DNA from: Campylobacterales bacterium
GTDB taxonomy: Bacteria; Campylobacterota; Campylobacteria; Campylobacterales; Nitratiruptoraceae
Assembly (NCBI GenBank): GCA_027082175.1
Contig: JALWIX010000059.1
Span: forward strand, 1 to 48,530
DNA length: 48,530 bases
Direction: 5' to 3'
A model generated the notes under the pieces. It was not told the origin of the DNA, ran no database searches, and saw only the letters and a list, made by a program, of their open reading frames with translations. A program made the position numbers and the translations under genes. The stretch's first letter is position 1; every line of letters begins with the position of its first letter. Of this stretch, positions 1-48,530 are shown piece after piece.

Positions 1-2
1 TA

Positions 3-98
3 TATAGAGTATGGCTTATAGGATTTGAAAGCGAAGATGAAGCTAGAGATTTTATAGCTTCTGGAAGATTTCCAGGAGCTTTCGTAGTTAGAGAGTGA
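3..98 (+). CDS. rlpA: RlpA-like septal lytic transglycosylase, C-terminal fragment (5' end outside window)
   Basis: An open frame enters the window and stops at TGA 96-98, giving about 31 residues (start YRVWLIGFESEDEARDFI, end FVVRE). The pattern of a basic or aromatic V-x-L-x-G-F, an acidic DEA helix, then a GAFVV strand is that of the final SPOR-domain repeat, which binds denuded peptidoglycan at the septum. In Campylobacter an rlpA gene lies just upstream of the kdsC-lptC-lptA-engB cluster, as here. The identification is therefore partly from context. The rest of the gene is off the left edge, so domain content and active site cannot be checked. Confidence 0.6.
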   Translation, partial: YRVWLIGFESEDEARDFIASGRFPGAFVVRE

Positions 99-209
99 GA
101 GGTAATCAGTAATCAGTGATGAGTAAAGGTTAGGTTTAATAATTATCATTAAAATAGTTACTCATCACTCGTAACTTATTTCCCATCACTCAATTATTAA
201 AGGATACTT
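99..209. repeat. Intergenic inverted repeat with short direct repeats
   Basis: The gap between the rlpA-like gene and hisB holds a 12-bp perfect inverted repeat. AGTGATGAGTAA at 115-126 is the reverse complement of 158-169, with a 31-nt loop. The 7-mer TAATCAG is tandemly duplicated around 103-116, and CATCACTC occurs twice (163-170 and 184-191). The stem lacks a following T-run, so it does not look like a classical terminator. It may be a small dispersed repeat or the 5' leader of the hisB operon. Confidence 0.5.
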
Positions 210-782
210 ATGGTTGAGATAAAAAGAGTAACTAAAGAGACAGATATCTTAGTAAAGCTAAATATCGAGGGAAGTGGAAAATATGATATAAATACAGGCA
301 TAGGTTTTTTTGATCATATGCTTCAGAGTTTGGCCAAACACGCGTATTTTGATCTTGAAATAGAGTGTAAAGGCGATCTTTATGTAGATTTTCATCATAG
401 TGTAGAAGATGTGGGAATCGTTTTAGGAGAAGCTTTTAATAAAGCTGTATTTCCTTTAGAAAACAAAGAGCGATTTGGCGATGCGATAGTGGTTATGGAT
501 GAAGCCGCCGTCGAGTGTTCGCTTGATCTATCAAATAGACCTTTTTTATTGTATGACGTAGAAATTGAGGGCAAAATCGGAGAGTTTGATTGTGAACTTT
601 TCGAAGAGTTTTTTAGAGCTTTTGTTTACAACGCTAAAATTACCGCGCATATTGTTAAAAAAAGAGGAAAAAATAGACACCATATAGCAGAAGCCGCATT
701 TAAATCTTTGGCTGTGGCATTAAGAAGGGCTTTAAAAAAGAGTGATAAAGCTTCTATACCAAGTACGAAGGGTATGCTTTGA
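210..782 (+). CDS. hisB: Imidazoleglycerol-phosphate dehydratase
   Basis: HisB removes water from imidazole glycerol phosphate to form imidazole acetol phosphate in histidine biosynthesis, in the cytoplasm. The 190-residue length is that of the monofunctional enzyme, with no phosphatase domain. The two homologous halves each carry their metal-binding histidines: FFDHML (33-38) with HHSVED (62-67), and the second-half HHIAEAAFK (157-165). The start ATG follows AAAGGATACTT, a good ribosome site. It is the first gene of a run of overlapping genes for lipopolysaccharide and cell-wall synthesis. A histidine gene in this place is a lineage quirk, not a functional link. The 3' end overlaps kdsC by 4 nt. 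Confidence 0.96.
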   Translation: MVEIKRVTKETDILVKLNIEGSGKYDINTGIGFFDHMLQSLAKHAYFDLEIECKGDLYVDFHHSVEDVGIVLGEAFNKAVFPLENKERFGDAIVVMDEAAVECSLDLSNRPFLLYDVEIEGKIGEFDCELFEEFFRAFVYNAKITAHIVKKRGKNRHHIAEAAFKSLAVALRRALKKSDKASIPSTKGML

Positions 783-1282
783 TAGAGCTTTTGATTTTAG
801 ACGTTGACGGATGTATGACAAATGGAAAGATTATATATACTAACGGAGAAGATGAGCTTAAAGAGTTTAACGTAAAAGACGGCTTTGCTATAAAGCAGTG
901 GATGAGACTCGGAAAAAAGGTAGCCATAGTGACCGGGAGAGATTCTAAAATCGTGGAGAGAAGGGCTAGGGAGTTAGGAGTCGATTATCTTTATCAAGGA
1001 GTAAAAAACAAACTTGAGGCTCTTTTAAGGATTAAAGAGGATTGCGGGTTGGATTTTAAAAATATTGCGGCAATAGGCGATGATTTAAACGATTTTAGGC
1101 TACTTAAAAAAGTTGGAATAAGTTTTGCGCCAAACGATGCGGTCGACTTTTTGCGCTCACATGTAGATGTAGTTCTTACTAAAAAAGGCGGAGATGGAGC
1201 GGTTAGAGAGATGATAGAGTATCTTCTCAAAAAAGAGGGACTTTTTGAAGAGTATCTTGATTTCTGGATCGAGGAAATATAG
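779..1282 (+). CDS. kdsC: 3-deoxy-D-manno-octulosonate 8-phosphate phosphatase (KdsC-type HAD)
   Basis: KdsC dephosphorylates KDO-8-phosphate to KDO, the sugar that joins lipid A to the LPS core. The protein has 167 residues, matching the cap-less HAD subfamily that works as a tetramer. Motif I is DVDG at 8-11 (nucleophile D8, acid/base D10), motif II is TGR at 52-54, K78 fits motif III, and motif IV is GDDLND at 100-105. The start is TTG, overlapping the hisB stop. The next genes encode LPS transport factors (lptC, lptA), as in Campylobacter and E. coli, which supports a KDO substrate over other HAD substrates. Confidence 0.93.
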   Translation: MIELLILDVDGCMTNGKIIYTNGEDELKEFNVKDGFAIKQWMRLGKKVAIVTGRDSKIVERRARELGVDYLYQGVKNKLEALLRIKEDCGLDFKNIAAIGDDLNDFRLLKKVGISFAPNDAVDFLRSHVDVVLTKKGGDGAVREMIEYLLKKEGLFEEYLDFWIEEI

Positions 1283-1795
1283 TTGAAACTGATCTTTTTT
1301 TTGTTATCTTTGATATTTTTTTCTTTTATATGGACTATCTATATGAAACCTTATAGATTGGATATCAAAGGCGCAAAAGATATCCCGGAAGTTGTTTTTA
1401 AAGATTTTGTAACTTATGAGATAAATGAAAACGGACTTGAAACAAAACTTTTTGGGCAAATAGGGAAAAAATATAAAGACAGATTGGAAATTGAAGGGGT
1501 AAGATATTTCGGATACAAAAAACCTAAAGAGGAGTTAAAGGCAAAAAAAGGAGTTTATAAAAAAGATATCGTTTATCTGTACGGCAAAGTTTTTTATAAA
1601 ACGAAAGACATTAGTTTTTTTTCCGAACAAGCTAAGTACGATACTAAACAAGAGATTATAAAGAGTAAGCCTAGATTTTCTCTTTTTACCAAGAGCGCTG
1701 AAGTAGTGGGAACAGATTTGATTTATTATAGAAATAAAGGTAAAATTTTGGCTAAAAATATAGAAGCAAAAATATATGAGAAGAAGAGAAAATGA
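1283..1795 (+). CDS. lptC: LPS export ABC transporter periplasmic protein LptC
   Basis: LptC is the bitopic inner-membrane protein that passes LPS from LptB2FG to LptA. The 170-residue product has one N-terminal hydrophobic segment (about 3-20), a short positively charged stretch, then a beta-rich periplasmic domain of the Lpt jellyroll type with repeating short strands. Sequence similarity to other LptC proteins is usually low, so the call rests on size, topology and position between kdsC and lptA. Translation starts at TTG directly after the kdsC stop, so the two genes are probably translationally coupled. Confidence 0.85.
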   Translation: MKLIFFLLSLIFFSFIWTIYMKPYRLDIKGAKDIPEVVFKDFVTYEINENGLETKLFGQIGKKYKDRLEIEGVRYFGYKKPKEELKAKKGVYKKDIVYLYGKVFYKTKDISFFSEQAKYDTKQEIIKSKPRFSLFTKSAEVVGTDLIYYRNKGKILAKNIEAKIYEKKRK

Positions 1796-2277
1796 GTATA
1801 AAAAAGATAGTAATTTATATATTTTTGGCGTCTTTGTCTCTTTTTGCCGCCGATGTTGAGATAACGTCAAAAGCATTTGAAGCCGATGAAAAAAAACTTA
1901 TATCCATATTTACGGGTGACGTAGATATAAAAAAAGGTAAAGATAGGATAAAAGCTCAAAAAGTTATAGTTTACTTTGATAAAGATAGAAAGCCTATAAA
2001 ATATGAAGCTTTTACAAACGTTACGTTTAAGATAGTTTTAGATGATAATAAAACTTATGAGGGAAAAGCGCAAAAGATAGTTTATCTGCCTAGTAAGTTA
2101 GAGTATATTTTGGAAAAAAATGTTTTTATTTTGCAAAAACCGGAAATGAGAAAGATATATGGCGAAAAAATAGTGGTAAATAGGCTTACCGGTCAAGCTT
2201 CGGTGAAAGGAGATAAGGATAAACCGGTAAAGTTTATCTTTAAAATTGAAGAAAATTCGACAAAGGCGGATAAGTGA
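1792..2277 (+). CDS. lptA: LPS transport periplasmic protein LptA (OstA-like)
   Basis: LptA forms the periplasmic bridge carrying LPS to the outer membrane LptDE complex. The 161-residue protein starts with a Sec signal peptide (basic SIKK, hydrophobic IVIYIFLASLSLF, likely cut after FAA). The OstA/LptA fold follows: ITSKAFEADEKKLISIFTG, then GKDRIKAQKVIVYFD and a repeat of that unit at YEGKAQKIVYLP. It overlaps lptC by 4 nt (ATGA) and its stop overlaps the GTG start of engB, so all these genes are probably on one transcript. Confidence 0.92.
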   Translation: MSIKKIVIYIFLASLSLFAADVEITSKAFEADEKKLISIFTGDVDIKKGKDRIKAQKVIVYFDKDRKPIKYEAFTNVTFKIVLDDNKTYEGKAQKIVYLPSKLEYILEKNVFILQKPEMRKIYGEKIVVNRLTGQASVKGDKDKPVKFIFKIEENSTKADK

Positions 2278-2876
2278 TAAAGGCTACAAAAGCCGTTTTC
2301 GTAACTTCTGCGCCATCTATAAGGGAGGCTCCTCCTGATAGTTTAAGCGAAGTTGCTTTTTTAGGAAGAAGTAATGTTGGGAAAAGCTCATTGCTTAACT
2401 CATTGGCAGAGAGAAAAAATTTGGCAAAAAGTTCTGCAACTCCGGGAAAAACAAGACTTATAAATTTTTTCGATATAGAGTATAAAAGCGATGAAGAGAT
2501 TTTCCCTTTAAGATTTGTTGATTTACCGGGTTTTGGGTATGCGAAAGCGTCTAAAAGTTTAAAGAACGAATGGCAAAAAAATCTTACCCAATTTATTAAA
2601 AACAGAGCTTCGATAAGAGTTTATATACTTTTAAGAGACGCGAGACATCCCAATCTAAAGATAGACGAAGATGCAAAAGAGTTTATAAAAACGATAAGGA
2701 AACCGGATCAAAAACTAATAGAAGTTTTTACTAAAGTTGACAAACTAAAACAAAAAGAACTTTCAAAATTAAAAAGAGATTTTCCCGGCGCTATTTTGGT
2801 TTCAAACACTAAAAAAAGAGGTATTGAAGAACTTAAAAAAGAGATTATAAAAACAGTTTTTGGAAAAGATGTATGA
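2274..2876 (+). CDS. engB: Ribosome biogenesis GTP-binding protein EngB (YsxC/YihA)
   Basis: EngB is an essential small GTPase needed for assembly of the large ribosomal subunit. The 200-residue protein has the full TRAFAC GTPase set: G1 GRSNVGKSS (31-39), G2 in TPGKT (56-60), G3 DLPGFG (83-88), G4 TKVDK (153-157), and a G5-like VSNTKK (about 176-181). The start is GTG, overlapping the lptA stop by 4 nt. An engB in the LPS/cell-wall operon is the Campylobacter arrangement. The assignment is secure. Confidence 0.95.
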   Translation: MIKATKAVFVTSAPSIREAPPDSLSEVAFLGRSNVGKSSLLNSLAERKNLAKSSATPGKTRLINFFDIEYKSDEEIFPLRFVDLPGFGYAKASKSLKNEWQKNLTQFIKNRASIRVYILLRDARHPNLKIDEDAKEFIKTIRKPDQKLIEVFTKVDKLKQKELSKLKRDFPGAILVSNTKKRGIEELKKEIIKTVFGKDV

Positions 2877-3334
2877 AGATAATATACTCAAAACCTAAAC
2901 TTTATCATATTGAAGATATGCAAAGAGTTGTTAAAAAGGCTGTTGAAGAGGGCATAATACTTCCAAGAAGCGACGATGAGATAGCGACAAATATTAGGTC
3001 ATACACAATAGCTCAAGAAAATAAAAAGATTATAGGTTTTACCGCTTTGCATATTCATACAAAAACATTGGCCGAAATTAGAAGCTTGATAGTTGACGAA
3101 AATTTTAGAGGTTTGGGTATAGGTAAAAGTTTAGTTTTAATGGCAATCCAAGAGGCCAAAGAGTTAGGCGTACAAGAGATACTATCATTAACTTACAATA
3201 GAGATTTTTTTGAAAAACTAGGATTTGAAGAGATAGAAAAAGAGAAAATTCCTGAACATAAAATCTGGGCAGACTGTATAAAATGCAAACATTTTCCTAT
3301 ATGCAACGAAATATCGATGATAAAAAAAATATAA
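2873..3334 (+). CDS. GNAT N-acetyltransferase, short ArgA-type (probable N-acetylglutamate synthase)
   Basis: The 153-residue protein is a single GNAT domain. The acetyl-CoA-binding pyrophosphate loop is the R/Q-x-x-G-x-G/A signature, seen as FRGLGIGKSLV (about 82-92). The substrate half contains RSLIVD, and the end carries IWADCIKCKHFPICNE. That Cys-x-x-Cys tail after a K-x-W-x-D motif is what I associate with the short (class S) N-acetylglutamate synthases of Mycobacterium and relatives, which start arginine synthesis without a kinase domain. The exact substrate cannot be shown from sequence. It overlaps engB by 4 nt. Confidence 0.75.
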   Translation: MKIIYSKPKLYHIEDMQRVVKKAVEEGIILPRSDDEIATNIRSYTIAQENKKIIGFTALHIHTKTLAEIRSLIVDENFRGLGIGKSLVLMAIQEAKELGVQEILSLTYNRDFFEKLGFEEIEKEKIPEHKIWADCIKCKHFPICNEISMIKKI

Positions 3335-3747
3335 GAAATTTTTTTATATTTTTATTTTTACTTTTCTATGAGACTTTAACAACTATATATTTATTTCTCC
3401 CGCCGCTATTAGGAGTCGCTTTTTGGCTTTTTTTAAATAACAAAGATAGTAAAATTTTAAATCTTTATATCCTAATTTATACTCTTTTTTTTGAGGCGGA
3501 TCACTCTTTGCCTTTTTTTAGCACCTATCTATTTTTTATTTTGTTAAAAAATATTTTTTTGAAAATGAATAAATATTTTTTACAAATTTTTATTTTAAAA
3601 GTTCTCGCAGTGACAATTTTTTATCTTACATACCCAATTTTTATATTTTTCCTGCACAAAATTTTTAAAACGGATATTATAATCGTAAATTTAGACTATT
3701 TTGGATATATATTGATTGAGATTTTTTTGGCGTTGGTAATCGGATAG
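3301..3747 (+). CDS. Small polytopic membrane protein preceding PBP2 (MreD-like position)
   Basis: The product is about 148 residues, almost wholly hydrophobic, with around five membrane segments and very rich in Phe, Ile and Leu. It abuts the PBP2 gene with no gap (stop 3745-3747, ATG 3748). In C. jejuni a similar integral membrane protein precedes the PBP2 homologue, and in many bacteria MreD takes this place in the elongasome. I infer an MreD-like role from position and topology only, as I see no diagnostic motif. ATG 3301 is chosen because it shortens the overlap with the acetyltransferase gene; ATG 3283 in the same frame is possible. Neither has a good ribosome site. Confidence 0.7.
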   Translation: MQRNIDDKKNIRNFFIFLFLLFYETLTTIYLFLPPLLGVAFWLFLNNKDSKILNLYILIYTLFFEADHSLPFFSTYLFFILLKNIFLKMNKYFLQIFILKVLAVTIFYLTYPIFIFFLHKIFKTDIIIVNLDYFGYILIEIFLALVIG

Positions 3748-5532
3748 ATGAGATTAAAGATATTTTTCTACTTTTTTTTACTAGTTTGGATTGTTCTTCT
3801 TAGCAAAGTTTACTACCTTAGTATCAAATCCAATAGTTATTATGAATCTTTGGCCAAACAAAATATGATCAAAAAGGAGTGGATTATTCCTACAAGAGGC
3901 GAGATTCTTGACAGAAATTTAAAACCTTTGGCGGTAAATAAGATAGGGTTTAAGATAAAAGTAAAACCGCATCTATCTTACAAAAAGAGAGTAAAAGAAC
4001 TCAATTCAACGATAGACTATATTTTCTCGCTATTTCCAAATCTTGATAAAGCCAAAATGTATAGAAAATATAAAAGAAAAGACTCTCCTTACAATCACGA
4101 TTTTATAGAGGTTGTAGACTTTATTCCTTATAATGAGGTTCTTCCTCATTTTGTAAAGTTAAATCTAAAAAAAGATATCTTGGTAGAGCCTACGTTTAAA
4201 AGATATTATCCCAATAAAGATTTGGCTTCTCACATTATCGGTTATGTTTCAAGAACAAATAAAAAAGAGGCGAAAAGAGATCAAGTCGCTAAACTAGTAG
4301 GAATCATCGGTAAAGCAGGAGTTGAAAAATATTATAACAATTATCTTCAAGGCGAACTTGGATATAGGCTCGTAAAAGTAACGGCTTTTAACGAAGAGAT
4401 AGAGACTCTTGAATTAAAAGAGCCGAAAGAGAATAGAGACCTAGTATTGACGATAGATATAAGACTCCAAAAATATATAGAAAAACTGTTTAAATCAAAA
4501 GCAGGAGTTGCGATAGTAATGGGGCTTGACGGAGAGATACTGGCTGCGGGAAGTTTTCCGGAGTATGATATAAATATGTTTGTATCGGGTATTTCAAAAG
4601 ATAAGTGGTATGAGCTTATCAATAACTTCGATCATCCGTTTACAAATAAACTTATAAACGGTCTTTATCCTCCTGCTTCAACTGTAAAAATGGGAGTGGC
4701 TCTCTCTTTTTTAGATACAAAAAAAATTAACGAATATACGCCTTTTTATTGTAATGGCGCGATTGAGCTTGGAAAAAGAAAATTTAGATGTTGGAAAAGA
4801 ACCGGACACGGTAAAACTAGAATGAAAAAAGCTATAAGAGAGAGTTGTGACGTATATTTTTATGAAGGTAGTCTGAAAGTTGGTATAGACAAAATTGCAA
4901 AAACTTTAAGGAAATTAGGTTTTGCGAGAAAAACAGGAGTCGATTTGCCAAATGAATTTATAGGAATTATTCCGGACAAAGAGTGGAAAGAGAAGAAGTA
5001 TGGTATAAAATGGTATATAGGCGAAACGGTTGTTGCGTCCATTGGACAGGGATATGATCTAGTTACTCCTATGCAGATGACTAGACATACCGCCCTTTTA
5101 GCTTCGGGAAGACTACCTACTCCTCATTTTGCAAAACGTTTTTTAAACAACGAGTATAAATCAAAATATGAAGATGTGTTAACGCCTATTCAAAAAAGAA
5201 AATTACCGGCCATAAGAAGAGCGATGTATGAAGTTTGCAATCATCCTAAGGGAACCGCTACGGCGCATATAAAAACATCTATAAAAATAGCGGGTAAAAC
5301 CGGTACAGCTCAAGTTATCGGTATCCCTCAGGATGAAAAGGAGAGAATGAAAGAGGAAGAGCTAAAATATTACAGTCGTTCTCACGCTTGGCTAACGACT
5401 TACGGACCTTATAAAAATCCAAAATATGTGGTAACCGTTTTAGTAGAGCATGGTGGACACGGGGGAAGCGCGGCCGGGCCGATAGTTTCAAAAATATATG
5501 ATAAGCTAATAGAACTAGGATATATAAAATAG
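3748..5532 (+). CDS. mrdA: Penicillin-binding protein 2, peptidoglycan transpeptidase
   Basis: PBP2 is the class B D,D-transpeptidase that cross-links peptidoglycan during cell elongation. The 594-residue protein has an N-terminal membrane anchor (about 3-22), a dimerisation/pedestal region opening with PTRGEILDRN, and the C-terminal penicillin-binding domain. The active-site motifs are STVK (nucleophile S311), SCD (from S366, replacing S-x-N as is usual in PBP2) and KTGTAQ (from K517). It is the last gene of the envelope operon and is followed by a hairpin at 5539-5579. Length and motif spacing fit the family with no sign of damage. Confidence 0.96.
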   Translation: MRLKIFFYFFLLVWIVLLSKVYYLSIKSNSYYESLAKQNMIKKEWIIPTRGEILDRNLKPLAVNKIGFKIKVKPHLSYKKRVKELNSTIDYIFSLFPNLDKAKMYRKYKRKDSPYNHDFIEVVDFIPYNEVLPHFVKLNLKKDILVEPTFKRYYPNKDLASHIIGYVSRTNKKEAKRDQVAKLVGIIGKAGVEKYYNNYLQGELGYRLVKVTAFNEEIETLELKEPKENRDLVLTIDIRLQKYIEKLFKSKAGVAIVMGLDGEILAAGSFPEYDINMFVSGISKDKWYELINNFDHPFTNKLINGLYPPASTVKMGVALSFLDTKKINEYTPFYCNGAIELGKRKFRCWKRTGHGKTRMKKAIRESCDVYFYEGSLKVGIDKIAKTLRKLGFARKTGVDLPNEFIGIIPDKEWKEKKYGIKWYIGETVVASIGQGYDLVTPMQMTRHTALLASGRLPTPHFAKRFLNNEYKSKYEDVLTPIQKRKLPAIRRAMYEVCNHPKGTATAHIKTSIKIAGKTGTAQVIGIPQDEKERMKEEELKYYSRSHAWLTTYGPYKNPKYVVTVLVEHGGHGGSAAGPIVSKIYDKLIELGYIK

Positions 5533-5538
5533 CCAAAT

Positions 5539-5579
5539 AAGCCTAGGTTAAAAACAGATTTATCTTTTAACCCAGGCTT
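5539..5579. terminator. Bidirectional hairpin terminator between mrdA and the convergent exchanger gene
   Basis: A 15-bp inverted repeat pairs 5539-5553 (AAGCCTAGGTTAAAA) with 5565-5579 (TTTTAACCCAGGCTT). It has one A/C mismatch and an 11-nt loop. A-rich and T-rich ends let it work in both directions. The minus-strand gene's stop codon (5567-5569) lies inside the right arm, so terminator and stop codon overlap. Confidence 0.8.
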
Positions 5580-6502
5580 GATACGGAGTTGTAAACAAAA
5601 AGAGTTAGAATAGTTAAAAGAGCAATGCCTGCGGCTTTATTATACATTTTGTTTGCGGTTATAAAAACTAAAACTATTGAAACAACAAGAGCGGTTGAGA
5701 TATCAAAAAGATATTTTTGAACATCAACGTCTAACGGATTTACGATTGCGGCCGAGCCTAAAACCATAGTGAAATTTGCTGCGTTAGAGCCTATTATGTT
5801 TCCTATGCTCATATCGGCTTTTTTATTTATCGCGGCTACTATGCTTACCATAAGTTCTGGAAGACTCGTTCCAAAAGCTATAAGGAAAAGACCTATTATC
5901 CACTCGCTTATTCCAAAGTTTCTAGCTATATTTGAGGCGCTTTGAATAGCAAAGTCAGCTCCTCCAACGACGCAAATAAAACCGATTAAAAGTAGTAAAG
6001 AAGTTTTAAACCATGAAAAAGGCTCTTTGACAAGCTCCTCGTCTATCTCTTCAGATAGTAGCGTAGCCTCTTTTGATAAAAAGATTACGTACCCGACCAT
6101 TAAAATCAAAAACAAAAAACCCTCAAATCGAGTAATTACTCCGTCAAAAGCCATTAAAATAAAAACAAAAACCGGGATTAGCGCCCAAGTGCTATCTTTT
6201 GCAAAGATATCTCTTTTTGGATCGATATTTTTGGAGATTAAAAAAACGAGTCCCAAAACTAAAGTTATATTGAGTATAACGCTGCCTAAAACGTTTGCTA
6301 CAGCCATTTCGCTTTTATGGTTGTAACTTGCCGCTATGCTAGCGGCCATTTCCGGAAGGCTGGTTCCTATCGCAATCAATGTGGCGCCTATCACAAACTC
6401 GGAAATATTGAAATGTAAAGCTATTCTTTCCGACTCTTTTATGATTAAGTCGGCTCCTTTTATAAGAACCGTCATAGAAATTATGAAAATAATAAAATCC
6501 AA
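5567..6502 (-). CDS. Na+/Ca2+ exchanger family protein (CaCA, YrbG-like)
   Basis: The 311-residue polytopic inner-membrane protein has the two alpha repeats that define the CaCA superfamily. GTSLPEMAASIAA lies in the first half and GTSLPELMVSIVAA in the second; the acidic residue and serines of each line the cation path. About ten hydrophobic segments are visible, with an acidic central loop (EEIDEEL). The probable role is calcium extrusion driven by a sodium or potassium gradient. Translation starts at TTG, six bases after a clear AAGGAG site. The gene is convergent with mrdA and follows ybeY on the same strand by 37 nt. Confidence 0.9.
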   Translation of the reverse strand: MDFIIFIISMTVLIKGADLIIKESERIALHFNISEFVIGATLIAIGTSLPEMAASIAASYNHKSEMAVANVLGSVILNITLVLGLVFLISKNIDPKRDIFAKDSTWALIPVFVFILMAFDGVITRFEGFLFLILMVGYVIFLSKEATLLSEEIDEELVKEPFSWFKTSLLLLIGFICVVGGADFAIQSASNIARNFGISEWIIGLFLIAFGTSLPELMVSIVAAINKKADMSIGNIIGSNAANFTMVLGSAAIVNPLDVDVQKYLFDISTALVVSIVLVFITANKMYNKAAGIALLTILTLFVYNSVSSLG

Positions 6503-6539
6503 ATAGACTCCTTTTTTGTTTTAGTTATAAATTACAAAA

Positions 6540-6959
6540 TTAATCTTCGTTTCTTATTATTAGGCTTTTTGGCAAACCAAATTTATCTATAATCTCTTTC
6601 TCTTTTTCTCTCATTTCTCCGTTATCTTTTTCATGGTCGTAGCCCAAAATATGCAAAAGACCGTGGATAAAAAGAAGCGCCAACTCCTCTTTGGGCGAAT
6701 GTCCGAATTTTTGCGCGGCTTCTAAAATCTTATCGACGGATATTACAATAATTCCAAGAATAGCGCCGGGCGTTTCTTCAAAAGGAAAACTTATAACGTC
6801 CGTAGGTCTATTTACGTTTCTATATTCGTTATTTATAGCTTTTATTTCTTCATCGTTTGTCAAAATCAACTCTATATCTTTGTGCGTTAGATGTCTAGCA
6901 AGATTTTCCAAAAAATCTATATCTACGCTGAAGTCGGCTCTATTGTCTAAATATATCAT
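6540..6959 (-). CDS. ybeY: Endoribonuclease YbeY (16S rRNA maturation factor)
   Basis: YbeY is a single-strand-specific metal-dependent RNase used in 16S rRNA 3' end processing and ribosome quality control. The zinc-binding signature H-x3-H-x5-H is present near the C-terminus as HGLLHILGYDHE, preceded by the usual DVISFPFEE segment. I place the start at the ATG at 6959 (MIYLDN, 139 residues) because GGAG sits six bases upstream. An upstream TTG-type start at 6992 in the same frame has no ribosome site. It probably shares a transcript with the exchanger downstream. Confidence 0.93.
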   Translation of the reverse strand: MIYLDNRADFSVDIDFLENLARHLTHKDIELILTNDEEIKAINNEYRNVNRPTDVISFPFEETPGAILGIIVISVDKILEAAQKFGHSPKEELALLFIHGLLHILGYDHEKDNGEMREKEKEIIDKFGLPKSLIIRNED

Positions 6960-7078
6960 TTCGTCTCCGTTAAATTTAAGTAATTTTAGCAAAAGTTGCT
7001 TTATTTAACTCTATTTAATAAAAAAAAATATAAAATTAATATAAAGCTTTAAAGATAAAATGGAGAGAAAGGCTGCAT

Positions 7079-9076
7079 ATGAATTTTTTAAAAAATCTTA
7101 CGATTAAAACCAAACTTATTTTACTTGTTTCAATATCTGTTTTAAGCGTAGTGATACTCTCTTATATTTTAATATATGAAAATTACAAGGATTACAAAAT
7201 TAATAAAAATTTGAAAAATAGCGTTGTGTTAGCGGTAAAAATTTCAAATATAGTTCATGAATTGCAAAAAGAGCGGGGTAGAACCGCCGGTTATTTAGGA
7301 AGCAAGGGAAAAAAATTTGCTACCGAGATCAAAGAGCAAAGAGAGTTGACCAACTCAAAAAAAGCGGAGCTAATCGCGTTTATGAAATCAAGCGGTTTTA
7401 GCGAAATAGACCCTTCTATAAAAAAGGAGTATAAAAAAGCTTTTGAATTACTAAAAAAACTAGAAAGCGTTAGAAAAAAGATCGATAATTTTTCTATAGC
7501 CACAAAAGATGCGCTAAAGTATTATACTACATTAAACGGATATTTTTTAGATACTATCGCCTTAATCTCAAAAAAGAGTAAAAATGAGGAGTTGGCAAAA
7601 GAATTATTAGCATACACTAATTTTCTTTTATCTAAAGAGAGAGCCGGCATTGAGCGAGCGGTTTTATCTAACACGTTTGCAAGAGATAGATTTTTAGAAG
7701 GTTTTTTCGCAAAATTTTTAACTCTTTTAAGCGAGCAAAGAGCTTTTCTAAAAAGTTTTGAGATAGCGGCTCCAAAAGAGTTTATCGACTATTATAAAAG
7801 TAAAGTAAAGGGAGATGTGATTCAAGAAGTTGAAAGAATGGAAAAGATTGCTATTGAAAAGAGCGATTCAGGAGGGTTTAATATAGACCCTTCATATTGG
7901 TTTAAAAGAATTACCGAAAAAATCAATCTTTTAAAAGATGTTGAAGATTTTATGTCAAAGAAATTACTTTCGTATATATCAAAAACTATAGAAGTTAAAA
8001 AAAGAGTTTTGATAGCACACACACTTTTTTCAATTTTCATTATAATTATTATATTAATACTAGGCTACGTTATAGCGAACAGGTCTATTAGTACGCCTAT
8101 AGCCAAAATAAGCGATATCTTAAAGTATATAGCCGAAAACAGAGACTTTACTAAGAAGATCGATATAGATACGAATGATGAGATAGGTGTTATAGCTAAA
8201 AGTATAAATCTAACGATTAGTTCTGCAAAGGAAGTTATAAATAAGGCGAAAATAGCGGCTCAAGAGGATGCGTCAATTGCGGCCGAACTAAGCTCTACCG
8301 CTATGGAGATAGGAAAAAGGACGGAGGAGGAGTCTGCAATCGTTTCGTCTACTACCCAAAAAGCAACCTATATGAAAGAGCCGCTTGAGGATACTGTAAA
8401 AAGGATTGATGAATCTAAAGAGGATGTGAAAAAAGTTAATGAAAAACTAGAGATTTCTAGAAACGGCGTTTTAGAACTTGTAAAAACAGTTCAAGAAACT
8501 TCAAAAAAAGAAGAACAAATAGTGCAAGATTTAGAAGAGTTAATCAAACGAACGGATGAGACCAAAAATGTTCTAAATCTGATAGAGTCAATAGCCAGCC
8601 AAACAAATCTTTTAGCTTTAAACGCCGCTATAGAAGCGGCAAGAGCCGGAGAACACGGGAAAGGTTTTGCGGTGGTGGCGGAAGAGGTTAGAAATCTTGC
8701 GGAGAAGGCGAGCGAGCATGTTGAAAACATCAGCGATACGATGAACAAACTAATAGAGAGTATAAATATCATCAGCGAAAAAATATCCTTTAACGCCCAG
8801 GAGTTTTCGAAAATGACTAAATCGGCTTCTATCGTCGAGCAAGATATCGAAGAAGTGTCTCAAGTTATGCATATAAGTATGAAAAAATCTGAAGAGTCTT
8901 CAAAAAGTATAAATAAAATAAGAATAGAGATAGAAAATGTTTTAAACGAAATAGAGAGGATAAACGACATATCATCCTCAAATGCGAGAAGCGTTGAAGA
9001 GATAGCCACCGCGACTGAACATCTATATAAACAGATTGAAGAGTTGAGCAACCTGCTTGAGCAGTTTAAGACATGA
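7079..9076 (+). CDS. Methyl-accepting chemotaxis protein with NIT-type sensor domain
   Basis: This 665-residue transmembrane chemoreceptor has TM1 at about 12-30, a helical periplasmic domain, TM2 at about 312-334, HAMP, and a long coiled-coil signalling domain. The periplasmic part opens with [17 protein letters not shown], the hallmark of the NIT (nitrate/nitrite-sensing) fold. The kinase-control tip is present as [20 protein letters not shown] and [14 protein letters not shown] (residues about 513-550). There is no C-terminal pentapeptide for CheB/CheR tethering. The ligand could be nitrate or nitrite but this is not proven. The gene leads an operon with cheB and cheR (4-nt and 8-nt overlaps), suggesting receptor and adaptation enzymes are made together. 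GGAGAG and AAAGG lie ahead of the ATG. Confidence 0.94.
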
Positions 9077-9642
9077 AAATCGTAGCTGTAGGCGTTTCTA
9101 CCGGCGGACCTACAATAATAGAAAAGATTGTAAAAAAGATAGAGAAAGCCCAAAAAGGCTCGATAGTAGTATGTTTGCATATGCAAGAGGATATTATTGA
9201 GAGTTTTGTTTCAAGGATTTCTTCTATATCTAATTTACCTGTAGAGATTACTAAAGATAAACAAGAGTTAAAAAAAGGGAAGATTTATATTTGCGATACG
9301 CATAAAAATATTTTATATAAAAACATAAATAAAAAGGAGTTTTTTCAATTTTCAAATAAGCAAGACGGGTTTAAACCTGATATCGATATTTTTTTTGAGT
9401 CTTTGGCGGACGAAAAAAGCGATTCTCATAATATAATGGCCGTTATATTGAGCGGAATCGGAGAAGACGGCGTAAAAGGATTGATGAGCTTAAGGGAAAA
9501 AGGCGCCGTTACCCTAGCTTCCGATAAAGATAGCTCAATAGTTTACGGTATGCCTAAGAGGGCTAAAGAGATTGGCGCGGCCGCAAAAGTGTTATCGTTA
9601 GATGAAATCATCAAAGAGATGGAACTATTTATAAATGAATAG
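9073..9642 (+). CDS. cheB: CheB methylesterase catalytic domain, without receiver domain
   Basis: CheB removes methyl groups from receptor glutamates to reset chemotaxis sensitivity. The 189 residues cover only the catalytic half. The triad is visible as S9 in GVSTGG, H36 in CLHMQED and D132 in [11 protein letters not shown]; spacing agrees with E. coli CheB (S164, H190, D286). No phospho-receiver domain is present or room left for one upstream, since the start overlaps the receptor gene by 4 nt. Campylobacter CheB also lacks the receiver, so activity is probably not controlled by CheA phosphorylation. Overlaps cheR by 8 nt. Confidence 0.93.
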
Positions 9643-10405
9643 ATGTTTTGATGAAATATTAAGATTATTTTATAAAGAAACGGGAATAGTTTTTGAAAAT
9701 AAATTGCAAATTCTAAAAAAAAAGATAGAGAAGTTTTATAAAGATTTAGATTATAAAGGATGCGACAGCTTTTTAGACGATATAAAAAAGTCTAAAGAGC
9801 TTCTTCAGAAATTCATAAACTTTTTAACGGTTTCAGAAAGTTTTTTTTTCAGAGAAAAAGGGCATTTTGAGTTTCTTGTCGAAGAGATTAAAAAGAGTGT
9901 AAAACAAAATCACAGATTGTTATCATTGCCCTGTTCTAGCGGCGAGGAGCCTTACACTATCTTAATATATATGTTAGAAAACGGATTTAAAAATTTTGAG
10001 ATTATTGGCGTGGATATAAATACAAAAGTGTTGGAGATAGCTAAAAAAGCGATATATACTAAAAGAAGAGTTTCGCTTTTACCGAATGATTTATTAAAGA
10101 GATATTTAAGTAACGTTGATAATAGTCACTATGCCTTAAAAGATAGATATAAAAAAATGGTCTGTTTTAAACATTTAAACCTTTTTGACCAAGAGATATA
10201 CTCTCTTGGTCAATTTGATTTTGTCTTTAGTAGAAACTTATTTATCTATTTTGACGATTATAGTAAACTTGAAGCGCTAAGAGTTTTTCATAAGCTTCTT
10301 GTTCAAGGTGGTTATCTTTTTTTAGGACATGCCGATATTGTAAAAGTTACGCCGGGTTTTGAACGAGTATATAGACCGGGTTTGCAGATTTTAAAAAAAA
10401 TCTGA
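9635..10405 (+). CDS. cheR: Chemotaxis protein methyltransferase
   Basis: CheR uses S-adenosylmethionine to methylate receptor glutamates. The 256-residue protein has the small helical N-terminal domain ending in TVSESFFFREKGHFEFL, then a Rossmann SAM-binding fold with LPCSSGEEPYTI, the acidic IIGVDINTKVLEIAKKA strand-helix, and FDFVFSRNLFIYFDD. All are typical of CheR. It is the third gene of the receptor-cheB-cheR operon. An A+T-rich 28-nt gap separates it from queC. Confidence 0.95.
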   Translation: MNRCFDEILRLFYKETGIVFENKLQILKKKIEKFYKDLDYKGCDSFLDDIKKSKELLQKFINFLTVSESFFFREKGHFEFLVEEIKKSVKQNHRLLSLPCSSGEEPYTILIYMLENGFKNFEIIGVDINTKVLEIAKKAIYTKRRVSLLPNDLLKRYLSNVDNSHYALKDRYKKMVCFKHLNLFDQEIYSLGQFDFVFSRNLFIYFDDYSKLEALRVFHKLLVQGGYLFLGHADIVKVTPGFERVYRPGLQILKKI

Positions 10406-10433
10406 TAAAATCTCGAAAAAATTAAGGTAGGAT

Positions 10434-11102
10434 ATGAAAAAAGCGGTCTGTATTATAAGTGGAGGTATGGATAGCGCGGTGGCGGCATTTATAGCAAAAA
10501 ATAAAGGGTATGAAATCATAGGTTTGCATTTTAACTATGGACAAAGGACCGAAAAAAAAGAGCTTGAATGTTTTGAAAAGATCACAAAGGTTTTAAATGC
10601 AAAAAATTATGTTATTGATTTGCCGTTTTACTCTCAAATAGGCGCTTCTGCATTAATAGATGAAAATATAGCAGTTCCTACGGATGGTTTGAAGCCTGGA
10701 GTGCCTATTACTTACGTTCCTTTTAGAAACGGCATATTTTTGAGTATCGCCGCGGCTATTGCGGAAAAAGAAGGGGCTGAAGCCATTTATATAGGCGTTG
10801 TGGAGGAGGATAGTAGCGGTTATCCGGACTGTAGAGAAGATTTTATCAAATCTATGGAGAAATCAATCAATCTAGGAACTAAAGAGGAAACTAAAATCAA
10901 ACTAAAAACTCCGCTTATTCATCTTCGTAAAGAGGATATTGTCTCTAAAGCTATAGAATTAGGGGTTCCTCTTGAATTTACGTGGAGTTGTTATCAAGCC
11001 GAAGATGAAGCTTGCGGAGTTTGCGATAGCTGTCGTTTAAGGCTGAAAGGGTTTGAAAAAGCAGGCATTCAAGATCAAATATCTTATAAAAGCCAGAAAT
11101 AA
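10434..11102 (+). CDS. queC: 7-cyano-7-deazaguanine synthase
   Basis: QueC converts 7-carboxy-7-deazaguanine to preQ0 with ATP and ammonia in queuosine biosynthesis. The N-type ATP pyrophosphatase loop is SGGMDS (9-14). The conserved GLHFNYGQR and YVPFRNGIF segments follow, and the C-terminal zinc site is C-Y-Q with CGVCDSC. At 222 residues it is full length. AAGG and TAGGA precede the ATG. A hairpin with a T-run follows at once (11104-11137), so the preceding transcript probably ends here. Confidence 0.95.
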   Translation: MKKAVCIISGGMDSAVAAFIAKNKGYEIIGLHFNYGQRTEKKELECFEKITKVLNAKNYVIDLPFYSQIGASALIDENIAVPTDGLKPGVPITYVPFRNGIFLSIAAAIAEKEGAEAIYIGVVEEDSSGYPDCREDFIKSMEKSINLGTKEETKIKLKTPLIHLRKEDIVSKAIELGVPLEFTWSCYQAEDEACGVCDSCRLRLKGFEKAGIQDQISYKSQK

Positions 11103-11103
11103 T

Positions 11104-11137
11104 ATCTTAAAACTTAAAGTTTTAAAGATTGTTTTTT
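11104..11137 (+). terminator. Hairpin terminator after queC
   Basis: ATCTTAAAACT (11104-11114) pairs with AGTTTTAAAGAT (11118-11129) around a 3-nt loop, with one bulged base. TGTTTTTT follows. The stem is A+T-rich and weak but sits 1 nt after the queC stop, where a terminator is expected. The minus-strand TRAP gene ends at 11164, so the region could serve both strands. Confidence 0.55.
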
Positions 11138-11163
11138 AAATATTTTGCGTTATCTAAGTTTGT

Positions 11164-12255
11164 TCAGTCTCTCATTTCAAGATATTTTTTTAATCCAAGA
11201 TTTGTCCAAGCTCTATTTTCTAGCCAAAAAGGTTCGATTATATCCCAAACTCTTTTAAAATCCATGCTCTTTTTGGATTGCTCTTTGATTACATTAAAAA
11301 GAGCATTTTTTGCCTCGTCTATAATCTCTTTTGGCCAAGTTTTTAGGATGACTCCCCTATTTTTTAACTCTTTTAAAGCTTTAGCGTTTTGTGCTTGAAA
11401 TTCGAAAATCATAGCGGAGTTTAGCTCGTTGGCGCAAGATTGAATTAGTTGTTTATGCTCATTTCCCAAATTGTCCCACACTTTTTTATTGAAAGTTAGT
11501 TCCAAAACGCTGCCTGGTTCATGGAAACCGCTGTAGTAATATTTCGCCACTTTATAAAATCCCATTTTTATATCTAGAGCGGGTCCAACCCACTCGGTAG
11601 CGTCAATAGTGCCTCTTTCTAATGCTGTGTAGATTTCTCCGGCAGGTAAAAGTATGGGGTTTACTCCTAATTTTGCCATAACTTCGCCGCCAAGACCAGG
11701 AATCCTCATCTTTAGACCTTTTAGGTCCGAGAGAGTTTTAATCTCTTTTCTAAACCATCCTCCCATCTGAACGTCAGTATTTCCTCCTAGCATCGGATAG
11801 AGATTATATTTTTCATATATCTCTCTCCAGATATCCAATCCTCCTCCAAACATCATCCAAGCGCCCATCTCGTTTGCCGTAAAACCAAAAGGAAATCCTC
11901 CAAAGAGACTTAAAGCGGCGTTTTTTCCTTTCCAGTAGTATGGGCCAGAATGAAAAGCGTCTATTTGACCGCTACTGCAAGCGTCAAAAACTAAAAGCGC
12001 CGGAATAAGAATGTTTTTTGGAAAAACTTTTATCTCTATTTCTCCGTTACTTGCTTCGTTTACTCTTTTTGCAAATCTCTCTACGCCTTCACCCATTATG
12101 GGAAAATTTGCCGGCCAGCTAGTACAGAGTTTAATCTCAATTTTTCTCTTTTTGTTTATATTTACGGATGAGTAGTCTCTCTCTTCTCTTTTGCATCCCG
12201 AAACTAAAGAAGCCGCAGCCACGGCGGTAGCGGCGATAAAGACTCTTCTTTTCAT
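11164..12255 (-). CDS. TRAP transporter solute-binding protein (DctP family), orphan
   Basis: The 363-residue protein has an export signal combining an RR pair (MKRRVFIAATAVAAASL) with a lipobox-like SGC, so it may be Tat- or Sec-exported and lipid-anchored. The mature part has the DctP pattern: IEIKLCTSWPANFP at the start, then VQMGGWFRKEIKTLSDLKGLKMRIPG. The carboxylate-binding arginine is probably in LKMRIPG. It resembles the group binding large organic or keto acids. No DctQ/DctM membrane subunits flank it, so they must lie elsewhere or be absent. It follows chaA by 36 nt with its own AAGGATTTT ribosome site, and it ends the minus-strand run. Confidence 0.88.
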   Translation of the reverse strand: MKRRVFIAATAVAAASLVSGCKREERDYSSVNINKKRKIEIKLCTSWPANFPIMGEGVERFAKRVNEASNGEIEIKVFPKNILIPALLVFDACSSGQIDAFHSGPYYWKGKNAALSLFGGFPFGFTANEMGAWMMFGGGLDIWREIYEKYNLYPMLGGNTDVQMGGWFRKEIKTLSDLKGLKMRIPGLGGEVMAKLGVNPILLPAGEIYTALERGTIDATEWVGPALDIKMGFYKVAKYYYSGFHEPGSVLELTFNKKVWDNLGNEHKQLIQSCANELNSAMIFEFQAQNAKALKELKNRGVILKTWPKEIIDEAKNALFNVIKEQSKKSMDFKRVWDIIEPFWLENRAWTNLGLKKYLEMRD

Positions 12256-12291
12256 TTAAAATCCTTTTGATTTACAAAGACGTCTTTTTAT

Positions 12292-13443
12292 CTAGTATAG
12301 CGCGGCGATTACGGCAAAACAGATAAATAGCATTAAATGTGAAATACCCTCTATATAGTTGGTTTCGCCATTATCGGTAGTTTTCCAAGCTAAAAGTACG
12401 GTAAAAATCAATGCGCCAATCTGCAAAGAGTTAAAATCTAAAGTAAAATGGATACCGTTCATATAAGAAAGAGCCATTAGTATAGGAACAGTCAGCAAAA
12501 TTGAGACCGTCGAAGCTCCCATCGCTATATTGATAACTCTTTGAATCTGATCGTTTTTAGCGGCTTTTACCGCAGTAAAAATTTCAGGAGTTACGCTTAT
12601 GATAGCTATGATCAAACCGGCAAGACCGGTTGATATGCCAAGCTCTTTAAATACCGGCATTCCGTCGCTAGCAAAAATCTCAGCTACAAATCCTACCATA
12701 AGTATAAGAGCAAAAATAACTATGAAATTTATAAAGTTAGAGAATTTATCGAATATATAGTTTTCCTCTTCTTCCTCTTCGTTAATCTTTATTTTCATTC
12801 TCATGATTCTACTTCTTGCGGTGGCTTTGAAGAAATGAGAATGTGTTTTTGTTTGAAAGATATATATAAAAATATAATATATCGCCAGCATTATCGATAT
12901 TATTATGCTTGCTTCCGTAAGTTTTCTTTCCGCTTCATTTGAAAACTGTAATACGCTTGGAACTAAAAGCGCAAGCGCGGAAACAAATAAAATCGTAGTA
13001 TAAGTGCTTGAAGTATCTTCATTATGCTCTTGTTCTTTAAAAGCTAGGCCTCCCACAAATACGGCAAGTCCCAGAAGTACGTTCATATCCACTATTACGG
13101 CGGAGATAATACCGCTTTTTACCGTTTCTAGGGTTTCAGGATCGGCATTTTCGCCGCTGCTTAGTATCATAAATAGCAAAAGTATCTCAACGGCGACAGC
13201 GCTGAATGTTAAAACGAAACTTCCATATGGCTCGCCTAATCTTTCGGCTAAAATCTCTGCAATCTCCGAAATTGTAACCGATAGAGCGCCTATTGAAATT
13301 GCCGCTAATATGGTGCTTGCTAAAGGAAGACCGTTTTTATGCGCTATAAAAGCCAATATTCCAAAGAAAATACCTACATAAATATCCCAATATGCCGAAA
13401 ATATTTCAGAAAATTTTGTTGAAGGTCGCTTAGAAGAATCCAA
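12292..13443 (-). CDS. chaA: Ca2+/H+ antiporter, ChaA-type CaCA exchanger
   Basis: The 383-residue polytopic protein has about eleven hydrophobic segments and an acidic cytoplasmic loop (NEEEEEENY, about residues 218-226). The two exchanger repeats show GEPYGSFVLTFSAVAVEILL and an equivalent SVTPEIFTAVKAAKND; the buried glutamates should bind the cation. ISAVIVDMNVLLGLAVFVGG matches the ChaA family. Probable role: proton-coupled efflux of calcium or sodium at the inner membrane. Start TTG with AAGGAG nine bases upstream. It lies 13 nt after the MurF-like gene, so it is probably cotranscribed with metG and upstream genes. Confidence 0.87.
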   Translation of the reverse strand: MDSSKRPSTKFSEIFSAYWDIYVGIFFGILAFIAHKNGLPLASTILAAISIGALSVTISEIAEILAERLGEPYGSFVLTFSAVAVEILLLFMILSSGENADPETLETVKSGIISAVIVDMNVLLGLAVFVGGLAFKEQEHNEDTSSTYTTILFVSALALLVPSVLQFSNEAERKLTEASIIISIMLAIYYIFIYIFQTKTHSHFFKATARSRIMRMKIKINEEEEEENYIFDKFSNFINFIVIFALILMVGFVAEIFASDGMPVFKELGISTGLAGLIIAIISVTPEIFTAVKAAKNDQIQRVINIAMGASTVSILLTVPILMALSYMNGIHFTLDFNSLQIGALIFTVLLAWKTTDNGETNYIEGISHLMLFICFAVIAALY

Positions 13444-13456
13444 TTTGTTATACTCC

Positions 13457-14422
13457 TTAAAAAAGTGAATTGCGCGTTTTTTTTATCTCTAAATCTTCGA
13501 GTTTAAACTCGTTTTTTGCTATAAGAGCAAAGTTAAAACGCTCATTGTACAAAATTTCCCTTATTTTATCAAATCTTTTTTCAAATATAAACCCTTCTGT
13601 TTTTTTATCGCTTATATAGATTTTTTTAGCCCATTTAGCGTTGTTTTCTAAAAAATTTCTCTCTCTTTCCAAAAGCGTATAATCTTTTTCGATTATTATT
13701 ACTTTATCACTCTTGCCGAACTCTTTTAAAGAGAATCTATTGTCTATAAAAAATGGTTTAAAATGGTTTAGATTTTCTATATTTTTTATGTTAAAATCAA
13801 TATAACTCTCATCTAATAGATTTAAAACTTTATTGAATTCTTCTAGAAAAATAGGGCTTATATGAACTCTTTCATAATAAATATTATCGTAAATAAAAGA
13901 GGTCTCAAAAATATATCTTTTTATAATGCTCATCCTTTTTGAGATATTCGTCTCATTATAATCTAGAGACAACTTTTTTAAACTATCCGTATCGCTTATC
14001 AATATCAGTTTTGTCTCTTTTTTAAAAAAGTCGATCAAGGCTTTTATAAAATCTTTTTTTATAAAAAGAATCTCTTTTTCATTGCTGAGTTCTTTTGCGA
14101 TGTTGTATTCGAGAGAAGAAAGCTTAAATATAGGCATCGATTTTTGTATGATAAAAAATCGAAGAAGTTTTAGTGCGGCAAGTTCTAAGTCTTCTACTTT
14201 TATCCAAGCGATTTCCGAGTCGGTAATCTGCGTCCAACCTTCAAATAAAACGGCATACGCTCCGTTTTGAACAGCTCGATTTATATCTTTTTTATTTTTT
14301 GCGAAAAAAAGGTCTCCTCTTTTTATACTGTTTGAGTCGAAAGAGAAACCTTTTATTTCAGACACGCAAGGGGAGCTTTTAAGCTCTCCTCCGACAAGAT
14401 AAACCAGGTTTTCTATTCTCAT
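13457..14422 (-). CDS. MurF/MurE N-terminal-domain-like protein without the ATP-binding ligase core
   Basis: The first 90 residues or so read like the UDP-MurNAc-binding domain of MurE/MurF: GFSFDSNSIKRGDLFFAKN, then a helix, then QNGAYAVLFEG. After this, no Mur ligase P-loop (G-T-N-G-K-T/S) or later ligase motif appears. The remaining 230 residues alternate charged helices and short strands and I do not recognise them. At 321 residues it is much shorter than MurF (about 450-480). It overlaps the metG stop by 4 nt and C. jejuni appears to have a gene in the same place, which suggests a retained function. It may bind a UDP-MurNAc-peptide as a regulator or non-catalytic partner, which is inference only. 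Confidence 0.7.
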   Translation of the reverse strand: MRIENLVYLVGGELKSSPCVSEIKGFSFDSNSIKRGDLFFAKNKKDINRAVQNGAYAVLFEGWTQITDSEIAWIKVEDLELAALKLLRFFIIQKSMPIFKLSSLEYNIAKELSNEKEILFIKKDFIKALIDFFKKETKLILISDTDSLKKLSLDYNETNISKRMSIIKRYIFETSFIYDNIYYERVHISPIFLEEFNKVLNLLDESYIDFNIKNIENLNHFKPFFIDNRFSLKEFGKSDKVIIIEKDYTLLERERNFLENNAKWAKKIYISDKKTEGFIFEKRFDKIREILYNERFNFALIAKNEFKLEDLEIKKTRNSLF

Positions 14423-16350
14423 TTGACGGGAGTGCCGGGTTTTTTACGCTTCATAGGAGTTATTAAAGTGAGTCCATCTTCATCTTTTGCTGCTAAAATC
14501 ATACCTTCGCTTAAAATCCCCATCAATTTTGCCGGTTTTAAGTTCGCGACTACGCAAACCTGTTTTTCAATCAACTCCTCAGGCGTATAGTACTCTTTTA
14601 TACCTGCAACTATCTGCCTTAGCCTATCTTCACCTAGGTCTACTTTTAGTTTTAAAAGTTTTTTGCTTTTTGGAACCTCTTCCGCATCTTTGATCTCCCC
14701 GACTTTTATAGATACTTTAAAAAAATCGTCTATGGTTATAATGCCTTCAATTTTTTTCTCTTTATTATCTTTTTTCTCTTCTTTCTTTTTCTGCTCCTGC
14801 GGTTTTGTCTCCTGCATCAAAGGTTCTTCTATTTTAGGAAATAGAGGCGGAATTTTTTTAATAATAGTCTCTTCCAAAAGCCCACGATTAACAATAAATT
14901 TATCAAAATTCTCTTTTGTGATTCCAAATCCTAAGGCATCGGCAATTTTGGAAGTAGTTTTGGGCATAACGGGATGTAAAAGGAGGGCGGTTTTTGTCAA
15001 TATATTGGCTACTAGAGCTATGGTAGCCATAGCTTCGTCGTTTTTTCCTTCTTTCATTTTACTCCAAGGAGCGTAGGTATCTATAGACTTATTGGCTATA
15101 GATAGGATTTTCCAAAGCTCTTCTAGATATTTGTTCCATTTCATGTCATTGATATACTTTTCTAAAGAGAGTGTGATATACTCTACCTCTTTTAACTCTT
15201 TTTCGTGAAATTTTTTAATATTATCGCTATTTATTTTAAAATCGAAATATTTGCCGCTCATTCCTATAATTCTGTTTAGAAGATTGCCAAGATCGTTGCT
15301 TAAATCGCTATTTATTCTATCTATGAGAGCTTTTTGGCTAAAATCGCCGTCTTGACCAAAAGGAACTTCTCTTAAAAGGAAGTATCTAAAGTTTTCAAGT
15401 CCATACGCATCTGCGACGGCTTTTGGATCAACTACATTTCCTTTAGATTTGCTCATCTTTTCGCCGTTTCTTGTCCACCAACCGTGCGCGGCTATGTGAA
15501 GAGGCAGTTCTAGTCCTAAACTCATTAAAAACGCCGGCCAATATACTGCATGAAATCTGAGTATATCTTTTCCCACTAGATGATAGTTTGCAGGCCAATA
15601 ATGCATAAGTTTTTCATTTGTTCCAAATCCTAAAGCTGTGATGTAGTTAAGTAGGGCGTCAAGCCATACATACATAACATGTTTAGGATCGTTGATAGAA
15701 GGAGGTAGTTTAACGCCCCAATCAAAGCTGGTTCTTGTTATGGAAAGATCGTTAAGTCCATCCTCCACAAATCTTATTACTTCGTTTTTTTTGGATTTAG
15801 GCAAAATAGAGTCGTCCACCTCTTTATACCACCTAAGCAATTTTTCTTGATATTTTGAGAGTCTAAAAAAGTAGCTCTCCTCTTTCACGATAGACGTAAC
15901 TTTTCCACAATCTGGACAAAATTCTCCTTCGATTAGTTGCGTTTCGGGAAAGAAGGCTTCGCAACTTATGCAGTAGTGACCTTCATACTCGCCTTTGTAA
16001 ATATCGCCCTTTTCGTACATAATCTCAAACGCTTTTTGAACGCCTTTTATATGTTCAGTATCTGTTGTTCTGATAAATCTATCGTAACTAATCTCAAATT
16101 GATCCCATAAGTCTTTAAACTTTTTGCTTATCTCATCTGCGTACTCTTTTGGGGATTTTCCTTTGGATTTTGCCGATTGCTCTATCTTTTGTCCATGTTC
16201 GTCGGTACCCGTTAAAAAAAACGTATCATAACCTCTTAATCTAAAATATCTAGCCGCGCTATCCGCAATAATAGTAGTATACGCATGCCCAATATGCGGC
16301 ACGTCGTTAACATAATAAATAGGTGTAGTTATGTACATCTTTTTAGCCAT
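14419..16350 (-). CDS. metG: Methionyl-tRNA synthetase
   Basis: MetG charges tRNA-Met. The 643-residue class I synthetase shows HIGH (19-22), KMSKS (298-302) and a zinc knuckle with CISC (127-130) and CPDC (145-148). After the helical anticodon-binding domain comes a charged linker rich in Lys and Glu (about 515-540). The C-terminal EMAP/OB-fold tRNA-binding domain follows (from about IDDFFKVSIKVGEI, with AGIKEYY), as in long bacterial MetRS that dimerise through this part. AAAGGAAC precedes the ATG. The next gene upstream is the small Cys-rich protein, 43 nt away. Confidence 0.97.
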   Translation of the reverse strand: MAKKMYITTPIYYVNDVPHIGHAYTTIIADSAARYFRLRGYDTFFLTGTDEHGQKIEQSAKSKGKSPKEYADEISKKFKDLWDQFEISYDRFIRTTDTEHIKGVQKAFEIMYEKGDIYKGEYEGHYCISCEAFFPETQLIEGEFCPDCGKVTSIVKEESYFFRLSKYQEKLLRWYKEVDDSILPKSKKNEVIRFVEDGLNDLSITRTSFDWGVKLPPSINDPKHVMYVWLDALLNYITALGFGTNEKLMHYWPANYHLVGKDILRFHAVYWPAFLMSLGLELPLHIAAHGWWTRNGEKMSKSKGNVVDPKAVADAYGLENFRYFLLREVPFGQDGDFSQKALIDRINSDLSNDLGNLLNRIIGMSGKYFDFKINSDNIKKFHEKELKEVEYITLSLEKYINDMKWNKYLEELWKILSIANKSIDTYAPWSKMKEGKNDEAMATIALVANILTKTALLLHPVMPKTTSKIADALGFGITKENFDKFIVNRGLLEETIIKKIPPLFPKIEEPLMQETKPQEQKKKEEKKDNKEKKIEGIITIDDFFKVSIKVGEIKDAEEVPKSKKLLKLKVDLGEDRLRQIVAGIKEYYTPEELIEKQVCVVANLKPAKLMGILSEGMILAAKDEDGLTLITPMKRKKPGTPVK

Positions 16351-16393
16351 AAAAGTTCCTTTCTCGTCTCTTTTTTAAATCTTTTATCTTGTT

Positions 16394-16594
16394 CTAAAAC
16401 TCAAATCCTCCGCCTTCACCTTTATTCATACTCTCATATACTGCATTTACGTATTCGTTTCTTGTTTTACAACCTATTATTTCGTTACATTTTAAACAGC
16501 TATCGATACTTTTTTCTTGTTGACATCTTTTTAAAGTTTCTAGTTTTTCCAACAAGGCTTTTTTATATTTATCTATCTGAGTCTCTTTAGTCAA
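16394..16594 (-). CDS. Small conserved four-cysteine protein
   Basis: The 66-residue protein has a charged helical first half and four cysteines (C24, C33, C36 and C42: RCQQ, SCLKCNE, GCKT). This could be a zinc site or disulfide pairs. There is no signal peptide or membrane segment. The start is TTG with AAAGG seven bases upstream. It sits between fbp (3-nt gap) and metG; Campylobacter has a small protein in this place (Cj0839c by recollection), so it is a real conserved gene. Function unknown. Confidence 0.75.
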   Translation of the reverse strand: MTKETQIDKYKKALLEKLETLKRCQQEKSIDSCLKCNEIIGCKTRNEYVNAVYESMNKGEGGGFEF

Positions 16595-16597
16595 TTT

Positions 16598-17443
16598 TTA
16601 ACCTTTTAAATCATAATACTCTTTTACTCTATCTATCTCATATTTTGAGCCGAAAAAACAAGGAGTAGTTTCGTGAACGTTATCTGTTTTGAGGTTGAGA
16701 AGTCTTTCTCCTTTTTCGTTTATTGCAAATCCTCCGGCTTTTTCAAATATATTCGCAAAAGGAAATACCTCAAAAACTCTTCTTAGTTTTCCATTTGGCT
16801 TATCTTTTGTTCCGGGATAACTAAAAAGTCCTCCGCCTTTTACTAAGACTTGGTGAAGATCAGGGACCATCCCTCCGGAGTATCTAAGCCTGTAACCCTC
16901 TTTGAAAAGGGAGTCTATCAGTGATTTATGATAGTCGTACCACTCTTTTTGAGTACCTCCCGGCGCGTTTATTTTACCTTTATCAGTTAGCCTTATCTCT
17001 TCCTTGAAATGAAAAACTCCATCTCTAAGAATAAACCTTTCGACTTTTACTGTGGCTATAACAAGCTCTACTCTAGGGCCGTAAACAACATATGCGGAAG
17101 CTACCAAATCTTTTCCGTCAAAGCTGTTTTCATATATGCCAAATATAGAACCGACACTTAGATTTACGTCGACAAGACTACTTCCGTCTAGAGGATCGTA
17201 ACCTATAAGATATTTTCCGTTTTCGTTTATAAGAAGCGGATCAGTTTTCTCTTCGCTTGCCAAAATTTTAACGGAGTTAATTTTTGATAACTCTTCTTCT
17301 ATTATTTCGTCACTTTTAACATCTAATTTTAGTTGTTTTTCGCCGGAGCAGTTTTCGCCTTCACAGTAACCCAACTCTTCAAAATTTATCGCTTCGTGAA
17401 CTCTTTTTGCGCCTCTTTTTATCGCTTCAAAAATCTCTTGCAT
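16598..17443 (-). CDS. fbp: Fructose-1,6-bisphosphatase, class I
   Basis: Fbp hydrolyses fructose-1,6-bisphosphate to fructose-6-phosphate in gluconeogenesis, which autotrophs and amino-acid users need to make hexose. The metal-site signature is [14 protein letters not shown] (DPLDGSS at 83-89), preceded by the acidic pair in LASEEKTDP (E64, E65) and by [11 protein letters not shown]. The 281-residue length is slightly short compared with the usual 320-335 of class I enzymes, mainly in the N-terminal allosteric part, as in Campylobacter. AGAGGTG precedes the ATG. It follows mobB by 2 nt. Confidence 0.94.
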
Positions 17444-17445
17444 GT

Positions 17446-17931
17446 CTACACCTCTTTAGCGTTTTTAAATATCCAATCTATAATCGAATCAATATCGTTA
17501 AGATTCAAAATATCTATATTTTCAGGAATACTCTTTTTATCGATGCTTTCGTCTATCGCAACCGCTTTTATGAAACCAAAATAGCTTTCGTCTATTTTTC
17601 CCCTAAATATTGCGATTCTGGGCAAAGGCAGAGTTTTTAACCCCTCTACCAACATTATGTCAAAATCGTTTACCATATTTACGATATCTTTTAACTCTTT
17701 TTTTCTGTGGGAAAAAAACGTGGTTCTCGTAGGCGAAGTTATTACGACTTCCGCTCCCGTTTTATAAAATTTGTAACTATCTTTTCCCTCTATATCGAAT
17801 TTGGCTTTATCTTTTGGGTCGTTTTTTACTATAACTATTTTATAGTCGTTTATAAGTTTTTTAGCTATCTTTTCAATAGCTGTTGTTTTGCCGCTGTTAG
17901 AAGGGCCGGTAAAAGCTACGGCGATTCTCAT
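17446..17931 (-). CDS. mobB: Molybdopterin-guanine dinucleotide biosynthesis adaptor MobB
   Basis: MobB is a P-loop GTPase that assists MobA in attaching GMP to molybdopterin. That cofactor is used by enzymes such as formate dehydrogenase and periplasmic nitrate reductase. The 161-residue protein has the Walker A loop GPSNSGKTT (9-17). [26 protein letters not shown] follows the family pattern in which the substrate glycine-rich turn is KTGA, and MLVEGLK is the switch-like strand. It is the first gene of a long minus-strand series and is transcribed away from the lipoprotein gene at 18100. Confidence 0.92.
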
Positions 17932-18099
17932 CTACTGCCTTTAACATAGAGGTTCTTTATAGTTAAGTTAAAACATTAACATCAAACTATAACTAAACTA
18001 AAATATGTTGAGATTTTACCAAAATATAGATAAAAGGCAGTTAAGGTGGGTTTTTGTATAATTGTTTAAAAATAATCAAAAACTTTATAAAGGTTTTAT
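17932..18099. promoter_or_regulatory. Divergent promoter region between mobB and the lipoprotein gene
   Basis: The gap holds an 8-bp dyad, TTATAGTT at 17957-17964 with AACTATAA at 17985-17992. It also holds a 9-bp inverted pair, ACTGCCTTT (17934-17942) with AAAGGCAGT (18033-18041). The left arm of the second pair doubles as the mobB ribosome site on the minus strand. For the plus-strand gene, TATAAT at 18057-18062 is a good -10, with no clear -35, as is usual in Campylobacterota. The dyads may be operators, which is only a possibility. Confidence 0.4.
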
Positions 18100-18582
18100 A
18101 TGAGAAAAATTTTTTTGATAGCAACTTTAACGGCTCTATTTATCTTTAATGGATGCGGGCAAAAAAACGGTTTTGAATTTTTTAGCAAAGACAAACCTTA
18201 TGAAAAGGCTATATCACATACAAAAAAAGGTGAAATTGTAGTTTCTATGGAAAATAAAGCTTTTATTATAGCTACTTATCTAAATCCAATATATAAAAAA
18301 TATAAAGATGGAGACTATTTTTTTGTTAGGGTATATATATCCAACGATTTTGAGGATGATAAAAAAAGCGGTCTAAACAATCCTAAATACCATCTGTTAT
18401 TAAACGATCAAGAACCGATTATGATAAAAGAGTTGTCAAGAGAGGATATTTTGGCAAAAGAGATGCCTATGGTGAAACCTTGGTATAAGATATATCTTGT
18501 CAAGTTTCCGAAAAATAGCGGGGTTAAAAAGCTCCAATTTAAAAGCGATGATTACGGTCAAACGGCACTAACTTTTCAGTAA
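18100..18582 (+). CDS. Conserved lipoprotein of unknown function
   Basis: The 160-residue protein starts with a lipoprotein signal: MRKIF, a hydrophobic LIATLTALFIF, then the lipobox NGC with C19 as the probable lipidated residue. The mature part is a compact mixed alpha/beta domain with no motif I recognise. It lies between divergent mobB and convergent slt, the position of Cj0842 in C. jejuni, so it appears to be phylum-conserved. Its 3' end overlaps slt tail to tail by 44 bp (18539-18582). It may be an envelope factor, but no function can be stated. Confidence 0.8.
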   Translation: MRKIFLIATLTALFIFNGCGQKNGFEFFSKDKPYEKAISHTKKGEIVVSMENKAFIIATYLNPIYKKYKDGDYFFVRVYISNDFEDDKKSGLNNPKYHLLLNDQEPIMIKELSREDILAKEMPMVKPWYKIYLVKFPKNSGVKKLQFKSDDYGQTALTFQ

Positions 18583-20143
18583 GAGAGCGTAGACTCTCTT
18601 TAACGCCTAAAATCTTACAATAGATCACATAATTTGCCAAAACTTTTTTGCCGTATTTTCTTGTTTCAGGATACGCTACAAGCTCCATTCCTAAAAAAGG
18701 CTCAAACTTATTTTCGTCGAAAATATCGGTTTTTATAATTTTCCTTTTTGTAAAACCGATCCCGCCGTTGTAAGCGTAAGCAATCAAAAGAGGATGTTTT
18801 AGTTTTCTTTTTAAAAATTTGATATGATGCAAAGCAAAATCAAGGTTTGTTTTAGGCTCAAACATCATATCAAGATCAAAACCCTCTACACTTTTCTCTT
18901 TTGCTATAGCTTTTGCTAAAAAGGGCATTATCTGCATAGTGCCTAACGCGAATGAAGTAGAGATACTAGAAGGTATAAATCTACTTTCTTGCCTAGCTAA
19001 AGCGTATATCAAAGCTCTATCTTTTTTATCCACTCCTTTTAAATAATCTTCAAATGGGGTTATGTAAGGATGGATTTTGTATCTGTAATATCTCTCCATT
19101 ATAAAAGCATATACCGGAAGTAGATTTTTGCTTCTAAAATGATAAGCGAATCTTTTTAACTCGTCTTGGTTTAAACTCTTTACTTTGTTAAGAATTTCTA
19201 GCCATATAAACGGGTCTTTTATATCTATTTCGTTGCTTTTGTTTTTAAAATCAAAAGTGACAAAATTATCGATTTTTTTGCGAAGTCTCTCTTTAGCGTA
19301 AAGAGAATAGATATTAATATCTTTAGATTCGCTAAGTTTTTCTAATATTTTTGGATTTTTTGTTATAAGGTATAACCAAAAAAGAGATTTATCTTTGTCA
19401 AAAGTGTAGTATGCTTTATCATAAGCGTAAGTTAGAAACTTTTTGGCTATATCGTACTTTGAGTATCTAACCGCGTTAATAGCGATCAAAAAAGATGAAT
19501 AAGCGCTTAAATCTTGAGTAGAGATATCAAAAAAGGAAAAATGAATTTTTTTTAATTTAGGGTTTGTTATCGTGATATTTACAAAAGTGTCAAAACCTTT
19601 TTTATGTTTGATTTTTTCTAAAAAATATGGCGGTATTGTGTAGTTAAGGTATTTTTCTCGAAATTTATCTCCTACTTGGTTAAACACTTCAAAAAATATA
19701 TCTTCATTGTTTAAAAGCATAAAAAAAGGATATTTGGAAGACAAAAGAGTGAAAATTTTATAAGTTTTTTCAAACTTTTTTACCTTTCTTGCTATCTTTT
19801 TTCTCTCTTCCAAACCCAAAGATACAAATTTATAGGGACTCATCCCAGCAGCGATACATTCCGCGTTTTCTTTTATATACTCTTTGGGTTTTAGTTTCAT
19901 GCATCTTGCGATCTCTTTTATGTTTTCGTCATCGCTTTTTTTAGCAAATCTAAGAAAGATTTTTCTATTTACGTTTTTTGTTTGATAAAAGGCTTTATTG
20001 GCTTCATTGGAAGTGATATTTTGGTCTAAAAAACGCCATATATAGTAATCTTTGGCAACAGATGTTGGTTTTTGCGTTATAAAATCTAATGTTACCTCTT
20101 TTGAAAATAGCAAAAGAGGTAACAATAAAATCAGTTTTTTCAT
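18539..20143 (-). CDS. slt: Soluble lytic murein transglycosylase
   Basis: Slt cleaves peptidoglycan glycan strands to 1,6-anhydro-MurNAc products in the periplasm. The 534-residue protein has a short signal peptide (KKLILLLPLLLFS), a long helical superhelix-like region as in E. coli Slt70, and a C-terminal SLT domain. Catalytic E386 is in ALARQESRFIPSSIS, followed by ALGTMQIMPF and AYNGGIGF, which are conserved family blocks. It overlaps yggT by 4 nt and converges on the lipoprotein gene. Confidence 0.95.
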   Translation of the reverse strand: MKKLILLLPLLLFSKEVTLDFITQKPTSVAKDYYIWRFLDQNITSNEANKAFYQTKNVNRKIFLRFAKKSDDENIKEIARCMKLKPKEYIKENAECIAAGMSPYKFVSLGLEERKKIARKVKKFEKTYKIFTLLSSKYPFFMLLNNEDIFFEVFNQVGDKFREKYLNYTIPPYFLEKIKHKKGFDTFVNITITNPKLKKIHFSFFDISTQDLSAYSSFLIAINAVRYSKYDIAKKFLTYAYDKAYYTFDKDKSLFWLYLITKNPKILEKLSESKDINIYSLYAKERLRKKIDNFVTFDFKNKSNEIDIKDPFIWLEILNKVKSLNQDELKRFAYHFRSKNLLPVYAFIMERYYRYKIHPYITPFEDYLKGVDKKDRALIYALARQESRFIPSSISTSFALGTMQIMPFLAKAIAKEKSVEGFDLDMMFEPKTNLDFALHHIKFLKRKLKHPLLIAYAYNGGIGFTKRKIIKTDIFDENKFEPFLGMELVAYPETRKYGKKVLANYVIYCKILGVKESLRSLTEKLVPFDRNHRF

Positions 20144-20439
20144 TGTAACGAGTATGCTAGCTGAAAAAGAAGTTTAACCAAAAAGAGGTCCATAAACTGC
20201 AACGCGATAATAACTATTAGCGGCGCAAGATCGATACCCCCGATAACAGTAGGTATATATTTTCTTATAAAATAGTAAACGGGTTCGGTGAGTCTATAGA
20301 GTGTTTGAACTATAGGATTGTAAGGATCGGGTCGCACCCAACTAATAAGCGCGGCTATGATGACAACCCAGATATAAATGTTGATCACCATATGTAAAAT
20401 ATTGGCGACGGCTTCTAAAAGTGTGGAAATAACTATCAT
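20140..20439 (-). CDS. YggT family membrane protein
   Basis: The 99-residue protein has two hydrophobic segments (about 5-27 and 66-92). Between them is the family signature, with WVRPDPYNPIVQTLYRLTEPV followed by a short helix and a second P-x-x-G-G-I-D-L-A-P segment. YggT proteins are inner-membrane proteins linked to cell shape, osmotic tolerance or division in various bacteria, but with no agreed function. It overlaps gltX upstream and slt downstream by 4 nt each, so the three are one operon. Confidence 0.9.
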   Translation of the reverse strand: MIVISTLLEAVANILHMVINIYIWVVIIAALISWVRPDPYNPIVQTLYRLTEPVYYFIRKYIPTVIGGIDLAPLIVIIALQFMDLFLVKLLFQLAYSLQ

Positions 20440-21734
20440 TTTACTACCTCATTTATAGATTTTCTTAAAATCGGATACAAAAGCGATATTTCAGGTCCGT
20501 GCTCCTCTCCGGTTAGGAGCAGTCTTAATGGTTTAAAAAACTTTTTGCCTTTTAATCCGCTTTCTTGCATTAACATCTTTTTAAACTCGTCAAACTCTTT
20601 TATATTGCTATAATCTTTTATCAGTTTTTTTAAAACTTCAGCCTCTTTTTCATACTCGGGTGGAATCTCTTTTTTAGAAAAAATCTTTTCTATCTTAGGC
20701 TTTAGCTCTTTTAAAGTGCTTGCCTCTTCAATATATATTTTAGCAAGTTTTCCTATATTTTCATCATCATAACCCAAAAATTTGGCTAATATTTTATCAT
20801 CTAACATTTTAATATGCGCTCTATTTATAAATCTTAGCTTGTCCAAATCAAATTTTGCGCTATTTTTTGATAGATTTTTAAGTTCGAACCAATCTATAGC
20901 CTCTTGCATAGTAAATATCTCTTTTGGAGTTTTGTTACCAAGAAGTATGAGGTAGTTAGCGATAGCTTGCGGCAAAAATCCCTCTTCCAAAAGCCATTTA
21001 ACGCTTGAGGCCTTATCCCGTTTGCTCATCTTTTTGCCCTCTTCATTTAAAATTATTGGAAGATGGCAATATTGTATGGTTTTTGTATATCCCAAAAGCT
21101 CTCTTATGTGTATCTGCTTTGGAGTGTTTGATAGATGATCTTCTCCTCTTATGATTAAAGAAATATCATGAAGCATATCGTCTATCGAGCATGCAAAGTT
21201 GTAAGTCGCTCTTCCATCCGCTCTTAAAATAACAAAAGAGTCCACTTCATTTGGTTCAAAAGCCATTTTTCCTTTTAAAATATCGTCAAACTCAATTCTT
21301 CTTTGTGGTTTTTTGATTCTGACTACGAAAGGCTCCGCTTTTTTTGATGCTTCTTGGATAGTGATCTCTTCACATTTTCCGCTATATCTATAAGCTTTTT
21401 TTTCCTTTTTTGCCTTTTCTCTCTCTTTTTCAAGTTCCTCTTTGGTACAAAAACACGCAAAGGCTTTTTGCTCTTGCAAAAGTTTATACGCAAAATTTTG
21501 GTGAAAGGTGATATTTTTGCTTTGATATAGAAGTTCGTCATACTCGATATCGAATTTTTTCAAGATTTCTAGTATCTCTTTATCTTTTCCTTCTATATTT
21601 CTCTCAATATCGGTATCTTCGATTCTAACCAAAAATCTCTCTTGTTTTTGTTTTGCAACTATATAGTTAAAAATAGCGACTCTTAAATTTCCTATATGCA
21701 TATCGCCTGTGGGGCTTGGAGCAAATCTAAGCAT
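20436..21734 (-). CDS. gltX: Glutamyl-tRNA synthetase
   Basis: GltX charges tRNA-Glu. The class I motifs are HIGN (13-16, in SPTGDMHIGNL) and KMSKR (235-239), with RIEDTD and the RGEDHLSNTPKQ tRNA-contact block between. The C-terminal helical anticodon-binding domain is somewhat short (432 residues in total, against 460-480 for common GltX). Campylobacterota often carry two GltX enzymes, one of which mischarges tRNA-Gln for GatCAB. Length places this one near the shorter paralogue, but specificity cannot be read from the sequence. AAGGAG precedes the ATG. Only 46 bp separate its start from the palindromic element at 21781. Confidence 0.95.
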   Translation of the reverse strand: MLRFAPSPTGDMHIGNLRVAIFNYIVAKQKQERFLVRIEDTDIERNIEGKDKEILEILKKFDIEYDELLYQSKNITFHQNFAYKLLQEQKAFACFCTKEELEKEREKAKKEKKAYRYSGKCEEITIQEASKKAEPFVVRIKKPQRRIEFDDILKGKMAFEPNEVDSFVILRADGRATYNFACSIDDMLHDISLIIRGEDHLSNTPKQIHIRELLGYTKTIQYCHLPIILNEEGKKMSKRDKASSVKWLLEEGFLPQAIANYLILLGNKTPKEIFTMQEAIDWFELKNLSKNSAKFDLDKLRFINRAHIKMLDDKILAKFLGYDDENIGKLAKIYIEEASTLKELKPKIEKIFSKKEIPPEYEKEAEVLKKLIKDYSNIKEFDEFKKMLMQESGLKGKKFFKPLRLLLTGEEHGPEISLLYPILRKSINEVVK

Positions 21735-21780
21735 AATTCTCCTTGTTTAAGTTTATAGAGTATTTCATAACTCCACGCTA

Positions 21781-22073
21781 ATTGAGTGTTCTGAATAAAT
21801 AGCAAATTTCGCTCAAGCAAGTTATCATTTTTGCATTTGGCAACGCTTGAAAATTTTATTAAAAAGTGCGAACGCAAGAAGCGTTAAGCCAGCGCAAACT
21901 GCTTTGCGTTGGTAGCTCCGCACGGCGAGGCGTTTATACAAACTTGCATAGCCTACGCCACAGGAGCGCCCTTCGGGGTTAAGCGCACTTTTTTGCTTTT
22001 ATGACCAACATAAAATTTTCAAGCTAAAATGATAAAGCTTTCGCTCAATTACTATTTATTCAGAGAGTTCAAT
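21781..22073. mobile_element. Candidate MITE: 293-bp imperfect palindrome flanked by TA, with G+C-rich structured core
   Basis: The gltX-psd gap is filled by one large inverted repeat. Perfect paired segments are 21790-21802 with 22052-22064 (TCTGAATAAATAG), 21822-21831 with 22026-22035 (TTATCATTTT), 21845-21859 with 22010-22024 (GCTTGAAAATTTTAT), and 21864-21870 with 21984-21990 (AAGTGCG). Both ends read ATTGA and are flanked by TA (21779-21780 and 22074-22075), as in elements moved by IS630/mariner-type transposases. The core (about 21864-21990) is much richer in G+C than its surroundings and has further hairpins, among them CCC-TTCG-GGG at 21969-21978. No ORF of note lies inside. It could instead be a structured RNA or leader. 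Confidence 0.6.
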
Positions 22074-22144
22074 TAACAAATAAGTTTTGGGATTTTATCC
22101 AATTTTTGGTATATTTATCCTAAAATTTTAAGGAGTGGCTTTTT

Positions 22145-22969
22145 TTGAGAAGAGTAAGAAAAAGAGTAATAAGCAACATCATCTCAAAGAGTTTCGGAAA
22201 ATTTGCTAGTCACAGATTTCATCCTGCTCTTCAAAAATTTATTAACAGATCGTATGTTAAATTTTTAAAATTGGATATGAAAGAGTTTAAAAAAGCTGAA
22301 GAGTATAAAACTCTTAATGAGCTTTTTACTAGAGAGCTTATTAACCAAAGAGATATAGATATAGATCAAAAATCGGTCGTGTCTCCAACGGATTCTCTTA
22401 TAACAGAATGCGGAAAACTCCAAAAAGATAGACTTTTTCAGATAAAAGGTATGGAGTATTGTGTCGACTCTTTGTTATTGGAGTGTGACGAAAAGAGTAA
22501 AAAGAGAGTTTATAACGGTGAATTTATAAATTTTTATCTCTCTCCGAGAGATTATCATAGATACCATATGCCTTATGATCTTCAAATAAAAAAAGTGATT
22601 CATATTCCAGGTAAGCTCTATCCGGTTAACCTTAGATATCTTAGAAAAAAGATAAATCTTTTTATAGAAAACGAAAGAGTTATTTTAGAGTGTTATACAA
22701 AAAATTCAAAATTGTTTTATATCGTTTTGGTAGGCGCTTTGAATGTAGGACAGATGACTTTAGTTTTTGAAAGTAGGATAGAGACAAACAAAAATAGAGA
22801 AATTTCTGTTTATGAGTATGAAAATCTTTGGATGAGCAAAGGCGAGCTTCTAGGATATTTCAAGATGGGTTCGACGGTAGTGATGCTTTTTGAAAAAGAT
22901 AGCGTAAAATTAGAAGTGTTTGCAGGACAAAAAGTAAAGTTCGGAGATAAAGTCGCCGAACTTTATTAA
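22145..22969 (+). CDS. psd: Phosphatidylserine decarboxylase proenzyme
   Basis: Psd makes phosphatidylethanolamine from phosphatidylserine at the inner membrane. It is made as a proenzyme that cleaves itself to form a pyruvoyl group. The cleavage site is G242-S243 in KMGSTVVMLFE (a variant of the LGST motif), so the alpha subunit would be about 32 residues. The histidine motif SPRDYHRYHMP is present at about 138-148. The protein has 274 residues, typical of the family. Start TTG, about nine bases after AAGGAG. In C. jejuni psd is also just beyond gltX. Confidence 0.93.
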   Translation: MRRVRKRVISNIISKSFGKFASHRFHPALQKFINRSYVKFLKLDMKEFKKAEEYKTLNELFTRELINQRDIDIDQKSVVSPTDSLITECGKLQKDRLFQIKGMEYCVDSLLLECDEKSKKRVYNGEFINFYLSPRDYHRYHMPYDLQIKKVIHIPGKLYPVNLRYLRKKINLFIENERVILECYTKNSKLFYIVLVGALNVGQMTLVFESRIETNKNREISVYEYENLWMSKGELLGYFKMGSTVVMLFEKDSVKLEVFAGQKVKFGDKVAELY

Positions 22970-23000
22970 GCGGATATAAAAACTAAATAAAAGGATTGTC

Positions 23001-23279
23001 ATGGAAAAAGATGATGTTTTAGTGGTTGAAGCAGAGATTTTACCGGATGGGCTTGGAAGCTGGGTTATAAAGGCTATAAACAAAGAGACGGGAGAAGAGA
23101 GATATTGTAAAACTATAGAGGAATATAACGCTTTTTTGAACGAATGCGTATACTCTACCCAAAAAGATAACTTTCAAGCTACATGGAACGAATCTCCAAA
23201 AGCGACTCCGGAAATGATTGCAGATGTTAGGCAGAAGTTGATGAAGTTTTATGATCAAATCAATCAAGTTGATCAATAA
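23001..23279 (+). CDS. Small conserved hypothetical protein
   Basis: The 92-residue acidic, soluble protein begins with beta strands (DDVLVVEAEILPDGLGSWVI and KAINKETGEERYC), followed by a helical C-terminal half (TPEMIADVRQKLMKFYDQI). It has no signal peptide or membrane segment. AAAGGATTG precedes the ATG. It follows psd by 31 nt and is closed by a hairpin at 23350-23372. I do not recognise a function. Its place beside psd suggests it is part of the conserved Campylobacterota neighbourhood. Confidence 0.7.
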   Translation: MEKDDVLVVEAEILPDGLGSWVIKAINKETGEERYCKTIEEYNAFLNECVYSTQKDNFQATWNESPKATPEMIADVRQKLMKFYDQINQVDQ

Positions 23280-23349
23280 GTATCTTTGTGTATTTTATGT
23301 AAACAAACATTAACGATGCATCAACAAGCTACTATTTTCTCCTAAAAAT

Positions 23350-23372
23350 TAAGCAAAGTTTTGCTTTGCTTA
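23350..23372 (+). terminator. Hairpin terminator after the psd operon
   Basis: TAAGCAAAG (23350-23358) pairs perfectly with CTTTGCTTA (23364-23372) around a 5-nt loop. The A+T-rich run GTTTATTGTTTATAG follows. It is 70 bp after the stop at 23279, in the gap before the EAL-protein gene. The remaining bases up to 23544 hold only A+T-rich promoter-like sequence. Confidence 0.6.
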
Positions 23373-23544
23373 GTTTATTGTTTATAGTTTTACAATAGAG
23401 ACTGAAACTGCAAGAGACTTTAGTAAAACTTATAACCGTAAACATTGAAAAACGAGAAAATTCCGTAACTATAAACATATATAGTTCTTACTATATTTAA
23501 AAATCATATACTTTTAAGAATCTATATGATATAAAATTTGTATT

Positions 23545-25404
23545 ATGAAGACAGATCGCGCATTTTTAGTAAAAAATATAAAAGAGATCAGTACTCAGAT
23601 AGATAAGGAGTATAGCGACGTACTTCTTTCAAATAGAAGTATAGAGTTATTGGAAAAGTTTTTTCAAAACAATAGCTCCGAGGATTTGAGGGATTTTGGA
23701 AAATATTGCGCGATAGAAGAGATTCCTTACCTAGAGCTTAATTTTATCGTCGAAGACCTTTTTCAACGCGCGGGTATAAATTATAACGAGTTTATTGACA
23801 ACATAGCGCTTGGCTATCTACGTATAAAACTACAAAATGACGCCAAATATTTTGAGATTAAAGTTCAAAAAATATTTGCTCCTACGATAAATAAAGTGCG
23901 CGATACCATCAACTCGCATATATATTGGATATTAGAGTTTATCTCATCCATTACCAACGATACCGATCCTCCTCAGATGGATGAAACCCGGTGCCATCTT
24001 GGATGTTGGATAGAAAAAATGGACGAAGAGTATGATATAAAAGAGATAAAAGAGCAGCATCACAATCTACATACTTTAGCGAAACACGCTTATATATCAT
24101 ACCGAAAAGGGGCTTATCATCGATTTTTGTTACTCTATATAGATATGATTTATTATAGCGCTATAATACGTCAAAATATTTTACAATACTTTACGGAAGA
24201 GGAACTTATATCTTTCACTATAGATGCCCTAACGCATCTTCCAAATAGATTTACTTTGCAAAGCGATATAAAAAATCTTGATAGTAGTTTGAGCTTTTTT
24301 CTGTTTAATATTAAAGACTTTTCAAAAATCAATCTAATGTTTGGCCAAAAAACGGGCGATAAAGTTATAAAAAGTATTGCTCAAGTTTTGGTCGGATGTA
24401 AAGAGTGTCAAAAAGTTTACCGTATATACGGAGACGAGTTTGGAATTTTGTTAAAAAGTGAGAAGGTGTATGAATCTATTCAAAAAATTGTTAGCATGCT
24501 TGAGAGTCAACCTTATCCCAAAGATAGTAAGCTTGTAAATATTACTATCTATGGCTCATACGCAAAAATAGGAAGACATCTGCTAGAAAAAACTGAATTT
24601 GGCATTATACATGGCAAACAGAATTCCAGGAAAATTACAAACGTAGATAAATTTACGCGCAAGGAGATACTGTCGTACGCTAAAAATCTTCGGCTATCGC
24701 AACGGTTGCAACTAGCTTTTGCCAGCGATAAATTTTATATTTATTATCAACCCATCTTTAATATCGATACCGGTAGGATTGAAAAATATGAAGCGCTTTT
24801 ACGGGTTGAAGACTTAAACGGTAGAATTTTATGTCCATCGGAATTTTTGGATGTTCTTAAAAATATGTTTATATATCCCGAAGTTACAAAAATGGTACTA
24901 GTAAAAGCGTTTGAGAAATTTAAGGATAAACCTTATGAGTTTAGCGTAAATTTGTCTTTCCGCGATATTGTCCATGAAGATACTTGCCGTATAATAGAAA
25001 GTATCATAAAAGAAAACCCCAAAACAAGCAGACGGTTTACTATCGAGTTGCTCGAATACGAAGCGATCAATAACTTTTCTAGAGTTTCTGAGTTTATTGA
25101 CAGAGTTAGAAGTTACGGAGTTAAGATATCGTTAGATGACTTTGGCGCGGGGTATTCGAACTTTGTTAATATTTTTAAACTTAAAATCGATTATATCAAA
25201 ATTGACGGATCGATTATACAAGATATTTTAAATGATAAAAAGTCGAAAATAATTGTCAAATCTATACAAAATATCGCCGAGGAGATAGGTTCAAAAACAA
25301 TAGCCGAATTTGTTTCAAGCGAGCGAATTTTTGAGGCGGTAAAGCTATTTGGAGTAAATTACGCTCAAGGTTATTTTATAGGAGAGCCTAAGGCGGATTT
25401 ATAG
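23545..25404 (+). CDS. Cyclic-di-GMP signalling protein: CZB-like, degenerate GGDEF, EAL
   Basis: The 619-residue cytoplasmic protein has no membrane segment. The N-terminal 110 residues are helical and not recognised. Residues about 120-190 match the CZB zinc-binding pattern: H125, C150 in CHLGCW, and H172/H173/H176 in QHHNLH. The GGDEF domain (about 225-370) carries YGDEF at 295-299 in place of GGDEF, so cyclase activity is doubtful. The EAL domain (about 380-619) keeps EALLR (416-420), SVNLS, DDFGAG (531-536), YIKIDGS and IAEF, so c-di-GMP phosphodiesterase activity is likely. I infer a zinc- or redox-tuned phosphodiesterase. The ATG has no clear ribosome site and lies only 10 bases after a TATAAA box (23530-23535), so the mRNA may be almost leaderless. 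Confidence 0.88.
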   Translation: MKTDRAFLVKNIKEISTQIDKEYSDVLLSNRSIELLEKFFQNNSSEDLRDFGKYCAIEEIPYLELNFIVEDLFQRAGINYNEFIDNIALGYLRIKLQNDAKYFEIKVQKIFAPTINKVRDTINSHIYWILEFISSITNDTDPPQMDETRCHLGCWIEKMDEEYDIKEIKEQHHNLHTLAKHAYISYRKGAYHRFLLLYIDMIYYSAIIRQNILQYFTEEELISFTIDALTHLPNRFTLQSDIKNLDSSLSFFLFNIKDFSKINLMFGQKTGDKVIKSIAQVLVGCKECQKVYRIYGDEFGILLKSEKVYESIQKIVSMLESQPYPKDSKLVNITIYGSYAKIGRHLLEKTEFGIIHGKQNSRKITNVDKFTRKEILSYAKNLRLSQRLQLAFASDKFYIYYQPIFNIDTGRIEKYEALLRVEDLNGRILCPSEFLDVLKNMFIYPEVTKMVLVKAFEKFKDKPYEFSVNLSFRDIVHEDTCRIIESIIKENPKTSRRFTIELLEYEAINNFSRVSEFIDRVRSYGVKISLDDFGAGYSNFVNIFKLKIDYIKIDGSIIQDILNDKKSKIIVKSIQNIAEEIGSKTIAEFVSSERIFEAVKLFGVNYAQGYFIGEPKADL

Positions 25405-25756
25405 TAGACGATAAGATGTTTAGAGTAAAATGCCACATTGCTACATAAGCTATTTATAACGCTATAAACTACTTTAAAAGCAAATTTATTTTAACTCAAA
25501 AACTCATATTTTACAATTTTATTTATTAGCTTTTAATACTTGTTTTTGGCGATAAAAATTTGGCTTATCGGCTTTAAATCTACCTTAGCGTTGCAAAAAC
25601 GGATTCTAACGTTAAGTCCTGTTGTTTAGAATTTCTTATAAAAAAAGCTCCTCATCTTACATTGATAATGAAAATGATTATCAAGATTAAGAAAACGGTA
25701 AGTTTTCTTTTTGTATTATTTCAAAAATAGATTTATGATGAAATTAAGGACTTGTT
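25405..25756. other. 352-bp intergenic region upstream of the porin
   Basis: No plausible gene lies here. The first 250 bp are A+T-rich with weak inverted repeats, such as CTTAGCGTT and AACGTTAAG near 25593-25619 with one mismatch. The last 100 bp hold the Fur box (25664-25682), a possible -10 TATGAT near 25733, and the porin's AAGGA ribosome site. Nothing else can be supported. Confidence 0.5.
25664..25682. promoter_or_regulatory. Fur box upstream of porin-feoA-feoB
   Basis: GATAATGAAAATGATTATC matches the classical 19-bp Fur consensus GATAATGATAATCATTATC at 17 of 19 positions. It lies about 75 bp before the porin start and upstream of a possible -10 (TATGAT near 25733). Fur with Fe2+ would repress the porin and, by read-through, feoAB when iron is sufficient. 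Campylobacter Fur sites are often looser than the E. coli consensus, so a near-perfect match is notable. Confidence 0.8.
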
Positions 25757-26956
25757 ATGAAAAGGCTATTTTTTGCGGTCGCTTTATTTGCGACCGCAAA
25801 TATTTTCGCGGAAACGTCATTAAGAACAAAGTTGGGCGAAAATACGCCCCTTGAACATACAAAAAGTGAAATTAGATTCGGATATATTTATCAAGACAAT
25901 AGTGACAAATACGACACGAAAGCTTTTGGAATCGGCGGGCATATACATATTTATACAAAAGAGTTTTACGGTTTTAGCGCAGTTTCAAGTTTTTATGCGG
26001 CGGGGGATTTTGGGCTTAATCCCTCTTTTGACGAAACAAACGAAAATTTATTGGGCTCAAAAAAGAGTTCGGCGGTTTTTGTAAGCGAAGCATATGTGAA
26101 GTATCATTTTGGAAAATCGGTTATAAAGGCCGGTAGAATGATGGTGGATACTCCACATGCCGACAGTGACGATATTATGATGATTCCAAACTTTTTTCAA
26201 GGCGTTTGTTTTAAGAGTTACTTTTATGAAGATATTGAAATAACATTTGCAAAACTTGACAAAATGGCCGGATGGGAGAACGGTATTGATGCTTCAAAAT
26301 TTGTTAATATCAGTGAAGTTATCGGAGCGAAAAAAAGAACTGACGGTATCTCCTTAGCTTCTATAGAGTATGAAAAGGGGTATAAAAATATATCTTTTTG
26401 GTTTTATAAAGTTTACGATGTCGCGGATGATTATTATTTGACTGCCGGCAACTCTTTTGTGTATAGGAATTTAGAGTTTTATCTTGCATTTCAGCTAGAT
26501 AGAGCGGTAAACAGCGGAGACTCTTTGCTTGGCAAAATAGATACGAAAACTTTTGGAATTCTAACTGAACTTTTTGTAAAAGATGTTAAAATTCAATGGG
26601 CGTATAATGAAGAGTTTGGCTCGACACAAAGTTTTTTTAGTTTTGGAGGAGGTCCGTTTTTTACCTCCCTTGAAGAACAAACTATAGACTCTATTCAAGC
26701 TAGAAACGCAAAGAGCCATATGTTTGGAATAGAATACTATTTTAACGACGATATTACGATAGGCGTAGCTAGAGGCGTTTTTAAAGCCGGCGATGAAGAA
26801 GAGTTTTATACTATAGAGAATGACATTTATGTGGAAGCTACGCTCAAGGATGATATAAATTTACAATTTGTTTGCGCTTTTATCGGCGATCAATTGGATT
26901 CAAGAAATGATCACAATATATTTAGATTGATTTTGAAAAAGAGTTTCAGGAGATGA
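25757..26956 (+). CDS. Outer membrane porin, probably iron-regulated
   Basis: The 399-residue protein starts with a Sec signal peptide (MKRLFFAVALFATANIFA, then ETS). The remainder alternates short amphipathic strands with turns (RFGYIYQDN, FWFYKVYDV, LEFYLAFQLDRAV), as in 16-18-strand barrels. It ends LILKKSFRR, so the usual terminal aromatic is not quite at the end. It resembles the OprD-like porins of Campylobacterota. It lies after a Fur box and is followed by feoA after a single base, so I infer that it admits iron or an iron complex across the outer membrane. The solute is not shown. Confidence 0.82.
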   Translation: MKRLFFAVALFATANIFAETSLRTKLGENTPLEHTKSEIRFGYIYQDNSDKYDTKAFGIGGHIHIYTKEFYGFSAVSSFYAAGDFGLNPSFDETNENLLGSKKSSAVFVSEAYVKYHFGKSVIKAGRMMVDTPHADSDDIMMIPNFFQGVCFKSYFYEDIEITFAKLDKMAGWENGIDASKFVNISEVIGAKKRTDGISLASIEYEKGYKNISFWFYKVYDVADDYYLTAGNSFVYRNLEFYLAFQLDRAVNSGDSLLGKIDTKTFGILTELFVKDVKIQWAYNEEFGSTQSFFSFGGGPFFTSLEEQTIDSIQARNAKSHMFGIEYYFNDDITIGVARGVFKAGDEEEFYTIENDIYVEATLKDDINLQFVCAFIGDQLDSRNDHNIFRLILKKSFRR

Positions 26957-26957
26957 G

Positions 26958-27179
26958 ATGAAGAGTATTGTGCAGATGAAAATAGGCGAGGAAGCGGTTA
27001 TAAAAAAGATTAAAGCAAAAGAGCCTGTCAAAAGTAGATTGACGGCAATGGGAGTCGCTAAGGGAAACAGATTAAAATTACTCGACTATACTCTCAAAAA
27101 ACAGACATGGGAAGTAGATGTAGAGGGAACAAGAGTGGCGTTGAGAAAAGAGGAAGCGGAAAGTATATTGATAGATTAA
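26958..27179 (+). CDS. feoA: Ferrous iron transport protein A
   Basis: FeoA is a small SH3-like cytosolic protein that supports the FeoB iron transporter. The 73-residue sequence shows the family pattern: KIGEEAVIKKIKA, then RLTAMGVAKGNRLKLL and a closing LRKEEAESILID. AGGAG stands ahead of the ATG, and it begins 1 nt after the porin stop. It is therefore cotranscribed with the porin and placed under the same Fur box. Confidence 0.93.
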   Translation: MKSIVQMKIGEEAVIKKIKAKEPVKSRLTAMGVAKGNRLKLLDYTLKKQTWEVDVEGTRVALRKEEAESILID

Positions 27180-27235
27180 GACTATTTATGCTAATTATCA
27201 TATAATTTTATATTTAAAGAAAAAAGAGGCGAGAT

Positions 27236-29332
27236 ATGAAAAAAATCAAAGTGGCGTTGGTAGGTCAGCCTAATGTTGGAAAATCCTCTATTATAAACTC
27301 GATAACGGATGCTAAACTACATGTGGGAAATTTTGCCGGAGTTACTGTGGAGAAAAAAGAGGTGTTGGTTAAAAAAGGGGATTATGAGATAGATATAGTC
27401 GATCTTCCCGGCATCTACTCTCTAAATGCGTATACTCCGGAGGAGCACGTAGCCAAAAAGTACCTTTTAGAGGAGGATTACGATCTTATCATAAACGTAG
27501 TAGACGCCAATGTTTTACAAAGAAATCTTATATTTACTATGCAACTGCTAGATATGAATAAAAAGATGATTTTAGTAGTAAATATGATTGACGAGGTAGA
27601 AAAAAACGGTGGAAAAATAGATGCCGACAAGCTCTCTTCTTTGCTGGGGATTCCCGTTATTTTAACATCTGCAAAAGAGAATAGGGGAGTAGATGAGATA
27701 ATCGATAAAGTAATAGAAGTTTATAATTTGCCAAAACCAAAAAGAAAGATTTTTTACAATGAAAAAATAGAGGAAGAGATTGTTAAGCTTTCAAATATTC
27801 TTATGAAGTCTCCACATTTTAATGATAAGGAGGAGTCTCGTTTTTTTATTATTCGACTTTTAGAAAAAGATGAAGATATTTATAAAATAGTCCACGATCT
27901 TCCTATATTTTTGGAACTTCACGAAGAACTTGGAGAGAGTATCAAAAAACTTAAGTTGGAGTTTGACGAAGAGAGCGTTGCCGATATCTTTACCGATGAG
28001 AGAAACTCTTTGGCGAAAAGTATAGTAATGCAGGTTATGATACTCCCTCAAAAAGAGAGTTTGACTGATAAAATTGATAAAATTTTGATACACCCCATTT
28101 TTGGGTTGCCAATATTTCTCTTTTTTATGTGGCTTCTTTTTCAGCTTACATTTCAAGTGGGCTCTATTCCTATGGAGTATATAGACCAAACTGTAACCAA
28201 TTTTGCTCAGTGGCTTAAAATGATCCTGCCAAAAGGGGATTTAAACTCCGTTATAACCGACGGCGTGATTCCGGCAGTTGGCGCAATCATAATGTTCTTG
28301 CCAAATATTTTAATACTCTTTTTAGGTATCAATCTTTTAGAACAGACCGGATACATGGCAAGGGCGGCATTTTTGCTTGATGGTTTTTTAAAAAAGTTTG
28401 GGCTTCAAGGGAAGGCTTTTATTCCTTTGGTTAGCGGTTTTGGTTGTACCGTTCCGGCGTATATGGCGGCTAGAACGCTTAAAAATCCAAAAGATAGATT
28501 AATAACTATGCTGGTTTTGGGGTTTATGAACTGTAGCGCCAGACTTCCGGTTTACGTACTTTTTATAGCCGCTTTTTTTCCTGCGCATAATGCTGGTAAC
28601 GTGCTTTTTGTCATCTATATAAGCGGCGCAATTCTCGGTCTTGTAGTAGCCAAAATATTACGTATCGTACTTTTTAAAGGGGAGCCAGAACCCTTTGTTA
28701 TGGAGATGCCTCCATACAGGTTTCCTTCGGTTAAAGCTCTTTTGATGGAACTGTGGATAAAAGCTAAAATATTTATAAAAAAAGCGGGGACATTTATCGC
28801 TGGCGCGGCTATGATAGTCTGGTTTTTGAGTTCTTATCCCACAGATGATTCTTTAAAAACGGAGTATATAAAGAAGATAGAGGTTGCCGCAAATGAAGAT
28901 GAAAAAAAAGCGTTGAGAAACGAACTTGCCGCTAAAGAGCTTGAAAGCAGCTATCTTGGAATGTTTGGGAAGGCAATTGAGCCTATTTTTTCTCCGTTAG
29001 GTTTTGATTGGAGACTTAGTGTCGCCACTATCAGCGGTTTGGCCGCAAAAGAGGTGATAGTGTCTACGTTGGCTACTTTATATGCGGTTGGAGAAGCTGA
29101 CGAACACAGCACTACGCTTATTAACAAATTAAGAGAAAATATCGATTTTAAAACGGCCATTGCTCTTATTGTAATAATAATGATCTATTCTCCGTGTATT
29201 GCTGCAATGAGCACTTTTTACGCAGAAGTGCCCCAGTGGGCGTGGAGGGCTTTTTATACGATATATCCAAATGTGTTGGCGTGGACTTTAGCTTTTATAG
29301 TTTATAGAGTTTTATCGCTTTTTGGTATGTGA
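27236..29332 (+). CDS. feoB: Ferrous iron transporter B
   Basis: FeoB is the inner-membrane Fe2+ importer, with an N-terminal G domain. G1 is GQPNVGKSS (10-18), G3 is DLPGIYSL (about 58-65), and G4 is NMID. A helical insertion follows, then the membrane part with two Gate motifs, containing the conserved cysteines in SGFGCTVPA and FMNCSARLP. The 698-residue length is normal for this clade. The 56-nt gap after feoA contains TATAAT (27199-27204) within ATTATCATATAATT, so a second promoter is possible. AGAGG precedes the ATG. Confidence 0.96.
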   Translation: MKKIKVALVGQPNVGKSSIINSITDAKLHVGNFAGVTVEKKEVLVKKGDYEIDIVDLPGIYSLNAYTPEEHVAKKYLLEEDYDLIINVVDANVLQRNLIFTMQLLDMNKKMILVVNMIDEVEKNGGKIDADKLSSLLGIPVILTSAKENRGVDEIIDKVIEVYNLPKPKRKIFYNEKIEEEIVKLSNILMKSPHFNDKEESRFFIIRLLEKDEDIYKIVHDLPIFLELHEELGESIKKLKLEFDEESVADIFTDERNSLAKSIVMQVMILPQKESLTDKIDKILIHPIFGLPIFLFFMWLLFQLTFQVGSIPMEYIDQTVTNFAQWLKMILPKGDLNSVITDGVIPAVGAIIMFLPNILILFLGINLLEQTGYMARAAFLLDGFLKKFGLQGKAFIPLVSGFGCTVPAYMAARTLKNPKDRLITMLVLGFMNCSARLPVYVLFIAAFFPAHNAGNVLFVIYISGAILGLVVAKILRIVLFKGEPEPFVMEMPPYRFPSVKALLMELWIKAKIFIKKAGTFIAGAAMIVWFLSSYPTDDSLKTEYIKKIEVAANEDEKKALRNELAAKELESSYLGMFGKAIEPIFSPLGFDWRLSVATISGLAAKEVIVSTLATLYAVGEADEHSTTLINKLRENIDFKTAIALIVIIMIYSPCIAAMSTFYAEVPQWAWRAFYTIYPNVLAWTLAFIVYRVLSLFGM

Positions 29333-29348
29333 TAGAGTTTTTTGGATC

Positions 29349-29412
29349 AAAGATAAGTGTCGGGTGAATATGAAAAAGACAAATCTAAAAAATCACTCCG
29401 TCATTTATCTTT
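29349..29412 (+). terminator. Possible stem-loop terminator after feoB
   Basis: AAAGATAA (29349-29356) pairs with TTATCTTT (29405-29412). Inside, CGGGTGA (29361-29367) pairs imperfectly with TCACTCCG (29393-29400). A weak T-run (ATTTTTGG) follows. It starts 17 nt after the feoB stop. The inner loop is long, so this is a weaker call than the other hairpins. Confidence 0.35.
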
Positions 29413-29644
29413 ATTTTTGGCCTAACGCTATGAAAAATTACAAATTTTCCTAAGTTAAGTTGAGGATTTTAGTACTACTAACGCTTTTTTGTTTTCTGAG
29501 GAAAGTGGTTGTTAAACTAAATCTCCGTTTTGTCGGCAATTTTAGAGGTCTAAACTAAAAATTTTTTACCTTTTTCTTATAAATTAAATAAGATATTAAC
29601 CTTCATTTTGGTAATATTCATCAAATTTTTTTAAAAGGTAAGAG
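29413..29644. other. Rest of the 312-bp gap between feoB and the CoA-binding protein
   Basis: The gap runs from 29333 to 29644. Apart from the hairpin at its left end I see no gene, repeat or strong operator in it. It is A+T-rich, and a TAATAT-like -10 in GGTAATATTCATC near 29611-29616 could drive the next gene, whose AAGGT ribosome site closes the gap. Confidence 0.4.
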
Positions 29645-30076
29645 ATGGATTGCGGATTTCCAACAGTTAACGAAGATAAAGAGTCGATCAAGTCTATTTT
29701 TAAAAGCGTCAAAACCATAGCGGTTATAGGTCTTTCTCCAAATCCTTCAAAAGATAGTCATAAAGTCGCGGCTTATTTGCAAAACGTAGGGTACAAAATA
29801 GTTCCTATATACCCTAAAGGAGAAGAGATTTTAGGCGAAAAGGTTTATAAAAGTTTAGAACTTGTGCCTGATAAAATAGATATGATTGATATTTTTAGAA
29901 AGCCCGCCGCTGTTTTGCCTATTGTCGAAACCGCTATAAAAAGAGGAGATATAAAAGTGGTTTGGATGCAAAAAGGGATCGTCAACAACGAAGCCGCTGA
30001 ACTAGCCCGTAAGTCTGGACTAAAGGTGGTGCAAAATATGTGTACGATGATTGAACATAAAAATCTGTTTCTTTAA
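29645..30076 (+). CDS. CoA-binding domain protein (YccU-like)
   Basis: The 143-residue protein is a single Rossmann-type CoA-binding domain. TIAVIGLSPNPSKDSHKVAAYL contains the nucleotide loop, and GYKIVPIYPKG, VDKIDMIDIFRKP-like and KVVWMQKGIVN strands follow, as in YccU and the N-terminus of acyl-CoA synthetases. These small proteins bind CoA but have no settled reaction. AAAAGGTAAGAG precedes the ATG. It stands alone between feoB and ilvA, each gap being long enough for its own promoter. Confidence 0.88.
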   Translation: MDCGFPTVNEDKESIKSIFKSVKTIAVIGLSPNPSKDSHKVAAYLQNVGYKIVPIYPKGEEILGEKVYKSLELVPDKIDMIDIFRKPAAVLPIVETAIKRGDIKVVWMQKGIVNNEAAELARKSGLKVVQNMCTMIEHKNLFL

Positions 30077-30147
30077 AAAATATTGTAAGTTTAAAACAGT
30101 TAAATTCATGTTTTTTTCGTTACGGATATAAAGATTAAGGAAGTTTT

Positions 30148-31356
30148 ATGATTGAACTTTTAAAGATAAAAGAGGCGCGAAAAAGGGTTGAAAAAGTAGC
30201 GGTAAAGACTCCTTTTGCCTATGCTCCTATTTTAAGCAAAAGATACTCTTGTGACATTTATCTAAAAAAAGAGAATCTTCAAGTAACGGGCGCTTTTAAA
30301 ATAAGAGGGGCATTTAACAAAATAGCTCAGTTGGACGAAAGTCAGAAAAAGATGGGAGTGGTTGCCGCAAGCGCGGGAAACCATGCTCAAGGAGTGGCTT
30401 TTAGCGCCAACTATTTTAAAATTCCAGCAACGATTGTTATGCCTGAAAATACGCCGCTTACAAAAATCAACGGCGTAAAAGCTTACGGCGCCGAAGTTTT
30501 GTTATACGGCTCCAATTATGACGAGGCTTACTTACATGCTATTGAGTATGCAAAAGAGCAAAATAGGGTTTTTGTGCATCCCTTTGCTGATGAAGAGGTA
30601 ATGGCCGGTCAGGGGACGATATCTTTAGAGATTTTAGAAGCTTGTAAAGACATTGACGCGGTTGTAGTTCCTATAGGCGGAGGAGGGTTGATCGCCGGAA
30701 TGGCAAGCGCTATAAAACAGATTAATCCCGCTATCAAAGTTATAGGAGTTACGGCTGCAGGCGCCCCGGCTATGAGAAACTCCTTTTATCTAGGACGTCC
30801 GATAGATTCGACCGATGTCAAAACCATTGCCGACGGAATAGCTGTTAGAGATACCTCTAAGATAACGTTGGATATCATTTTAGAGTGTGTGGACGAGATA
30901 GTCGAGGTTGACGATGAAGAGATAGCCGACGCCATACTCTTTTTGCTTGAGAATCAAAAACTTGTTGTAGAAGGAGCAGGCGCGGTAGGAGTTGCCGCTC
31001 TTATGTATAATAAACTAAATGTAGAAAATCAAAAGGTGGCTATCGTTTTAAGCGGCGGAAATATCGATGTAACTATGTTGTCTGTTATCATAGAAAAAGG
31101 TTTGATAAAATCGTACAGAAAAATGAAACTTGTCGTTACTTTGATAGATAAGCCTGGTTCTTTGATGAAACTTACTGAGATTTTGGCTAGCGTGGGCGCT
31201 AATATTGTTCAGATAGGTTACGACAGAACCTCGGCCACTTTAGCTTATGGAGACGCAAACGTATCTATAGGTCTTGAGACGAAGGGAAAAGAGCATCAAG
31301 AACGCATAAGAGAGCTTTTGACAAAAAACGGATATAGATTTTACGAGGAATCTTGA
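30148..31356 (+). CDS. ilvA: Threonine dehydratase (ammonia-lyase)
   Basis: This PLP enzyme converts threonine to 2-oxobutanoate, the first step to isoleucine. The 402-residue protein has PLP lysine K51 in GAFKIRGAF, the S-A-G-N-H-A-Q motif and the phosphate-binding GGGGLIAGMA loop. A single C-terminal ACT-like domain (from about residue 325: KLVVTLIDKPGSLMKLTEIL) marks the shorter enzyme class. ilvB and ilvN lie 1-2 kb downstream on the same strand, which favours a biosynthetic over a catabolic role. AAGGAAG precedes the ATG. Confidence 0.94.
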   Translation: MIELLKIKEARKRVEKVAVKTPFAYAPILSKRYSCDIYLKKENLQVTGAFKIRGAFNKIAQLDESQKKMGVVAASAGNHAQGVAFSANYFKIPATIVMPENTPLTKINGVKAYGAEVLLYGSNYDEAYLHAIEYAKEQNRVFVHPFADEEVMAGQGTISLEILEACKDIDAVVVPIGGGGLIAGMASAIKQINPAIKVIGVTAAGAPAMRNSFYLGRPIDSTDVKTIADGIAVRDTSKITLDIILECVDEIVEVDDEEIADAILFLLENQKLVVEGAGAVGVAALMYNKLNVENQKVAIVLSGGNIDVTMLSVIIEKGLIKSYRKMKLVVTLIDKPGSLMKLTEILASVGANIVQIGYDRTSATLAYGDANVSIGLETKGKEHQERIRELLTKNGYRFYEES

Positions 31357-32267
31357 TGATTGCTATAGATATAGGTTCAAACTCTTTGAGAGTTTTGAAG
31401 TTTGATTGCTATACGTTGCAAAAAGTGTTTGAATATGAAAAGATAGTAAGAACCGCGGATAACATAAACAAAACGGGAATTATCTCCGATGAAGCGGTAG
31501 ATAGAATCATTGAAGCATTGAGAGAAGTCAAAAAAAGTATAGATTTTTCAAATCAAGAGATTAGAGCCGTAGCTACCGCGGCTTTTAGAAAAACTTCTAA
31601 CGCCGAAAATGTAGTAAAAACCATACTGGAAAAAACAGGAATAAAAGTAGATATTATAGATGCCGATTTGGAAGGGTTTTATAGCGCCGTAGCCGTAGAG
31701 CATAGATTAAAAAAACTCGGCATTGAGAGTGAAAAGTTTTTATTAGCCGATATAGGAGGAGGCTCTACTGAGCTGATACTAAAACATAGAAACGAGATTG
31801 TTTCCCAAAGTTTTGATTTTGGCATTGTAACTATTGCGCAAAAATACAAAACAGCAGAAAACATCGTAAAAGGTATTAGAAAAAATTTAGAAGCAATAAA
31901 AATCTTTTTACAAGATATTTATGAACTTTTCGGCAAACCAAAAAGATTTATATCAACCGGCGGAACTCCGACAACTTTAGCGGCTATGAAACTTGGGATG
32001 AATTATGAAAACTATGATAGTGAAAAAATAAATGGAGCGGTTTTGTTTCCTATCGATTTAGATAGAGCATTAAAAAAACTTGTCTCAATGAGCGAGAAAG
32101 AACGGGCTAAAATTGTTGGAACGGGCAGGGAAGACCTAATAATCGCCGGCGTTTTGATTTTAAAAGAGCTTATGAGCTTAGCCGGTTATGACGAAGTTTT
32201 AGTTAGTGACGACGGAGTAAGAGAAGGTTTGGCGATAGTTGAGTGTAAGAAACTTTTAAATAATTGA
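31356..32267 (+). CDS. Exopolyphosphatase / pppGpp phosphohydrolase family protein (Ppx/GppA)
   Basis: The roughly 303-residue protein is a single ASKHA-fold Ppx/GppA domain pair without the C-terminal HD extension of the E. coli enzymes. AIDIGSNSLRVL opens the first phosphate loop and LADIGGGSTELIL the second, with STGGTPTTLAA as a third conserved piece. It hydrolyses polyphosphate or pppGpp, but which cannot be told from the motifs. I chose ATG 31356 (overlapping the ilvA stop as TGATG, with AGGAA upstream) over the TTG one codon earlier. Probably translationally coupled to ilvA. Confidence 0.9.
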   Translation: MIAIDIGSNSLRVLKFDCYTLQKVFEYEKIVRTADNINKTGIISDEAVDRIIEALREVKKSIDFSNQEIRAVATAAFRKTSNAENVVKTILEKTGIKVDIIDADLEGFYSAVAVEHRLKKLGIESEKFLLADIGGGSTELILKHRNEIVSQSFDFGIVTIAQKYKTAENIVKGIRKNLEAIKIFLQDIYELFGKPKRFISTGGTPTTLAAMKLGMNYENYDSEKINGAVLFPIDLDRALKKLVSMSEKERAKIVGTGREDLIIAGVLILKELMSLAGYDEVLVSDDGVREGLAIVECKKLLNN

Positions 32268-32357
32268 AGTAAATATATAATAAAGTTTTAAGAAGTAGAT
32301 ATTTGGATAAAATAAGATAAAAATTATCTGATTTTAATTTTAAAGGTAGGAGATAAG

Positions 32358-34058
32358 ATGCAACAAATGACCGGTGCCAGAATGGTTGTTGAAGCAATGA
32401 AAAGAGAAAATGTTGAGGTTGTTTTTGGATATCCCGGCGGAGCTATTATGAATGTTTATGACGAGGTCTATAAACATAGATATTTTCAGCATATTTTAAC
32501 TAGACACGAACAAGCGGCTGTACATGCGGCTGACGGTTATGCAAGGGCTACCGGAAAAGTTGGCGTGGCTTTTGTTACTTCTGGTCCCGGGTTTACTAAC
32601 GCAGTAACGGGACTTGCCACTGCTTATATGGATTCTATTCCTTTAATAGTCATAAGCGGACAGGTTCCTATGAGTATGATTGGAACGGATGCTTTTCAAG
32701 AGATTGACGCGGTAGGTATCAGTAGGCCTTGTACAAAACATAACTTTTTGGTAAAAGATGTAAAAGAGCTCCCTTTTATACTAAAAGAGGCTTTTTATCT
32801 TGCGCGAAGCGGAAGACCTGGACCGGTTCACGTGGATATTCCAAAAGATGTAACCGCTCAGATAGGAGAGTTTGATTATCCCGAAGAGATAAAGCTAGAA
32901 ACTTATAAACCTACCTATAAGGGCAATATGAGACAGATTAAAAAAGCTGTCGAAGCTATAGCGGAGGCTAAAAAGCCGGTTTTTTATCTTGGAGGAGGAA
33001 TTATAAGAAGCGGCGCTTATGAGCTTGTTAGAGAAATGGTCTCTTTTACAGGCATTCCCGCTGTTGAAACCTTAATGGCAAGAGGTGTTTTAAGATATGA
33101 TGATCCTTTGCTTTTAGGTATGGTAGGAATGCATGGGACGTATGCCGCCAATATGGCGATGAGCGAAGCCGATCTTCTGATAGCTTTAGGACCTAGATTT
33201 GATGATAGGGTCACCGGAAAATTGTCTGAATTTGCTAAGTATGCAAAAATAATTCATATTGATATAGACCCTAGTAGTATAGGCAAATTGGTTCATGTAG
33301 ATTATCCTATAGTTGGCGATTTGAAAAACGTATTAAAAGAGATGTTGCCGCTAGCAAAAGAGAAAGTAAAAAGCGAGAGGTATGAAAGTTGGAGAGAGAT
33401 ACTAAAAAGATACCAAGAGTTGCATCCACTAACTTTCGAAGATAGCGACAAAGTTTTAAAACCCCAGTGGGTTATTCAAAGAGTCGGCGAAAAACTAAAA
33501 GGAAAAGCGAGAATTTCTACAGATGTCGGACAGCATCAGATGTGGGCGGCTCAGTTTTATCCTTTTACAAGACCTAACGAATTTATAACAAGCGGTGGAC
33601 TTGGGACTATGGGTTTTGGCTTTCCGGCGGCAATTGGAGCTAAAAGGGGAGTTACGGATGAGATTTCTATAAATTTTAGCGGGGACGGCTCTATTTTGAT
33701 GAATATTCAAGAGCTTATTACCGCAGTTGAGTATAGATTGCCAGTGATAAATATAGTTTTAAATAATCATTATTTAGGAATGGTTAGACAGTGGCAAACC
33801 TTTTTTTATGATAAAAGATATTCTGAAACCGACCTCTCTTTACAACCAGATTTTGTAAAAGTAGCTGAGAGTTTTGGAGGCATAGGATATAGAGTGGAGA
33901 CGAAAGAGGAGTTTGACGAGGCATTAGAGGATGCTATAAGCAAAAATGTTGTAGCAATAATAGACGTTATAGTTGATAGATATGAAAATGTTCTTCCAAT
34001 GGTTCCTGCGGGCGGATCGTTATATAACATGCTTTTAGAATACAAAGATGAGGGATAA
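32358..34058 (+). CDS. ilvB: Acetolactate synthase large (catalytic) subunit
   Basis: IlvB (acetohydroxyacid synthase) joins pyruvate with pyruvate or 2-oxobutanoate in valine, leucine and isoleucine synthesis, using ThDP, Mg2+ and FAD. The catalytic glutamate is in TRHEQAAVHAADGYAR, near residue 50. The ThDP-Mg motif starts GDGSILMN and closes at NN-HYLGMVRQWQ. The protein has 566 residues, full length. The 90-nt gap before it is A+T-rich with a GGTAGGAG ribosome site, and I see no leader peptide of repeated branched-chain codons. ilvN follows after 3 nt. Confidence 0.96.
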   Translation: MQQMTGARMVVEAMKRENVEVVFGYPGGAIMNVYDEVYKHRYFQHILTRHEQAAVHAADGYARATGKVGVAFVTSGPGFTNAVTGLATAYMDSIPLIVISGQVPMSMIGTDAFQEIDAVGISRPCTKHNFLVKDVKELPFILKEAFYLARSGRPGPVHVDIPKDVTAQIGEFDYPEEIKLETYKPTYKGNMRQIKKAVEAIAEAKKPVFYLGGGIIRSGAYELVREMVSFTGIPAVETLMARGVLRYDDPLLLGMVGMHGTYAANMAMSEADLLIALGPRFDDRVTGKLSEFAKYAKIIHIDIDPSSIGKLVHVDYPIVGDLKNVLKEMLPLAKEKVKSERYESWREILKRYQELHPLTFEDSDKVLKPQWVIQRVGEKLKGKARISTDVGQHQMWAAQFYPFTRPNEFITSGGLGTMGFGFPAAIGAKRGVTDEISINFSGDGSILMNIQELITAVEYRLPVINIVLNNHYLGMVRQWQTFFYDKRYSETDLSLQPDFVKVAESFGGIGYRVETKEEFDEALEDAISKNVVAIIDVIVDRYENVLPMVPAGGSLYNMLLEYKDEG

Positions 34059-34061
34059 AAG

Positions 34062-34526
34062 ATGGAAAGAAGAGTTATATCGGTTTTAGTTCAGAATGAG
34101 CATGGAGTGTTGTCAAGGATTTCCGGGCTTTTTGCCGGAAGAGGGTACAATATCGAGACTTTGACGGTAGCTCCTATTCCAAACTCGGACTTTTCAAGAC
34201 TTACCATTGTAACATCGGGAAGTCCAAGAGTAATAGAACAGATAATAAAGCAGTTGCATAAACTTATACCTGTCTATAAAGTTATTGAACATGAAGAACT
34301 TATAGAAAAAGAGATGGTTTTGGCAAAAGTTCCTCTTGGAGAGAGATTGGCTGACGTAGAAGCTCTATGCAAAGCATATAACGGCAGTATAGTAAATGTG
34401 GGCAAGGACGGTATTATCGTAATGGTTGCCGATGAACCAAGAAGAGTTAAAAACTTTATCCACGCTCTTGGCAATTTCAACCCAAAAGAGGTTATAAGAG
34501 GAGGCGTAGTAGCTATCGAGAGATAG
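34062..34526 (+). CDS. ilvN: Acetolactate synthase small (regulatory) subunit
   Basis: IlvN/IlvH carries the valine-binding ACT domain that activates and feedback-inhibits the large subunit. The 154-residue sequence begins with the ACT pattern ISVLVQNEHGVLSRISGLFAGRGYNIETL, and a second ACT-like C-terminal half follows (EMVLAKVPL to EVIRGGVVAIER). AGGGA precedes the ATG, and the 3-nt gap from ilvB fits an equimolar complex. About 100 bp of gene-free sequence separates it from lpxD. Confidence 0.95.
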   Translation: MERRVISVLVQNEHGVLSRISGLFAGRGYNIETLTVAPIPNSDFSRLTIVTSGSPRVIEQIIKQLHKLIPVYKVIEHEELIEKEMVLAKVPLGERLADVEALCKAYNGSIVNVGKDGIIVMVADEPRRVKNFIHALGNFNPKEVIRGGVVAIER

Positions 34527-34629
34527 TTTTTTGAGGATCGGCTAAGTAATTGGTGTATTAGAGATTGTTTATAAAAGATTAGTGGATTGCAATAAACCGA
34601 CACTAACGCTGTACAAGATAGGATAATAG

Positions 34630-35589
34630 ATGAAACTAAGTTTTTTGGCGAAAGAGTTAAACTTAAAGTTAATCGGTGAAGATAAAGAGATTGTAAAGAT
34701 TCAAAGTCTGAAAAAGGCCGATTTTAATGATTTGTCGTTTTTAGAAAACCAAAAATATTTAAAAGATTTAAAAGCTACAAACGCCGCAGCGGTAATTTTG
34801 CAAGAAAAATATATAAAAGAGCTTCCAAAAGGCGCGTCGGCTCTAATAAGCGACGAGCCATATCTCTCTTTAGCATATGCCACGAAATATTTTGCAGAGC
34901 CTCCTATCGAAGATGAGGGAGATGAGCCAATCATAGAAGAGGGAGCTAAAATATATCCAAATGTATATATTGGGAAAAATTCCAAAATCTCGAAAAATGT
35001 TGTGTTAATGCCGGGCGTTTTTGTAGGCGATAATGTAGAGATTGGCGAAAACACTCTAATCTATCCCAACGTAACTATATATAGAGATTGTAAAATAGGT
35101 AAAAATTGTATCATACATGCAGGAACGGTGATAGGTAGCGATGGGTATGGATTTGCTCACACAAAAGATGGAAGACACATAAAAATATATCAAAACGGGA
35201 ATGTGATCATAGAAGATGAAGTGGAAATAGGAGCTAACTGTTGTATCGACAGAGCCGTATTTGATTCAACCATTATCAAAAAAGGAACAAAACTTGACAA
35301 CTTGATTCAGATAGCTCATAACTGCGAAATAGGGGAAAATGTTTTAATGGCTTCGCAAGTCGGAATATCCGGCTCTTCAATCTTAGGTAGAAACGTAGTA
35401 ATGGGTGGACAAAGCGCGACTGCCGGACATTTAAAGATAGGAGATTTTGCGGTAATAGCCGCTAGAGGCGGCGTTACAAAATCTATAGAGGGCGGAAAAA
35501 CATATGCTGGATTTCCTTTAATGCTTCATAAAGAGTGGTTGAAGTTACAAGCAAAACTATCACAATTTTTGAAAAAGAGAGGCTCTTAA
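34630..35589 (+). CDS. lpxD: UDP-3-O-acylglucosamine N-acyltransferase
   Basis: LpxD adds the second hydroxy-acyl chain to the lipid A precursor, using acyl-ACP. The 319-residue protein has the N-terminal uridine-binding domain ([19 protein letters not shown]). A left-handed beta helix of hexapeptide repeats follows ([37 protein letters not shown]). The catalytic histidine is expected in [13 protein letters not shown], about residue 231. A short helical C-terminus closes the protein. AGGATA is the ribosome site. It marks the end of the recognisable core-gene part of the window. Confidence 0.95.
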
Positions 35590-35644
35590 AGAAAAAGTGA
35601 AATTTACTATATAATATATAAGAGATTAATTTTTAGGGAAAAAT

Positions 35645-36199
35645 ATGCCGGCAATAAAAATAGATGAGATTTATTATACTTATGACGATTATAAAAATTG
35701 GGAAGGGGATTGGGAGCTAATAAATGGTATGCCGTATGCTATGGCGCCGGCGCCGGTAAAAAAACATCAAAGTATTGCAAGCGCTATTATTTCAAATTTT
35801 TATGAGCAATTAGATAATTGTTTAAAATGTGAAGTCTTAGGGAAAATTGATTATAAAATTTCAGAAGATACTGTAGTTAGACCAGATGTTGTATTGACTT
35901 GCGATGAGGAAAATGAGGCATATCTTACAAAAACTCCGGAAATAATAGTAGAAATAGCCAGTAAAAATAGCGTAAAAAAAGATGAGATTTATAAATTTAG
36001 CCTATATGAAGCTGAAAAAGTAAAATATTATGTCATTGTCTATCCGGAAGATTTAAGGGCAAAAATTTTTAAGCAAAATAGAAAAAGATATGAAAAAGTT
36101 GGAGATTTTTTTAAAGAGAGCTATTTTTTTGAAGATACCTCTTGTAAAGTTAGTTTAGATTTTGATAAAGTTTTTAAAAGATTAAGAAAACAGATATGA
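35645..36199 (+). CDS. Uma2 family PD-(D/E)XK nuclease-like protein
   Basis: The 184-residue protein has the Uma2 (DUF820) layout: an N-terminal YDDYKNWEGDWELINGMPY, the basic KKHQSIASAI helix, RPDVVLTCD for the PD motif, and IIVEIASKNS for the E-x-K end of the catalytic strand. KFSLYEAEKVKYYVIVYPED follows, as usual in the family. Such genes are abundant in cyanobacteria and scattered elsewhere, with unproven roles; some are linked to mobile DNA. A TATAAT at 35610-35615 suggests its own promoter. The next gene starts 24 nt later. Confidence 0.85.
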   Translation: MPAIKIDEIYYTYDDYKNWEGDWELINGMPYAMAPAPVKKHQSIASAIISNFYEQLDNCLKCEVLGKIDYKISEDTVVRPDVVLTCDEENEAYLTKTPEIIVEIASKNSVKKDEIYKFSLYEAEKVKYYVIVYPEDLRAKIFKQNRKRYEKVGDFFKESYFFEDTSCKVSLDFDKVFKRLRKQI

Positions 36200-36223
36200 A
36201 ATGAGGCAAAAAATAGTTTTAAA

Positions 36224-37174
36224 ATGAGATTTTTTTTTATCTTGTTTTTGTTTGTACAAGTAGTTTTTGCAAATAGCGTTAAAGATGAGCAAATATTTTC
36301 TAAAATAGTAGTAGATATAAAAAATAAAAATTTTAATAAGGCATATAAGAGTTTTAAAAACTCCGATATAAAAACTGATACTTCAAAAGTCGTTAAAATA
36401 GCTGATTTATCTTTAAAACTTGGAAATTATAAATTTACCAAATCGGTATTAACGCTAACTTCTCTTTACAAGAGAGAAGAAGATGTATTGATCTACTCTA
36501 TAATCAATCACTATTTTAAGGTAGCTGACTTTTTGCTAAAAAACTTTAAAACGGATATTAATCCGATAGTCGATCAAAACACTCAAAGAACATTGCTACA
36601 CTTTTCCGTTTTAAACGATGATGAAGAAGCTGTTAGTTTTCTTTTAAAAAATGGAGCAAAAGTTGATGTAAAAGATAGATACTTCTTAACCCCTCTTTTT
36701 TATATTAACTCAAAAAAAGTTTTAAAATGTTTTAAGAAGGCAAATCCAAAAAAATTAAGACTTGCCAAATGTAGTATTTTGCTAGATGAAGAGAGAGTTG
36801 AAGAGGCAATAGCATACTGTCGCGACAAAGCTAGACTATCTGAAATATATGGTTATACTGTGGGAGCTTCTTGGTATTATCTTTTAGCCAAAGAGCCTCA
36901 AAAGAGCAAAAAGTTTTCAGAAAAACTTTATAAAGAAAATAATTATATTGGAAATATTAACTTGGCTCACTACTACATACTAAATAACGAATATCAAAAA
37001 GCTAAAAATCTATATGAAGATTTTATAGATAGTTTAGATAGTTATTCGGATATTAAAGAAGCAAAAAGAGTTTTGATAGAGGACTTTACAATTTTAAGAA
37101 AAATCTACAAAAAAAGATTTGACATCTATAAAGCATTCGATATTTATCATGAAATTTTAGGGGATAAGATATGA
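36224..37174 (+). CDS. Secreted ankyrin-repeat protein, first gene of the Bat-type cluster
   Basis: The 316-residue protein begins with a Sec signal peptide (MRFFFILFLFVQVVFA, then NSV). The mature part has an alpha-helical N-terminal third and one or two ankyrin repeats (TLLHFSVLNDDEEAVSFLLK, then KDRYFLTPLFYINSKKVLK). A C-terminal helical section resembles TPR/Sel1 pairs (NINLAHYYILNNEYQKAKNLYEDF). It is likely periplasmic. It resembles the last gene of the cluster (42881): FLTPLFYINSKKVLK aligns with FKPLHYARSKEALK. Its stop overlaps the MoxR start (ATGA). No good ribosome site is seen ahead of the ATG. Function unknown; a scaffold or partner for the VWA proteins is inference. Confidence 0.8.
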   Translation: MRFFFILFLFVQVVFANSVKDEQIFSKIVVDIKNKNFNKAYKSFKNSDIKTDTSKVVKIADLSLKLGNYKFTKSVLTLTSLYKREEDVLIYSIINHYFKVADFLLKNFKTDINPIVDQNTQRTLLHFSVLNDDEEAVSFLLKNGAKVDVKDRYFLTPLFYINSKKVLKCFKKANPKKLRLAKCSILLDEERVEEAIAYCRDKARLSEIYGYTVGASWYYLLAKEPQKSKKFSEKLYKENNYIGNINLAHYYILNNEYQKAKNLYEDFIDSLDSYSDIKEAKRVLIEDFTILRKIYKKRFDIYKAFDIYHEILGDKI

Positions 37175-38088
37175 TATCTAAAATTAAGAGCGAATTAAAA
37201 AAAGTTATCGTATCTCAAGAGAAGATGGTTGATTCTCTTTTGATTACGCTGCTTTGCGAAGGGCATCTGCTAATTGAGGGTTATCCTGGAGTGGCTAAAA
37301 CTACAATTATCAAAGCTCTTTCAAAAATTGTGGGTTTAGAGTTTAAGCGAATCTCTTTCACGCCTGATCTTTTGCCAAGCGATATATTGGGCATAGAGAT
37401 TTATAACGCTTCAACTAATTCATTTGAGATAAAAAAAGGAGTAGTTTTTACAGATTTGCTTCTTGCAGATGAGATTAACAGAGCTCCCGCGAAAGTTCAA
37501 AGCGCTTTACTAGAAGCGATGGCGGAGAGACAAGTAACTATTGGAGGAGAGACATTTGATCTCAAAAAGCCATTTATGGTAATGGCTACTCAAAACCCGA
37601 TAGAAGAGAGCGGGGTATATAACTTGCCGCAGGCGCAACTTGATAGATTTTTATTAAAAATCGTTGTGGATTTTCCAAAAAAATCAATTGAAGAGGTAGA
37701 GATACTAAATCGTTATCAAAAAGCTCACAGTTTAGATGAAGTTGCGCAAATAGCAACTATTGAGGATATTTTAAATCTTCAAAATCAAGCAAACTCTGTT
37801 TTTGTAGATGAAAAAGTAAAAGAGTATATGGCTAGTATCATTTTAGCCACTAGAAAACACCCTCTTGTTAAAATAGGCTCTTCTCCTAGAGGAACGATAG
37901 CTCTTTTTAAAACTTCTAAAGCACATGCCTTGATTAGCGGAAAAGATTATGTTGCTCCTTCAAACATAAAAGCGGTTTTAAACGATGTATTGCGGCATAG
38001 GATAACGCTAAGTTTTGAAGCGATTTCTCAAAATGTTACCGTAGAGGATGTAATCGATGATATAGTAAAACAGACAAGAGTGCCTTAA
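37171..38088 (+). CDS. MoxR-family AAA+ ATPase
   Basis: MoxR ATPases act as chaperones for the assembly or activation of partners that usually carry VWA domains. The 305-residue protein has Walker A GYPGVAKTT (37-45), Walker B LLLADE (96-101), the insert ERQVTIGGETFDL, sensor 1 ATQNPIE, and PLPQAQLDRF-like sequence as NLPQAQLDRF. All are standard for the family. GGGGAT stands ahead of the ATG. The following four to five genes (DUF58, small membrane protein, two VWA proteins, BatD) are its classical partners, so the client is probably encoded alongside. Confidence 0.94.
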   Translation: MISKIKSELKKVIVSQEKMVDSLLITLLCEGHLLIEGYPGVAKTTIIKALSKIVGLEFKRISFTPDLLPSDILGIEIYNASTNSFEIKKGVVFTDLLLADEINRAPAKVQSALLEAMAERQVTIGGETFDLKKPFMVMATQNPIEESGVYNLPQAQLDRFLLKIVVDFPKKSIEEVEILNRYQKAHSLDEVAQIATIEDILNLQNQANSVFVDEKVKEYMASIILATRKHPLVKIGSSPRGTIALFKTSKAHALISGKDYVAPSNIKAVLNDVLRHRITLSFEAISQNVTVEDVIDDIVKQTRVP

Positions 38089-38897
38089 TGGATCATAAAA
38101 AGATTCTTATCAAATCAAAAAAACTGATATTTTCTGATTTTGCAGGTATGCATAGTTTAAGTCTTAAAGGCGACGGGCTTGATTTTAAGGATTTAAGAGA
38201 GTATACGTTTGATCATGATGTTCGTTTTATTGATTGGAAAATTAGCGCAAAGTTTCAAAAACCATTTGTTAAAGAGTTTCAACAAGAGAGCTCTTTAAAT
38301 ATCTATTTTGTTTTGGCGATTGATAAGAGCATTTCGTTTCAAGATAAAAAAGAGATGATGTTTGAGGCTTTCTCTCTTTTGGCATATAGTAGCTTAAGAT
38401 ATGAAGATAGGGTCTCAATCTTACTATTTGATGATAAAATAAGGTTTTTTTATCCGCCAACTAACCAAGAAGAACTGCTTTTACATTTTGGAAAATTTTT
38501 TGAAGATTTTAAGACGGCGGTAAAAAGGGTAGATTTTAATGAACTTTTTAAACATTTGCACTTTAAAGCTCCATCTTTAGTCGTTATTTTTGCCGACTTT
38601 TTATCAAAAATCGATTTTAGTGGGTTAGAACCAAAAAACGAGTATATTTTCATCGGTATAAACAAAGATATTGAGTTTGATATTTCAAAGTATCTATCTT
38701 ATACTATTTTAGACCAGGATGGAAGGGTAGTTGTCGAGTATCTGACAAATAATATAGCGGATAGCTATAACCAAAAAGTAAAAACTATTTATGAAGAATT
38801 TAAAGAAAAATGCAAAAAGATGCGGATAAGATATATCAGTTTAACCGAAAAGGAGAAAATTTTTCAAAAACTTCTTTTAGGATTGAGTGATGTTTGA
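38088..38897 (+). CDS. DUF58 domain protein (BatA-operon type)
   Basis: The 269-residue soluble protein has the DUF58 signature LREYTFDHDVRFIDWKISAKFQKPFVKEF at about 38-66. A VWA-like alpha/beta fold follows, starting IYFVLAIDKSISF, in which the MIDAS is reduced to DKS. It lacks the long N-terminal membrane portion of larger DUF58 proteins. DUF58 proteins are nearly always next to MoxR, as here (the start shares one base with the MoxR stop). Role inferred: cytoplasmic partner of the ATPase in the Bat system. Confidence 0.9.
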   Translation: MDHKKILIKSKKLIFSDFAGMHSLSLKGDGLDFKDLREYTFDHDVRFIDWKISAKFQKPFVKEFQQESSLNIYFVLAIDKSISFQDKKEMMFEAFSLLAYSSLRYEDRVSILLFDDKIRFFYPPTNQEELLLHFGKFFEDFKTAVKRVDFNELFKHLHFKAPSLVVIFADFLSKIDFSGLEPKNEYIFIGINKDIEFDISKYLSYTILDQDGRVVVEYLTNNIADSYNQKVKTIYEEFKEKCKKMRIRYISLTEKEKIFQKLLLGLSDV

Positions 38898-39234
38898 GTT
38901 GGAAGAGCCTATTTTTCAACAACCAGATTTGTCGATTTTTTATATGATTATAATGCTTATTTTGCTCTTTGTAGTGTTTTATATACTATTTAAACTCTTT
39001 AAAAAGTTTTCTTTTTCTCTTCCTAAAAAGCGTATAGATATAGATAAAGTTGATCTAAACAATCCAAAGGAAGCCGCCTATCTTTTAAGCGAATACGCAG
39101 ACCTTTACGCAAAAGAGAATCCATATTATGATAAGTTAAAAGAGCGTTTAAAAGAGTATAAATATAAAAAGGAGGTTCCGCATTTTGACAGTGAGACTCT
39201 AAAAATTATCCAAAATTTTAAAGAGGCGTTATGA
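38890..39234 (+). CDS. Small single-pass membrane protein of the Bat cluster (DUF4381-like position)
   Basis: The 114-residue protein has one strong membrane segment (about 17-37: IFYMIIMLILLFVVFYILFK), then a cytoplasmic helical tail with an acidic/Lys-rich pattern. In MoxR-VWA operons a short protein of this type (DUF4381) is often found between DUF58 and BatA; the position fits and the sequence match is weak. The ATG at 38890 lies inside the end of the DUF58 gene, one codon after a GTG in the same frame that could also serve. AGGA is seven bases upstream. Confidence 0.75.
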   Translation: MFELEEPIFQQPDLSIFYMIIMLILLFVVFYILFKLFKKFSFSLPKKRIDIDKVDLNNPKEAAYLLSEYADLYAKENPYYDKLKERLKEYKYKKEVPHFDSETLKIIQNFKEAL

Positions 39235-40106
39235 GCTTTGAATACCCTTATGCGCTTTTTCTTATAGCAGCGCTGTTTTTGTGCGAGTTTTTGTGTAAAA
39301 AAAGGGGTGTTAAAAGCGTTGTTTTTTCACACACAGAGTTTTTAACTCTTTATAAAGATAGTAAAATTGATAAGATTTTGTATCTGTTAATAATGATTTT
39401 GCTAACTATAGCCATAGCTAATCCTTATAAAAAAGTTTATATTGGCTCTACGCATACAAAAGGAAGAAATATCGTTATAGTTTTAGATAATAGCCCATCA
39501 ATGTATTGGTCATTTGGAGAGGGCAGTAAGATAGGTGTGGCGAAAAGAATCATCAAAGAGTTTATCTTAAAAAGAAGGTTTGATAATATCGGTTTAGTGG
39601 TGTTTGCTGGCGAAGTTTATTATCTTGCGCCTATAACGACAAATCACGACTATATCTTTACAACGTTAAGCAAGGTTGATAAAGAGTTTTTAGAGGGAGG
39701 AACAGCCCTTTATGACAGTATAGAATATGCGATAAGAGTTTTTAAAGATTCAAAGAGTAAAAATAATATTTTAATTGTTTTAACCGATGGAGAAGATACT
39801 GAAAGTTCTCTCTCATTAAGTCAGCTTCTAAATAGTTTAAAGTTTGCAAATGCTAAAACTTATACCATTGGCATCGGAAACAGTATAAATGAAGATGTGT
39901 TAAAAAAGATAGGAGAGTACTATAACGCTACAAGTCCTTCAGCGCTACAAACTATTTATGACAAGATAGATAGGATCGAAAAGTACAATGTTAAAACTAA
40001 AAAGTATTATAAAAAAATCTTTTATTTTCAGGAGTTGTTATTGCTTGGGTCTTTTTTATTGATTATACTTATAGGCAAAGAGTATTATGCAGTTTTTAAA
40101 CGTTAG
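39231..40106 (+). CDS. Membrane-anchored VWA protein, BatA-like
   Basis: The 291-residue protein has two N-terminal membrane segments (about 6-22 and 48-64), a VWA domain facing the periplasm, and one C-terminal segment (about 265-283). The MIDAS metal site is complete: D86, S88 and S90 in LDNSPSM, T158 in GGTALYD, and D186 in LTDGED. These are the features of BatA. It starts with a 4-nt overlap after a GAGG ribosome site, and its end overlaps the next VWA gene by 20 nt, suggesting tightly coupled synthesis of the two VWA proteins. Confidence 0.9.
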   Translation: MSFEYPYALFLIAALFLCEFLCKKRGVKSVVFSHTEFLTLYKDSKIDKILYLLIMILLTIAIANPYKKVYIGSTHTKGRNIVIVLDNSPSMYWSFGEGSKIGVAKRIIKEFILKRRFDNIGLVVFAGEVYYLAPITTNHDYIFTTLSKVDKEFLEGGTALYDSIEYAIRVFKDSKSKNNILIVLTDGEDTESSLSLSQLLNSLKFANAKTYTIGIGNSINEDVLKKIGEYYNATSPSALQTIYDKIDRIEKYNVKTKKYYKKIFYFQELLLLGSFLLIILIGKEYYAVFKR

Positions 40107-41382
40107 TTTTTTATTTGTAGCGTTTTTTCTTCTTTTGTTGTTGCCATTTGTGAAAAAAAGAGCGCTATTTTTGGCGCTATTTTTTCTCTTTGTCGCTCTA
40201 TCTAGACCGGTGATAAATGATGGAGATAAAATAATAAAAGATAAAAATATTGAGATTGTTTTAGCTCTTGATATCTCTCGTTCGATGCAGTTAAAAGATA
40301 TAAAGCCAAGTAGGATAAAAGTCGCTATAGAAAAACTAAAAAGTTTTTGCCTAAATAGTGAAGAGTTTTCAATGGCGTTAATTGTTTTTGGAAGAAGTAG
40401 CGAGATTGTTGTTCCGATGACCAAAGATAAGACTCTTATGTTAGAGAGAATTTCAGCTATTGAAAACTTTGATGATGTAGAAGGAACTAACTATAAAGAT
40501 GTGATAAAAAATGCCACTTTGCTTTTTAGCACTCTCAATCGCCATATACTCTTTTTTACCGATGGCGGTGATAAAGAAGATACTAAAGCTATATCAAAAC
40601 TTGCCAAAAAGTTAAACATTAAGCTTCACGCTTTAACTATTGCGACGCATAAAAAGATGATGTTAGATGGGTTTTGGGTTTTATTTAATGAAAAATTTAA
40701 ACAAGAAATTATCAAAAGCGGAGGGATTTACAAAGAAGTAACCGCGGATAACAGCGATATTGAAGAATTATTAGAGGAGTTAATGTTAAAAGCTAGTAAT
40801 AGTGTTATAAAAGTTCCAAAACAGACGGAACTTTTTTATATTCCTGCATTAATAGCTTTGATGATAATTTTTGCGAAACGATATTTTGTTTATCTTACAA
40901 TACTCTTTGTATTATTTATTCCAAAACCTATTGAGGCAAACTTTTTAGGATATATCCAGTTAAAACTTCAAAATTATGACTTAGCCATTAAACTTTTAAC
41001 GCCTCCAAAAGATGATGTTGAAAAGTACAATTTAGCCTTTGCCCTTGAGAAGGTAGGGCGACTTGAAGAGGCTAAAAAAGTATTAGAGTCGATAAATACC
41101 GAAGATAAGCTTCTTAAAAAAAAGGCCAAATATAACTTAGCTATGATTTATGCAAAAACAAAAGAGTATCAAAAGGCGCTTTTAATACTGCAAACTTTAA
41201 AAAAGTGTTGCGACAGCAAAAAAATAGATGAAAAAATCAAACTTATACAACAAATACTTAAAAATAAAAAACAAAAACTTATGAAAAAACAAAAAGCTAT
41301 CCACTCAAATAAAAAGATTGTCAAAAAGTTTATACCTGTTACTTTAGGTGATGGCGAGGGATATAAAGGAAAGCCGTGGTAA
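40087..41382 (+). CDS. VWA plus TPR protein, BatB/BatC-like fusion
   Basis: The 431-residue protein has two N-terminal membrane segments (about 7-21 and 26-42) and a VWA domain with a full MIDAS (D62, S64 and S66 in LDISRSM; T134 in EGTNY; D159 in FTDGGD). A membrane segment follows (about 258-284), and then a periplasmic tail. The tail has TPR-like helix pairs from about residue 290 (YIQLKLQNYDLAIKLL, YNLAFALEKVGRLEEAKKVL, YNLAMIYAKTKEYQKALLIL). It ends in a Lys-rich stretch and GEGYKGKPW. In Bacteroides BatB and the TPR protein BatC are separate, and here they are one chain. Overlaps BatD by 7 nt. Confidence 0.9.
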   Translation: MQFLNVSFLFVAFFLLLLLPFVKKRALFLALFFLFVALSRPVINDGDKIIKDKNIEIVLALDISRSMQLKDIKPSRIKVAIEKLKSFCLNSEEFSMALIVFGRSSEIVVPMTKDKTLMLERISAIENFDDVEGTNYKDVIKNATLLFSTLNRHILFFTDGGDKEDTKAISKLAKKLNIKLHALTIATHKKMMLDGFWVLFNEKFKQEIIKSGGIYKEVTADNSDIEELLEELMLKASNSVIKVPKQTELFYIPALIALMIIFAKRYFVYLTILFVLFIPKPIEANFLGYIQLKLQNYDLAIKLLTPPKDDVEKYNLAFALEKVGRLEEAKKVLESINTEDKLLKKKAKYNLAMIYAKTKEYQKALLILQTLKKCCDSKKIDEKIKLIQQILKNKKQKLMKKQKAIHSNKKIVKKFIPVTLGDGEGYKGKPW

Positions 41383-42884
41383 GGATAGTTTTGTTTTTGT
41401 TACTTATAAAGTCTATTTTGCTTCCAGACACTATTTCAGAAATATCTTTTGAAATTATAAATAACAAGATAAATAAATTAATATTTGATGAGCAAAAAGC
41501 AAAGGTTAAAGTAAAAATAGAAGCTAAAAAAACCAGTTACCTTTGTGGAGAGGAGGGGAGTTTTAAGATAGTTGTCCAGGGAGCAGAGCTTGCTAGTGTG
41601 GTTTTTCCTACTTTAAGATGGCTTGATGGGCAGTTTATTGAAGATAGAGACTATATAGATAAAAATGAAAGCAGCGTTTTTAAAAGATTTAAATTCCAAG
41701 CGACAAATAGTTTTACTATTCCCAAACTAAAAATTGTCGTTAACAAACAGATATACTATACAAAACCTTTGCATATCAAAGTAGAGATTCCTAAAATATT
41801 AAAAGGCAAAATAAATTGCAAAAGCTACTACTCTATCAACGAATATCTACAAAATTTTCCTTTTAGATTTACTCAAGTCTGCGTAGCTTGGGATAAAAAT
41901 ATAAAATTAGAGTATATAGAAAGACCGGTTTTGTGGGATTTTGATGTGGTAAAGGAAGATATAGGCACTCAAAAGTTAGCTCTTGATAATGATGTATATT
42001 TTAAACGCTATATTTTAAGCCCATACAAAAGCGGCAAACTCTCAATTCCAAACAGTTTGGTTAAAATCTCTTATCTAGGAAAAACTCTTTATTATCCAAT
42101 CTTAAACTATTCTCCTATAGAGTTTAAACCATTGCCAAAAGGAGTATATTTAGCGGGAAAATATGAGATTGCTTCAAAAAAGATTTCGAATGAGAGGATT
42201 GAAGTAGAAGTAAAAGGAGTTGGCAGTTGCGATAATATCAGTGAATTTGAGCTGGTTTTGCCAGATGCTATTGTTACTAAAGAGATGGCTAAAACTATAA
42301 ACATAGTTGATAGTAAAAGAAATATTTGTAAGATATATTTTAAGGAGGTTTTTTTTATAAAAACAGATAAAAACATAATAATAGAGCCTTTTGAGTTAAC
42401 CTTTTTTGATCCAAAAACCAATAGATTAAAAACGATTAAAACTAAAGAACTGTTTTTTGAGAAAAATCTCTTTTTAGAGCCAAAAAGAAAAGAGATAGAA
42501 CAGAAAAAAGAGCTTGATTTGAAAAAAGCTTTTATTTTGTTTTATGTAATGTCTATTTTTATACTGTTTTTGTTAAGAGAGTATCTAAAACGGCTTTTTC
42601 TATCTTCAAAACCGGCCAAAGAGCTTGAAGAGGCTGATAGTTTAGAAAAGCTTTATGAACTGCTTATAAAGTACGCAAAAGATGAGAGGTTGCTAAAATA
42701 TATAACCGATTTGGAGAAGGTCATTTATGAAAAACAAGAGATTGAGATCGATAAAAAAGAGATTGTAAAAGAGCTATCTTACGAGATAGTTGGCAAACAA
42801 AAAGTATTGATTTTAAAGATGCTAACATTTCTTTTAATAGGGCTGATTGTAGGTTTTATTCCTTTGGTTGGAGTGCTTAAATGA
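41376..42884 (+). CDS. BatD-like periplasmic/membrane protein
   Basis: The 502-residue protein starts with a hydrophobic signal (MVRIVLFLLLIKSILL). A large beta-rich domain comes next, with repeated strand patterns such as YLCGEEGSFKIVVQGAEL and LSPYKSGKLSIPNSLVKISY, as in BatD (oxygen-tolerance family). A membrane segment at about 385-401, a short cytoplasmic helical stretch, and a final hydrophobic segment at 480-500 follow. The start is GTG within the end of the preceding gene. BatD is expected to form a membrane complex with the VWA proteins. Its beta domains probably bind partners in the periplasm. Confidence 0.82.
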   Translation: MVRIVLFLLLIKSILLPDTISEISFEIINNKINKLIFDEQKAKVKVKIEAKKTSYLCGEEGSFKIVVQGAELASVVFPTLRWLDGQFIEDRDYIDKNESSVFKRFKFQATNSFTIPKLKIVVNKQIYYTKPLHIKVEIPKILKGKINCKSYYSINEYLQNFPFRFTQVCVAWDKNIKLEYIERPVLWDFDVVKEDIGTQKLALDNDVYFKRYILSPYKSGKLSIPNSLVKISYLGKTLYYPILNYSPIEFKPLPKGVYLAGKYEIASKKISNERIEVEVKGVGSCDNISEFELVLPDAIVTKEMAKTINIVDSKRNICKIYFKEVFFIKTDKNIIIEPFELTFFDPKTNRLKTIKTKELFFEKNLFLEPKRKEIEQKKELDLKKAFILFYVMSIFILFLLREYLKRLFLSSKPAKELEEADSLEKLYELLIKYAKDERLLKYITDLEKVIYEKQEIEIDKKEIVKELSYEIVGKQKVLILKMLTFLLIGLIVGFIPLVGVLK

Positions 42885-43789
42885 AAAAGATTATATTAAT
42901 AACACTTTTTTCTATTAAACTTTTTTCACTCTCTGATATTTTGTATGATGAACTTAAAAAAGCAAATATTGGACTATTTGAAAGAGATGTAAAAAAGTGT
43001 GTCGGATATGACTATGTGCTGCCAGAAGCTCTTCCACTTATCTTTTATTTTGTCATAGATGAAGATTTAAAAAAGATAAAAGAGTATGACGATGTTATAT
43101 ACGATACGGCAAGCCTGCTTCTATGCTACTACCGAGACGATTTAGATTTTGAAAGGCTCTATGAAAAAGAGATAAAAAAATATTTTGGCAGAGAGTATTT
43201 TAAAAGTATTAAAAAAAGAGTCTATTTAGCCGCAAAATATGTTAAAAATTTAGAAGAGTTTAAAAATGTTGCAAAATATTTAGATGAAACTTTACTAGCT
43301 CATTTTGTAGTCAAAAGCGACAATATAGAGCTTATGAGGCTTATTTTAAATAAAGACAACATTAACAAAACAGATAGCAAAGGATTTAAACCATTACACT
43401 ATGCAAGAAGTAAAGAGGCTCTAAAAATTTTACAAAAACTAGGAGCCAACATTTATGAAAAGAGCGGCGATGGCAAAAACCTTCTTTTAGCCTATGTTAG
43501 CGTTTATGAGCAAATCGATATGGACTTTGTAGAGTATCTTATAAAAAGAAAAAAGTTTAGCCCAACATCCAAAGACAACAATGGAAACAACATTCTCCAT
43601 CTTGCAAAAACAGCTTTAAGTTTTGCCTATCTGGTGCATTTTAACCGAAACAATCTCTATGAAAAAAACAGAGCCGGCATCGAACCGCTTGAGATGATAG
43701 TCCATAAAAAAGATAGAGCCTTTTTAAAAGAGGTGTTAGAGCATACATATATTCCGTATATAAAAATTATTGATAGGTTAAAGTTTTGA
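42881..43789 (+). CDS. Secreted ankyrin-repeat protein, last gene of the Bat-type cluster
   Basis: The 302-residue protein has a Sec signal peptide (MKKIILITLFSIKLFS) and a helical N-terminal half. It then has three to four ankyrin repeats: AHFVVKSDNIELMRLILNK, FKPLHYARSKEALKILQKL, KNLLLAYVSVYEQIDMDFVE and NNILHLAKTALSFAYLVH. It is a likely paralogue of the first gene of the cluster (36224). The start overlaps BatD by 4 nt. A hairpin at 43839-43860 follows. A decayed copy of its final 16 codons or so is found at 45362-45421, showing that this gene or its tail was once duplicated. Confidence 0.82.
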   Translation: MKKIILITLFSIKLFSLSDILYDELKKANIGLFERDVKKCVGYDYVLPEALPLIFYFVIDEDLKKIKEYDDVIYDTASLLLCYYRDDLDFERLYEKEIKKYFGREYFKSIKKRVYLAAKYVKNLEEFKNVAKYLDETLLAHFVVKSDNIELMRLILNKDNINKTDSKGFKPLHYARSKEALKILQKLGANIYEKSGDGKNLLLAYVSVYEQIDMDFVEYLIKRKKFSPTSKDNNGNNILHLAKTALSFAYLVHFNRNNLYEKNRAGIEPLEMIVHKKDRAFLKEVLEHTYIPYIKIIDRLKF

Positions 43790-43838
43790 AATCTTTAATT
43801 TTTTGAAAGAATAAAGCAGAAAAATTTTTGATTACTCA

Positions 43839-43860
43839 AGAAAAAATAACGGTTTTTTCT
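43839..43860 (+). terminator. Hairpin terminator after the Bat-type operon
   Basis: AGAAAAAA (43839-43846) pairs with TTTTTTCT (43853-43860) around TAACGG. The T-run is within the right arm. It lies 50 nt after the last stop of the cluster and before a TATAAT box (43917-43922) for the next gene, so it probably separates the two units. Confidence 0.5.
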
Positions 43861-43916
43861 GACAATCTCAATTGGTATTTTTATAAAAAATTTTTTGCAG
43901 CAGAATTAAAATTTGA

Positions 43917-43940
43917 TATAATTATGAAATAAATCATAAT
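43917..43940 (+). promoter_or_regulatory. Promoter -10 and dyad ahead of the AAA ATPase gene
   Basis: TATAAT stands at 43917-43922. It overlaps a 7-bp inverted repeat, ATTATGA (43921-43927) and TCATAAT (43934-43940), with a 6-nt spacer. A dyad over the expected transcription start, 13 nt before the ATG at 43954, is a plausible operator. The regulator is not identifiable. Confidence 0.4.
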
Positions 43941-43953
43941 GAAAGTGAACATA

Positions 43954-45270
43954 ATGTTTATAGACAGATTTGATGAACTAAAATCTTTAAATCGTGAGTA
44001 TCAAAAAGAAGGTTCATCCTTTAGTGTTATTTATGGCAGAAGAAGAGTTGGAAAAACCGCTTTGATCGAAGAGTTTATCAAAAACAAGCCCCATATCTAT
44101 TTTTATGCGACTGAAGTAAATATCAATCTTCAGTTAGAACTTTTTTCAAAAGAGATAACAAGGTTTTTCTCTCTTCCAAAAGAGTTTAAATTTGATAGTT
44201 TTGAGAACGCATTTAGTTTTATTGCAACGCAAAATTTAAAAGAAAAACTCATAATCGTAATAGATGAGTTTCAAAATCTTATAAAAGTTGATAAAACATT
44301 TTCTTCTATACTACAAAAATTGTGGGACATATATCTATCAAAATCAAATATTTATCTAATACTTTGCGGAAGCGTTATCTCTATGATGTATAGCGAAGTT
44401 TTAAACTATAATGCTCCTCTTTATGGAAGAAGGACAAACAGCATCCATTTAAAACCTATAAAATTTAGATATTTAAAAGATTTTTTGCCAACCTTAGATG
44501 TGGATACTCTTTTAAAAGTTTACGCCTCCTTTGGTTCAGTTCCAAAATATCTGCTTTTGTATGATCAAAACCTCTCATTTGAAGAGAATCTCAAAACTCA
44601 AATTTTGGATAAAAACTCATATCTATACAACGAAGGCTATTTTTTGCTTAAACAAGAGATTAATGAGACTTCTACATATTTTTCTATACTTGAAGTTATA
44701 TCAAAAGGAGATAGCAAAATAGGAAATATAGCCTCCTCTCTTGGATTAAACGCCTCTTTTTTAACAAGATATCTAAATAAGCTAATTGAGCTTAATATTT
44801 TGGAAAAAGAGATCCCCATTACTGAAAAAAATCCGCTAAAAAGTAAATTTGGAAGATATAAAATAAAAGATAAATTTTTAAATTTTTGGTTTTATTATGT
44901 CTATAAAAATATGAGCTTTTTAGAAATTGGTGAAACTGAAGCGGTTTTAAAAGAGATTGAGTTAAATTTTGTCGATAGATTTGTCTCTTTTGCCTTTGAA
45001 GATGTTATAAAAGAACTGCTTATTGAAACACCGCAAAAGCTTTTGAGTTTTAAGCCCTTAAAAGTTGGCAGATGGTGGAATAACAAAGAAGAGATTGATA
45101 TTGTTGCGTTTGATGATGAAAATATTGCATTTATTGAGTGTAAATATCAAGAAAAAGTGGATAAAGAGAAAGTTTTAAAAAAACTTATACAAAAATCTAC
45201 AGCCATTAAACATAACAAAAAAGAGCATTTTTTGGTTGTAACAAAAAAGGAGATAGAAGGATTTATTTAA
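43954..45270 (+). CDS. AAA ATPase of the archaeal-type / DUF234 family
   Basis: The roughly 438-residue protein opens MFIDRFDELKSL, has Walker A GRRRVGKTAL, Walker B IIVIDEFQNL and the sensor LILCGS, followed by a winged-helix segment (ASSLGLNASFLTRYLNKL). The C-terminal DUF234-like domain has a nuclease-like WWNNKEEIDIVAFDDENIAFIECKYQ (a D-x(n)-E-x-K pattern). Such proteins are common in archaea and scattered in bacteria, often in accessory regions; function unknown, DNA-related or defence roles having been proposed. I chose ATG 43954 over 43939 because family members start MFIDR and it has GAAAG nearby. Confidence 0.85.
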   Translation: MFIDRFDELKSLNREYQKEGSSFSVIYGRRRVGKTALIEEFIKNKPHIYFYATEVNINLQLELFSKEITRFFSLPKEFKFDSFENAFSFIATQNLKEKLIIVIDEFQNLIKVDKTFSSILQKLWDIYLSKSNIYLILCGSVISMMYSEVLNYNAPLYGRRTNSIHLKPIKFRYLKDFLPTLDVDTLLKVYASFGSVPKYLLLYDQNLSFEENLKTQILDKNSYLYNEGYFLLKQEINETSTYFSILEVISKGDSKIGNIASSLGLNASFLTRYLNKLIELNILEKEIPITEKNPLKSKFGRYKIKDKFLNFWFYYVYKNMSFLEIGETEAVLKEIELNFVDRFVSFAFEDVIKELLIETPQKLLSFKPLKVGRWWNNKEEIDIVAFDDENIAFIECKYQEKVDKEKVLKKLIQKSTAIKHNKKEHFLVVTKKEIEGFI

Positions 45271-45361
45271 AGAATTTACAATTTTTAAAATTTCCTCTCT
45301 AATACTATAAACAAATTGTCTAACTGCTTTTTAGTATTTTATAACAAAAGGTAGATAACAA

Positions 45362-45421
45362 TTACATTTAAAGCATACCAATATTTAGTATTTTAAGATT
45401 ATTGATAGGTTGGAGTTTTGA
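45362..45421 (+). pseudogene. Decayed copy of the 3' end of the ankyrin gene at 42881
   Basis: The translation is H-T-N-I-stop-Y-F-K-I-I-D-R-L-E-F-stop (45374-45421). The live gene ends H-T-Y-I-P-Y-I-K-I-I-D-R-L-K-F-stop (43742-43788). The frame and the stop position match, and 20 of the last 22 nucleotides or so are identical. An internal TAG and the loss of upstream similarity show it is a relic. It lies alone in the 220-bp gap between the ATPase gene and the next ORF. Confidence 0.7.
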
Positions 45422-45490
45422 TTTAATAAAAAAATTATTATGGTTTTAATAAAATAGTTTTTAACTAAATTTTAAATAAGAGATTTAAAA

Positions 45491-46162
45491 ATGAAAAAAT
45501 TAACTAAAATATCAATGATTTTAGCAATTGCGAGTGTGTTGGTAAGTAATTTATTTGCAGCATCACAAATAAAAGTTATCTGTGATAAAGACGGTCAAGA
45601 AATATATTTAAATGGAAAATTTAAAGCAGAGTGTGATAGTGGTGAACCAGTTCCTATGATGGTTAAAGCTGGAAAATATACTGTTGAAGTAAAAAAAGAT
45701 AATGGTGATGGTAGTTATTATTACTATAAAAAAAGTTTTAGAATTGGTGATGGAGTTCAAAAGATTGTTGAAGTTAGTAGTAACTTTACAGAAATACTAT
45801 ATGGTAGTATTCAAGAATATAAAAAATATTTAGAAAAATTTCCTAATGGAAAATATGCAAAACGTATTAAAAAAATATTAGATGAGTCTAAAAAGATATT
45901 AGATGAGTGTAATTTGAAAAAAAGAAGTTTTAATGTAGAAAATAAAACATCTAAAATTAATCAAAAACAAGCTTTATTTAATCTTATTATACCATTTCTT
46001 AAAGAAAGAAATCTTTGCACAATAGAATATATATATAAAACCATAGTATTAGTAGAAAGACTTATAGAAACAAAAGGGGAAAGAGCAGAAAATATTATAA
46101 AATTATTAAAAAAACAAAAACCAGCTTTTATTCTTAAATTGATAAAAGGACAAAAATTATAA
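45491..46162 (+). CDS. Secreted protein with PEGA-like N-terminal domain
   Basis: The 223-residue product has a Sec signal peptide (MKKLTKISMILAIASVLVSNLFA). A beta domain of PEGA type follows (QEIYLNGKFKAECDSG and VKAGKYTVEVKKDNGDG), then a lysine-rich helical half that I do not recognise. PEGA domains are surface or periplasmic and of unknown role. AAGAGAT precedes the ATG. The gene is more A+T-rich than the core genes on the left, fitting an accessory region. Confidence 0.65.
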   Translation: MKKLTKISMILAIASVLVSNLFAASQIKVICDKDGQEIYLNGKFKAECDSGEPVPMMVKAGKYTVEVKKDNGDGSYYYYKKSFRIGDGVQKIVEVSSNFTEILYGSIQEYKKYLEKFPNGKYAKRIKKILDESKKILDECNLKKRSFNVENKTSKINQKQALFNLIIPFLKERNLCTIEYIYKTIVLVERLIETKGERAENIIKLLKKQKPAFILKLIKGQKL

Positions 46163-46165
46163 TTG

Positions 46166-46211
46166 AAAATAGAATAATTTTACAAACAAAAATAGAATAA
46201 TTTTACAAACA
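46166..46211. repeat. 23-bp tandem direct repeat (two copies)
   Basis: The 23-mer that begins AAAATAGAATAATTTTACAA occurs at 46166-46188 and again at 46189-46211 without change. It begins just after the stop at 46162 and may be a slippage product or paired binding sites ahead of the gene at 46282. Confidence 0.8.
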
Positions 46212-46281
46212 ATATAAAAATGTATTATGAATAAAAATATACAAATTTTAATATTTTATACACTTAGCTAAAGGTAAAGTA

Positions 46282-46866
46282 GTGAAAAAATTGACAATTA
46301 TATTTTTATTTATATTTTCAGTATCTTTATTACTCGCAAATAATTTTGATGACTTTAACCAATTTGAACAGTTTGAAAAACAAGATAAACAAGAGTTCAA
46401 TAGACTAAAATACAAAGTTAAAAGTTGTATAAATGATTGGGACTTTAGTTGTGCAAGAGATAATCTAAAAAAAATGAAAAAATATATTACAACTAAAAGT
46501 GATAACAAAATCATTGATAATCTTTGGGATGTTTTATATGCTGAAGAAAAAAGAAAAGAGAGATACGAAGAGGCTCGAAGAAGGGCTAGTGCGACAAAAA
46601 ATATAACTTTGACAGATTGTGAAGATGGAACTTGTGTTATTGAAGTAAATGGTCAATATGATGGAAATATATATTATAAATATAGTAGTAGTTATGGTGG
46701 TTCATATAATATTTTTGTTTTAGGCTCAACAAATGTTCAAAACATATCAGGAACATATTTTCTTAGTAACAAAAAATTATCAATAAAATGTGGCTCTAAA
46801 TATGGCATAAGCTTATCAGAGGCACTATATTATTACCTTAAATGTGCCACAAATGGGAGTTATTAA
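46282..46866 (+). CDS. Secreted cysteine-containing hypothetical protein
   Basis: The 194-residue product starts at GTG with AAAGG upstream. A signal peptide (KKLTIIFLFIFSVSLLLA) is followed by a charged helical part with two cysteines (SCINDWDFSCARDNLKKM). A C-terminal beta domain then has cysteines in DCEDGTC, KCGSK and KCAT. The even number of cysteines (six) in an exported protein suggests disulfides. The C-terminal part is rich in Gly, Ser and Tyr. I do not recognise the family. It follows the PEGA-like protein and may share its function. Confidence 0.6.
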   Translation: MKKLTIIFLFIFSVSLLLANNFDDFNQFEQFEKQDKQEFNRLKYKVKSCINDWDFSCARDNLKKMKKYITTKSDNKIIDNLWDVLYAEEKRKERYEEARRRASATKNITLTDCEDGTCVIEVNGQYDGNIYYKYSSSYGGSYNIFVLGSTNVQNISGTYFLSNKKLSIKCGSKYGISLSEALYYYLKCATNGSY

Positions 46867-46930
46867 AAGTTTTATAGTAAATTAATTTTTTAAGTTATAT
46901 TCTTTTAATTTTTAAAGGATTTGATAAAAA

Positions 46931-46990
46931 ATGAAATTTTATAGGTTTGATTATAAAACAGATAATGCATATCATATATTCATCAAGTAG
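46931..46990 (+). CDS. 19-codon small ORF ahead of the membrane protein gene
   Basis: ATG 46931 to TAG 46988-46990 encodes MKFYRFDYKTDNAYHIFIK. An AAAGGATTTG site lies ten bases upstream, better than any site before the next gene, whose ATG is only 2 nt after this stop. It may be a leader peptide that brings ribosomes to the next gene, or the remnant of a longer gene. Coding status is uncertain. Confidence 0.3.
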   Translation: MKFYRFDYKTDNAYHIFIK

Positions 46991-46992
46991 AT

Positions 46993-47661
46993 ATGGAAAA
47001 ATCTCAAAAAATTCAAAAAGAGACAAAAAATTCAAAACTAAAAAAAGCCAAGAATTTTTTAATATTTTCTTTGGTTTTAGGAATGTTTATAATAGCCCTA
47101 ACATATTTTTTTATGAAATATTCCAATCGCTATGAAAACGATTTTGAGTTTTTTAGAGATTTTAACAATAAACTTTTAGCTATAAGTTTTTTGGGCAGTT
47201 GGATAGCTCTTTTTTTGTGGAGCATTGATTTTTTTAAATATTTTTTAGGAAGTATGGTTGTTGTTTTTTTAGGATTTTTATTTACTTATGATTTAGGTAA
47301 ACTTGATAAGCGGATATTTCTTAAAAACTTTTCAAATACTCCTAAAACGGTTGTGGTAAATGGTAAAAAATATAAAGTAGATTCAAATTTATATGAAATA
47401 TTAGAATTTCCTAAGGGAGATATTAAAATTGGAAATGAAAGCATAAATAAGAGCGGTTGTTATGTTGTAAACTTAAGTTATCCCAAAAAAATTTATAAAC
47501 TATATTTTGTTCAAAAGTTCTCTTTTAATGGAAATGATTTTAACGTAATAACGCCTTTCTCAAAAATAAAATATAAAATTTATAAAGTAGATGATGATCC
47601 AAATTGCTGGGTTAGTAGCTCAAAAGAAAGTGACGCTTCATATTATATAGAGGCTTATTAG
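46993..47661 (+). CDS. Membrane protein of unknown function
   Basis: The 222-residue protein has a Lys-rich cytoplasmic start (MEKSQKIQKETKNSKLKKAK) and three hydrophobic segments (about 22-42, 60-75 and 77-99). A soluble domain of about 120 residues, probably periplasmic, carries two cysteines (SGCYVVN and NCWVSS). No family is recognised. With the small ORF immediately upstream and the next membrane gene 21 nt downstream, it probably belongs to a two- or three-gene unit. Confidence 0.6.
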   Translation: MEKSQKIQKETKNSKLKKAKNFLIFSLVLGMFIIALTYFFMKYSNRYENDFEFFRDFNNKLLAISFLGSWIALFLWSIDFFKYFLGSMVVVFLGFLFTYDLGKLDKRIFLKNFSNTPKTVVVNGKKYKVDSNLYEILEFPKGDIKIGNESINKSGCYVVNLSYPKKIYKLYFVQKFSFNGNDFNVITPFSKIKYKIYKVDDDPNCWVSSSKESDASYYIEAY

Positions 47662-47681
47662 ATCTTTTATAAAGAATTAGA

Positions 47682-48470
47682 GTGTTGGTAAGTAAAAAAG
47701 ACTCAAAAAAGTTTTTATTTATCGCTTTTGTCTATATTGCTTTTGGAGTTATTTTTTCTCTTTTTAGCCTTTATGAAAGCAATGAAGTTTATATAGAAAT
47801 AATAGCTGCTATTAATCTTTTTCTTACTGCATTTGGAATGTATAATCTTTTTAGATTTTTCACCTGCAGGCAAAAAGATAGCTACACAATAGATATAAAA
47901 AATAAAACGCTCTATTTTAACGATAAAAGTTTTGACCTTCAAGAGAGCTTTCTTTTTTTTGAATTAAAAAAGTGTGCAAAAGAGCTTATAGAAGTTTGGC
48001 TCTATCAAGAAAAAGATGCAAAAATTGTAACGATTTTTTCAAAATTACTTTTTAGCAAAGAGGAGTTTGAGAAGTTTTTAAAGCTGATTAAACCTTATAG
48101 GAAGTTTGATGCTTTTCCATGGAAAAGTTACAAAACTAAAGGAGCTTTTTATCTATGTAAAGATGGGTTTATTTTAAATGGCAGAGAATTTTTTTATGAG
48201 GAAGTAGAGTCTATTGAGTGGAAAAATAGATATGAAAGATTAGTAAGCGGAACGCTTATATTTGTCATAGTTACTATAAAACTAAAAAATTCTCAAAAGA
48301 TTGAAGAGGTTTTTGTAAAAACAGATGATTTTATCTATGTTAAACTTACATACATAGATATTAAAATAAAAAGCAAGGAAGATATACTAAGAGTAGAGGG
48401 CAACCCGCAAATGAACTTAAAGTTTTATGAGCTAAAGGAAGAGATTAAAAGAGGTGGATGTGGAGCATAA
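47682..48470 (+). CDS. Membrane protein with PH-like cytoplasmic repeats
   Basis: The 262-residue protein starts at GTG. Two hydrophobic segments (about 11-27 and 37-58) are followed by a soluble region with two similar beta-rich units. YTIDIKNKTLYFNDKSFDLQ and FYLCKDGFILNGREFFYEEVESIEW read like the strands of bacterial PH-like (DUF-type) membrane proteins. It follows the previous gene by 20 nt. I do not recognise a function. An 11-bp dyad at 48498-48521 comes after it. Confidence 0.6.
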   Translation: MLVSKKDSKKFLFIAFVYIAFGVIFSLFSLYESNEVYIEIIAAINLFLTAFGMYNLFRFFTCRQKDSYTIDIKNKTLYFNDKSFDLQESFLFFELKKCAKELIEVWLYQEKDAKIVTIFSKLLFSKEEFEKFLKLIKPYRKFDAFPWKSYKTKGAFYLCKDGFILNGREFFYEEVESIEWKNRYERLVSGTLIFVIVTIKLKNSQKIEEVFVKTDDFIYVKLTYIDIKIKSKEDILRVEGNPQMNLKFYELKEEIKRGGCGA

Positions 48471-48497
48471 AATTTAGAAGTTTATTTGTTAGGAAGA

Positions 48498-48521
48498 TTT
48501 TACTAATTGTAATTAGTAAAA
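48498..48521. terminator. 11-bp perfect dyad at the right end of the window
   Basis: TTTTACTAATT (48498-48508) and AATTAGTAAAA (48511-48521) are perfect reverse complements with only 2 nt between. As RNA the loop would open to about six bases and leave a short stem with A- and T-runs on each side, as in a bidirectional terminator. The close spacing also suits an operator for a dimeric regulator. The downstream gene is outside the window. Confidence 0.45.
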
Positions 48522-48530
48522 ATTTAGTAT

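Follow-up and report, generated by a model that had tools for sequence, protein, structure and literature searches.

A palindrome between gltX and psd in a Campylobacterales genome is very probably a 287-bp IS5-type MITE with a separately spreading structured module

The window, the whole 48,530-bp stretch of a Campylobacterales contig that was analysed, contains the divergent genes gltX and psd, and most of the 410 nt between them is occupied by an imperfect palindrome of about 290 bp. This palindrome is very probably a non-autonomous 287-bp IS5-type MITE which carries, at the apex of its hairpin, a structured module that spreads separately. The initial annotation had described a palindrome with a G+C-rich core, and both descriptions hold. 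The outer arms (21779-21805/22049-22075) are 81% complementary, and further inwards the segments 21845-21859/22010-22024 and 21822-21834/22023-22035 pair at 15/15 and 12/13 positions, respectively. Folded as RNA, the gap gives -133.4 kcal/mol as compared to -88.3 +/- 5.4 for shuffled sequences (z = -8.3, 0/100), and the element folded as DNA gives z = -7.9. The core (21876-21961) has a G+C content of 53%, as against 30% for the arms and 33% for the window as a whole. The element lies about 46 bp from gltX and about 70 bp from psd, in agreement with the distances given earlier. Its parts are as follows.

21784..22070, no strand: whole element, a module-carrying MITE of 287 bp with ends GA...TC (repeat family; ends set by empty sites in the sibling genome and by matching 4-bp flanks)
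21780..21783, no strand: left target-site duplication AATT (sibling empty sites, flank table)
22071..22074, no strand: right target-site duplication AATT (sibling empty sites, flank table)
21784..21805, + strand: left terminal inverted repeat GAGTGTTCTGAATAAATAGCAA (arm complementarity; other copies with the same ends)
22049..22070, - strand: right terminal inverted repeat (arm complementarity; flank table)
21784..21875, + strand: 5' arm of the host MITE, in which ACG at 21872-21874 precedes the module insertion point (alignment with core-less copies)
21962..22070, + strand: 3' arm of the host MITE, starting near the CCC-TTCG-GGG hairpin (found in 200-bp core-less copies)
21876..21961, + strand: type I structured module, G+C-rich (match to covariance model R1, covariation, stand-alone copies; missing from the short forms)
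21878..21919, + strand: module domain 1, P1 (21878-21882/21915-21919) around P2 (21889-21896/21905-21912) (covariation)
21897..21904, + strand: conserved P2 loop AACTGCTT (module alignment)
21924..21959, + strand: module domain 2, the long hairpin P3 (covariation)
22087..22115, + strand: promoter-like block of psd, beyond the element (also conserved by congeners whose site is empty)

Comparison of the locus among relatives showed that the element is an insertion. Throughout the bacterial family gltX and psd are adjacent and divergently oriented. In the closest relative, the congener G002, the gap is 412 bp and holds the element at the same place, and in 16 records of other relatives it measures 47-150 bp without the element. 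A native terminator or attenuator of gltX or psd would suit such a position between divergent genes, and a terminator scan of the gap did detect one weak terminator-like hairpin. However, the gap is present without the palindrome in all other relatives and the same sequence is found at dozens of unrelated loci, which makes this explanation highly improbable; a native origin is refuted by the absence in relatives. Neither gene requires this copy, since relatives do without it. It had also been stated that the palindrome must affect both promoters. The psd promoter-like block (about 22087-22120), which congeners with an empty site share, is situated downstream of the inserted element and left intact by it, and some 46 bp are kept ahead of gltX; it is therefore unsupported that both promoters must be affected. 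A secondary insulating effect of the palindrome on gltX and psd is possible.

The exact ends of the element follow from other copies. The joined flanks of these copies were searched against the congeners, and two of them, C1 and C101a, have clean empty sites in G002 (...CTAAATTTACAAG and ...TAAAATAATTAAAATT) with a single AATT, as compared to the filled arrangement AATT[GA...TC]AATT. In the flank table the 4-mers on the two sides are identical in most copies, usually AATT; the pairs AATA/AATA, TATT/TATT and, in copy C36a, AGTT/AGTT are found as well, and in several old copies the 4-bp flanks are no longer identical. The empty sites and flanking 4-mers together show that the element starts with GA, ends with TC and duplicates 4 bp. 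In the initial annotation the element had TA borders and was compared to elements moved by IS630/mariner-like transposases. The window palindrome is indeed literally flanked by T and A, but the empty sites have one AATT against two when filled, the bases outside AATT vary, AATA, TATT and AGTT occur as identical flanks besides AATT, and the element with matching ends (see below) is of the IS5 type. Thus the duplication is 4 bp long and not the TA of the IS630/Tc1-mariner group; the best ends are 21784-22070, derivation from an IS630/mariner element is extremely improbable, and the outer T and A beside the AATT duplication of the window copy are, judged from these comparisons, incidental.

With the element as query, the window genome gave 26 matches below E = 1e-4, and these fall into several size classes. 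Copies bordered by TA and empty sites in relatives had been named as support for a MITE; the copies and the empty sites were found, with AATT rather than TA as border. The MITE family has about 20 copies in the window genome and is abundant in two congeners, G001 and G002. The 16 copies of this genome that were examined all lie between genes, and with multiple copies, non-coding sequence, terminal inverted repeats and empty sites in relatives the proposal of a MITE is borne out. The alignment contains forms of about 60, 180, 200 and 287 bp. The form of about 60 bp consists of little beyond both ends, the one of about 200 bp has the apex CGCAAGCGCCC..TTCG..GGGG, and the 287-bp form corresponds to the 200-bp form plus the 86-nt core. 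In the window genome the 287-bp form is represented by the window copy, C74 (16756) and C72; a core-carrying form is also found in G002 and in G016, which belongs to a different genus. The TTCG-loop hairpin that had been placed in the core does exist (CCC-TTCG-GGG, 21969-21978); since copies without the core carry it too, it is assigned to the host MITE. For the core-carrying copy C74b, 95% identical to the window copy, the matching site in G002 lacks the insertion. Most simply, the MITE loaded with its core would have transposed after the split from G002, the alternative being loss from G002.

Among 31 copies of the MITE, 18 of the 62 predicted arm pairs are changed on both sides with pairing kept, for example GAATAAATAG/CTATTTATTC in place of GAAAAATTAC/GTAATTTTTC. 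Such paired changes keep the element foldable; they fit selection and arm-to-arm conversion alike and do not tell which of the two is at work. In two copies from G001 (L074, L081) the 3' arm contains a different insert, GTCCGAGCC...GGCGACAACCCCGCAGCAAAGCGAGGACAAAAT, which is short and rich in G+C; MITEs of this family therefore tolerate inserts of different kinds.

The candidate parent was searched among DUF772 and DDE_Tnp_1 transposases in 22 genomes of the family, with their surroundings scanned for the MITE end. At 1932432-1933608 of G002 there is a decayed IS5-family element of 1177 bp with the structure AATT|GAGTCCTCTAAAAAATTA...TTTTTCAGAGGATTC|AATT (right end also written as GGTTTTTCAGAGGATTC|AATT). 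The part of it that is readable has NCBIfam transpos_IS5_4 as its closest match (5e-17) and also matches Pfam DDE_Tnp_1 (3e-10). A second decayed relative in G002 has the end AATT|GAACCCTCTGAA. The similarity between MITE and IS ends spans about 15-18 terminal bases; the match on the left is reached by 0/2000 shuffles and that on the right by about 1% (P about 0.01, moderate alone). Beyond these two decayed elements no matching ends were found near such transposases in the family genomes, nor was an intact transposase with the ends of the MITE found in the 22 genomes. Because the 1177-bp element shares both the terminal repeats and the AATT flanks, and hence the duplication length, the MITE is classified as IS5-type, and it may well be mobilised in trans by an IS5-type transposase. 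What the two have in common is limited to the terminal bases, the window element being non-coding, unlike members of the IS5 family. The element had no match in a plasmid collection and the core pattern none among viral contigs. The host elements form a new MITE family whose candidate IS5-type parent and target site are defined, and they explain dozens of the palindromes that lie between genes here.

RUP of pneumococcus, the Correia elements of Neisseria and ERIC duplicate TA. Similar to these, the present elements are small, non-coding, intergenic, imperfectly palindromic and numerous, with terminal inverted repeats and target duplications, whereas their duplication is the 4-bp AATT and their ends are of the IS5 type. 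Another MITE with a further repeat inside is BrickBuilt of Porphyromonas gingivalis, which is reported to carry a minisatellite (PMC4596501); the insert described here is instead a single-copy, structure-conserved module that also exists alone. A literature search for MITEs and repeats in Nautilia, Nitratiruptor and Epsilonproteobacteria returned nothing relevant.

The core is the more interesting part, since it is covarying, uncatalogued and spreading both inside and outside the MITE. It matches sites in relatives that have no MITE arms, and an alignment of 15 module copies (116 columns) supports a fold in which P1 encloses P2 with the conserved loop, followed by the long P3. Over the alignment 95.5% of the cells pair and 11 of 25 pairs are changed on both sides, as in the switch of P1 from GGAGC/GCTCC to GAGCC/GGCTC. 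The count of two-sided cells is 43, against a shuffled mean of 13.9 and with 0/500 shuffles reaching it, and the covariation score is 0.362 versus 0.134 for shuffled alignments; slid controls collapse. The covariance analysis that had been put forward for the core thus shows pairing maintained by two-sided changes. Searches with covariance model R1 (E <= 0.01) recover the module from 12 of the 22 family genomes, with one match only in the window (95 bits, E 9e-24). By its distribution the module is an independent unit, confined within MITEs to the 287-bp form.

Apart from the MITE apex, the module occupies another repeat of G001, rRNA spacers and the terminal repeats of CRISPR arrays, and tandem or single copies occur elsewhere in G021 and G003. 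G014 and G020 harbor three copies each in the 16S-23S spacer after tRNA-Ala, the rRNA genes themselves being seen at one G014 copy. The spacer copies occupy the anticodon-loop position of a remnant that looks like the 3' half of tRNA-Ala (L152:700-900, L213, L224, L228). In G020 and G014 a type I module lies within the terminal repeat of a CRISPR array, and in G013 one adjoins the array (L234:1450-1600, L209:1461-1627, L207:1286-1520); G013 and G014 additionally have a type II repeat after a truncated CRISPR repeat. For the MITE, the repeat of G001 and the remnant similar to tRNA-Ala, ACG stands at the left junction and the uninterrupted sites read ACGCAAG, ACGCAAG and ACGCAGG, respectively. 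This suggests that the module prefers ACGCAR-like sites, in three contexts of which two share an 8-mer.

Similar to REP and REPIN sequences, the module is a short, structured, intergenic repeat with a G-rich head: stand-alone copies start with GGGAG or GGTAG, like REP heads, and form imperfect palindromes. The module could on these grounds be a REP/REPIN-like sequence moved by a Y1 (RAYT) transposase, but it has a larger two-domain fold with a conserved loop, and Y1_Tnp was found neither in genomes of genus g1 nor in the module-bearing G014, G016, G020 and G021, complete genomes included. The domain is present in G013, with one weak match in G005. With no Y1 transposase in most module-bearing genomes a resident RAYT mobiliser is largely refuted; an extinct one is conceivable. 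A REP-like origin is very improbable overall.

The core had also been read as an RNA carried by the element. That it is a separate, structure-conserved unit is confirmed, and an RNA role is possible. The covarying helices and the conserved loop resemble Rfam structured RNAs and would suit a functional non-coding RNA gene that was acquired by the MITE, is transcribed and acts in trans or regulates gltX or psd; larger related repeats (described below) have RNA-like properties as well. On the other hand, the mismatches in the module are 8 G.T and 8 A.C, and equal counts give no RNA-strand signature; the window-genome copies have gathered mispairs and the gltX-psd copy is missing in relatives. No family of Rfam 15 matches the module at the gathering threshold, the best match (Transposase-2 RNA, 17.8 bits against a gathering value of 42.7) being at chance level. 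An RNA gene of this kind is therefore conceivable, if rather doubtful.

The larger repeat has P1, P1a and P2 with the same loop AACTGCTT, a GCGAAAGC hairpin, a conserved internal loop and a long P3, followed by GGTTTACC. There are about 20 copies in G001 (L097-L115) and a few in the window genome (in C33, C38 and C32: L038:1440-1860, L036:1440-1800 and L040:1440-1650). In this repeat 23 of 37 pairs are changed on both sides and 17 of 24 copies lie immediately 3' of genes and in their orientation; it had no match in Rfam. From these features the larger repeat looks more RNA-like. Stand-alone module copies and the larger repeat have a common loop, layout and 3' GGTTACC-like end, and the module is for that reason read as a probable member of the same AACTGCTT-loop superfamily.

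The preferred explanation, a module-carrying IS5-type MITE, would involve the following steps. An IS5-family transposase would recognise the ends GAnnnYTCTGAAAAA... in trans, and the MITE would have inserted at AATT, with duplication of this target, in an ancestor shared by the window genome and G002. Its arms would be kept complementary by paired changes, so that folding into one long hairpin would always be possible. In a minority of copies the 86-nt module would have joined the 200-bp form at ACG^CAAG, the hairpin apex, after which MITE and module would transpose as one unit. The module presumably also spreads by a route of its own, and it may act as RNA or as single-stranded DNA. As a distinctly tentative extension, the core may be part of a superfamily not described so far, made up of structured AACUGCUU-loop elements of vent Campylobacterota that are mobile and protein-less. 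They would prefer hairpin-forming targets (the MITE apex, another repeat, the tRNA-Ala-like remnant in the rRNA spacer and the terminal repeats of CRISPR arrays), with ACG^CAR as the site in three cases, and would insert by an RNA- or ssDNA-guided mechanism supplied in trans. The label 'vent' is our reading of MAGs named 'Campylobacterales bacterium', one of which (JAMONM010000098.1) has exactly the gltX-psd gap of the congener G003. If expressed or self-moving, the AACTGCTT-loop superfamily would be a new kind of mobile element, small and structured, a question that is testable in culturable vent bacteria.

In the C38 record of the window genome a run of N separates two repeat copies (L036:1580-1685). 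Related hairpin elements are found between tRNA genes of a Leu-Gly cluster in G002 and G001 (L231:1500-1740, L113:1500-1530).
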